Shown: one piece after another, positions 1 through 41,611 of the stretch
Layout of the letters: each line of letters opens with the position of its first letter
How positions within the stretch are numbered: position 1 is the stretch's first letter
NCBI GenBank assembly: GCA_020721005.1
Contig: DYNP01000010.1
Location: 1 to 41,611, forward strand
Direction of reading: 5' to 3'
Source: Thiomargarita sp.
GTDB taxonomy: Bacteria; Pseudomonadota; Gammaproteobacteria; Beggiatoales; Beggiatoaceae
DNA length: 41,611 nt
Program-made: the position numbers and the translations under genes
Notes under the pieces: generated by a model
Told to the model about the DNA's origin: nothing
The model's database searches: none
What the model saw: only the letters and a program-made list of their open reading frames with translations

Positions 1-1298
1 TGCCAGACTCCAAAGGCACTTGGATCAATCAAACTGACAATGATTTTGAAGAGTTGATTCCCTTGATGGATAAAGCAGTCAAAAAGGCAGTTAAAATTGC
101 GAAAAGTCAAACAACAATCAAAACCAGGGAAAATCAAGAGGAAAATCCAACAGCAATTTTCCAGTTGTTTTCTAGTGGATTGAAGACCCAAAGAGACGAG
201 TGGAGCTATGATTTTTCACAACAGCATTTGACAAGCAAGATGGAATATTTTATCGAGATTTATCAAAAAACTCTTGAAAATTCTGAATTTGGAGATAAAT
301 TTAAAATTAAATGGGATCAGGAATTAGATAAGTACAGGGATCGGTGTATAAAAAAACAGTTTGATAAACAACAAATTATCCAAAGTCTTTACCGACCATT
401 TGTGAAAAAGTGGCTTTACTTTGATAAGCACTTTAATGGCCGAACTTATCAATGGTTTAATATTTTCAATCCCGACGAAAATAAAATTATTGCTATTCCA
501 GGAATTGCTTCCCCAAAAGATTTTCACGTGCTCAGTTTTTGTTCCATTATAGATTTAAACGCTCTGCCTGCTGGCGCCCAATGTCTTCCCCTTTATCGCT
601 ATGATGCCGGGCACAGAATCGACAATATTACTGATTGGGCTTTGGCTTTATTTCAGAAACATTATGCTCCAAATCAAAATTTGCAAAATTCTCAAGATAA
701 AACTACTGGTTATCATCCCAAACAGGTTGTCAATTCAAAAACTGCTGATTCCGATATTATTATCCAAAAACTTGATATTTTTCATTATGTTTATGCAGTG
801 TTCCATGATCCTGCTTATCGCCAAAAATATGAGCGTAATCTCAAACGCGATTTTCCGCGCATTCCTTTGTATCCTGATTTTTGGAGTTGGGCGCATTGGG
901 GTCAGCAGTTGATGGAATTGCATCTCAATTATGAGCAAGTTGCTCCTTATCCATTAAAAAGAAGTGATAAACCGCTGAAAAATCGTGAGGTTAACTCTAA
1001 GGTGAAGTTAAAAGTGGACAAGGTTGCTGGCAACATCCAAGTTGATGAGGTCACTAGCCTTTCCAATATTCCCGCTCAAGTTTGGGATTATCAGCTTGGG
1101 AATCGCACCGCCTTGGAATGGGTTTTGGATCAACATAAGGAAAAAACTCTTGATGATCCAACGATTTTTAAGCATTTCAACAGTTATCATTTCGTTGATT
1201 ATAAGGAGCAGGTGATTGAATTATTGGGGAAAGTTTGTCAAGTCAGTGTGGAGACAGTGAGAATTATTACAGAAATGAGAAGAGAAAAGCAATTGTAA
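1..1298 (+). CDS. Type ISP restriction-modification enzyme, C-terminal part (partial)
   Basis: The reading frame is open from the left edge (first full codon at base 3) to TAA at 1296-1298, so about 431 C-terminal residues of a much longer protein are visible. The text resembles the C-terminal target-recognition region of single-polypeptide type ISP enzymes (LlaBIII/LlaGI class), which combine nuclease, helicase, methyltransferase and specificity parts. Recognisable stretches are SLYRPFVKKWLYFDKHF, a YVYAVFHDPAYRQKYERNLK segment, the FPRIPLYPDFWSWAHWG block, and the terminal part with IPAQVWDYQLGNRTALEW. The helicase and methyltransferase motifs would lie outside the window, so activity cannot be judged. 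An internal TTG at 54 is not the start, because the frame continues upstream with matching sequence. The protein ends at a normal place for the family. A repeat-rich spacer follows it. Confidence 0.8.
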   Translation, partial: PDSKGTWINQTDNDFEELIPLMDKAVKKAVKIAKSQTTIKTRENQEENPTAIFQLFSSGLKTQRDEWSYDFSQQHLTSKMEYFIEIYQKTLENSEFGDKFKIKWDQELDKYRDRCIKKQFDKQQIIQSLYRPFVKKWLYFDKHFNGRTYQWFNIFNPDENKIIAIPGIASPKDFHVLSFCSIIDLNALPAGAQCLPLYRYDAGHRIDNITDWALALFQKHYAPNQNLQNSQDKTTGYHPKQVVNSKTADSDIIIQKLDIFHYVYAVFHDPAYRQKYERNLKRDFPRIPLYPDFWSWAHWGQQLMELHLNYEQVAPYPLKRSDKPLKNREVNSKVKLKVDKVAGNIQVDEVTSLSNIPAQVWDYQLGNRTALEWVLDQHKEKTLDDPTIFKHFNSYHFVDYKEQVIELLGKVCQVSVETVRIITEMRREKQL

Positions 1299-1337
1299 GA
1301 TCAGCTTTTTTTTGGAAAAGAGGGGGATTATATTTCT

Positions 1338-1630
1338 AACAGAGGCTTTGGAGTGGAGGCTTTAGCCGGTCACAGCAGAGGCTTTGGAGTGGAGGCTTTA
1401 GCCGGCCAGCGGTAGGCCCTTGCAAATTCTGTATGTGGGGGGGTGCCTACGGCTGACCGGCTAAAGCCTCTACTCCAACGTGCTTTGTAGAACCCCCATT
1501 CCGGCTAAAGCCTCTACTCCAACGTACTTTCTAGAGCCTCCATTCCGGCTAAAGCCTCTACTCTAAAGCCTACCGCTGGACGGCTAAAGCCTCCACTCCA
1601 GTGTATCTTCCAGAGCCTCTACTCCAATTC
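1338..1630. repeat. Palindromic 28-bp-type repeat cluster, copy 1
   Basis: This non-coding spacer is almost entirely built from a repeat with core GAGGCTTTAGCCGGTCA. Two forward 36-bp units lie at about 1340-1411. They are followed by a centre that reads, on the other strand, like CCCCACATAC plus AATTTGCAA. After that come inverted units (GGCTAAAGCCTCTACTCC) up to about 1626. Forward and inverted units can fold into a long hairpin. The same family recurs at 3559-3694, 6424-6620 and 41271-41611, with a remnant at 14045-14130. I see no coding potential in this 379-bp gap. Confidence 0.85.
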
Positions 1631-1677
1631 TACTTATTTTTTCGTATCGCATCATTTATTTTTGCAAGAGGTCTACT

Positions 1678-3468
1678 TTATTTTTTGCTAACAGGTTGTT
1701 GATAATTCACTTGTATTTGTTGAAAAGTGATGCTGATTGTGTCGGCAAATCCTTCCAATTCTCTAATTTCTTGGTTACGATAATTGGATTTGAGACGTTT
1801 AGTTTGAGCCAACAGGGGTAAGCTGATCAGTTGTTGCAAAGGAACATCATGTTCCAGTAATTGTGTTCCTTGATGATAAAGTTGCAATATCAGTTTTAGC
1901 AGTAAGAATTGTTTCTGAGGGGAACAAAAACTGTCTATTTCGTCCACTGCACTTTGTTGTAACAAACCTTCTCGAATCAAGCCCGCGCCTTCCAATAACC
2001 AGCGTTGTGAAGCCGACAAAGCTTCCGGTCCCACCAGGTTGACAATGCGTGCCAACTCATCCGCTCGAGCCAATAATGATAATGCCTCGTTGCGATAGTC
2101 TAACCATTGGGGACTGACCTGTGCTTTCCACCATTGTTGGGCAGTCTCCAAATCATCGGAAAAACTGTCATTCCAATCAATTGAGGGATAATGTCGAGCA
2201 TCAGCCAATTCTTTGGACAATGCCCAAAAGGTTTGGACAATTTCTTTGGTATGACTCGTCACTGGTTCTGAGAAATCACCTCCTGGAGGTGAAACTGCCC
2301 CAATTACTGTGATCGAGCCTTTTTCTCCTTGTAAGGTGGTTACGCGTCCCGCTCGTTCATAGAAAGCAGCCAAGCGAGAAGCTAAGTAAGCTGGATAACC
2401 TTCCTCGACTGGCATTTGTCCCAAGCGCCCCCCCACTTCTCGCAAGGCTTCTGCCCAACGACTGGTGGAGTCGGCGACCATCACCACATCAAAACCTTGG
2501 TCCCGATAATATTCAGCAAGGGTGACGCCTACATAAATTGAGGCTTCTCGGGCAACCACCGGCATATTAGAGGTATTGGCAACCAACAATGTGCGTTCCA
2601 TCAAGGAGCGGCCGGTATGGGGGTCAGTCAGTGTAGGAAAACTTTCCAAAATGTCTACCAACTCATTGCCTCGTTCCCCACAGCCCACATAAATCACGAT
2701 ATCAGCATTTGCCCAGCGCGCAATTTGTTGTTGTAACATTGTTTTTCCAGCGCCAAATGGACCTGGGACCGCAGCTTTTCCCCCTTTCAACAGGGGAAAA
2801 AATGTATCTAAGATTCTTTGCCCGGTGATCAGTGGGGCCACAGCATGATCTCGACTCTGATAGGGACGTGGTTGGCGAACTGGCCAACGGTGGTAAAGTT
2901 GTAATTCTCGAATCTGTCCTTGAGGAGACTTGAGTGTAGCGATCACTTGGTCAACGGTATATTCTCCTGCATGGGCTAATTCCATCAATTCTCCTTGGCA
3001 GTCTGGAGGCACTAAAATCGAGTGGGTGATCGTCAGGGTTTCTTGAACTCGTCCCAAAAGTGCACCCGGCAACAGTTGATTACCTACACGTAAGCGGCTG
3101 TTGGGAATAAAGTTCCAAATCTGGTCTCGTGACAGAGCAGGAAGATCAAGTCCCCGCGCAATATAGTCTCCTTTCTCTTGATAGAGGACTTGCAAGGGGC
3201 GTTGTACCCCGTCAAAAATCTGGCCCAGCAACCCGGGTCCCAATTCTACAGACAGAGGGTAACCCAATGCTCGAATGGTTTCTCCGGGACGCAAAGATTC
3301 TGTACTTTCATAGACTTGAATGGTGACTTCATCTCTATTTAGGGCAATCACTTCTCCCATTAGATTAAGATGTCCAATGCGGACTTGTTCCCCACTGTGG
3401 GCACAGGGGAGTTTGGCGATCACAATGGGACCATTGACACTTAGGATTTCACCAGTATTGTGAGACAT
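1678..3468 (-). CDS. atpA: V-type ATP synthase/ATPase subunit A (catalytic)
   Basis: This is the catalytic A subunit of a V/A-type rotary ATPase, which would act in the membrane-peripheral V1 head. At 596 residues it has the usual length. It carries the A-type P-loop GPFGAGKT at residues 236-243, the GERGNE motif with the catalytic glutamate at about 265, the TSNMPVVAREASIYVG block at about 299-314, and ADSTSRWAEALREVGGRLGQ at about 332-351. The non-homologous-region insert typical of A rather than F1-beta subunits is present between about 110 and 200. The start is ATG at 3468; no strong Shine-Dalgarno is visible. It stands alone: no B, D, E, I or K subunit lies next to it. Upstream is dnaB, downstream is the oppositely oriented restriction gene, and the palindromic repeat family fills both spacers. 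The rest of the complex must be elsewhere, or this copy is a relic of rearrangement. It looks intact. Confidence 0.93.
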   Translation of the reverse strand: MSHNTGEILSVNGPIVIAKLPCAHSGEQVRIGHLNLMGEVIALNRDEVTIQVYESTESLRPGETIRALGYPLSVELGPGLLGQIFDGVQRPLQVLYQEKGDYIARGLDLPALSRDQIWNFIPNSRLRVGNQLLPGALLGRVQETLTITHSILVPPDCQGELMELAHAGEYTVDQVIATLKSPQGQIRELQLYHRWPVRQPRPYQSRDHAVAPLITGQRILDTFFPLLKGGKAAVPGPFGAGKTMLQQQIARWANADIVIYVGCGERGNELVDILESFPTLTDPHTGRSLMERTLLVANTSNMPVVAREASIYVGVTLAEYYRDQGFDVVMVADSTSRWAEALREVGGRLGQMPVEEGYPAYLASRLAAFYERAGRVTTLQGEKGSITVIGAVSPPGGDFSEPVTSHTKEIVQTFWALSKELADARHYPSIDWNDSFSDDLETAQQWWKAQVSPQWLDYRNEALSLLARADELARIVNLVGPEALSASQRWLLEGAGLIREGLLQQSAVDEIDSFCSPQKQFLLLKLILQLYHQGTQLLEHDVPLQQLISLPLLAQTKRLKSNYRNQEIRELEGFADTISITFQQIQVNYQQPVSKK

Positions 3469-3558
3469 TATTGAGAACTCGGGTTGAATTGTCAGACCAG
3501 TTGGATTTTGGTGGACTATTTGACAAAGGCGAAGCTATTGGGAATAGCCGGTCAGTCA

Positions 3559-3694
3559 TGGAATAGAGGCTTTAGCCGGTCAGCTGTAGGCATCACCCCA
3601 CATACACAAATTGCAAAGGGCCTACCGCCGGACGGCTAAAGCCTCCACTCCAAGGGATATTAAGGATGGAATAGAGGCTTTAGCCGGTCAGCCG
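3559..3694. repeat. Palindromic 28-bp-type repeat cluster, copy 2
   Basis: The left arm at 3559-3591 contains GAGGCTTTAGCCGGTCA. A 28-nt centre at 3592-3619 reads ATCACCCCACATACAC and continues with AAATTGCAAAGG. The right arm at 3620-3652 is an imperfect inverted copy (GCCTACC and then GGCTAAAGCCTCCACTCC). A further forward unit lies at about 3667-3694. It separates atpA from dnaB. Confidence 0.85.
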
Positions 3695-3715
3695 TAAAAA
3701 AGGGAAAGGGAAAAT

Positions 3716-5092
3716 TTAAGATTCACCATAAAAAGCGGTGTCTTCAACAAAATTATCAAATCGCGTAAATATACCGCGAAAAGTCAGGCGAAAGTGCCCA
3801 ATTGCGCCATTGCGTTGTTTGGCGATGATAACTTCGGCAATGCCCTTGTCTGGAGTGTCTTCATTATAAACCTCGTCCCGATATACAAATAAAATAATGT
3901 CAGCGTCTTGCTCGATGGATCCCGATTCTCTAAGGTCGGCCATCTTGGGGCGCTTGTCTGGCCGTTGTTCCAATGCTCGATTGAGTTGGGATAATGCAAT
4001 TACCGGCACTCGCAGTTCTTTGGCAATGGCTTTTAGGGAACGGGAGATTTCAGACACTTCATTGACTCGATTTTCTTTTGCCCCAGGGACTTGCATCAGT
4101 TGTAGGTAGTCAACGACCACCAATCCCAGTTGGCCTTGAGCCTGGGCAAGACGTCGCAGTTTAGTTCGCAGTTCAATGGGACTGAGGGCAGGGGTATCAT
4201 CGATGAACAGGGGGGCACTTTCTAGATGGGTGGTGGCAATCGTGAGTTTGTCCCAATCGGGATCGTCCAGTTGACCAGAGCGCACTTTTTGCAGTTCTAT
4301 CTGAGCAATACTGGAAATGAGGCGCATGATCAATTGTTCGCTGGACATTTCCATGCTGAAAACAGCGACGGGCAAGGATTGATGGGTGGCCACGTGAGCG
4401 GCAATATTCATGCTGAAGGCAGTTTTCCCCATCGAAGGACGACCGGCTACGATGATGAGATCGGAGGTTTGTAGTCCGTTGGTAAAGCGATCCAGTTCGG
4501 TAAAACCAGTACTGCTTCCAGTTAACCCCCCCCTTTGGGTAGATAATTGATCAATACGAGCCAGGGCTTGTTCTAAAAGAGTACTGGCTTTAGTTAAGCC
4601 TTGATGACGTTGGCGACCTCCGGCAATTTCGAATACGGATTGTTCCGCTTGGTTGAGTAAGTCGTCAGCGTTCAGCCCATTGGGACGAGTGGCAGATTCC
4701 GCAATTTGCCGACCCACTCCAGCCAATTGACGTAATAAAGATTGCTCATGCACAATATCGGCATAAGTAGAAATGTTGGCTGCACTGGGGGTATTATTGA
4801 TCAGTTGACCCAAGTAGCTTAAGCCGCCAGCCGCATCGAATTGGCCACGTCGCTTAAGCCACTCAGAAAGAGTAACTAAATCAGCTGGTGTATTATTTTC
4901 GCAGAGGGACCGGATGCCCTCAAAAATACATTGGTGCTTGGGGTGACGAAAGTCGGACTGAGTCAGGCGATCAGCAAGGCTTAACCAAGCGCTGTTGTCC
5001 AACAGCAGGGCGCCAAGGACGGTTTGTTCAGCTTCTAATCCGTCGTCACGAGAGGTGATCGACAATACCTCACTCAGTCCGCTGACGTTCAA
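3716..5092 (-). CDS. dnaB: Replicative DNA helicase DnaB
   Basis: This hexameric 5'-3' helicase unwinds DNA at the replication fork. At 458 residues it is of normal length. The N-terminal primase-interacting domain begins near EAEQTVLGALL (residues 20-30). The RecA-like C-terminal domain has Walker A GRPSMGKT at 217-224, the FSMEMS segment, and Walker B VVVDYLQLM. The arginine-finger and DNA-loop region around DLRESGSIEQDADI is present. The best start is TTG at 5092, whose bases overlap the TGA stop of rplI, implying translational coupling; no in-frame ATG precedes the conserved EAEQ region. It is the last gene of the rpsF-rpsR-rplI-dnaB operon. No intein or frameshift is seen. Confidence 0.96.
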   Translation of the reverse strand: MNVSGLSEVLSITSRDDGLEAEQTVLGALLLDNSAWLSLADRLTQSDFRHPKHQCIFEGIRSLCENNTPADLVTLSEWLKRRGQFDAAGGLSYLGQLINNTPSAANISTYADIVHEQSLLRQLAGVGRQIAESATRPNGLNADDLLNQAEQSVFEIAGGRQRHQGLTKASTLLEQALARIDQLSTQRGGLTGSSTGFTELDRFTNGLQTSDLIIVAGRPSMGKTAFSMNIAAHVATHQSLPVAVFSMEMSSEQLIMRLISSIAQIELQKVRSGQLDDPDWDKLTIATTHLESAPLFIDDTPALSPIELRTKLRRLAQAQGQLGLVVVDYLQLMQVPGAKENRVNEVSEISRSLKAIAKELRVPVIALSQLNRALEQRPDKRPKMADLRESGSIEQDADIILFVYRDEVYNEDTPDKGIAEVIIAKQRNGAIGHFRLTFRGIFTRFDNFVEDTAFYGES

Positions 5093-5541
5093 GCTTCAGG
5101 AATAACCTGTATTTTCACGGTTGTATGTACATCCGTATGCAAATGGAGTTCGACCTCATAATCTCCAATTTGGCGAATAGATCCTTCAGACAAACGGACC
5201 TCCTGTTTAGTAACTTCAATACCGGCAGTACTGCTGATGGCTTTGGCAATTTCTACGGCATTTACTGAACCAAAGAGTTTGCCTTCCAAACCCACTTTAC
5301 TGGAGATGATGACGTGGATTCCTTGTAAACGCGTAGCCCGGGTTTGGGCATAGGCCAGCTTTTCCCCTTGATTTTTCTCAAGTTCTGCTCGCCGTTGCTC
5401 AAAAGCTTGTAAATTGGAGACCGTGGCAGCCACGGCTTTACCTTGTGGTATCAGGTAGTTACGAGCATAACCGGGTTTGACTTGCACCTTATCGCCTAAC
5501 CCCCCCAAGTGTTTAATTTTTTCGAGTAGGATGACTTGCAT
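5089..5541 (-). CDS. rplI: 50S ribosomal protein L9
   Basis: L9 binds 23S rRNA near the L1 stalk. The protein begins MQVILLEKIKHLGGLGDKVQ, with the typical GYARNYLIPQGKA segment, a long connecting helix, and a C-terminal domain with KVGLEGKLFGSV. An ATG exists four codons further upstream (5553), but ATG at 5541 is preferred: it gives the canonical N-terminus and has a GAGG Shine-Dalgarno just upstream. Length is then 150 residues, as usual. The end overlaps the dnaB TTG start by four bases. Confidence 0.97.
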   Translation of the reverse strand: MQVILLEKIKHLGGLGDKVQVKPGYARNYLIPQGKAVAATVSNLQAFEQRRAELEKNQGEKLAYAQTRATRLQGIHVIISSKVGLEGKLFGSVNAVEIAKAISSTAGIEVTKQEVRLSEGSIRQIGDYEVELHLHTDVHTTVKIQVIPEA

Positions 5542-5549
5542 AGTTGACC

Positions 5550-5780
5550 TCATTGTCCATGTGCGTCAGAATAAGGCAATAGGGCCAAGTACCGAGCCCG
5601 CTTAATGGCTTTAGCCAATTGACGTTGATACTTTGATTTAGTACCAGTGATGCGACTGGGTACTATTTTGCCAGTTTCAGTGACATAACCTTTCAGAGTT
5701 TGCAGATCTTTGTAATCGATCTCCTCAACTCCCTCAGCAGTGAAACGACAATATTTCTTGCGGCGGAAAAAACGAGACAT
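5550..5780 (-). CDS. rpsR: 30S ribosomal protein S18
   Basis: S18 pairs with S6 on the platform of the small subunit. It has 76 residues with the family signature RRKKYCRF near residues 6-13, [21 protein letters not shown] in the middle, and the basic run [18 protein letters not shown] at the C-terminus. An AAGGAG Shine-Dalgarno precedes the ATG. Its single cysteine (C11) is the normal S18 residue rather than a zinc ligand set. Only 40 bp separate it from rpsF, so there is no priB gene between them as in enterobacteria. Confidence 0.97.
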
Positions 5781-5820
5781 AATGCTCCTTCAATTAGGGT
5801 AAATTGCCAATCAATGGTGA

Positions 5821-6246
5821 CTATGCGGGAGATCCTTCAGTCAGTTCGTCTCCCTCTTCATCATAAGCTTCCTCAGAATTCTCTAGGTAATCCATATCAT
5901 CGGGTTTGCTATGGGATTCCTTCTCATCCTTGGATTTTACCAAGGAAGATACTTCCGTAATGGCTTTTTTACGCTTGATGATCAATTCCCGAATGACGGC
6001 ATCATTGAAGCGAAAGGCATCACTCAATTCTGATAATACTTCATTGGAACATTCTATGTTCATCAACACATAATGCGCCTTATGAACCTTGGCAATGGGG
6101 TAAGCCAACTGGCGACGTCCCCAATCTTCTAATCGATGAATACGCCCATCCTTAGTTTCAATGATGCTCCGATACCGCTCAATCATGGCCGGAACCTGTT
6201 CACTCTGATCAGGATGAACTAAAAAAACTACTTCGTAATGCTTCAT
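5821..6246 (-). CDS. rpsF: 30S ribosomal protein S6
   Basis: S6 is a platform protein and S18 partner. The family N-terminus [20 protein letters not shown] starts at ATG 6246, which has a perfectly placed AAGGAG. A longer open frame reaching 6342 is non-homologous and is not used. The core ([50 protein letters not shown]) is complete. A strongly acidic tail of about 30 residues follows ([19 protein letters not shown]), which resembles the variable, glutamate-rich S6 tails modified by RimK in other gammaproteobacteria. First gene of the operon, 141 residues. Confidence 0.96.
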
Positions 6247-6380
6247 AATACTCCTTATGGATAGAAAGCCTTGTTTCAGGAGGCCTGGACAAAGCAAGGA
6301 GGTGTTTCCCGCCTCACTAAGGACTAATCTTGTGTTAACCACTCTTCAAGCCCGGTTAGTCCTGTCAACTACAATTTAAC

Positions 6381-6409
6381 AGCATATCAATTCCAGGCCA
6401 AAAAAACAA
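6381..6409 (-). promoter_or_regulatory. Candidate sigma-70 promoter for rpsF operon
   Basis: On the minus strand TTGTTT (6409-6404) and TATGCT (6386-6381) are separated by 17 bp, about 135 bp upstream of the rpsF ATG. The leader that would follow contains a small possible hairpin (GCCT paired with AGGC) and could host S6:S18 autoregulation, but I do not see a convincing S6:S18 RNA motif. The hexamers are imperfect. Confidence 0.3.
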
Positions 6410-6423
6410 TAAACCTCTTGACC

Positions 6424-6622
6424 GGGCTTTAGCCGTCGGATTCCACTCCGGCTAAAGCCTCTATTCCACAGTTGTCCGGCTAAAGCCTCTATTCCATCCT
6501 TAATATTCCTTGGAGTGGAGGCTTTAGCCGGTCGGCGGTAGTCTATTGCAATTTGCGTATGTGGGGGGATGCCTACGGCTGTCCGGCTAAAGCCTCTACT
6601 CCACAGCTCCTAGGCTAAAGTC
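6424..6622. repeat. Palindromic 28-bp-type repeat cluster, copy 3
   Basis: Inverted units (GGCTAAAGCCTCTATTCC) occupy about 6450-6496. A forward arm lies at 6511-6541. The centre at 6542-6570 (containing TTGCAATTTGCGTATGTGGG) is the reverse complement of the centre of copies 2 and 5. A right arm follows at 6571-6603, with a decayed unit to about 6622. It fills the spacer between the divergent rpsF operon and the SQR gene. Confidence 0.85.
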
Positions 6623-6660
6623 TCTCATTCGTTCAATCACATGATACTTTTGGCCCCACA

Positions 6661-6669
6661 TGTTATAAT
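6661..6669 (+). promoter_or_regulatory. Extended -10 promoter for the SQR gene
   Basis: TGTTATAAT matches an extended -10 (TGnTATAAT) exactly. No good -35 is visible, which is tolerated for extended -10 promoters. Transcription would start about 145 bp before the SQR start codon, leaving an AT-rich, pyrimidine-rich leader. Confidence 0.45.
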
Positions 6670-6821
6670 CCAACTCCTCTCTCTCTATCGAACTAAAAAT
6701 AATTACTTACCAATCATATTACTTATTGAGGGAGAAGGTGATTTGACTCAGAAGAGGCATTTTTGCGATCCTTTTTTTCTGTATGTTTTCCTTACTTTTT
6801 ATTGTCAGAGGAGTGTAAACG

Positions 6822-8102
6822 ATGGCACACATTGTAGTAATTGGTGCCGGCATTGGTGGTATGCCTGCCGGTTACGAAATCAAAGCTTTGTTGGGTAAAA
6901 AACACGAGGTCACGGTAATTAATACGGTAGACTTCTTTCAATTTACGCCCTCGAATCCCTGGGTGGGGCTGGGATGGCGTAAACGGGAGGACATCACGCT
7001 GCCCATTGCCCCCTACTTAAAGAAAAAAGGCATCAACTTTATCAGTCAAGCTGTGACGAAGATTGAGCCGGAAAGAAATCGTCTTACGCTGGAAAATAAC
7101 GAAACTGTCAGTTATGACTACCTGGTGATCACAACGGGCCCCAAATTGGCATTTGAGGAAGTGACAGGATTAGGTCCGAAAAATGGCTATACTCAATCTG
7201 TCTGTCAAGTCGGTCATGCGGAGTTGGCTTATGAACGTTATCAAGCTCTGTTGGATAATCCAGGTCCGGTGATTATGGGTGCGGTAGGAGGCGCCAGTTG
7301 TTATGGTCCTGCGTATGAATATATGCTGGCTATGGAATATGATTTACGCACTAAAAAGCGTCGCAAGGATGTGCCCATGACTTTTGTGACCAGCGAGCCG
7401 TTCATCGGTCACTTGGGTTTGGGAGGGGTTGGGGATACGCGCAGTCTGTTGGAGTCGGAGTTTCGCAGTTATCACATCGACTGGATCACGAATGCGAAAG
7501 TTACGAAAGTCGAGGATGGTAAGATGTATATCGACCAATACAGTGACAAAGGAGAGGTCATTGAGTCTGTAACTCGAGATTTTCATTATTCGATGATGTT
7601 ACCGGCTTTCAAGGGCGTGGATGTTGTGGCAGCCGTAGAAGGGTTGTGTAATCCCCGTGGCTTCGTGATCGTCAACGATTATCAACGCAATCCTACTCAC
7701 CCAAATATCTTTTCGGCGGGAGTTTGTATTGCAATTCCCCCCGTGGATAAAAATACTCCAGTTCCAGTGGGCACCCCGAAAACGGGTTATATGATTGAAT
7801 CCATGGTCACGGCCATCGCCCACAATATTCACAATGAAGTCAATGGCAAAAAAGCCAACCAAAAAGGCAGCTGGAGCGCAATCTGTCTGGCTGATATGGG
7901 AGATCGTGGCGCCGCCTTTGTCGCCATTCCCCAAATTCCTCCCCGCAACATCACTTGGAGCGGTCAGGGCAAATGGGTACATATGGCTAAAATCGCTTTT
8001 GAAAAATACTTCTTACGCAAAATGAAAAAAGGCTCCTCGGAACCCCTGTACGAAAAATATGTATTACAAGCCTTGGGTCTAAAACGCCTGGACAATGACT
8101 GA
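6822..8102 (+). CDS. sqr: Sulfide:quinone oxidoreductase (FAD-dependent)
   Basis: It is predicted to oxidise sulfide to sulfur or polysulfide and pass electrons to the quinone pool at the cytoplasmic membrane. At 426 residues it has an N-terminal dinucleotide-binding loop GAGIGG (8-13), the ATG-like segment ITTGPKL (103-109), and the second FAD motif GAGVC as SAGVCIAIPP (298-307). Cysteines at 128, 160 and 355 line up with the three redox cysteines described for Acidithiobacillus ferrooxidans SQR (128, 160, 356). A further cysteine, C302, lies close to the flavin segment. The C-terminus (KKGSSEPLYEKYVLQALGLK) could form the amphipathic membrane-docking helix. No signal peptide is seen. ATG 6822 has a strong AGAGGAG 8 bp upstream. 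Monocistronic, with its own extended -10 promoter. A flavocytochrome-c-sulfide-dehydrogenase-like paralogue is the alternative, but no Tat signal is present. Confidence 0.88.
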   Translation: MAHIVVIGAGIGGMPAGYEIKALLGKKHEVTVINTVDFFQFTPSNPWVGLGWRKREDITLPIAPYLKKKGINFISQAVTKIEPERNRLTLENNETVSYDYLVITTGPKLAFEEVTGLGPKNGYTQSVCQVGHAELAYERYQALLDNPGPVIMGAVGGASCYGPAYEYMLAMEYDLRTKKRRKDVPMTFVTSEPFIGHLGLGGVGDTRSLLESEFRSYHIDWITNAKVTKVEDGKMYIDQYSDKGEVIESVTRDFHYSMMLPAFKGVDVVAAVEGLCNPRGFVIVNDYQRNPTHPNIFSAGVCIAIPPVDKNTPVPVGTPKTGYMIESMVTAIAHNIHNEVNGKKANQKGSWSAICLADMGDRGAAFVAIPQIPPRNITWSGQGKWVHMAKIAFEKYFLRKMKKGSSEPLYEKYVLQALGLKRLDND

Positions 8103-8177
8103 TTTTACCCCCTGAATATTTATTTTCTCCCTGGACAATTGATCTAAAATTTCCCTTCCCCCTTATCCAACCACTCT

Positions 8178-8211
8178 GGGACTGACAACTTCCTCAAAAC
8201 TTGTCAGTTCC
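8178..8211 (+). terminator. Strong hairpin after the SQR gene
   Basis: GGGACTGACAA at 8178-8188 pairs with TTGTCAGTTCC at 8201-8211, an 11-bp stem with one G-U pair and a 12-nt loop. There is no clear T-run after it, so it may be a weak terminator, an RNA-stabilising end, or an attenuator ahead of the glycosyltransferase gene. Confidence 0.4.
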
Positions 8212-8280
8212 AAATTTGACACTCCAACTCTACAATTCTTCCCTTACTCTGCTCTCCGAAAATAATTTGTTCTCGATCCT

Positions 8281-9981
8281 ATGGAAACACACCGCACCGA
8301 TTTCAACACTGCCATTGACTGTTACAATCTTGGCAATCAATTGCGAGAACAAGGACACACTGCCCAAGCCATCGCTTACTATCAACAAGCCATCGCCCTA
8401 AATCCTTATCTTCTCGCCGCTTACAATAACTTGGGCAGTTTGTTGGGCAATGACCCGCAAACCATTCCCCAAGCCATCCATTACTTGGAAACCCTCCTCA
8501 ATCTCGATCCGACTTACACCAAAGCCCTGCATAATCTCGCCAGAATCTATCTCAATCACGAACAACTGACCTCGGCTTTTAACTGTTACCAACAAGCCCT
8601 GCTGATTTTACCCAATGATTCTAAACTTTACAACAGTCTGGGCTACATTCTCACTGAACAAGCCCGTCTCGACCAAGCGATTCCCTATTTCAAAAAAGCC
8701 TTAACGCTCACCCCAACTTCAGTCATCACGCACAACAATCTGCTGATGGCCCTACATTATACAGATTATCCTCAATCCACACTGTTCAAAGAATATCAAC
8801 AATTTGACAAACAACATGCCCTGCCCCTGGCCCCCCTGATCAAACCTCACACCAATTCCCCCGATCCCCAACGTCGCCTTAAAATTGCCTACCTGTCTCC
8901 CGACTTTCGCCGACATGCCATCGCTTACTTTATCAAAGCCATACTTGCTCATCACAATCACCAACATTTTGAACTGTTCTGTTACTACAACCATCCAGAC
9001 TCAGACGACTTCACCCAAGAAATTCAAACCTATGCTGACCACTGGATCAACTGTTATTCCCTCTCTGACCAAGACCTGGTCCAACACCTTAGAGACCAAC
9101 GCATAGACCTGCTCATTGACCTTGCTGGTCACGGTGCTGGCAACCGTTCCCTTATCTTCGCCCAAAAACCGGCCCCCTTACAAATTGCTTACCTCGGCTA
9201 TTCCAATACCACCGGTCTCACAGCCATGGATTCTCGCATCACCGACGAACACACCGATCCCAGTGACCCTGCAGTAGATGCCCTCAGTTCCGAAACTCTG
9301 ATCCGCTTACCCAATACCTACTTCTGCTATTCTCCCCCTAAAGAATTTGTTCCCATTCAACCCCAACTGCCCTGTCAACACCAAAACCACCTTACCTTTG
9401 GCTCCTTCAACAACTATCCCAAACTCAGCCCCCAAATTCTCCACATCTGGGCCCAACTGCTCCAACAACTTCCAACAGCCAAACTGCTGATCAAAGCCAA
9501 ACAACTGGCTGATTTACAAACCAAAACTGCCCTCCTCCATCACTTTGCCCGCTTCAATCTCCCTCCGGAACGATTGATTCTCATCCCCTCATTTATACCC
9601 TCCACCATAGACAACCTAAAAACCTACTCAATGGTCGACATCGCCTTAGACAGCTATCCTTATAACGGTGCCACTACCACCTGTGAAAGCCTATGGATGG
9701 GCATCCCAGTCATCACCCTGGTTGGCGAAAGGCATGTATCCAGAATGGGACTCAGCCTGCTCTCCACCCTCAAACTCCCCCAACTCATCGCTCATTCTCC
9801 CGCAGAATACATTCAAATCGCCAAACAATTGGCCTTGGACTTTAGCACCTTACAAACTTTACGCACCACTCTGAGAACCAACCTCCAAAACAGTCCCATC
9901 ATGGACGCCTCCACCACCACCCAACAATTGGAACACACTTATCAAACCCTCTGGCAACAGTGGTGTGCCTCCCATTCCTAA
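8281..9981 (+). CDS. TPR-containing O-GlcNAc transferase-like (GT41) glycosyltransferase
   Basis: 566 residues. About four tetratricopeptide repeats lie at residues 10-150. A GT41 (OGT/SPINDLY) catalytic region runs from RRLKIAYLSPDFRRH (198-212) to the C-terminus. His212 and Lys381 (in GSFNNYPKLSP) sit where human OGT has His498 and Lys842, both important for catalysis and UDP-sugar binding. The nucleotide-binding block DIALDSYPYNGATTTCES (453-470) and the following MGIPVITLVG are well conserved. The family adds sugars to Ser/Thr of proteins, usually in the cytoplasm; the real sugar and targets here are unknown. No signal peptide or membrane segment. The start is ATG 8281, without an obvious Shine-Dalgarno. 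It lies 33 bp upstream of a larger homologue in the same direction, so the two are probably cotranscribed. Full-length and intact. Confidence 0.88.
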   Translation: METHRTDFNTAIDCYNLGNQLREQGHTAQAIAYYQQAIALNPYLLAAYNNLGSLLGNDPQTIPQAIHYLETLLNLDPTYTKALHNLARIYLNHEQLTSAFNCYQQALLILPNDSKLYNSLGYILTEQARLDQAIPYFKKALTLTPTSVITHNNLLMALHYTDYPQSTLFKEYQQFDKQHALPLAPLIKPHTNSPDPQRRLKIAYLSPDFRRHAIAYFIKAILAHHNHQHFELFCYYNHPDSDDFTQEIQTYADHWINCYSLSDQDLVQHLRDQRIDLLIDLAGHGAGNRSLIFAQKPAPLQIAYLGYSNTTGLTAMDSRITDEHTDPSDPAVDALSSETLIRLPNTYFCYSPPKEFVPIQPQLPCQHQNHLTFGSFNNYPKLSPQILHIWAQLLQQLPTAKLLIKAKQLADLQTKTALLHHFARFNLPPERLILIPSFIPSTIDNLKTYSMVDIALDSYPYNGATTTCESLWMGIPVITLVGERHVSRMGLSLLSTLKLPQLIAHSPAEYIQIAKQLALDFSTLQTLRTTLRTNLQNSPIMDASTTTQQLEHTYQTLWQQWCASHS

Positions 9982-10014
9982 TTCTCTTCCCCTCACCGAA
10001 ACCATTCAAAGCCC

Positions 10015-13000
10015 ATGTCTGACTCCATCTTTAACCCTCTACAACTTGCTGTCACCTACCATCAAACTGGACAACTGCAACAAGCCAAAACCCTGTATCA
10101 ACAAATCCTAACCGAAGACCCGGAACATGGCAATGCCCTACACTTATTGGGACTCATTCTTTACGAGGAACAAGATTATTCACAAGCCTATACATTAATC
10201 ACCAAAGCCATCCAATTATCTCCCGACATTGCCGACTACTATAACAATTTGGGACTGGTTTTACTCGCCCAACAACAACCCACCGAAGCCATTGCCGCCC
10301 TGCAAAAAGCCATCAGCTTACAACCCGACCATGCCCGTGCCTACCATAATCTAGGTGACGCCTTTTATGCCCTGTGGGATCGGGAACAAGCCCTGCGTTG
10401 CTATCGAAAATCCTTGGAACTCAACCCCAATTTATTCAAAGTTCACAATAACTTAGGCAATACCCTGGCTGATCAGGGATATTTGGAAGAAGCCATCGTT
10501 CACTACCGAAAAGCCTTGCAACTGAAACCCGATTTCGTCGAAGCCTATGACAACTTGGGCATAGCTTTATCCCAACAAAAACAGTTCAAGCAAGCCCTGG
10601 AAGTCTTTGAACAAGCCCTGGCTTTGCGACCCGATCACGTGGACCTTTACAACAGCACCGCCATCGTGCTTAAAGAGCTTGGACAGTATGATAAAGCCCA
10701 AGAATATCTGCAAAAAGCCCTGGCCCTTGATCCCCAATACCCCCTGGCTTACAATACCTTAGGTGACATTGCCCGAGAACAAGGACAATTTGCCGAAGCC
10801 ATTTTCCATTACCGACGCGCTTTAGAACACTGCCCAGTTTCACAATCCCCCATAATTTACAATAAGTTAGGAGTTACCTTTGATGCCCAAGGCAATCCCT
10901 TTGAAGCCATTCCCTGCTTTGAACAAGCCCTGTCCATAGACCCGCAACACCCCCTGGCCAGCAACAATTTAGGCATGGCTCTCCAAGGCGTGGGTCAAAT
11001 AGAAAAGTCCCTCTTTCACCTGCAAAAAGCCACCGAATTCAACTCCAGAATGGCCACTGCCTACAGCAATTACCTCTTGATTTCCCATTACTTACCCAAC
11101 CCAGACCCCACCACTTTGCGCCTGGAGCACGAACAATTCACCACAAAATATTTTCCATTTGCCCCTCAATCCTCATTCCCTAACACTCCCAATCCTCATC
11201 GCAAACTCAAAATTGGCTATGTATCGGGAGATTTTGCTCGACATTCCGTTACTTACTTCATAGAACCCATTCTCAATCATCACTCCCCCCAATTTGAAGT
11301 GTTTTGCTACTACAACAACTCCAAAGCCGATGAAGTCACCCTTCGTCTACGAGACCGGGATCCAACCCATTTTTTTCAATCTTATTACCTAAGCGATGAA
11401 AAATTTGTGGAACTGATTCAACAACATGGCATCGACATCCTGGTGGACCTCTCCGGTCACACTGCCCAAAATCGCTTACTATTTTTCGCCCGCAAACCTG
11501 CCCCCATTCAAATCACCTACCTTGGCTATCCAGACACCACTGGATTAACTGCCATCGATTACCGACTCACCGACTATTACACCGATCCAGAAGGCAGCGA
11601 ACAATGGAGCACGGAACAAATGCTCCGTTTTTCAAGAAGTTATTTCTGTTACCGTCCCTATGACCAGGCGCCTCCGGTCAACCCCCTGCCTGCTCTGCAA
11701 AATGGCTATATCACCTTTGGCTCATTTAACAATTATGCCAAACTCAATCCTGACATATTGAAACTGTGGGCAGAAATATTGCATAGCATTCCCACAGCCA
11801 AATTGCTGCTGAAAACCAAAAATCTCAATGACCCCAAGCTCCAACAACAATTGACTGCCCAATTTGAAGAGTGGGGCATCGCGGCTGACCGCTTGATTTT
11901 AAACAACTTTATTCGTGCCACTGAAGACCATTTGACCCACTATCATCAAGTGGACATCGCCTTGGACACTTATCCCTACAATGGCGCCACTACCACTTGT
12001 GAAGCCCTGTGGATGGGAGTCCCAGTCATCACTTTGGTTGGACAAACTCATATTTCTCGTATGGGACTCAGTGTTCTCTCAGCTGCCAATTTACCAGATT
12101 GGATCACTTATTCTCCAGAAGACTATGTACAACTCGCTCAGCAACGGGCTGGAGACTTGGATAAATTACAAAAACTACGTTCTCATTTGCGTCAATACCT
12201 GCAAAATTCCCCACTCTTAGACGCCTGTGACTGCACGCATCAACTGGAGAATTTATATCGACAAGCCTGGCAACAATGGTGTGCCACTCAACAGGCTGCA
12301 ACTCCACTGTTTCCCGCTTCGGAATTCTCTTTACCCGGTCATGCCGGCCTACAATTGGCAGTTCAACACTATCAACATGAAGAGCATGAGAAAGCCAAAC
12401 AACTCTGCCAACAAATCTTACTCAATTCCCCGGAACATCCGGAAGCTTTACACCTATTGGGACTGATCAATTATCAATTGCAAAACTATGCGGAAGGTAT
12501 TGATTTATTAAAGAAAGTGGCTGAACGACATCCTAAAATTCCCTATATTCATACCAACTTGGGCATTATGCTCGGTCAACGGGGACAATCTAAGGAAGCC
12601 AGGGCCTGTTATCAAAAAGCGATTAGCACCAATTCCCGCGACAGTTTAGCCCACAATAATTTGGGAGTGGAACTTTATCATCAAGGTAAAATCAATGAGG
12701 GAATTCGTCACTTAAGACAAGCCCTCATACTCAATTCTCAAGACGTGATGGCTCACAGTAACCTATTGATGATGTTGAATTATGTATTGGAAGATCCACG
12801 ATTACTATTTTTGGAACACCAACGTTTTAACACTCAACAAGCCGCAACGTTGAACCCACGATCATCACTGACATTCACGCATGCCAAGCGCCCCGATCGG
12901 CCCCTAAAAATTGGCTATGTATCTTCAGACCTTAGATTTCATGTGGTGGCTCATTTTATGGAAGCCATCTTAGCTCATCACGATCATGAGCAATTCAAAA

Positions 13001-13998
13001 TCACTTGTTACTTCAATCAAACAGTTGAAGATGAAATCAGCCTACGGTTCAAAAGTTATGTGGATCAATGGGTTAACTGTGCTTTCTTATCCGATAAGGA
13101 CCTGGCGCAACAGATCCAAGTTGACGAAATTGACATTTTAGTGGACCTCAATGGACACAGTGCCAAAAATCGCCTGTTAATCTTTGCCCAGCAATCAGCC
13201 CCGCTCCAAATAACTTATTTAGGCTATCCCAATACCATCGGTCTCAATACTATTCAATATCGAATGACTGATGCACATATAGATCCGCCAGGCAGCACTG
13301 AGCAATGGAATGTGGAAACTTTGGTGAGAATGCCTCACAGCTATTTTTGTTATCATCCATTACTGCATGAAGCGGCGGCGACAGTTACTGTGCCCCCTTG
13401 TCAAAACAAAGGTTATGTAACTTTTGGGTCTTTGAACAATTATGCCAAATTGACCCCCAAAATGTTGGCTCTGTGGGCGAAAATTCTGAATAGAGTTCCT
13501 AACTCTAAGTTACTGATTAAAACCAGTAAAGTCGATGAAGACGCTGTGCAAACTGAATTGACTCGCTATTTTAAAACTTATCAAATTACCCCGGAACGTT
13601 TAATTTTTCAGGGTCAAACCCTTGCCACAGCAGATTATCTAACAATCTATCAAGAAATTGATATTACCCTAGACACTTATCCTTACAATGGTGCAACGAC
13701 CACCTGTGAAACCCTATTCATGGGGGTGCCAGTGGTCAACTTGGCTGGTAACACTCATGCCAGCCGCATGGGACTGAGCATTTTATCGACCGTGGGACTG
13801 CATGAATGGGTGGCAACCTCGCCTGATGCTTATATTGACATTGCAGTTAAATTGGCTCATGATGAAGGCAAATTGCAACAATGGCGAACCACTTTACGCC
13901 AGCAACTCCAAAATTCCCCATTGATGGATGGAATCACATTCACCCGCAACCTAGAAGCCCAATATCGACAAATTTGGGCAACTTACTGTCAACAATAA
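10015..13998 (+). CDS. Double-headed TPR-GT41 glycosyltransferase (two complete TPR+OGT modules)
   Basis: 1327 residues with the order TPR (about 7-350, roughly nine to ten repeats), GT41 catalytic domain 1 (about 397-757), TPR (about 775-915, roughly four repeats), GT41 catalytic domain 2 (about 963-1327). Both heads keep the key residues: His410 and Lys576 in head 1, His976 and Lys1145 in head 2, corresponding by alignment by eye to OGT His498 and Lys842. Both also keep YPYNGATTTCE and the SRMGLS segment. The junction near residue 755-775 is a short linker, and no stop or frameshift separates the modules, so this is one long frame rather than two genes. The neighbour at 8281 carries a third head, implying local duplication. 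ATG 10015 lies 33 bp after that gene's stop. The protein looks cytoplasmic. Function is inferred as protein O-glycosylation; the substrate is unknown. Confidence 0.88.
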   Translation: MSDSIFNPLQLAVTYHQTGQLQQAKTLYQQILTEDPEHGNALHLLGLILYEEQDYSQAYTLITKAIQLSPDIADYYNNLGLVLLAQQQPTEAIAALQKAISLQPDHARAYHNLGDAFYALWDREQALRCYRKSLELNPNLFKVHNNLGNTLADQGYLEEAIVHYRKALQLKPDFVEAYDNLGIALSQQKQFKQALEVFEQALALRPDHVDLYNSTAIVLKELGQYDKAQEYLQKALALDPQYPLAYNTLGDIAREQGQFAEAIFHYRRALEHCPVSQSPIIYNKLGVTFDAQGNPFEAIPCFEQALSIDPQHPLASNNLGMALQGVGQIEKSLFHLQKATEFNSRMATAYSNYLLISHYLPNPDPTTLRLEHEQFTTKYFPFAPQSSFPNTPNPHRKLKIGYVSGDFARHSVTYFIEPILNHHSPQFEVFCYYNNSKADEVTLRLRDRDPTHFFQSYYLSDEKFVELIQQHGIDILVDLSGHTAQNRLLFFARKPAPIQITYLGYPDTTGLTAIDYRLTDYYTDPEGSEQWSTEQMLRFSRSYFCYRPYDQAPPVNPLPALQNGYITFGSFNNYAKLNPDILKLWAEILHSIPTAKLLLKTKNLNDPKLQQQLTAQFEEWGIAADRLILNNFIRATEDHLTHYHQVDIALDTYPYNGATTTCEALWMGVPVITLVGQTHISRMGLSVLSAANLPDWITYSPEDYVQLAQQRAGDLDKLQKLRSHLRQYLQNSPLLDACDCTHQLENLYRQAWQQWCATQQAATPLFPASEFSLPGHAGLQLAVQHYQHEEHEKAKQLCQQILLNSPEHPEALHLLGLINYQLQNYAEGIDLLKKVAERHPKIPYIHTNLGIMLGQRGQSKEARACYQKAISTNSRDSLAHNNLGVELYHQGKINEGIRHLRQALILNSQDVMAHSNLLMMLNYVLEDPRLLFLEHQRFNTQQAATLNPRSSLTFTHAKRPDRPLKIGYVSSDLRFHVVAHFMEAILAHHDHEQFKITCYFNQTVEDEISLRFKSYVDQWVNCAFLSDKDLAQQIQVDEIDILVDLNGHSAKNRLLIFAQQSAPLQITYLGYPNTIGLNTIQYRMTDAHIDPPGSTEQWNVETLVRMPHSYFCYHPLLHEAAATVTVPPCQNKGYVTFGSLNNYAKLTPKMLALWAKILNRVPNSKLLIKTSKVDEDAVQTELTRYFKTYQITPERLIFQGQTLATADYLTIYQEIDITLDTYPYNGATTTCETLFMGVPVVNLAGNTHASRMGLSILSTVGLHEWVATSPDAYIDIAVKLAHDEGKLQQWRTTLRQQLQNSPLMDGITFTRNLEAQYRQIWATYCQQ

Positions 13999-14035
13999 AA
14001 AAAATGCAAACAGGTGATATAATTTCACCCTACTT

Positions 14036-14198
14036 GCGAGCGAACTGGCTAAAGCCTCCATTCCCCCCCTTAAAAAGAAGGGGGGGTTAAAAACCTCGAC
14101 TCCACGGCTAACCGGCTAAAGCCTCCACTCCCCCCCTTCTTTTCAATGGGGGGTTGGGGGGAGGTTAATGGCGGCGCGATGCAATCGCACCCTACGAG
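14036..14198. repeat. Mixed short-repeat block (decayed 28-bp family and C-rich/G-rich palindromes)
   Basis: Two inverted copies of the 28-bp family core (GGCTAAAGCCTCCATTCC, then GGCTAAAGCCTCCACTCC) occur at about 14048-14065 and 14113-14131. Each runs into a C-run/G-run palindrome (CCCCCCTT ... AAGGGGGG). A third repeat type, GGCGGCGCGATGCAATCGCACC, follows at about 14170-14191. The block separates the OGT genes from the next gene and may act as a transcript end. Confidence 0.65.
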
Positions 14199-14201
14199 AA
14201 A

Positions 14202-15116
14202 ATGTTTATGATCCATTACCTTATTTCAAAAAAACTCTGGATTTGGGTAATGGGGCTGAGTGTTGGCTTAACTGCCATTCCCAGCTCCTTTACTTTTTAT
14301 CTGATTGGACCCGCTCAAGTTTCATTGGACACTTCTATTCACCCGGCTGAAATTCTTGTGCCGGAACAATCACTAACAGTCATGACCTTAAATCTTGCTC
14401 ATGGGCGAAAAACTGCTTTTCATCAAATTTTACAAAGTCCAGCCACTATTCAAGCCAATTTGACTGAAATCGCCAATTTACTAAAAACCTACCAACCTCA
14501 TTTGGTTGGTCTCCAAGAAGCTGATGGTCCCTCGCTATGGAGTGGTCGTTTTAATCATGTCCATCATTTGGCAACTCAAGCCAACTACGCTCATTCCATC
14601 CAAGCCTTTCACGTTCAAGGTTTGGGATTGTATTATGGGACCGCCCTATTGGCTCGTTGGCCAATCACTTCTGCAACCTCTTTGAGATTTGATTATGTCC
14701 CACCGACTCCAGCCAAAGGTTTTGTAATTGCCACCTTACCTTGGGCACATTCACCCTCCCAATTTATCGATGTAATTTCGCTGCATTTGGACTTTGCCCG
14801 GCGAAATTTGCGCCAACAACAACTTCAGCAATTAATTGCATATTTGGCACCTCGGGAACATCCAGTAATTGTCATGGGGGATTTTAATTGTAACTGGTTG
14901 TCTGGAGAAACCACTTTATCTGATTTGGTAAAAGCGCTGGATTTACAGGTTTATCAACCGGAAGCACCTGATTTAAACACTTTTCCCGCCCATAATCCAA
15001 AGCAACGCATTGATTGGATTTTAGTTTCTCATGAATTTCAATTTACAAATTATCAAGTTTTAAATGAAGTGGTGTCTGATCACAGTGCCGTGATTGCCAC
15101 CTTAAAAGGTTATTAA
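14202..15116 (+). CDS. Endonuclease/exonuclease/phosphatase-family protein, exported or membrane-anchored
   Basis: 304 residues with the classical EEP metal-dependent phosphoesterase motifs in order: TLNLAHG near 62-68, LQEADG near 105-110, SLHLDFA near 194-200, MGDFNCNW near 226-233, QRIDWILVS near 269-277 and SDHSAV near 291-296. The acidic and histidine residues for the Mg-dependent active site are all present. A hydrophobic N-terminal segment (about residues 12-34) suggests a signal anchor or signal peptide, so the enzyme would face the periplasm. Substrate is not predictable from sequence: the family includes DNases, sphingomyelinases and phosphoinositide phosphatases. Start ATG 14202 or the ATG two codons later; neither has a clear Shine-Dalgarno. 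Confidence 0.75.
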   Translation: MFMIHYLISKKLWIWVMGLSVGLTAIPSSFTFYLIGPAQVSLDTSIHPAEILVPEQSLTVMTLNLAHGRKTAFHQILQSPATIQANLTEIANLLKTYQPHLVGLQEADGPSLWSGRFNHVHHLATQANYAHSIQAFHVQGLGLYYGTALLARWPITSATSLRFDYVPPTPAKGFVIATLPWAHSPSQFIDVISLHLDFARRNLRQQQLQQLIAYLAPREHPVIVMGDFNCNWLSGETTLSDLVKALDLQVYQPEAPDLNTFPAHNPKQRIDWILVSHEFQFTNYQVLNEVVSDHSAVIATLKGY

Positions 15117-15133
15117 TTTTGCTTCAGTGTAGT

Positions 15134-15181
15134 AAAGTGACATAGCCAATGCACCATAAAATAGTTTATTAAGTCAAAAAT
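15134..15181. repeat. Left 48-bp direct repeat flanking the MITE
   Basis: This stretch, beginning AAAGTGACATAGCCAATGCA, recurs without mismatch at 15472-15519, and homology extends a little further upstream (ATTTTGCTTCAGTG) with a small indel. The two copies bracket the inverted-repeat element 15185-15444. Confidence 0.9.
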
Positions 15182-15184
15182 TTT

Positions 15185-15444
15185 CTCGTTCCCAAGTGCC
15201 ACTTGGGAATGCAGTCTTGACCGCGCCGCGGTCAGTTATTCATCAGTCTACCCGTCTTTATAGCCAGGAATTAGCCCCTGTTATCGTGTAAATAAGGGCA
15301 ACCAGTTAATGGTAGTGCAGGTTGAAAAATAGGGGACTTGATTTTCATAGAGTTGGTAACGACCGTGTTTCCTTGTTCCTGTTTTTATTCGTACAGACCG
15401 CGACGCGGTCAAGACTGCATTCCCAAGTGGCACTTGGGAACGAG
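15185..15444. mobile_element. MITE-like element with 49-bp terminal inverted repeats
   Basis: Terminal inverted repeats of 49 bp (15185-15233 and 15396-15444) match at 48 positions. Each arm itself contains two palindromes: CCCAAGTG-C-CACTTGGG, and GACCGCG with CGCGGTC around one base. The 162-bp interior has no intact gene. On the minus strand it encodes a short stretch (YENQVPYFSTCTTINWLPLF) that resembles the N-terminus of IS200/RAYT-type Y1 transposases before a stop, so it may be a transposase remnant. The element is flanked by 48-bp direct repeats, far longer than a normal target-site duplication. It sits in the spacer upstream of obg. An open frame on the minus strand at 15281-15487 runs through the repeats and is not considered a gene. 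Confidence 0.75.
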
Positions 15445-15471
15445 GTAACGAGGTAAATTTTGCTTCAGTGC

Positions 15472-16541
<1,070 letters not shown>

Positions 16542-16605
16542 CAAACAAGACAGTTTTTTATAAATTACACAGGCAATTATTTCAACACACTGGGATTTTA
16601 TTGTT

Positions 16606-17205
16606 ATGGAACAGTCAGTTAGAATTCTTGAGGAACACACTTGTTATGAAGGTTTTTTCAAGTTGGTTCGATATCGTTTGCAACATGCTCTTTTTAAAGG
16701 GGGCTGGAGTGCTGAATTGATTCGGGAGGTGTTGGAGCGAGGTCAGGCAGCTGCGGTATTACCTTATGATCCCAAACGAGATGAAGTCATTCTTATTGAG
16801 CAATTTCGACCCGGGGCGTTATCCGATGCAAATGGGGCATGGTTATGGGAAATTGTAGCCGGCATTGTGGAGCCGGGTGAGTCTCCGCAAGAGGTGGCGG
16901 AACGAGAGGCGCTGGAAGAAATGGGAGAGGCGGTGACAAATCTCATGCATATTTGTACTTTTTTTGTAAGTCCCGGCAGCACTACAGAGACGACTGCTTT
17001 ATTTTGTGGACAGGTGAATGCTGAACGGGTGGGGGGGATTCATGGGGTAGCCAGTGAATATGAGGATATTCAGGTACATGTGTTGCCTTTTCCTAAGGCT
17101 TTGGCATGGATTGCAGAGGGAAAGATTCGTTTTGCGCCTGCAATTATTGCGTTGCAATGGTTGGCGTTGCACAAGCAGGAGGTGCTTGAAAACTGGGGAA
17201 ATTAG
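16606..17205 (+). CDS. nudF: ADP-ribose pyrophosphatase (Nudix)
   Basis: Hydrolyses ADP-ribose and related nucleoside diphosphate sugars to AMP plus ribose 5-phosphate. 199 residues. The Nudix box fits G-x5-E-x7-REUxEExGU at about 86-108 (GIVEPGESPQEVAERE and then ALEEMG). The N-terminal part (GFFKLVRYRLQHALF, RGQAAAVLPYD) matches the dimerisation domain of NudF rather than of small MutT proteins, and the FVSPGSTTETTALFCG segment after the box is typical of the ADPRase subgroup. It follows obg by 64 bp and is probably cotranscribed. It converges with the regulator gene on the other strand, 51 bp away. Confidence 0.9.
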   Translation: MEQSVRILEEHTCYEGFFKLVRYRLQHALFKGGWSAELIREVLERGQAAAVLPYDPKRDEVILIEQFRPGALSDANGAWLWEIVAGIVEPGESPQEVAEREALEEMGEAVTNLMHICTFFVSPGSTTETTALFCGQVNAERVGGIHGVASEYEDIQVHVLPFPKALAWIAEGKIRFAPAIIALQWLALHKQEVLENWGN

Positions 17206-17256
17206 TTTTAGAGCACGGAGTAAAAATTGTGTAATGTCACTTTTAACAGTGAATTG

Positions 17257-18627
17257 TTATTTAAGTCCCAGTTTTTTCAATTTTCGCCATAAAGAGACCC
17301 GATCCATTCCCAACAGATGGGCGGCTTGGGTTTTATTTCCCTCCACTTTTTGCAATACCCATTGTACATAGGCGGCTTCTTGCTCTTCCAGGGATCGAAT
17401 TTTGCCTTGATCTTCATAGCGAAAAATGGCAATTGGTGAGTCCCGCAGGTCTTCCGGTAAATGGGCAACTTCTATAATTTCCCCAGAAACCAAGGCGACA
17501 CCGCGAGCAATTAGGTTTTCTAATTCTCTGATATTTCCAGGAAAATCATATTGTTGTAAGAGTTCCAAGGCTTGTTTGGAAATGTCATGGACTGGTTTTT
17601 TCATCAGTTGCGCATATTTGTTGAGAAAGTAAAAGCTCAATAGAGGAATGTCACTTCTTCGGGCAGCCAGAGGGGGCAAGCGCAATTCAACGACTTTGAG
17701 ACGAAAATACAGGTCTTGACGAAATTGTCCTTGGGAGATTGCTTCTTGGGGATTGCGATTGGTGGCGGCAATGAAACGCACATCAATGGGAATTGTTTGA
17801 GTTGCACCTAAACGCAGCACTTCTTTTTCTTGAAGCACGCGCAGTAATTTAACTTGCATGGTTGGCGTCATTTCTGTGACTTCATCTAAAAATAGGGTGC
17901 CTTGATTGGCAGTTTCAATAAGTCCCACTTTACCAGTGACTGCTCCAGTAAACGCAGCTTTTTCGTGGCCAAACAGTTCGTTAGCCAATAATTCTTCTTG
18001 AAATGCTCCACAGTTGAGACCTACAAATGGCCCATTGACCCGATGACTGTGGGCATGAATGTAGCGAGCCAATAATTCTTTTCCAGTTCCACTTTCCCCC
18101 GTGATCAATATTGCACAATCAGTGGGTGCAATGTGTTTTGCCATGTCCAATAGTTTTAATAAAGTTGGGTCTTGGGTGATGAATCGGGAATGGTCTAAGT
18201 AATTTTCCACTTGATTTTTTAGAGCTCGATTCTCTTGTTTCAAATGCACTTTGGCCAGGGCTTCTTTGACGATATGGCGCACTTCTTCTAAGCGGAAGGG
18301 TTTGGCCAGGTAATAGAAGGCGCCTTGACGCATTGCAGTGACTGCAGATTCCAGCGTGGCATAACCTGTGATGAAAATAACTTCGGTGTCTGGATATAAT
18401 TCCCGACATCGGGCCAGAATTTGCATGCCATCTACTTTTTCCATGCGTAAGTCAGTTAGGACCACATCTACCGGATGTTCTTCGAGTAATTTCAAGGCGT
18501 TAATGCCACTTTGGGTGGATAACACTTCGTAGCCTTCTTTTTGGAGAACGTGGACCAGATTGCGCAGTGCAATTCGTTCATCATCAACCACCAAAATTTT
18601 ATCTTTGGGAATTGGCATGGTGCTCAT
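17257..18627 (-). CDS. Sigma-54-type (NtrC/AtoC-family) response regulator with altered GAFTGA loop
   Basis: 456 residues: receiver domain with Asp59 (VVLTDLRM), AAA+ domain with Walker A GESGTGKE (177-184) and Walker B GTLFLDEV, the R-finger region QDLYFRL, and a C-terminal Fis-type helix-turn-helix (GNKTQAAHLLGMDRVSLWRK). The loop that contacts sigma-54 is normally GAFTGA; here it reads AAFTGA at 224-229 (codons GCT GCG TTT ACT GGA GCA). The rest of the loop and its Glu are intact. The ATG overlaps the stop of the upstream kinase gene by four bases, so the two form a two-component operon. Its targets are probably the divergent genes at 20389-23041; a palindrome at 20141-20157 is a candidate binding site. 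Confidence 0.9.
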   Translation of the reverse strand: MSTMPIPKDKILVVDDERIALRNLVHVLQKEGYEVLSTQSGINALKLLEEHPVDVVLTDLRMEKVDGMQILARCRELYPDTEVIFITGYATLESAVTAMRQGAFYYLAKPFRLEEVRHIVKEALAKVHLKQENRALKNQVENYLDHSRFITQDPTLLKLLDMAKHIAPTDCAILITGESGTGKELLARYIHAHSHRVNGPFVGLNCGAFQEELLANELFGHEKAAFTGAVTGKVGLIETANQGTLFLDEVTEMTPTMQVKLLRVLQEKEVLRLGATQTIPIDVRFIAATNRNPQEAISQGQFRQDLYFRLKVVELRLPPLAARRSDIPLLSFYFLNKYAQLMKKPVHDISKQALELLQQYDFPGNIRELENLIARGVALVSGEIIEVAHLPEDLRDSPIAIFRYEDQGKIRSLEEQEAAYVQWVLQKVEGNKTQAAHLLGMDRVSLWRKLKKLGLK

Positions 18628-20102
18628 TTCTCCTTGGGAATGCTTGGGGCTGGCAGGTGTAGGGTAAATCGAGTGCCGGTTTGATGGGGTTGTTTTGAAT
18701 TGATGTTCTCGACTTGAATGTAGCCTTTGTGGGCGGTGATGATTTCATGGACAATCGAAAGTCCCAAGCCATTTCCATGCCCAATTGGTTTGGTGGTGAA
18801 AAAGGGATCGAAGATTTTTGGCAATACCGCATCCTCTATGCCTGCCCCATCGTCTTGAATAATCAGTTGAATCCAGGGATGAGCCTGAGTGATGGGTTGG
18901 GGCAGTGAGCTCATGGAAAAAGTGCTTGTAGAGTCAATTTCTTTGGCGATTAATTCAAGATGACCTTGTTCCCCCATTGCTTCCACTGCATTTTTTAACA
19001 GGTTGAGCAGGGCTTGTTGCATGCGTTGTTTGTCAGCATAAATCAAGAGGGTTTCGGAAATTTGCAGTTGAATGGAGATGCCAGTTGGCAGTTGTCCGCG
19101 CAGAAATCGTAAGGTATCTTGTATCAGTTGCAACAGAGGTAAAATTTCTTGTTTAAATTCACGATCTTTGGCAAATTCCAATAGGGAACGAACTACCAAA
19201 CGAGTGCGTTCAGTTTGTTCCTCAATTTGAGTCAATAATTCCTGTTGCCATTGTAATTCCGCCATGCCCAATTCTTCTTGTAAAATTTGGCAGGAGGAGG
19301 AAATGTTGGATAAAGGGTTGTTTAATTCGTGGGCGACTCCAGCGAGCAGTGTGCCAAGGGCAGCCAATTTGTCGGTGCGGTGTAGGTGTTGTTGTCGAGT
19401 TTCTAATTGCGCCAGCATTTGATTAAAAGCTGCGGTCAAGGCAATAATTTCTTGTTCCTGACTGTCTAAGGGCAAGGTGGTCAGTTGTCCACCCGCAATG
19501 GCAGTCATGCGTTGTTGAAGTTGACGCAAGGGTTGTATGACGCTGCGAGTTAGCCAGCGACTGAGTCCCAATCCCGCCAGTAACAGGGTTAATAGGGTGA
19601 TAAGTAACCAATGTTTTGAATTGCTGATTGATTGTTGTAGGTCAAGTCGTTCCACAGTGGACAATCTTTCGGCTCGTTGTACAATGAGTTTGCCCAGTTT
19701 ACGAATTTCTTCTTCTTGTTGAAAATCTCTATGATTTTGAGTGGGTTGAAAGTGACTATAACTTTGCAGTCGTTGTTGATAGAGGGTTAAAGTTTGTCGA
19801 AGTAACTTGGTCTCTGCAAGGTCTAAAAATACGGGTTGTGCAAGTAATTCTCTGGCTTGTTTTAAATAGGTGAGGGCTTCAGTTAGGTCATCTAGCTCGT
19901 TGTAAAGAAAGTAATTTTTTTCAAATCGACGCAATTCGAGAATGGCATCAAAGAAGTGGCTGGCCTTGTCCCAAATGATTATTTGTTGATCCAGGCGATG
20001 TAATTCCCAAACGGTTGTCAGTGAGATGAGAGTGACCAATAGGCCAATGATCAGGTAACTGAGTAGAATTTTTTGAGTGATGCTGGGATGCCAAGTGATC
20101 AT
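18624..20102 (-). CDS. Membrane sensor histidine kinase
   Basis: 492 residues. TM1 at about 12-31, a periplasmic helical sensor region about 32-163 rich in Leu and Gln (looks like a four-helix bundle), TM2 at about 165-182, HAMP about 183-235, an H-box with His258 in GVAHELNNPLSNI, and an ATPase domain with N box LLNLLKNAVEAMG, G1 DDGAGI, F-box FDPFFTTK and G2 GNGLGL. The H-box and FFTTK spelling are those of NtrB/AtoS-type kinases that partner sigma-54 regulators, agreeing with the next gene. The signal is unknown. The ATG is followed 4 bp overlapping by the regulator. The promoter region is shared with the divergent exporter operon. Confidence 0.9.
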   Translation of the reverse strand: MITWHPSITQKILLSYLIIGLLVTLISLTTVWELHRLDQQIIIWDKASHFFDAILELRRFEKNYFLYNELDDLTEALTYLKQARELLAQPVFLDLAETKLLRQTLTLYQQRLQSYSHFQPTQNHRDFQQEEEIRKLGKLIVQRAERLSTVERLDLQQSISNSKHWLLITLLTLLLAGLGLSRWLTRSVIQPLRQLQQRMTAIAGGQLTTLPLDSQEQEIIALTAAFNQMLAQLETRQQHLHRTDKLAALGTLLAGVAHELNNPLSNISSSCQILQEELGMAELQWQQELLTQIEEQTERTRLVVRSLLEFAKDREFKQEILPLLQLIQDTLRFLRGQLPTGISIQLQISETLLIYADKQRMQQALLNLLKNAVEAMGEQGHLELIAKEIDSTSTFSMSSLPQPITQAHPWIQLIIQDDGAGIEDAVLPKIFDPFFTTKPIGHGNGLGLSIVHEIITAHKGYIQVENINSKQPHQTGTRFTLHLPAPSIPKEK

Positions 20103-20140
20103 GTGTTCTGATTCAAAGTACGTTCATCAGGTAAAATAGC

Positions 20141-20157
20141 TGTTGCAAAATGCAACA
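20141..20157. promoter_or_regulatory. Palindromic operator candidate between two-component and exporter operons
   Basis: TGTTGCA-AAA-TGCAACA is a perfect 7-bp inverted repeat with a 3-bp centre. A third half-site, AGCAACA at 20172-20178, is spaced exactly 21 bp (two helical turns) from TGCAACA at 20151. This spacing is typical of enhancer-type sites for multimeric activators. The 286-bp spacer shows no convincing GG-N10-GC sigma-54 promoter. Confidence 0.5.
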
Positions 20158-20388
20158 TGGTATGGATAAAAAGCAACAGGGTTGTTTAATTTTAATTAAA
20201 TCAAGAGGATATGGGATCTTTTGGTCCAGAATTATTGAATTGGGTTACAAATTGTTACGGTCAGTTTGGCAGTTATTTTCAGAAAATAGTTTATAAATCA
20301 ATCAGATAAGAACTGGCATGAAATCTGATAGAAAGGTGAAGTTCAACCGAGTTTAATTGTATCATTTTTTGTTCAAGGAAACTATACC

Positions 20389-20835
20389 ATGAGAAACTTT
20401 TCGCAAAGTTTGGAAACGTGGTTTAATGCCATCACTTTTGCCGAAGCAGGTGAATTTGACATTGCTAGAGATTTTCTAAAAGGGGAATCTCATATGTTGT
20501 TGGTGTTGCCTGATGGTAATTTTCAGGAAAACACTTTGGATCATGCCTTGAATTTATGTTCCCGTTGTGGTGTTGCCAATCTGGATATCTTTTATGCTCC
20601 CTTAGCAGAAGCTCATTTGCACAGCGTGTTGCAAACCCATCATAACAGTCCCATCCGTTGGCACATGTTGGCTGTGCAGGGAGATTTGAGTAAAGCAGTG
20701 TTGGATTATACGCGTCAAACTCCGGCTATTGCCTTTGTGATGTTAGGGGCCATGCTGGACAATTTGGCCACTTTAGCTCCCCCTTGGCGACATCTGCCTT
20801 GTCCGTTGGTCATTATGACTCCTCAGGTAACTTAA
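20389..20835 (+). CDS. Small soluble protein, distantly Usp-like, of exporter operon
   Basis: 148 residues, no signal peptide and no membrane segment. I do not recognise a named family. The alternating strands and helices (MLLVLPDG near 36-43, a long helix, LDIFYAP, HMLAVQGD, AIAFVMLGAMLD, CPLVIM near the end) follow the rhythm of a universal-stress-protein fold, but the ATP motif G-2x-G-9x-G(S/T) is absent. An AAGGAAA Shine-Dalgarno stands 8 bp before the ATG. It is followed after 22 bp by a two-TM protein and then by an exporter carrying two true Usp domains, so a regulatory or adaptor role in that exporter is plausible. Function is inferred only from position. Confidence 0.7.
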   Translation: MRNFSQSLETWFNAITFAEAGEFDIARDFLKGESHMLLVLPDGNFQENTLDHALNLCSRCGVANLDIFYAPLAEAHLHSVLQTHHNSPIRWHMLAVQGDLSKAVLDYTRQTPAIAFVMLGAMLDNLATLAPPWRHLPCPLVIMTPQVT

Positions 20836-20857
20836 CTTTTGGTGAAGAAAAAATTTT

Positions 20858-21100
20858 ATGTCAAAGTCAGCAACTCGTGCACAAACAGCAATTTACACTG
20901 GGTTATTGGGTCTTATCAGTGGTTCACTGTATTTTGCCTTATATTGGTTTGAAGAAATCATTTTAGACTGGTCTAAACAGGGAGGCTGGTATTTTTTGGT
21001 GCCTATTGCCATTGCCTTCACCTTTTCCTTGGTGCACGGCAGTTTCACCGGTCATTTTTGGGACTTATTGGGTGTAAAAGCCAAATCAGCTAAATCTTAA
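20858..21100 (+). CDS. Small two-TM membrane protein of exporter operon
   Basis: 80 residues: TM1 at about 9-30 (AIYTGLLGLISGSLYFALYW) and TM2 at about 44-63 (WYFLVPIAIAFTFSLVHG), then a short basic tail ending KAKSAKS. No family name is recognised. It sits 22 bp after the small Usp-like gene and 18 bp before the TauE/SafE-Usp gene, so the three appear to be one transcript. Likely an accessory membrane subunit. Confidence 0.75.
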   Translation: MSKSATRAQTAIYTGLLGLISGSLYFALYWFEEIILDWSKQGGWYFLVPIAIAFTFSLVHGSFTGHFWDLLGVKAKSAKS

Positions 21101-21118
21101 ACGGTAGGGATACTTTGA

Positions 21119-23041
21119 ATGGAAATTAATTTTATTGATTTGGGACTGGCGAATGTCCTGTTTTTATTTGTTGTGGGGTTTGTGGGAGGATTGGTCAGTG
21201 GATTTATCGGCTCAGGCGGCGCTTTTGTTTTAACGCCTGCAATGATGAATATGGGAGTCCCGGCGATCATGGCGGTGGCTAGCAATATCTGCCATAAGTT
21301 TCCCAAAGCTTTAGTTGGGGCTACTAAACGGGCTAAATATGGGCAAGTTGATGTAAAACTGGGCATTGTAATGGGCATTTCTGCGGAAGCTGGAGTGTTG
21401 ATTGGGGCTCATTTACAGGAACACATTACAGCCACTTTTGGGAAAGCCGGGTCAAATCTGTATGTTTCAGCAGTATTCGTTGTGGTGCTGGCAATTGTGG
21501 GCTCTTATGTTTTGCGAGATGCTTGGAAAATGTATCGCTCCAGCAATCCTGACAAAGAAGAAATTGGCGCCATGGCACGCTGGATTCACTCAATTCGGAT
21601 TCCAGGCACCATGATGTATTTTAAGAGCATAGATCGGGAAATTTCGGTATTATTCACCATTCCCTTAGGATTTGCTACGGGCATGTTGGCAGCCACAATC
21701 GCGGTGGGGGGATTTATTGGAGTCCCAGCCATGATTTATTTGTTAGGCGTGCCCAGTTTGATGGCTTCGGCTACAGAATTGGTCATTGCTTTTGTAATGG
21801 GTTTGGGCGGTACCATCAAATATGCTTGGGGTGGATTTGTAGATATTCGTTTGGCCATGATTATTTTAGCGGGTTCCTTATTTGGGATTCAATTGGGGGC
21901 AATCGGTACCACTTATGTTAAACCATACCTAGTAAAAGTAGTAATGGGGGTACTGATGATACTGGTCCTGTTCAGTAGAGGAGTTGCCATTCCCGTTTAT
22001 CTTTCGGAACTGAATATGGGACCAATCCTGGATCCAGGTACGGCTAGTTTATTGAAAGACAGCAGTTTTGTCATGTTGATCTTGGCATTAGCAGTGGGCG
22101 CGGTGATTGTTTTATACGGTTTATGGAGTGGGTATCGCCGCCACGCTCAGGAACAGGCGGCTGAAGCCAAAAAAGATATGGGAATGGATTTGGCGGCAGC
22201 TCACTTATCCCCCATGGGACGATTTGAACGCTTGCTGTTGGTCAGTGATGGCTCTGAATTCAGTCAAGGAGCAGTGAGAGAAGGTATTCATTTGGCTCAA
22301 GTTTGTCAAGGTCGTCTATATGCCCTATCAGTGGTTGGGAATGAGATGGAGAATGAGGCATTGGCAGTCCCTGTTTTAGAAAGAGAACGACAACAGGCTT
22401 TGGAGCATTTACGACAAGTTGAAAATCATGCTCGGCAGGCTGGAGTGACTTGTGAGATGACCTTGCGTTCCGGAATGTCAGTGTATGAGGAGATTTTGGC
22501 GGAAGCTGAGAATCATAGCATTGATTTGGTGGTGATGGGTCGGCGGGGAAGAAGTGGTTTAACTCAATGGTTGCTGGGCAGCACCACTGCTAAGATGTTG
22601 GGTCAGGCTCATAACAGTTTATTGGTTGTGCCCAAGGCTGCTCCCATGGCTGGAAAACGGTTATTGGTGGCGGTGGATGGGTCGCGATATGGAGATGCAG
22701 CAGCGACTGTGGCTTCTCATTTGCTGAAATGTTGGCAGGGAGCTTCTTTAACTCTATTAGCGGTTGTGGTAGAAGAAGGTCCCAAACCTCATTCTGAGAT
22801 GGAGCAATCTGTGCAACAGATGGCTAAATTATTGAATGAGCAGGGAATTTCAGCCAAGACCCAAGTGGTGCGTGGAGACAATCCAGCAGTCAGCATTGTG
22901 GCCACTGCCAAAAGTAATCAAGTGGATTTGATCATTATGGGCACGCACGGGCGAACTGGCTTGGAGAAATGGTTGATGGGAAGTGTGGCGGAACGAGTCA
23001 TTCATTTGTCTGAATGTGCAGTGCTGGTGGTGAAATTCTAA
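21119..23041 (+). CDS. TauE/SafE-family anion exporter fused to two universal-stress (Usp) domains
   Basis: 640 residues. The N-terminal part (about 10-340) is a TauE/SafE permease with roughly eight hydrophobic segments and the family signature GLVSGFIGSGGAFVLTP (24-40) plus its internal repeat GFATGMLAATIAVGGFIGVP. Family members move sulfite, sulfoacetate or other sulfur anions. The cytoplasmic part holds two Usp domains, about 369-505 and 513-639, each with a complete ATP motif G-2x-G-9x-G-S: Gly474/Gly477/Gly487 and Gly608/Gly611/Gly621. So the transporter may be regulated by ATP or adenylate binding. The ATG 21119 has AGGGA upstream. Last gene of the operon, ended by a hairpin terminator at 23128. 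In a sulfide oxidiser, sulfite or thiosulfate handling is the most reasonable role, but the substrate is unproven. Confidence 0.88.
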   Translation: MEINFIDLGLANVLFLFVVGFVGGLVSGFIGSGGAFVLTPAMMNMGVPAIMAVASNICHKFPKALVGATKRAKYGQVDVKLGIVMGISAEAGVLIGAHLQEHITATFGKAGSNLYVSAVFVVVLAIVGSYVLRDAWKMYRSSNPDKEEIGAMARWIHSIRIPGTMMYFKSIDREISVLFTIPLGFATGMLAATIAVGGFIGVPAMIYLLGVPSLMASATELVIAFVMGLGGTIKYAWGGFVDIRLAMIILAGSLFGIQLGAIGTTYVKPYLVKVVMGVLMILVLFSRGVAIPVYLSELNMGPILDPGTASLLKDSSFVMLILALAVGAVIVLYGLWSGYRRHAQEQAAEAKKDMGMDLAAAHLSPMGRFERLLLVSDGSEFSQGAVREGIHLAQVCQGRLYALSVVGNEMENEALAVPVLERERQQALEHLRQVENHARQAGVTCEMTLRSGMSVYEEILAEAENHSIDLVVMGRRGRSGLTQWLLGSTTAKMLGQAHNSLLVVPKAAPMAGKRLLVAVDGSRYGDAAATVASHLLKCWQGASLTLLAVVVEEGPKPHSEMEQSVQQMAKLLNEQGISAKTQVVRGDNPAVSIVATAKSNQVDLIIMGTHGRTGLEKWLMGSVAERVIHLSECAVLVVKF

Positions 23042-23127
23042 TGTAAGTTTTTGAGTATAAAGAGTTTATGTAAAAAAATAAATCCTAGTCTTATCCGTTT
23101 GATTTATCCTTGTAGAAGCAATTTGAG

Positions 23128-23163
23128 CCTGTCAGGTCGTTGAGATCTGCCAGGTTTTTTTTT
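23128..23163 (+). terminator. Rho-independent terminator of the exporter operon
   Basis: CCTGTCAG at 23128-23135 pairs with CTGCCAGG at 23147-23154 (one mismatch), followed directly by nine T residues at 23155-23163. It lies 87 bp after the stop codon. Confidence 0.8.
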
Positions 23164-23181
23164 CAAAAAATAAAGGGGACG

Positions 23182-23603
23182 TTACCCTTTTTTAGGTCGC
23201 CCTTCTGCTTTCTCAATCATACCTGCTCGCACAGGATTACGCTCCACATAGCGCACACAATGCCACAAATAAGCCTCATTCAACACACTGGAAAAAAAAC
23301 GCCCTGCCAAAGATGCCCCGACCAGCCCTGTTGTCGATTGATATATTGGGCATAACGCATGTGCAAAGGTTTTAACGCACATTGCAAGCTATCCACTTGA
23401 ATAGGAATGACGACGAGATGGATATGGTTACTCATCAGACAATAAGCCAGCACTCTAACCTGATGCTGCTGGCAATAGTCTTTGAGCTACGCAAGATATT
23501 GATAGCGGTCATCATCTGTAAAAAACACATTTTCATGACGATTACCACGTTGCGTAATGTGGTGAGGTAAATCTGGAAATACAATTTGAGCGAGTCTTGG
23601 CAT
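23182..23603 (-). pseudogene. RAYT/Y1 REP-associated transposase, decayed copy 1
   Basis: Translation from ATG 23603 gives MPRLAQIVFPDLPHHITQRG, typical of TnpA_REP proteins, and later YCLMSNHIHLVVIP with the HUH metal motif HIH. The frame is broken by TAG at 23489-23487, and then needs a -1 shift at a run of eight T (A8 on the plus strand, 23292-23299) to continue as FFSSVLNEAYLW and RYVERNPVRAGMIEKAEG. The C-terminal third is deleted. The end fuses into the shared 3' tail (GGGCGACCTAAAAAAGGGTA). Short inverted sequences AAAGGGGACG at 23171 and CGTCCCCTTT at 23640 mark its ends. Dead as it stands. Confidence 0.85.
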
Positions 23604-23686
23604 AAGAATATCTTAGCAAAGATGCTCAGAAAAGAGTAGCGTCCCCTTTACCCTTTATTTCTTAATTTTTCCCTTTATTCTACTTT

Positions 23687-23767
23687 AAGGTGTTGCACAC
23701 AAGGTCAGGAAATGGTATCGTGAGCCTCTCGTTTTTCACACCCTAAAAAAGGTATTGCACACAAGGT
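23687..23767. repeat. Pair of 19-bp direct repeats before the esterase gene
   Basis: AAGGTGTTGCACACAAGGT (23687-23705) and AAGGTATTGCACACAAGGT (23749-23767) differ at one base and lie 62 bp apart. The second ends 8 bp before the ATG of the esterase gene. They could be regulator sites or insertion scars. Confidence 0.6.
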
Positions 23768-23775
23768 ATCACACT

Positions 23776-25695
23776 ATGAAAAAGAAAAAGATGAACATTA
23801 TGAGTACCCGTTTACTTCTAGCCTTGGGCATATTCGTTGCCCTGAATACCGCCACTACCGCTGATGATCTCGGTATTGGCGTGAAGGTTGATAAGTTCCG
23901 CTACGTGTTGGGCCAGGATAATCTCGCTTTTACAGTATCCGAGTCCAATCAGGGTACTTCCACCCAGCAGATCGATGTGCATGTCGGTTTTATTTCTCCG
24001 GATGGTCAGGTTTACGAATTGCCCGACTGAAACACCGCTTTCCAGCCCTGGTTGCGGGGCCTTACCCTGCCCACCGGCTTCAATTACACGCGGCAAACCG
24101 TGATGAACATCCAGCCGACTACGCTGGGCATGATTCCCGGCAAATGGACGGCGGCAGCGGCTCTGACCGAGACGGGCACGATGAATATTCTGTCGCTCGC
24201 CACGCAAACCTTTACCGTGCTCGCGAGCACCGACGATCCGTTGCATTTCCCCGTAAATGACTATACCGAGGCCAGTAAGACCGTGACTACCACCTCTGGT
24301 GATGTGGCAGTCACTTACCGCCTGTATGAACACCTCACCTATGTCGCGCATCCGGTGGATGCCGATTATCAGAGCATGAATGTCAAAGTCCCGGTTCGCA
24401 TTAACGGTAAAGACGTGGATACCACAAACGTTCCCATTCTGTTCGCCACTTCCATCGGCGGCTATATGTCTTCGAGCAACGCGAGTTCAGGTAGAACCGG
24501 CACGCCCCCCGCTGGTAGCACCGACCTTCCGCCTGGAGTAGTACCGGGCACTTTGCCACCTGGCGTAGTGCCGGGCATGTTACCGGGCATGTCGAACCGC
24601 AACACGGATTTGGCACTGGCGGCGGGGTATGTGGTGGTGGAGCCTGGTGCACGCGGACGTGACAATCAAGCAGCGGACGGAACCTACTATGGCAAAGCCC
24701 CTGCGGCCATCGTCGATCTAAAAGCCGCCGTACGTTATCTCCGTTATAACGACGCGATTATGCCGGGCAATGCCAACTGGATCGTCTCGGCGGGCAGCAG
24801 CGCGGGCGGCGCGCTTTCCGCGCTCTTAGGTGCTTCCGGCAACAACCCGTTATACGACAGTTATCTCAAGGTGCTCGGTGCTGCTGAGGCGGACGATCGC
24901 ATCTTCGCCAGTGCCGACTTTTGCCCGATCACGGACTTAGAACACGCCGATATGTCTTACGAATGGGAATTCGGCGCAGTCGCGCGTAACGGCGCATTGG
25001 TGCTTCAGACGCTTTCCACGCAGATGGCGAGCGCTTTTCCCGCATACCTGGCCTCGCTGAACCTGCAAGGGCGCAATAATTTCGGCGCGATTACGGCGGA
25101 CAATTATCTTCAATATCTGGTGCAGACTTACCTGATCCCTTCTGCGAACAAATATCTGCTAGCCTTGACGGATGATGCACGCACGACTTACCTGACAGCG
25201 CATACCTGGATAAGCTGGTCTGGCAGCTCGGCCAGTTTCAGTGCCAGCGATTATCTCGCGTATGTAGGGAGAAAGAAGGGCCTGCCGGCGTTCGACGCTT
25301 TCGATCTTTCGGCGCCGGAAAACTCTTTATTCGGCAATAGCACGATCAATGCGCGCCATTTCACCAATTTCAGCTTGCGGCAAGTCAGCGGTGACACCAA
25401 TGCCGTGCTTGACAGCGATCTGCAAACTCTGGTGAATCTGATGAATCCCATGTACTTCATAGCCCAAGGATGCAGCGGTTGCGCGCCGCACTGGTGGATC
25501 CGCCATGGTAGCAAGGATACCGACACCGCGCTGACTGTCATCACGAATCTCGCCACCAGCCTGGAAAACCAGGGCAAAGATGTCAACACCCGGCTTTATT
25601 GGGATGCCGGGCACGGAGCAAATGAAGATCCGGAAGATTTCATCGCCTGGATTGCGCAGATTACGGGGTATCAGCCGGCTAGCACCTCTCCTTAA
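23776..25695 (+). pseudogene. Subtype-B tannase-like alpha/beta hydrolase, interrupted by one TGA
   Basis: Read through, this is one frame of 639 codons. It starts MKKKKMNIMSTRLLLALGIF with a signal peptide ending near ATTADD. It has a beta-rich N-terminal region and then an esterase part: GARGRDNQAADGTYYGKAPAA, the nucleophile elbow AGSSAGGALS, a charge-relay Asp in IRHGSKDTDTAL, and a His in DAGHGANEDP. This order matches tannase/feruloyl-esterase-like hydrolases of the Lactobacillus plantarum tannase type. Codon 85 (24028-24030) is TGA, where a residue such as Trp is expected (ELPD-stop-NTAFQPWL); everything after it stays in frame and well conserved. A Pro/Gly-rich insert (PPGVVPGTLPPGVVPG) lies before the core. 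Codons are clearly GC-richer than those of the flanking genes, suggesting transfer. The part from 24052 could still be expressed from an internal start, but would lack the export signal. Confidence 0.75.
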
Positions 25696-25840
25696 GCGCC
25701 AATGCCATTAGGTTAAGGAAAAAAGGGGGTAAGATACGAGAAAGAAAGTTCTAAAAATGGAGAGAAATAAGTAGTGAAAAATATCAAAGTATTAATGGAA
25801 GTGAATCGTGCTCATAAAGAGGACGATACCCTTTTTTAGG

Positions 25841-25856
25841 TCGCCCAATTGGGCGA
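25841..25856. repeat. REP-like perfect palindrome behind RAYT copy 2
   Basis: TCGCCCAATTGGGCGA is a perfect 16-bp palindrome immediately after the RAYT reading frame. Half of it (GGGCGACCT on the minus strand) is also present at the end of RAYT copy 1. It may be the cognate hairpin recognised by the transposase. Confidence 0.6.
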
Positions 25857-25860
25857 TAAC

Positions 25861-26224
25861 TTAACAGCTGCCCTGTCCTGTCAAAACCTCCAGTTTTTGC
25901 ACAAAACTATCTGAACCCCAAGGCAATTTTTTATTGATATTACACCTGAACATTTCTATGTGAGGAGGATTGTCTCCCTCTTGCAACCAAGCTGACCAAT
26001 CAGGAATATCTTGAAACATCTTCCAATTCACACAAATCACAATGTGCAACTGCACTTGACCAAGGATGGTCTTCTGCTTTCTCAACCATACCTGCTCTAC
26101 CTGCTCGCACAGGATTACGCTCCACATAGCGCACACCATGCGACAAATAAGCCTCATCCAACACTCTGGAAAAAAAACTCCCTGCCAAACATGCCCCGAC
26201 CAGCGCTATTGTCGAGAGTATCAT
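25861..26224 (-). pseudogene. RAYT/Y1 REP-associated transposase, 3' fragment (copy 2)
   Basis: Only the C-terminal half remains: WSGHVWQG, then after a -1 shift at eight T (A8 at 26170-26177 on the plus strand) SFFSRVLDEAYLSHGVRYVE, RNPVRAGRAGMVEKAED (with a small RAG duplication) and HPWSSAVAHCD. A further frameshift near 26000 leads to IPDWSAWLQEGDNPPHIEMF and the C-terminal FVQKLEVLTGQ. The N-terminal catalytic HUH half is missing. It is fused at about 26217 to an unrelated truncated gene. Same orientation as copy 1, 2.6 kb away. Confidence 0.8.
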
Positions 26225-26384
26225 CAATATCAGTGATAATCACTCCGTCAGTAACTGCCAGTTTGCGCCCAAAGGGAATCTCCATACCACTTTCCCGTAA
26301 ATGATAAGGGTAGGCGGGTTGCACCTTAACCATTGCCTCTTTGATCAAATTTAAATATTTGTCGACATGGCTGCTTGTGAACAT
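26217..26384 (-). pseudogene. Truncated unknown gene downstream of phoR
   Basis: Begins ATG at 26384 (MFTSSHVDKYLNLIKEAMVK), 14 bp after the phoR stop on the same strand, and runs for about 56 residues (ESGMEIPFGRKLAVTDGV and DIDDT are the last native parts) before it merges with the RAYT fragment. I do not recognise the family. It looks like the beginning of a third gene of the phoB-phoR operon cut off by the transposase insertion. Confidence 0.5.
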
Positions 26385-26398
26385 TTGCTTTGCTGATC

Positions 26399-27697
26399 TT
26401 AATACTCCTGTTGCTCAAGTACACTGAGGGGAAAATCACAGCGAAAGGTGCTGCCCTGTCCCATCACACTTTCAATATGTAATTTACCTTTGTGTCTATT
26501 TAAAACGTGTTTTACAATGGCCAAGCCCAAACCAGTTCCCCCTTTATTACGGGAACGGGCAACGTCCACTCGATAAAATCTTTCTGTTAAGCGGGGAATG
26601 TGTTCCGGGGCAATGCCTTCTCCCGTGTCTGAAACTTCAAAATGGAGCCCTTGTGGGTCTTGATACCAGCGCAGATGAATTTTTCCTTGAGTTGGGGTGT
26701 AACGGACCGCATTGAACACCAGATTGGAGAAGGCACTGCGCAATTCTTCCAATTGCCCATACATAATCAATTGTTCGTCGGCTTCCAAACAAATTTCATG
26801 CCGCTGTTCCCCACTCAATACTTGGGCTTCTTCACAAATGACTCGCAACAGCTCAGTCACTTCGATGGGACCCATCATTTCCGTGTTCCCTTCTGATTCT
26901 AAACGGGACAGTAACAATAAATCTTCTACAATATTCCGCATGCGGGCAGTTTGTTGGGCCATGAGTAACAGGGGACGTTGAAATTCTGCAACAAATTCCG
27001 GTGTGTCTTGCATGGTCTCAATAAATCCAGAAATAACAGTCAAAGGAGTACGTAACTCGTGAGAAACATTGGCAATAAAATCGCTGCGAATTTGTTCCAA
27101 ACGGTGCAATTCAGTGACATCTCGGGCCAGTAACAGATGTTGATTGTCTCCATAAGGCACCACGGTCACCCTCAACATGATTTCAGGGTCAATTGGGGAA
27201 ACGATTTTAATTGTCAGTCTCCCTTCATCATTGTGGGTCAGATAGTGTTGAAAACTGGGGTAACGAATCAGATTCCCAACCGGTTGTCTCTTGTCTTGTG
27301 GGGATTGCAGTCCCAGTAGTTGAGAAGCGGCTTTATTAAACCATTCAATTTCATAATTGGCACCCAAAACCACAGTGGCATCAGGCATGGCAGCCGTTGA
27401 GCGTTGAAATCGTTTGAGCATGGCGCCCAATTTACGTTTGCGTTTCCGATTGCGTTGTTGCAAACGGTAAAAATGATAAAACACTTCTCCCCAAATTCCT
27501 GGAGCATCGGGCGGTTGGAATTTTTTGCTTTTGCTAAACCATTGTTCTAAACGGTATAAATTGTACCAGTGCCATGCCAAATAGCCCAAACAGGCCAATA
27601 AAAATAGCCAAAAGGGATAACCGATGAAGAGACCAATGGCGAAAATGCCAAGGGTGAAAAAAACCACCCGCCAAAATTCGTCGAACCAAGGACTCAT
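26399..27697 (-). CDS. phoR: Phosphate regulon sensor kinase PhoR
   Basis: 432 residues with the PhoR layout: two hydrophobic segments near 9-43 with almost no periplasmic loop, a linker, a PAS domain at about 95-195 ([20 protein letters not shown]), H-box His213 in [13 protein letters not shown], and an ATPase domain with N box [14 protein letters not shown]1 DTGEGI and G2 GGTGLGL. The kinase phosphorylates PhoB under phosphate limitation, with the Pst/PhoU complex as the usual signal source (not in this window). Its start overlaps the phoB stop by four bases. A truncated gene and a transposase fragment follow. Confidence 0.93.
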
Positions 27698-28392
27698 AGG
27701 GAGGGTCGAGTGGAGAATCGATAGCCAACCCCACGCACTGTCTGCACAAAGTGGTCGTAGCCATGCTCTGCTAAAGCCTTGCGTAAACGACGAATATGAA
27801 CGTCCACCGTGCGTTCCTCAATATACACATTGTTGCCCCAAACCTGATCGAGAACTTGATTACGACTGTAAACCCGCTCTGGATGTTGCATAAAAAATTG
27901 TAACAGTCGAAATTCTGTGGGACCGATAGATACCTCTTTTTCCGCAATTTCCACCCGGTGTTTTGCCAAGTCCAGTCTCAAGTTTTCGACTACCAAGTGC
28001 TCATCTTCCAGAAATGGCGAAGTGCGACGCAATACAGCCTTCATACGAGCCACCAATTCTCGAGGAGAAAAGGGTTTGGTAATGTAATCATCCGCCCCCA
28101 CTTCTAACCCTTTGATTTTGTCGGTTTCTTCTCCCTTGGCAGTCAACATGATAATGGGAATCAATTTAGTTTGGGCATCTTTTTTCAACTGCTTAGCAAA
28201 TTCAATCCCACTGATTTCAGGCAGCATCCAATCAAGCAGGATTAAACTTGGGGGCCGATTGAATAATAATCGCCTGGCTTGACGCACATCCGTAGCAACC
28301 TCTACCGAAAAACCTGCTTTACTGAGGGCTAAATGGAGCATTTCACAGATAGCCACTTCATCTTCTACGACCAATATGGGAATCTCACGCAT
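27694..28392 (-). CDS. phoB: Phosphate regulon response regulator PhoB
   Basis: 232 residues. The N-terminal receiver begins [20 protein letters not shown] and has phospho-acceptor Asp54 in [11 protein letters not shown] and the conserved Lys in [11 protein letters not shown]. The C-terminal winged helix has [20 protein letters not shown] and [14 protein letters not shown], the PhoB-subfamily spelling. It precedes phoR with a 4-bp overlap. A well-placed Pho box lies 63 bp upstream, indicating autoregulation. Confidence 0.95.
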
Positions 28393-28454
28393 ATTTTCTC
28401 CTCAATTATAGTAAAAACAGTCCTGATTTCAGTAGGATACACTCATGATCAAAT

Positions 28455-28472
28455 GTGACAGTTTCTTGACAA
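28455..28472 (-). promoter_or_regulatory. Pho box upstream of phoB
   Basis: On the minus strand TTGTCAAGAAACTGTCAC matches the 18-bp Pho box (two CTGTCA-type direct repeats spaced 11 bp) at most positions. A weaker third repeat (TGTAA) lies 10 bp further upstream. The box is 63 bp from the phoB ATG; a TATCCT -10 candidate lies downstream of it. Confidence 0.7.
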
Positions 28473-28542
28473 AATATTACAAAACAGGGGGAGGGAATTA
28501 ACAAAAATTTAAACGATAAGGTTTACAACCCAAAGTGTTTGG

Positions 28543-29256
28543 TCAATCTGCAACGATTTGTCGAGCTACTTCTTTTTTATAAAATCCCCCAATTTGTCCT
28601 CCAAGACCACAAAAATACCCCAAATTTTCCCCTTCAACCTCCACTCCTCCTTTAGAAAAAGTGAATGTGATTGGTGTATTTTCGCTTTCATGAACAATGG
28701 TTAGTTGCCGATCTTGTAAAATTCCCACTCCGGAAAAACTACATACCCAACGTACAGTGATGGGCTCTGCCCCCCCAATTTCAATCAATACACGTTCCTT
28801 GGAAATTGGGACTACACTCATAAACATGTAGTTCTCAATCACATATCTACCACTTATTGAAGTGGTTATAGCAGTCTCAAATTCAGGGGACATTTTGAAT
28901 TTCAACATTTCAATACGATCTCGATAAACTTTAAGCAAACAATCAATTTGAGTGGGCAAACAATTGTCATCTCGATATTCTAGCCATTGTCGTTGTTCCC
29001 TTAACAAATCGATCACTTTTTCTGGTGCCAACCGTTTTTTCAAATCATGATACACAGCTCCCAATTGTTCATCTAACCGATTTAGTTTGGGATGTCCACA
29101 AATGGCTTTTTCAATTTCTGCCTGCTGAGCTCTGTTGCAGTCAAAACTGGCTGATTGTGCCCCAATCACAGGAAGAAATATGAGTGTTATCAAGATGAGA
29201 ATAAGAAAGTTCATCTTCAGTTGTATATATCTATGACGTAGTTTATGCAATTGCAT
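28543..29256 (-). CDS. LprI-like (DUF1311) exported protein
   Basis: 237 residues. An N-terminal signal (hydrophobic MNFLILILITLIFLPVIGA near 15-33, cleavage probably before SFDC) is followed by a lysozyme-inhibitor LprI-type domain at about 37-125: FDCNRAQQAEIEKAICGHPK, LNRLDEQLGAVYHDLKKRL, REQRQWLEYRDDNC, with the cysteine pairs typical of that domain. The C-terminal half is beta-rich with two further cysteines and is not recognised. The ATG 29256 has AGAGG upstream; an in-frame ATG 14 codons later gives a more compact signal peptide. Likely periplasmic; lysozyme inhibition is only a family-level suggestion. Confidence 0.78.
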   Translation of the reverse strand: MQLHKLRHRYIQLKMNFLILILITLIFLPVIGAQSASFDCNRAQQAEIEKAICGHPKLNRLDEQLGAVYHDLKKRLAPEKVIDLLREQRQWLEYRDDNCLPTQIDCLLKVYRDRIEMLKFKMSPEFETAITTSISGRYVIENYMFMSVVPISKERVLIEIGGAEPITVRWVCSFSGVGILQDRQLTIVHESENTPITFTFSKGGVEVEGENLGYFCGLGGQIGGFYKKEVARQIVAD

Positions 29257-29363
29257 GGTGTTAGCCTCTAAAACTTTTTTAATTAAAATTCGCTATCCTT
29301 AATCAATCTCAATTGTATGTTATAAAATCCAATGATTTAACTTCATCTACCTACCCTTGGTGC

Positions 29364-30242
29364 TCACTGAATGATTAACCAAAAAGAAGAGCCATGGGTA
29401 TCTACCAAATGATTTAATTGAGGGGTAGCTTGTAAATTGTCATTCAGTTTGGTCAACAAATCAACAGTTTCTCCTCCATTTAATTTCCGCCATAATGGCG
29501 CCATAATAGTTCGCAATTCTTCATCCAAACTGATAAAGGCATTGGGTAATAGGATTTGCAGTTTTTGACCTTCTGCCAATAAGTAGGCTGCTAACAAGTA
29601 TTGTTCAGAATAATATTTTTTAGCCCACTGAGGAGGATAATCTAAAGGCCAAGCAATGTCATGAAATTCAACCATAACTCCGGATTTTAAGCGAGGTAAA
29701 ACTTCTAAAAATACAATGGTAACATCTGAATTCATGAAAACCCGGTGGGAGTTGTCTACAAATAATATATCGCCCGCTTGTAATTTATCAAATAACCCAA
29801 GATCGAGTTCCTCTAAAGGCTTTGAAATCAGTTGGTTGCAAATTTGTTCTATTCCTGGCATAGGATAGGGGTCAATGCCGATGATCCAAGTATTCAGTTG
29901 ATGATCCACAATGGCTTGTTTGGCAAATTTGGTGGAGTTTCCAACTCCAATTTCCATGTAATATTGGGGGCGGTGTTGGGCAATTAAACTATACAGAGTA
30001 ACTGCATCCAACCCGGGCAAACTGCCATTAATCCAAGCGGGCCGATTTGGAAAATCGGCGTCTGAATGTCGTGGAATGGATTGGTAATAGGGAAGGTAGG
30101 TTAAACAATGCTGCAGTTGTTTCATGTAACTGTTTCTATGACGATTTAATATTTGATACAGTTGAGCATGAACTGGTTTTCCCCATCCATAACGAGGGGT
30201 TGGGTTAGGAGGATAATCTATGGGAATATGAGTGATTGTCAT
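29364..30242 (-). CDS. Class I SAM-dependent methyltransferase
   Basis: 292 residues, soluble. Motif I is MEIGVGNSTKF (96-106); motif II is IIGIDPYPMPG; the post-II region has GDILFVDNSHR and the VMVEFHDIAWP segment. This is the Methyltransf_24-like arrangement, often found in sugar or small-molecule methyltransferases. Substrate unknown. A GAGGAACG Shine-Dalgarno precedes ATG 30242. It is transcribed in the same direction as glgX upstream, with a 131-bp spacer, so linkage is uncertain. No damage seen. Confidence 0.75.
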   Translation of the reverse strand: MTITHIPIDYPPNPTPRYGWGKPVHAQLYQILNRHRNSYMKQLQHCLTYLPYYQSIPRHSDADFPNRPAWINGSLPGLDAVTLYSLIAQHRPQYYMEIGVGNSTKFAKQAIVDHQLNTWIIGIDPYPMPGIEQICNQLISKPLEELDLGLFDKLQAGDILFVDNSHRVFMNSDVTIVFLEVLPRLKSGVMVEFHDIAWPLDYPPQWAKKYYSEQYLLAAYLLAEGQKLQILLPNAFISLDEELRTIMAPLWRKLNGGETVDLLTKLNDNLQATPQLNHLVDTHGSSFWLIIQ

Positions 30243-30373
30243 AAAAAAACGTTCCTCATGGCAAAATGGTCTTGAATGATCTTAAAACGAATTTTTATCA
30301 ATTGTCGATGTTCATGGTGGACAGTTCAAGATTATTAATTTTTGGGGATTGCAATTTCATATAACTTGACTTG

Positions 30374-32671
30374 TCATCGTCCGACAAGAATCACCATAGA
30401 GCGAGCAGCTACTGTGATTTGATGTTGATCGGCCAATATTAATTCTTTACCCGGTTCATAACTATCCTTGGGGAAAGGCAAACTGGTGTTTACGAACAGG
30501 CGCCATTTCATACCTTGAATCAGTTCGGGAATTTCAAAATTTAAGGATTCCCAATAAAGATTGATGGCTACATAGATATAATCGTCTAAGGCATTCCCCC
30601 CCTTAGCGTGATGTCCACACAATAAAAAAGCAAGGGAATGACTGCAATCAGCCCAATCGGGTTGATTGATTTTAACGCCATGCCAACTGATGTCTGCATA
30701 GCCACTGCCAGTATAATCTTGATGTCGCGGGTGTTCTCGGTTTCTTAACACGGGGTGTTGTTTGCGGAAGGTAATGCAATTTTTGGTAAAACGGAATAGA
30801 TCTTTATTTTTCTTCAGCAATTGCCAATTTAACCAGTTTTGTTCATTGTCATGACAGTAAGCATTGTTATTGCCTTGCTGGGTCCGTCCAATTTCATCTC
30901 CCATGAGAATCATAGGTACCCCTTGGCTGATCATGAGAATGGCGATGGCATTTTTCATCAGACGACGCCGTAACTCATTGATTTGAGGGTTGTCTGTGAG
31001 GCCTTCATGACTACAGTTGCAGCTGTAGTTGTCATTGGCGCCATCTCTATTTTGTTCTCCATTGGCTAGGTTATGTTTGGTTTGATAGGAGAATAGGTCG
31101 GCTAAGGTGAATCCATCATGACAGGTGACGAAGTTGATCGAAGCGACAGTCCCACGTCCCTGATATAAATCGGGAGAGCCTTGGAGTCGTTGGGCCATGG
31201 CTTTGACTTTTTTTTCATCACCCTTTAGAAATTGGCGCAGGTCATCTCGATATTTTCCATTCCATTCTGCCCAACGGTTGTAAGCTGGGAATGTGCCCAC
31301 TTGATATAATCCGCCAGCGTCCCAAGCTTCCGCAATGAGTTTACATTTGCCTAAAATGGGGTCAAAAGATAATAATTCGAGTAATGGGGGATTTTCTAAA
31401 GGATTGCCTTTGGGGTCTCTTCCGAGAATGGAGGCTAGATCGAAGCGGAAGCCATCAATGTGATATTCCATTACCCAGTGTCGTAATGCTTCCAGTACCA
31501 TATTACGTACAATGGGGTGATTACAGTTGAGGGTGTTGCCGGTGCCGCTAAAATTGTGGTAATGTCCATCTGGAGTTAAGAGATAATAGACAATGTTATC
31601 AATGCCTTTGAATGAAATAATGGGGCCGTCTTCATTGCCTTCTGCAGTGTGATTGAAGACTACATCTAAGATGATTTCAATGCCTTGTCGATGCAATTCT
31701 TTGACGAGATTTTTTAATTCATTGTTGATGAGGTTGCCATTTTGGGTTTCACCCGCAGCGGCATAACCTGATTTGGGGGCAAAAAAGCCGATGGTGCTGT
31801 ACCCCCAATAGTTCATCAGATGTTCTCCTTCTTGCAAAGGATTGGGTCGAATGTATTCCAGTTCATTGAATTCAAAGATGGGCATGAGTTCAATGCAGTT
31901 GACACCCAAGGCTTTGAAATAAGGGATTTTTTCTTGTAGAGCGGCAAAGGTGCCGGGTAAGGAGGTGACTTTGGATGAGGGGTGGCGAGTGAAGCCTCGA
32001 AGGTGCATTTCATAGATGATCAGGTCTTCTATGGGAATTTCAAGGGGTCGATCGGTGCCCCAATCAAAGTCGTCTCCAACAATACGAGCTCGATGTGGAT
32101 AGGAATCGGGAGCATAGGTGGTTTTGCCCCATACGTCTCGGCCAGCGATGGATTTGGCATAGGGATCGAGTAGGATGCGGCTGGGATCAAAACAGTGGAG
32201 TTCAACTTTTCCGGGAATTGAAGATTTTCCCGGACCGTCCATACGGAATCCATATTCCAATTTTTGGTAGTCTAATTTTTGGCTGTCTAACTCGAACAGG
32301 GTCATGCTAAACATGTTGCCAATCCGAAATTCACACCAAATTTCTTGGTGAGTTTGAAGGTCTTCAAATAGACCGGCAAAGGGAATTTCTGCAAAAGGGT
32401 GGGCTTCACCTTTGTAAAAGAGTACTAGGATACAGGAGGTGGCATGTTGTGAGAAAATGGAAAAGTGAATTCCCCAAGGGACTACTGTGGCCCCAAATGG
32501 ATAGTAGCGGCCAGAAGGGTGGCTTAGCCGCATGGTAAAGTTTTTGTAGCGGTGAGTAGGGTAAACAGTCATGTTTTCAAGTTCGTCAAAAACGTAAGGA
32601 ATCACTTTTGAGGCACACCAAAGGTTACAAAATAATCTTTTTCTGGAGTTAAGCCAGTGTTTAATGGTCAT
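30374..32671 (-). CDS. glgX: Glycogen debranching enzyme (isoamylase/GlgX type)
   Basis: Cleaves alpha-1,6 branches of glycogen. 765 residues: an N-terminal CBM48 domain about 55-180 (PFGATVVPWGIHFSIFSQHA), a GH13 catalytic barrel with DVVFNHTAEG, nucleophile Asp411 in GFRFDLAS, acid/base Glu447 in IAEAWDAGG and Asp518 in VTCHDG, and a C-terminal beta domain. Two starts are possible. ATG 32671 overlaps the bamD stop by one base (TAATG), implying coupling. ATG 32572 (MTVYPTHRYKNF) gives the family-like N-terminus, because the first 33 residues look non-homologous. The full frame is given. Best resemblance is to cyanobacterial and betaproteobacterial-type isoamylases. Confidence 0.9.
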   Translation of the reverse strand: MTIKHWLNSRKRLFCNLWCASKVIPYVFDELENMTVYPTHRYKNFTMRLSHPSGRYYPFGATVVPWGIHFSIFSQHATSCILVLFYKGEAHPFAEIPFAGLFEDLQTHQEIWCEFRIGNMFSMTLFELDSQKLDYQKLEYGFRMDGPGKSSIPGKVELHCFDPSRILLDPYAKSIAGRDVWGKTTYAPDSYPHRARIVGDDFDWGTDRPLEIPIEDLIIYEMHLRGFTRHPSSKVTSLPGTFAALQEKIPYFKALGVNCIELMPIFEFNELEYIRPNPLQEGEHLMNYWGYSTIGFFAPKSGYAAAGETQNGNLINNELKNLVKELHRQGIEIILDVVFNHTAEGNEDGPIISFKGIDNIVYYLLTPDGHYHNFSGTGNTLNCNHPIVRNMVLEALRHWVMEYHIDGFRFDLASILGRDPKGNPLENPPLLELLSFDPILGKCKLIAEAWDAGGLYQVGTFPAYNRWAEWNGKYRDDLRQFLKGDEKKVKAMAQRLQGSPDLYQGRGTVASINFVTCHDGFTLADLFSYQTKHNLANGEQNRDGANDNYSCNCSHEGLTDNPQINELRRRLMKNAIAILMISQGVPMILMGDEIGRTQQGNNNAYCHDNEQNWLNWQLLKKNKDLFRFTKNCITFRKQHPVLRNREHPRHQDYTGSGYADISWHGVKINQPDWADCSHSLAFLLCGHHAKGGNALDDYIYVAINLYWESLNFEIPELIQGMKWRLFVNTSLPFPKDSYEPGKELILADQHQITVAARSMVILVGR

Positions 32672-33438
32672 TATTTTACGACAACAGTATTTACTTCATG
32701 AACACCTTGGTAATCGGGGTAGTTTAATTTGAGTACAGCTAAAGCATCATCTGATAGAGTGTCAAGTCCCATTACTTTATAGGATTTGGCTAAAATGGTC
32801 AAGGCTTCTGGAACTGCCGGGGTTTGTTGGTAGGATTCTATCACAGTTTTGGCTCGATTGGCAGCGGCAAGATAGGCGCCTTTGACCATGTAAAATTGGG
32901 CAACTTGTAATTCGTGTCTGGCTAACGAGTTGCGCAAAACGAGCATTTTTTGTTGAGCGTCTTCCACATAACGACTGTTGGGAAAACGGGTGATCAATTC
33001 GGAAAAATGTCGAAAAGCTCGTAAAGCCGTGCTTTGGTCCCGTTGGGACCGATCCAATGGGAAAAATTTGTCCAGTCGACTTTGGGTGGCTTCAAAGGGA
33101 ATGAGACCTTTTAGGTAATAAGCATAGTCGACATGAGAATGTTTGGGGTAGAGTTGGATAAAGCGTTCGGCAGCGGTGAGAGCGGAATCAGTTTCTTCAA
33201 ATTTGTGATAGGCATAAATCAGTTCCAGTTGGGCATTTTGGGTGTTATCTTCATGAGGATAATAGGCTTCTAACAGCTCATAGTATTTGATGGCTTGTTC
33301 ATAGTCGCCGTTTTGTAGAGCATCTTGGGCTTCTGAATAAAGTTTTTCTGCTGGCCAATCTGTGGTGCGATCTTTGGGGTCCGTGGCACAGTTGAAAAGG
33401 GTAAGACATAAGATCAGGGTGATGAGTTTAGAGGGCAT
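32671..33438 (-). CDS. bamD: Outer membrane assembly lipoprotein BamD
   Basis: 255 residues. The signal sequence MPSKLITLILCLTLFNC has a lipobox cysteine at 17, although Phe and Asn before it are atypical. TPR-like repeats follow from about residue 30 (WPAEKLYSEAQDALQNGDYE, AIKYYELLEAYYPHEDNTQN, and LKGLIPFEATQSRLDKFFPL). The FPLDRSQRDQS segment and the RFPNSRYVEDAQQKM helix are characteristic of BamD/YfiO. Acts with BamA in inserting beta-barrel proteins. Its TAA overlaps the glgX ATG. BamA is not in the window. Confidence 0.92.
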   Translation of the reverse strand: MPSKLITLILCLTLFNCATDPKDRTTDWPAEKLYSEAQDALQNGDYEQAIKYYELLEAYYPHEDNTQNAQLELIYAYHKFEETDSALTAAERFIQLYPKHSHVDYAYYLKGLIPFEATQSRLDKFFPLDRSQRDQSTALRAFRHFSELITRFPNSRYVEDAQQKMLVLRNSLARHELQVAQFYMVKGAYLAAANRAKTVIESYQQTPAVPEALTILAKSYKVMGLDTLSDDALAVLKLNYPDYQGVHEVNTVVVK

Positions 33439-33519
33439 TCTTCAGTGGTTTGAATGGGGGTAAGGTTGAGAATAGGATGTATTGAGAACGAAAAAAAATG
33501 GCAAATGGGACTGCTGATG

Positions 33520-33604
33520 TTCTCCTCCTTAGCAAAGGGGGGCAGGGGGTGGTTCACCGGTTGGCAGTTAACTTCCCCTAATCTTTCCTTACCAAGGAGG
33601 GGGA
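33520..33604. repeat. Short C/G-rich palindromic repeat pair in spacer
   Basis: CTCCTCCTTAGCAAAGGGGG (about 33522-33542) and TTTCCTTACCAAGGAGGGGG (about 33583-33602) are two related hairpin-forming copies flanking a 40-bp centre. The 282-bp spacer between bamD and the next gene upstream holds nothing else recognisable. It resembles the C-run/G-run palindromes at 14060-14160. Confidence 0.5.
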
Positions 33605-33720
33605 ATGGTTCTAAGCGATTGATGGGCTTCTCGTTGGTTAGCACATTCTACCTTGCTCTTCTTTTTATCAAAGAGGAGAGGGGTAGAAAGAGTGGATCAG
33701 GTTGGCGTAATTTTGGGTTT

Positions 33721-34476
33721 TTATTCCAAAAAGATCGGGGCAGTTGGCAGCACAGTGGGACTGATGGGATCTAGGGTGATAATGCCATTGCCACTGAGGG
33801 CTTCTTGGGTGCTATAACGGTCTTCTGGAGTGCCCACGCTGCCTTTAATTTGGTTGTTTTCTAAGGTCAGCCAATATTCGGTATGACTTCCCCATCCTTG
33901 ATTGCTGTGTCGGTGTTCCAGGGCACGCAGACGTTTTAAACGCAGTAAATGACGGGTGTGAGCCGGGGGAAATGAGCCTTGATAGTTGACTTCATTGGCA
34001 TTGACCCATATGAATTCTCCTTCTCTTTCGACAAAATATTGGGTGAGAATTTCACCGGCAACAGTGCACCGTAAAAAGTGAGTGGCTTCTGGGTCAGCAG
34101 TTTGATGGGTCATTTCTCCCATGATGAGTCCATCATGTACTGATAAAAATCGCAGTTCAGTGAGGTAAAGATTGGTTGCGGTCTCATAAATACCACTCCA
34201 CACAGTGTCGCGGAGACGTTGAGCTAACCATTCTGCATCAGAAGTTTGAGCCCCGGCTTGTAAGATGGAAAATACTCGATTTTCAGCGTCAAAGCCGAGC
34301 AAAACCCAGTTGATGAGCAGTTCATCGCCTGAGCGAACTTCTATGCCTGCTATTTTCAATTGTTGGGTGGACTGGCTGGGTAGAATATAGGCTCTGGAGA
34401 AGTTGATGTCTTGTGCCCAACTGCAAGGGATTGATAAGGTGAATAAAGTGATCAGGGTAAGTGTGAGTCTTTGCAT
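33721..34476 (-). CDS. Exported protein of unknown function
   Basis: 251 residues from ATG 34476, which has GGAAGAAG upstream; a longer frame to 34527 adds residues unrelated to a signal sequence and overlaps the upstream gene. The signal peptide is MQRLTLTLITLFTLSIPCSWA with cleavage before QDINF. The mature part is a mixed alpha/beta protein with charged stretches (YFVEREGEFIWVNANEVNY, RHLLRLKRLRALEHRHSNQG) and a Ser/Thr/Pro-rich tail. I do not recognise the family. It follows a 66-residue gene after 17 bp, so both are likely on one transcript. Probably periplasmic. Confidence 0.65.
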   Translation of the reverse strand: MQRLTLTLITLFTLSIPCSWAQDINFSRAYILPSQSTQQLKIAGIEVRSGDELLINWVLLGFDAENRVFSILQAGAQTSDAEWLAQRLRDTVWSGIYETATNLYLTELRFLSVHDGLIMGEMTHQTADPEATHFLRCTVAGEILTQYFVEREGEFIWVNANEVNYQGSFPPAHTRHLLRLKRLRALEHRHSNQGWGSHTEYWLTLENNQIKGSVGTPEDRYSTQEALSGNGIITLDPISPTVLPTAPIFLE

Positions 34477-34493
34477 AAAGCTTCTTCCCAAAT

Positions 34494-34694
34494 TTATTGT
34501 ATTCTTTCCAAAAGGACAGCTAACCAACCGGCCACATATCCTCCGGTCTCTTCATCACCAGTGCCAACGCCTGCCCCCACTGGGACTATTTGGGTGATTT
34601 GCCAACCGTTTTCCAAATAATTGGTCAAGTGTTCCTGAATGACCATGTCTTGATCGTTATCATCATCTAGGGGAATAGTGATTAGTTTTTGCAT
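34494..34694 (-). CDS. Small conserved-looking protein, unknown function
   Basis: 66 residues: MQKLITIPLDDDNDQDMVIQ, an amphipathic helix HLTNYLENGWQI, then a glycine-rich GAGVGTGDEETGGYVAGWLA stretch and a hydrophobic end. It resembles short hypothetical proteins that pair an acidic start with the -YLxxGWxI- helix, but I cannot name a family. It has plausible initiation at ATG 34694 and is immediately followed by the exported-protein gene. Confidence 0.6.
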   Translation of the reverse strand: MQKLITIPLDDDNDQDMVIQEHLTNYLENGWQITQIVPVGAGVGTGDEETGGYVAGWLAVLLERIQ

Positions 34695-34750
34695 AAATGA
34701 CAGTCTCTTCAGGTTAAGTAATTTTCAAATAGTGGAAGGGAATTAATATT

Positions 34751-35476
34751 TCAGTCCCACCACAGGAACAGTTGTTGTTTGCGTTGCAGGTAATTGGCCA
34801 AATCTTCGATAGTTTGAGTTTCTAGAGCATATTCCAAAAAAAGGAAACGTTCCTGTTCCGATAAGTTTTCGGGAATGGGCTTTAAGAGTCCTTGTTCCAA
34901 AATATCCGGACAGAATTGATTGATGTCTTCAGAGAATTGCATCAAATCAATAGGTAAAGTTGAGAAACACAGTTCCACCCAGTCTACACTGGCACCAATG
35001 AGGTAAAATTCACATAATTGTTGCCAAGTTCGCAATTTGTCAATGATAGTTTGGGTGGTCAAATCGTAATTTGCACCATTGGTCTCTCTTACCCAGAGTA
35101 GGGAAAAGGGTTGCTTGGCCTTGAAAAGTACGAGAAGTGCCAGGTCTCGATATTGTTTTTCAGCTTGGCAGAAACTCATACCAAAAGTATGACTGAAATC
35201 TCTTGGATCTTCTGCAACAATCAGGGTTTGATAGCCCAAGGGAGCCAAACGAGTTTGTAAGGCAATCAAAGATTGTCGATGAATGGGTTTGGGGATTGTC
35301 GCCAAATAAGTCATTAAACTGAGACGTAACACGCCCGGAATATCATGGCGTTCAATACATCCTTCAAATGAATCGTGGGTGAATTCTGGAGTTTCTAAAT
35401 AACTGAAAAATGTGTAGGGTAACAGTGCAGTGGCTGTGATAGGGTATTCTAGCAGCGTTGAGAGATCGATGGGCAT
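34751..35476 (-). CDS. DUF4253-like protein
   Basis: 241 residues, soluble. The C-terminal third has the pattern of DUF4253 proteins: a helix ending FCPDILEQG, an acidic helix IEDLANYLQRKQQ, and the terminal FLWWD. The N-terminal half (LIVAEDPRDFSHTFGMSF) is not recognised. Function of the family is unknown. Its ATG lies 8 bp after the stop of yhbY, so the two are probably translated from one mRNA. No damage seen. Confidence 0.65.
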   Translation of the reverse strand: MPIDLSTLLEYPITATALLPYTFFSYLETPEFTHDSFEGCIERHDIPGVLRLSLMTYLATIPKPIHRQSLIALQTRLAPLGYQTLIVAEDPRDFSHTFGMSFCQAEKQYRDLALLVLFKAKQPFSLLWVRETNGANYDLTTQTIIDKLRTWQQLCEFYLIGASVDWVELCFSTLPIDLMQFSEDINQFCPDILEQGLLKPIPENLSEQERFLFLEYALETQTIEDLANYLQRKQQLFLWWD

Positions 35477-35484
35477 GCTGAGTT

Positions 35485-35772
35485 TTAATCGGATTTCTTG
35501 AGTTTTTGACTTGGACGGTATAGAACGCTAACACGTCCTATCAGTTGGATTAATTCTGCTCCGGAGCGTTGACATAAGGCGTGAGTGATGGCCCGTCTTG
35601 CTTCCCGGTCGGCGCCGGCAATACTGATTTTGACCAATTCATGGTCTTCCAAAGCTTGTTCCAAGGCATAAGTGACCTGATCAGTCAGTCCCTTTTCACC
35701 TATCATGACTACGGGCTTAAGGGAATGAGCTTGGCTGCGGAAATATCGTATTTGATGTGAGGATAAAGTCAT
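35485..35772 (-). CDS. yhbY: YhbY/CRM-domain RNA-binding protein
   Basis: 95 residues from ATG 35772 (MTLSSHQIRYFRSQAHSLKP), the start that fits E. coli YhbY; a GTG further upstream would add 11 residues. The CRM fold motif is GEKGLTDQV where most members have the GxxG loop, followed by LEDHELVKISIAG and the C-terminal VSVLYRPSQK. The family binds the 50S precursor during ribosome assembly. A strong hairpin lies just upstream of the ATG (35787-35807). The next gene on the strand is the DUF4253 protein. Confidence 0.88.
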   Translation of the reverse strand: MTLSSHQIRYFRSQAHSLKPVVMIGEKGLTDQVTYALEQALEDHELVKISIAGADREARRAITHALCQRSGAELIQLIGRVSVLYRPSQKLKKSD

Positions 35773-35786
35773 GGTGTCCGAGTCCT

Positions 35787-35807
35787 GAGTGGACTCAAAG
35801 TCCACTC
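35787..35807 (-). promoter_or_regulatory. Perfect hairpin in the yhbY leader
   Basis: Arms GAGTGGACT and AGTCCACTC (9 bp, perfect) enclose a 3-nt loop. It ends 14 bp before the yhbY ATG and has no T-run, so it is more likely a translational or stability element than a terminator. If the upstream GTG were used, the hairpin would be inside the coding region. Confidence 0.6.
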
Positions 35808-35877
35808 TTGATGGGGATGAAAAGACTAAGCTGATGTGCTCGAAATTTTGCGTAGGAAAACACTCTCTTGGATGAAA

Positions 35878-36135
35878 CTAGGCGGCCACCGTAGCGTCAT
35901 GACTGCGCAACATGGTGTAGATTTTATCCTTCAAAAGGACGCGTTTTTTCTTGAGATCCTCAGCATAAAAATCAGAAACAGCCTCCACATTCTGTTCAAT
36001 ATCATGAATTTCACGATCCAGATCGTGATATTCCTGGTATATATCCTTAAAAAGGGAATTACTCTCTTGCAAAGCTTCGATAACTTCGGAGTATTCTGGA
36101 AATTCATGAGGAATATCGTGGGGTTCACCGAACAT
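35878..36135 (-). CDS. YdcH/DUF465-family small protein
   Basis: 85 residues. It starts MFGEPHDIPHEFPEYSEVIE, with the family pattern HDIxHEFPEY, and is predicted to be almost wholly helical (a coiled-coil hairpin: FKDIYQEYHDLDREIHDIEQ and LKKKRVLLKDKIYTMLR). ATG 36135 has AGGAG upstream. Function of the family is unknown. It stands alone between yhbY and a divergent operon. Confidence 0.85.
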   Translation of the reverse strand: MFGEPHDIPHEFPEYSEVIEALQESNSLFKDIYQEYHDLDREIHDIEQNVEAVSDFYAEDLKKKRVLLKDKIYTMLRSHDATVAA

Positions 36136-36334
36136 AACTCAATCTCCTAATTGTAAAATTTCGCTTATCAATAGTTCAGTCGAGTATATCGTTATATCTC
36201 GCCTCATTGATGACTATATCATATTTGTAATGACTGAGGCTATCCTTTTTAATCGTCTTTTTAAAAAAAATTTAACGGAAGTTCACTGAATCTGTTAATA
36301 TAATCATGTTAGATTATTATAATATTCGCAGTTA

Positions 36335-36363
36335 TTGACACAATTGTCCACTTTTGATCGATA
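36335..36363 (+). promoter_or_regulatory. Candidate promoter of the binding-protein gene
   Basis: A perfect TTGACA (36335-36340) is followed, after 17 bp, by TCGATA (36358-36363), a weak -10. A start near 36370 would give a very short leader with AAGGG before ATG 36386. The AT-rich spacer 36136-36334 has no other recognised feature. Confidence 0.3.
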
Positions 36364-36385
36364 AAAATCTTTAAAAGGGTTGAGA

Positions 36386-37264
36386 ATGTTAAAATGGTAT
36401 GTTATTTGTTTATGGGTACTGTCTGGCTTGTTGGCGGCAGAAGAATCACTAAAAACGGCATTGCCTTCATTACCACAGCGTATTGTGTCTCAAACCTTGG
36501 CTACTGATGAAATTTTACTGGCCATTTGCGATCCCAAACGCTTGATTGCTTTAAGTATTTTTTCAGACGATCCCCATTACAGTAATGTAGTGGAACAAGC
36601 TAAGCATATTCCTCATCAAGTCCAGGACAATGTGGAATCAATTTTGGCCTTGCATCCGGACTTGATTTTTGTCGCCAGCTACAGTCGAGCTGAGACAGTT
36701 TCCCTGTTGGAAGCAGCTCAAACTCCGGTAGTACGATTATCCCGTTTTGAAAGTATTCTCGATATTGAATTTAACATCCAATTGATTGGGCAATCCATTG
36801 GGGAAGAGAATCGAGCTAACCAATTGATTAAAAAAATGAAAATTGATATACAAACTATCCGAGATCGCATTCCCACCTTCTCTGCTCCCCCCCGTCTAAT
36901 TTCTTACAGTCCCGGAAGTTATACCGCCGGGGCTCATACTATTTTTGATGATATGGTGACCGTGATCAAAGCGATCAATTTGGCTAAAGAGAAGGGAATT
37001 CAACAACATGCAAAAATCAGTGATGAACAAATTTTGGCTTGGCAACCCGATTTTATTGTGACTCATGCCAAAATCGGTGATTGGAAGCAAACTCGTCGCA
37101 AATTGTTGGAAAATCCTGCCATTGCCGCCACCCGAGCTGCTCAGGAAAATCGGATTATTTTCATCGACACCCGTTATTTTGTCAGTGCCTCTCAATATGT
37201 TATATTGGGAATTGAGGCGCTTGCTAAGGAGATATATCCGCAATTGCAAACAAAGGGTCCTTAA
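36386..37264 (+). CDS. Periplasmic metal-chelate (cobalamin/hemin-type) ABC binding protein
   Basis: 292 residues from ATG 36386 (a TTG two codons earlier is in frame). Signal peptide MLKWYVICLWVLSGLLAAEE. The mature protein has the two-lobe helical-backbone binding-protein pattern: PQRIVSQTLATDEILLAI, the repeated LALHPDLIFVAS and LAWQPDFIVTHAK motifs, and a long linker helix between. This is the BtuF/HmuT/FhuD-like fold (PF01497). The ligand cannot be told from sequence; cobalamin and heme are the likely classes. No permease or ATPase gene is next to it, so its partners are elsewhere. Confidence 0.82.
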   Translation: MLKWYVICLWVLSGLLAAEESLKTALPSLPQRIVSQTLATDEILLAICDPKRLIALSIFSDDPHYSNVVEQAKHIPHQVQDNVESILALHPDLIFVASYSRAETVSLLEAAQTPVVRLSRFESILDIEFNIQLIGQSIGEENRANQLIKKMKIDIQTIRDRIPTFSAPPRLISYSPGSYTAGAHTIFDDMVTVIKAINLAKEKGIQQHAKISDEQILAWQPDFIVTHAKIGDWKQTRRKLLENPAIAATRAAQENRIIFIDTRYFVSASQYVILGIEALAKEIYPQLQTKGP

Positions 37265-37286
37265 GGTATGCTTGGCCAAAAATATT

Positions 37287-37314
37287 TTGTCGAGTACTTC
37301 CTATTTGTTATAAT
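37287..37314 (+). promoter_or_regulatory. Candidate extended -10 promoter for the sulfotransferase operon
   Basis: TGTTATAAT (37306-37314) is an exact extended -10; TTGTCG (37287-37292) stands 16 bp upstream as a partial -35. The following leader of about 210 bp shows no clear structure. The spacer 37265-37531 holds no gene. Confidence 0.4.
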
Positions 37315-37531
37315 GATTGTTCCTATCTCTTAAATTAAGGACGGGAACACGGAAATTTGTCACCTCAATCCTTAGTAAGGATAAAAGAATGAAGGATTTA
37401 CCCCTCCTCTAACACAAAGGCAAAGAGAATAAAGGAATGCCTTGTTCCCTATTGGCGTAAAAAGAAAAGGAAGGGAGACTTCCTGCTACAATTTATCACT
37501 TCAAAATGGTCATTTCGCTTAAAACAACTTC

Positions 37532-38242
37532 ATGAAAACAATTATTTTCCTACATATTCCAAAAACTGCAGGCACTTCTCTAAGAAATATGATTACCAAA
37601 ATTTATCCTGGTCCCCAATGCTTGTTACTCTATTATCCAGCCCCCTATTCTCCAGACACTATTCACACCATTGAGCAGCAGCTAAGCCCTGCTAAAATCT
37701 TGTATGGTCATGTATCCTTTGGCATTCATCAATTGTTGGGAGTTAAAGATCCTCAATATATGACTTTTCTGCGACATCCTTTTGCACGAGTTATTTCTTT
37801 GTATCATCATTATGCAAGGACTGAAGGTACACCTTACTATTCAGCCATTCGAGGAGGCCTGTCTCTGCCTGCATTTTTAGAACGTCGCTTGACCCATGAG
37901 ACCAATAATCATATGACACGAATTTTGTCTGGCTACAGCAAACCAGGAATATTGGATGAGGATAAGGTATTGGAACAAGCGTTGAGTAATTTAGATCAAT
38001 ATTTTAGTTTTGTGGGATTAACCGATCAGTTTGAGAAATCTGTGGCATTACTGGCCCAACAATTGAACTGGGCTCGGAAACCCGCCATTCCTCGTTTGAA
38101 CGTGGGTAAAAATACTTCTAAAATCATTGGATTAAATTCAGAGACTCAACCTATTTTAGAAAAGTACAATCGTTTGGATAAATTATTATATGAACGAATT
38201 TGTCAGCGATTTGAGCAACAAACGGGAGAAATTCAAAAATGA
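37532..38242 (+). CDS. Sulfotransferase family 2 domain protein
   Basis: 236 residues. The 5'-phosphosulfate-binding motif HIPKTAGTSL is at 8-17, YGHVSFGIH is at about 58-66, and the 3'-phosphate-binding motif RHPFARVISLY is at 81-91, all as in Sulfotransfer_2 proteins that move sulfate from PAPS to sugars. No signal peptide. The acceptor is unknown; glycans or lipids are possible. No good Shine-Dalgarno precedes the ATG. It overlaps the next gene (a receiver/kinase protein) by four bases. Confidence 0.82.
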   Translation: MKTIIFLHIPKTAGTSLRNMITKIYPGPQCLLLYYPAPYSPDTIHTIEQQLSPAKILYGHVSFGIHQLLGVKDPQYMTFLRHPFARVISLYHHYARTEGTPYYSAIRGGLSLPAFLERRLTHETNNHMTRILSGYSKPGILDEDKVLEQALSNLDQYFSFVGLTDQFEKSVALLAQQLNWARKPAIPRLNVGKNTSKIIGLNSETQPILEKYNRLDKLLYERICQRFEQQTGEIQK

Positions 38243-39540
38243 ATGATCATGACAGTCGTTTCAAAGATGAGTTGATTCAGTTTTGTGAGGAGGAAAATCC
38301 GGTCACGGATAAAACTATTCCTGAGGGAGACTATTGGAAAGTATTGGTAGTGGATGATGAAAGGGATATTCATGTGATGACTCAGTTTGCAGTTGAGGAT
38401 TATCGCTATCAGGGAAAACCTTTACAATTGTTCAATGCCTATTCGGTGGCTGAGGCCAAAACTTATTTGCGCCAACATCTTGATATTGCCGTGTTGTTAT
38501 TGGATGTCGTCATGGAGACTGATGATGCCGGGTTACTTTTGATAAAATACATTCGAGAAGAGTTACAGAATCGATTTGTGCGCATTGTCCTTAGAACCGG
38601 ACAGCCGGGATATGCTCCAGAAAAAGAAGTGATCATTCAATATGATATTAATGATTACAAGAATAAAACTGAGTTAAGTTATTCCAAATTGTTTACGACG
38701 ATCACTGCCAATTTGCGGGCTTATTCCGATATGATGGTGTTGGAATCTTATCGACAACGCTTGGAAGATAAAGTGTTGGAACGCACTCAGGAACTTCAGC
38801 AGAAAAACAGTGAGTTATTGCAATTGATGGAGAGTTTGCAACAGTTAAATCGGGAAAAAACAGAATTTTTGCGATTGGCTGCTCAAGATATCCAAAATCC
38901 TTTGTCGTCCATCCAGGAATTGTCCGTTTTAATTCAACGGACTGTGGAAAGTTTGTCAAGACAGGAATTGTTAAATTTTGTACATATTATCGAGGTCAGT
39001 TCTCAACGCATGGTGGGTTTGATCAAAGATTTGTTGGATATGAATGCCATTGAGTCTGGGAATTTGCGATTGGCGGTGGGAATTTTTGATTTTCAGTCTT
39101 CTCTGCCATTTTTAAAAGAGGATTATTTGGAATTGGCCAGGGAGAAAAATATTCAGTTGGATTTTCAGTTTCCAGATGAGGCTTGTCGCTTAATGGTGAA
39201 TAAGAGCGCCACATTACAGGTATTGGATAATTTGGTCTCTAATGCTATCAAGTATTCTCCAAGCAGTAAGTGCGTTGCGATTCGCATCAGTAAACGAGAA
39301 GGGTTTATGCGTTGTGAGATTGAAGATGAGGGACCAGGGTTGAGTGAAGAGGATCGGATATTGTTGTTTGGAAAATTCATGCGCTTGACTCCCAATCCTA
39401 TTGGGAATGATAAAAATAAAACGGGTTTGGGACTGTTCATTGTCAAAAAGTTGGTGGAAGCGATGAATGGACATATCTGGTGTGAAAGTGAGTTGGGGAA
39501 AGGGGCTACTTTTATTGTGGAGTTGCCCTTGGCTGTCTAG
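38239..39540 (+). CDS. Receiver plus histidine-kinase-like protein lacking the H-box histidine
   Basis: 433 residues, cytoplasmic. Receiver domain at about 33-160 with acidic pair Asp39/Asp40, phospho-acceptor Asp89 in LLLDVVMETDDAG, and Lys143. A coiled coil (about 165-207, LEDKVLERTQELQQKNSELL) follows. The HisKA region has AAQDIQNPLSSI where kinases have an AAHDLKNPL-like box: codon CAA gives Gln216 in place of the phospho-acceptor His. The ATPase domain keeps the N box DNLVSNAIKYSP, G1 EDEGPGLS and G2 KTGLGLFIV, so ATP binding may persist. The protein could be a pseudokinase, controlled by the receiver, or could phosphorylate another protein. It overlaps the sulfotransferase gene by four bases. 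Intact otherwise. Confidence 0.85.
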   Translation: MNDHDSRFKDELIQFCEEENPVTDKTIPEGDYWKVLVVDDERDIHVMTQFAVEDYRYQGKPLQLFNAYSVAEAKTYLRQHLDIAVLLLDVVMETDDAGLLLIKYIREELQNRFVRIVLRTGQPGYAPEKEVIIQYDINDYKNKTELSYSKLFTTITANLRAYSDMMVLESYRQRLEDKVLERTQELQQKNSELLQLMESLQQLNREKTEFLRLAAQDIQNPLSSIQELSVLIQRTVESLSRQELLNFVHIIEVSSQRMVGLIKDLLDMNAIESGNLRLAVGIFDFQSSLPFLKEDYLELAREKNIQLDFQFPDEACRLMVNKSATLQVLDNLVSNAIKYSPSSKCVAIRISKREGFMRCEIEDEGPGLSEEDRILLFGKFMRLTPNPIGNDKNKTGLGLFIVKKLVEAMNGHIWCESELGKGATFIVELPLAV

Positions 39541-39589
39541 TTGGGTGAGGAAATTAAAGGGGAGCTGTGGGGGCCATTAGCGCTTTTTT

Positions 39590-39611
39590 TGATCATTCGG
39601 TATAATGATCA
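39590..39611. promoter_or_regulatory. Palindrome enclosing TATAAT upstream of fumarase
   Basis: TGATCATT and AATGATCA (8-bp perfect arms) flank a 6-bp centre; TATAAT (39601-39606) spans the centre and the right arm. A -10 box inside an operator would be a repression site, but no good -35 exists 17 bp upstream, and the fumarase ATG is 147 bp away. The structure could also serve as a transcript end for the kinase gene. Confidence 0.4.
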
Positions 39612-39757
39612 GTCAAAATTGGTGCTTTCTATAGCTAACACACCATAATTAAAGAGTCTTCGTAATCCTGTGTAACGCATATGCACCCTATATTATTTTT
39701 TTCAACCGGTATCATTTGTTTATTTTATGGTTCGCTAGTTATATAAGGAGGAATGTA

Positions 39758-41302
39758 ATGACTACCCTTATTCGTGAAGCTGATTTCATTCAAAGTATTG
39801 CTGATGCGTTTCAGTTTATTTCTTATTATCACCCAGTGGATTATATTCAATCCTTACATGCAGCTTATCAACGGGAGAAATCTTCGGCTGCCAAGGAGGC
39901 GATGGCGCAGATTTTGGTGAATTCTCGTCTTTGTGCGGAGGGGCGACGTCCCATTTGTCAGGATACAGGTATTGCCGTAGTGTTTTTAAAGGTGGGGATG
40001 AGTGTACGTTGGGAAGGTAATTTGAGTGTCGAAGAATTGGTCAATGCAGGAGTACGACGAGCTTATCAGGATGTTGGGAATCCATTACGGGCTTCTATTT
40101 TAGCTGATCCTGCCGGGGCTCGTCGAAATACGCGTGATAATACTCCAGCCGTGGTGCATGTGGAGTTGGTGCCCGGCAATCATGTGGAAGTACAAGTGGC
40201 TGCCAAGGGAGGAGGATCGGAGAATAAATCCCGTTTTACCATGTTAAATCCAAGTGACAGTATCGTGAATTGGGTGTTGAAGACGGTGGAAACTTTAGGG
40301 GCGGGCTGGTGTCCTCCAGGTATATTGGGAATTGGAATTGGAGGAACTGCAGAAAAGGCCATGTTGTTGGCCAAATCGGCTTTACTGCAACCCATTGATA
40401 TTCATGACTTACAGACTAGGGGTCCGCAAAATTCTTTGCAGGCCTTGCGTTTGGAATTGTATGATAAGGTCAATGCATTGGGGATAGGGGCGCAAGGGTT
40501 AGGGGGTATGACAACCGTGTTGGATGTGAAGATTTTGGATTATCCGACCCATGCGGCTTCATTGCCAGTGGCGTTGATTCCAAATTGTGCAGCGACCCGA
40601 CACGCTCACTTCACTTTGACTGGAGAGGGTCCTGCAGAATTGATTCCTCCTCGTTTAAGTGATTATCCACAATTGAGTTGGGCTGCGAATCCCCAAGCCC
40701 GACAGGTTAATTTGGATACGTTGAAAAAGGAAGATTTGTGTGAATGGCGTCCTGGGGAGACTGTATTATTGACGGGGAAGTTGTTGACCGGCCGAGATGC
40801 TGCTCATCAGCGGATTGCTGAGTTGTTGGCCCAAGGTCAGTCCTTACCGAAGGAGGTGGATTTTAGAAATCGGTTTATTTATTACGTGGGTCCCGTGGAT
40901 CCAGTGCGGGATGAGGTGATAGGACCTGCAGGACCCACAACAGCTACCCGCATGGATAAGTTTACAGAGATGATGTTGGAAAAGGTCGGTATCATCGGCA
41001 TGATTGGCAAGGCAGAACGGGGTCCTGCAGCAATAGAAGCGATTAAACGCCATAAAGCAGTTTATCTTATGGCAGTAGGAGGAGCAGCCTACTTGATTGC
41101 CAAGGCGATTCGCTCCGCAAAGGTAGTGGCTTTTGCCGATTTGGGGATGGAAGCGATTTACGAGTTTGAAGTAGAATCTATGCCAGTGACGGTGGCTGTA
41201 GATACTCAAGGTCAGGCTGTGCATGAAACAGGTCCCCTAGAATGGCGAATTCCATTCCAAACCTCAGTCAGTGGAATAGAGGCTTTAACTGGTCAGCCGT
41301 AG
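39758..41302 (+). CDS. fumA: Fumarate hydratase, class I (4Fe-4S)
   Basis: Interconverts fumarate and malate in the TCA cycle. 514 residues from ATG 39758, chosen because AGGAGG stands 6-7 bp upstream; the open frame to 39716 is not used. Three cysteines suited to hold the cluster are C67 (PICQDTG), C185 (GWCPPG) and C277 (IPNCAATRH), with spacing close to E. coli FumA (105, 224, 318). The beta domain has VYLMAVGGAAYLIAKAI. The last nine residues (GIEALTGQP) and the TAG stop are encoded by the first unit of the 28-bp tandem array, so the native C-terminus has been replaced or extended by repeat DNA. The protein otherwise looks complete. Confidence 0.92.
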   Translation: MTTLIREADFIQSIADAFQFISYYHPVDYIQSLHAAYQREKSSAAKEAMAQILVNSRLCAEGRRPICQDTGIAVVFLKVGMSVRWEGNLSVEELVNAGVRRAYQDVGNPLRASILADPAGARRNTRDNTPAVVHVELVPGNHVEVQVAAKGGGSENKSRFTMLNPSDSIVNWVLKTVETLGAGWCPPGILGIGIGGTAEKAMLLAKSALLQPIDIHDLQTRGPQNSLQALRLELYDKVNALGIGAQGLGGMTTVLDVKILDYPTHAASLPVALIPNCAATRHAHFTLTGEGPAELIPPRLSDYPQLSWAANPQARQVNLDTLKKEDLCEWRPGETVLLTGKLLTGRDAAHQRIAELLAQGQSLPKEVDFRNRFIYYVGPVDPVRDEVIGPAGPTTATRMDKFTEMMLEKVGIIGMIGKAERGPAAIEAIKRHKAVYLMAVGGAAYLIAKAIRSAKVVAFADLGMEAIYEFEVESMPVTVAVDTQGQAVHETGPLEWRIPFQTSVSGIEALTGQP

Positions 41303-41611
41303 AATAGAGGCTTTAGCCGGTCAGCCATGGAATAGAGGCTTTAGCCGGTCAACCGTGGAGTAGAGGCTTTAGCCGGTCAACCTTGGAATAGAGGCTTTAG
41401 CCGGTCAACCGTGGAGTAGAGGCTTTAGCCGGTCAACCTTGGAATAGAGGCTTTAGCCGGTCAACCTTGGAATAGAGGCTTTAGCCGGTCAACCTTGGAA
41501 TAGAGGCTTTAGCCGGTCAGCCTTGGAGTAGAGGCTTTAGCCGGTCAGCCTTGGAGTAGAGGCTTTAGCCGGTCAACCGTAGGCATCCCCCCACATACGC
41601 AAATTGCAATG
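41271..41611 (+). repeat. Tandem array of eleven 28-bp units plus element centre (copy 5)
   Basis: Units of exactly 28 bp start at 41271, 41299, 41327, 41355, 41383, 41411, 41439, 41467, 41495, 41523 and 41551. They share GAGGCTTTAGCCGGTCA and vary mainly at three positions. They are followed by GTAGGCATCCCCCCACATAC and AAATTGCAA, the centre of the element seen at 3592-3619. The expected inverted arm lies past the right edge. The first unit (41271-41298) is the most diverged (TTTAACTGG) and is part of the fumarase coding sequence. There are no spacers, so this is not a CRISPR array. Confidence 0.92.

What the first reader, a model, noticed from the sequence alone, without database searches (positions are those of the whole stretch)
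20103..23041. Two-component system divergent from a TauE-Usp-Usp exporter operon
A conserved-looking unit: kinase and regulator on one side; a Usp-like small protein, a two-TM protein and a TauE/SafE permease with two ATP-motif Usp domains on the other. The shared spacer has a perfect TGTTGCA/TGCAACA palindrome and a third half-site at exactly 21 bp. This suggests a dedicated, nucleotide-sensing sulfur-anion export system with two accessory proteins that I cannot assign to a known family.
Basis: partly seen in the sequence, partly recalled or inferred. Interest (0 to 1): 0.6.

Follow-up and report, generated by a model that had tools for sequence, protein, structure and literature searches.

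The report
Regulated sulfur-anion permease with tiny partner
A relative of the giant sulfur bacteria carries a gene set in which a sensor pair probably switches on a membrane transporter, likely for a sulfur anion, together with an undescribed tiny membrane protein that sits beside this kind of transporter in nearly every genome examined, mostly microbes that oxidise or reduce sulfur with the enzyme Dsr.

Summary
A histidine kinase/NtrC-type regulator pair is transcribed away from a Usp-like gene (U148), an 80-aa two-TM gene (tm80) and a TauE-Usp-Usp fusion. In 80 related loci tm80 lies directly upstream of TauE in all 78 with room for it; searched the other way, 15 of 17 tm80 hits in 369 genomes have TauE adjacent. 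The divergent unit recurs in Nitrospirota. The palindrome is the regulator's probable enhancer: TTGCA-N3-TGCAA (the LuxO consensus), exact or with one mismatch, is in 17 of 18 homologous divergent regions. Carriers nearly always have dsrA (25 of 25 versus 10 of 32 relatives; 45 of 50 across phyla), which supports a sulfur-oxyanion substrate. Sulfite export is the favoured reading, but neither substrate nor direction is shown. EBP-controlled TSUP operons are known in Desulfovibrio; what I did not find described is the tm80 partner family, the Usp-fused clade and the cross-phylum regulatory footprint. New variant of a known kind.

The parts
17257..18627 (-). Response regulator: receiver, sigma-54 AAA+ and Fis-type HTH domains (NtrC type); overlaps the kinase gene by 4 bases
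   Evidence: Pfam Response_reg 101 bits, Sigma54_activat 225, HTH_8 47; overlap and Walker A
18624..20102 (-). Sensor histidine kinase: two TM segments flanking a predicted periplasmic helical bundle, HAMP, HisKA, HATPase_c
   Evidence: Pfam; two hydrophobic segments; model with mean pLDDT 79.7, pTM 0.59; four-helix matches
20103..20388 (.). Divergent spacer between kinase and operon
20141..20157 (.). Probable enhancer of the regulator, TGTTGCA-AAA-TGCAACA (core TTGCAN3TGCAA at 20143-20155)
   Evidence: core exact or with 1 mismatch in 17 of 18 homologous divergent regions
20172..20178 (+). Third half-site AGCAACA, 21 bp after the TGCAACA at 20151; the same AGCAACA variant occurs in one-mismatch sites of relatives
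20314..20330 (+). Sigma-54-like promoter TGGCATGAAATCTGATA (-24 GG; -12 reads TGA, not TGC), enhancer core 171 bp upstream
20389..20835 (+). U148: 148-aa protein, N-terminal FAEAGE motif plus a Usp fold without the nucleotide motif
20858..21100 (+). tm80: 80-aa protein with two hydrophobic segments, no known family, conserved neighbour of TauE
21119..23041 (+). TauE/SafE (TSUP) permease, Pfam match at residues 16-284, fused to two Usp domains with nucleotide motifs

Best explanation
It is a dedicated, signal-induced transport module. The kinase reads a periplasmic signal through a helical-bundle sensor and phosphorylates the NtrC-type regulator. The regulator binds the TTGCA-N3-TGCAA enhancer and drives sigma-54 polymerase from 20314-20330, switching on U148, tm80 and TauE-Usp-Usp; the site near the kinase start may also set kinase and regulator levels. 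TauE is the channel for a sulfur oxyanion, most likely sulfite leaving a cytoplasm in which Dsr makes or uses it. tm80 is an obligatory small partner of this TauE clade, probably a membrane subunit. The tandem Usp domains bind a nucleotide and tune the permease to energy state; U148 has lost the nucleotide motif and may be a protein-protein adaptor. Shown by sequence: the parts, the conserved linkage, the conserved operator and promoter, and the dsrA association. Inferred: phosphorylation, binding, tm80 as subunit, nucleotide gating, substrate and direction.
For: tm80 is beside TauE in 78 of 80 loci, the 2 misses being cut by contig ends; in reverse, 15 of 17 tm80 hits in 369 genomes have TauE adjacent. 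A divergent regulator and/or kinase homologous to the window's stands upstream of U148 in 17 of 25 U148 loci, 4 more being cut by contig ends. Operator core exact or with 1 mismatch in 17 of 18 divergent regions; 13 of 19 exact matches in 953 kb lie in the 25 kb of those regions. Promoter and enhancers at similar distances in relatives. dsrA match in 25 of 25 TauE-positive against 10 of 32 TauE-negative relatives, p 2e-8; within the family 24 of 24 against 6 of 12, p 5e-4; class sample 13 of 15 against 99 of 354 over the cut-off, p 6e-6; across phyla 45 of 50. SulP within the fetched flanks in 8 of 80 loci.
Against: No experiment on substrate or direction; one paper proposes sulfite import, not export, for a TauE of Archaeoglobus (PMC3949148, passages). 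dsrA occurs in sulfate reducers and oxidisers alike, so the link fits sulfate as well as sulfite. Counting only matches over the curated cut-off, dsrA is 22 of 25 against 9 of 32, no tighter than aprA (22 of 25 against 9 of 32). 5 of 50 carriers across phyla, and G206 in the class sample, show no dsrA over the cut-off; the Fisher tests ignore shared ancestry. No dsr, apr or soe gene was recognised beside the module, but only about a dozen neighbour proteins were looked up. The window's regulator has AAFTGA where 19 of 19 homologues have GAFTGA or GAYTGA, and its -12 is TGA: the local switch may be weak. No proximal enhancer with at most 1 mismatch was found in the window. Many fused TauE loci lack U148, kinase and regulator, so the switch is optional.
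Confidence: 0.5

Rival explanations
1. Same module, but the substrate is sulfate (import in reducers, export in oxidisers) rather than sulfite.
For: SulP sulfate-permease genes lie near 8 of 80 loci; dsrA links to reducers and oxidisers alike. A published tree has a conserved TSUP clade B, including DVU2958, discussed as a possible sulfate transporter in some sulfate reducers (PMC5840216, passages).
Against: Whether this TauE belongs to that clade was not tested; TauE of Cupriavidus is described as a sulfite exporter (as cited in PMC3949148 and PMC5840216, passages).
Confidence: 0.25
2. A general stress or energy-state operon whose TSUP protein carries another anion (organosulfonate or carboxylate); the dsrA link reflects shared habitat and ancestry.
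For: Usp-rich content; sigma-54-controlled TSUP and PSE operons in D. vulgaris have no known substrate, and two PSE ones are co-regulated with lactate genes (PMC4641369, passages).
Against: Within one family TauE of this clade occurs only in genomes with a dsrA match, 24 of 24 against 6 of 12; carriers across phyla 45 of 50, though without a measured background.
Confidence: 0.15
3. tm80 is not a subunit but a free small protein, or a coupling device for TauE translation, kept by linkage alone.
For: Gaps of 0-36 nt in 71 of 78 loci suit translational coupling; no interaction was modelled.
Against: Residues, not only position, are conserved over 24 sequences: A53, F63, F67 and W68 invariant; none of the 15 strong tm80 hits lies elsewhere.
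Confidence: 0.1

Closest known systems
TauE/SafE (TSUP) sulfite exporter of Cupriavidus necator
   Same: Same Pfam family; proposed sulfite transport
   Different: No tm80, Usp fusion or kinase/regulator is mentioned in the passages seen; direction here unknown
Sigma-54 EBP-controlled TSUP operons of Desulfovibrio vulgaris (DVU0132-0133; DVU2956 with DVU2957 onward)
   Same: TSUP permease driven by an enhancer-binding protein: response regulators bind upstream of DVU0132-0133, and the divergent EBP DVU2956 binds upstream of DVU2957 (PMC4641369, passages); DVU2958 is a TSUP protein (PMC5840216, passages)
   Different: DVU2956 is not a two-component regulator; operators not compared here; presence of tm80 there not tested
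LuxO of Vibrio (qrr promoters)
   Same: NtrC-type regulator; operator consensus TTGCAW3TGCAA fits the window core exactly, sites 89-120 bp upstream of predicted starts (PMC11443567, passages)
   Different: Regulator scores 322 bits against the LuxO model cut-off of 800; LuxO targets there are small RNAs
Usp proteins tied to transporters (TeaD of TeaABC; Rv2623 with Rv1747)
   Same: A Usp belonging to or binding a transporter; 3hgm (TeaD) is among the structural matches of U148 (Rv2623 from the start of an abstract in the listing)
   Different: There separate proteins; here two Usp domains fused to the permease plus a motif-less Usp

Membership tests
TauE/SafE (TSUP, PF01925) | Pfam match above cut-off | tested here: met
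   132.9 against 32.6 bits
TauE/SafE (TSUP, PF01925) | about eight TM segments | tested here: met
   8 hydrophobic segments (simple Kyte-Doolittle)
TauE/SafE (TSUP, PF01925) | sulfite or sulfonate transport | not testable with these tools
   needs a flux assay
Usp (C-terminal domains of the fusion) | Pfam match and G-2x-G-9x-G-S/T motif | tested here: met
   171.9 bits; motifs at 474 and 608
Usp (U148) | Usp fold | tested here: met
   19 of the best 21 VIA-align rows are titled Usp (the other two 'hypothetical'), top Z 11.7, rmsd 3.0, 113 aligned; Foldseek alone is weak, best E 1.8e-3, unrelated folds from rank 5
Usp (U148) | Pfam cut-off | tested here: inconclusive
   window protein no match; 9 of 23 aligned members match Usp at E 0.01 or better, best 1.1e-5
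Usp (U148) | nucleotide motif | tested here: not met
   0 of 23
NtrC-type sigma-54 activator | receiver, AAA+ and Fis-type HTH domains | tested here: met
NtrC-type sigma-54 activator | GAFTGA loop | tested here: inconclusive
   AAFTGA in the window; GAFTGA 18 and GAYTGA 1 of 19 homologues
Sigma-54 promoter | GG at -24 and GC at -12, ten bases apart | tested here: inconclusive
   GG-N10-GA in the window; TGC at -12 in L051, L064, L066, L067
LuxO | curated model cut-off | tested here: not met
   322 against 800 bits
GlrR (QseF) | curated model cut-off | tested here: not met
   369 against 763 bits
TSUP clade B of sulfate reducers | position in the TSUP tree | not tested
   DVU2958, Adeg_0175 and Dret_2118 sequences were not at hand

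The most novel reading that the evidence does not exclude
tm80 is the obligatory second subunit of a previously unrecognised two-subunit TSUP permease that serves Dsr-based sulfur metabolism in both directions, gated by fused nucleotide-binding Usp domains: an energy-gated sulfite valve under its own sigma-54 two-component switch, shared between Pseudomonadota and Nitrospirota.
Probability: 0.3. Interest if true: 0.75.

Novelty: new variant of a known kind. Interest (0 to 1): 0.5.

Why it matters
How cells running Dsr keep cytoplasmic sulfite in bounds is, to my knowledge, open, and TSUP substrates are mostly untested. A permease clade with a near-constant, unnamed partner, an explicit operator and promoter, and a tie to dsrA gives a concrete candidate, with mutants, footprints and flux assays that can be done at once. 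It also warns that testing such a TauE alone, without tm80, may fail.

Tried and rejected
Wider regulon: the operator core occurs at 8 places in the genome, against 2 for the reversed pattern. Of the 7 others, 5 lie inside predicted genes and 2 between genes (L184, L185); the promoter pattern occurs nowhere else in the genome. So no regulon beyond this operon is claimed.

U148 as a general family: only 3 of 369 class genomes match its 7-row profile, the window's own and two weak ones; it looks tied to this module, not to TauE in general.

Solved homologues of the TauE clade or of tm80: no credible match.

A published name for the module: the searches listed none that I recognised; the library holds only open PMC papers, and the TSUP review of Shlykov is not held.

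aprA as a weaker partner than dsrA: with split dsrA matches counted, dsrA is 25 of 25 against 10 of 32; over the curated cut-offs both are 22 of 25 against 9 of 32. So the link is to the Dsr/Apr sulfur pathway, not clearly to dsrA alone.

The sigma-54 score of the window alone is modest (p 0.055 against single-base shuffles); the claim rests on conservation. The pattern used was drawn after seeing the window's own site.

The tree is a quick one, the careful search unfinished; U148 loci cluster but no transfer direction is claimed.

The sensor matches lie near what helical bundles reach by chance, and designed bundles rank among them; no ligand is claimed. No Foldseek match of either model reached E 0.001.
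Full report
1. What is there. The kinase and regulator genes (18624-20102 and 17257-18627, minus strand, 4-base overlap) point away from three plus-strand genes: U148 (20389-20835), tm80 (20858-21100) and TauE-Usp-Usp (21119-23041). The regulator has receiver, sigma-54 AAA+ and Fis-type HTH domains, so it is an NtrC-type activator. The fusion carries TauE at residues 16-284 and two Usp domains, each with the G-2x-G-9x-G-S motif. U148 and tm80 of the window match no Pfam or NCBIfam model; among 24 aligned tm80 sequences only scattered matches appear, no family in more than 2 of them.

2. Related loci. 57 genomes, 36 of them (the window's included) in one family, were searched with the fusion; 26 match, 25 of them with the TauE part (G004 has only the Usp-Usp part and is not counted). 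One scan of named genomes with the TauE profile gave 80 loci, the best 80 of 462: sulfur-bacterial and other Proteobacteria, Magnetococcales, and many Nitrospirota.

3. tm80 and TauE. tm80 lies directly upstream of TauE in 78 of 80 loci; in the other two the contig begins 148 and 34 bases before TauE. The gap is 0-36 nt in 71 of 78, though starts were chosen mechanically. The reverse test used the tm80 profile on 369 genomes of the class: 17 matches, 15 with TauE adjacent; the two others are weak (E 3e-6, a 31-residue piece, and 7e-5, inside a 463-aa frame). The profile was built from tm80 genes beside TauE, and 3 of the 15 genomes (G000, G021, G023) had given it sequences, so the test leans towards linked copies. 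TauE may occur without Usp domains or with them as a separate gene.

4. The divergent unit. U148 (E below 1e-10) is in 25 of the 80 loci. In 17 a minus-strand regulator (59-85% identical to the window's) and/or kinase (35-71%) stands upstream; in 6 of these (L120, L125, L132, L138, L158, L161) a further gene of about 670-700 aa, similar to regulators, lies between, and in L114 the unit belongs to a second TauE copy. 4 loci (L111, L121, L136, L150) are cut by contig ends within about 1 kb; 4 (L097, L103, L154, L164) have no such pair in view. Of 19 loci with a regulator at least 58% identical, 17 have U148; L098 and L105 do not. U148 begins with a segment rich in FAEAGE..A, which I read as one TPR-like hairpin (my reading, no tool). 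The same segment makes up separate small genes, mostly 60-125 aa, in front of U148 or tm80 in Nitrospirota. The predicted U148 structure (mean pLDDT 78.6) matches Usp structures best (Z 11.7 and down), but 0 of 23 aligned members keep the nucleotide motif.

5. The operator. In 18 divergent regions (303-3190 bp, some holding the extra gene) the core TTGCA-N3-TGCAA is exact in 9 and within one mismatch in 17; L105 is the exception with 2. Of 19 exact matches in 953 kb of the 80 loci, 13 lie in these 25 kb. TTGCAW3TGCAA is the published LuxO consensus (PMC11443567, passages). Among six loci of the same family checked one by one, two exact sites occur in L039, one-mismatch sites in L041, L051 and L067, none in L064 and L066; L060, which has no U148, has none either.

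6. The promoter. TGGCAYGN5TGATA occurs once in the window and once in the 4.05-Mb genome, at 20314-20330. 20 of 80 loci have TGGCAYN6TGA within 3.3 kb upstream of TauE (29 matches forward and 8 reverse in all 953 kb). 12 of the 20 also have enhancer cores (at most 1 mismatch) within 450 bp, with a proximal one 87-91 bp upstream of the promoter in 10, 80 bp in L162 and none in L097; a farther core lies 157-299 bp upstream in all 12. The window's core lies 171 bp upstream, and in its nearest relative (L039, a looser promoter match) 172 and 283 bp. The -12 reads TGA in the window and many Nitrospirota, TGT in some and TGC in others; the window's regulator has AAFTGA where its homologues have GAFTGA or GAYTGA. 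Both weaken, but do not remove, the sigma-54 reading.

7. Sulfur link. A dsrA match (TIGR02064, E up to 1e-50) is present in 25 of 25 TauE-positive and 10 of 32 TauE-negative genomes (p 2e-8); within the family 24 of 24 and 6 of 12 (p 5e-4). Some matches are split; over the cut-off the numbers are 22 of 25 and 9 of 32, the same as for aprA. In the class sample 13 of 15 tm80-TauE genomes exceed the dsrA cut-off, G067 has a truncated match and G206 none, against 99 of 354 (p 6e-6). Across phyla 45 of 50 carriers have dsrA over the cut-off (50 of the 80 loci given; no background for Nitrospirota was measured). SulP genes lie in 8 of 80 neighbourhoods. The tests do not correct for ancestry.

8. 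Mechanism. The sensor model is a helical bundle, with NarQ first in Foldseek (E 5e-3) and LytS, McpS and QseE among the highest by VIA-align (Z 13.9-14.8); a designed bundle scores 14.3, and about 13 may be chance for such folds. So a periplasmic signal is plausible and its nature open. The rest of the chain (phosphorylation, enhancer binding, sigma-54 activation, permease with tm80, Usp gating) follows from the families. Sulfite is favoured because it is the cytoplasmic substrate or product of Dsr in both reducers and oxidisers (general knowledge) and because TauE has been proposed as a sulfite exporter; the same paper suggests import for a TauE of Archaeoglobus (PMC3949148, passages). Sulfate remains open (PMC5840216, passages).

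9. Known context. In D. vulgaris nine sigma-54 operons encode TSUP or PSE transporters, and DVU2956, divergent from its target operon, binds upstream of it; no substrate data existed (PMC4641369, passages). B. leptomitoformis lacks rDsr, and its TauE/SafE did not change in the proteome comparison reported (PMC11507549, passages). So an EBP-controlled TSUP operon is not new; the tm80 partner, the Usp-fused clade and the cross-phylum operator/promoter footprint were not found in the searches.

Noticed in passing
window 17257-18627 (-): The regulator's GAFTGA loop reads AAFTGA, unlike all 19 homologues compared; real change or sequence error unknown.
   Followed up: partly
window 23182-23382 (-) and 26000-26227 (-): Two short frames sharing a segment RYVERNPVRAG, which I recall from REP-associated (Y1) transposases; they look like remnants on either side of the 23.7-25.7 kb gene.
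   Followed up: no
window 23125-23166 (+): A possible stem followed by a run of T downstream of the fusion, perhaps a terminator (by eye).
   Followed up: no
L104, L113, L114, L123, L142, L166 and others: In other Nitrospirota a different kinase/regulator pair (regulator 42-47% identical) and a ~166-aa Usp gene precede tm80-TauE; some (L113, L142, L166, also L135, L139, L143) have a sigma-54-like promoter with no TTGCAN3TGCAA core within 450 bp: apparently the same permease under another switch.
   Followed up: partly
L131:4031-6655: A SulP permease with STAS and Usp domains fused, just upstream of tm80-TauE: a second transporter-Usp fusion.
   Followed up: no
L154: Enhancer cores and promoter in front of U148, but no matching regulator recognised within the fetched flank.
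   Followed up: no
L099, L108, L109, L120, L127, L128, L140, L162 and others: Separate small genes built around the FAEAGE..A motif of U148, placed before U148 or tm80; function unknown.
   Followed up: partly
L116 (UBA12141): A record titled Moraniibacteriota carries tm80-TauE with a TauE that groups with Nitrospirota in the quick tree; perhaps a mis-binned contig.
   Followed up: no
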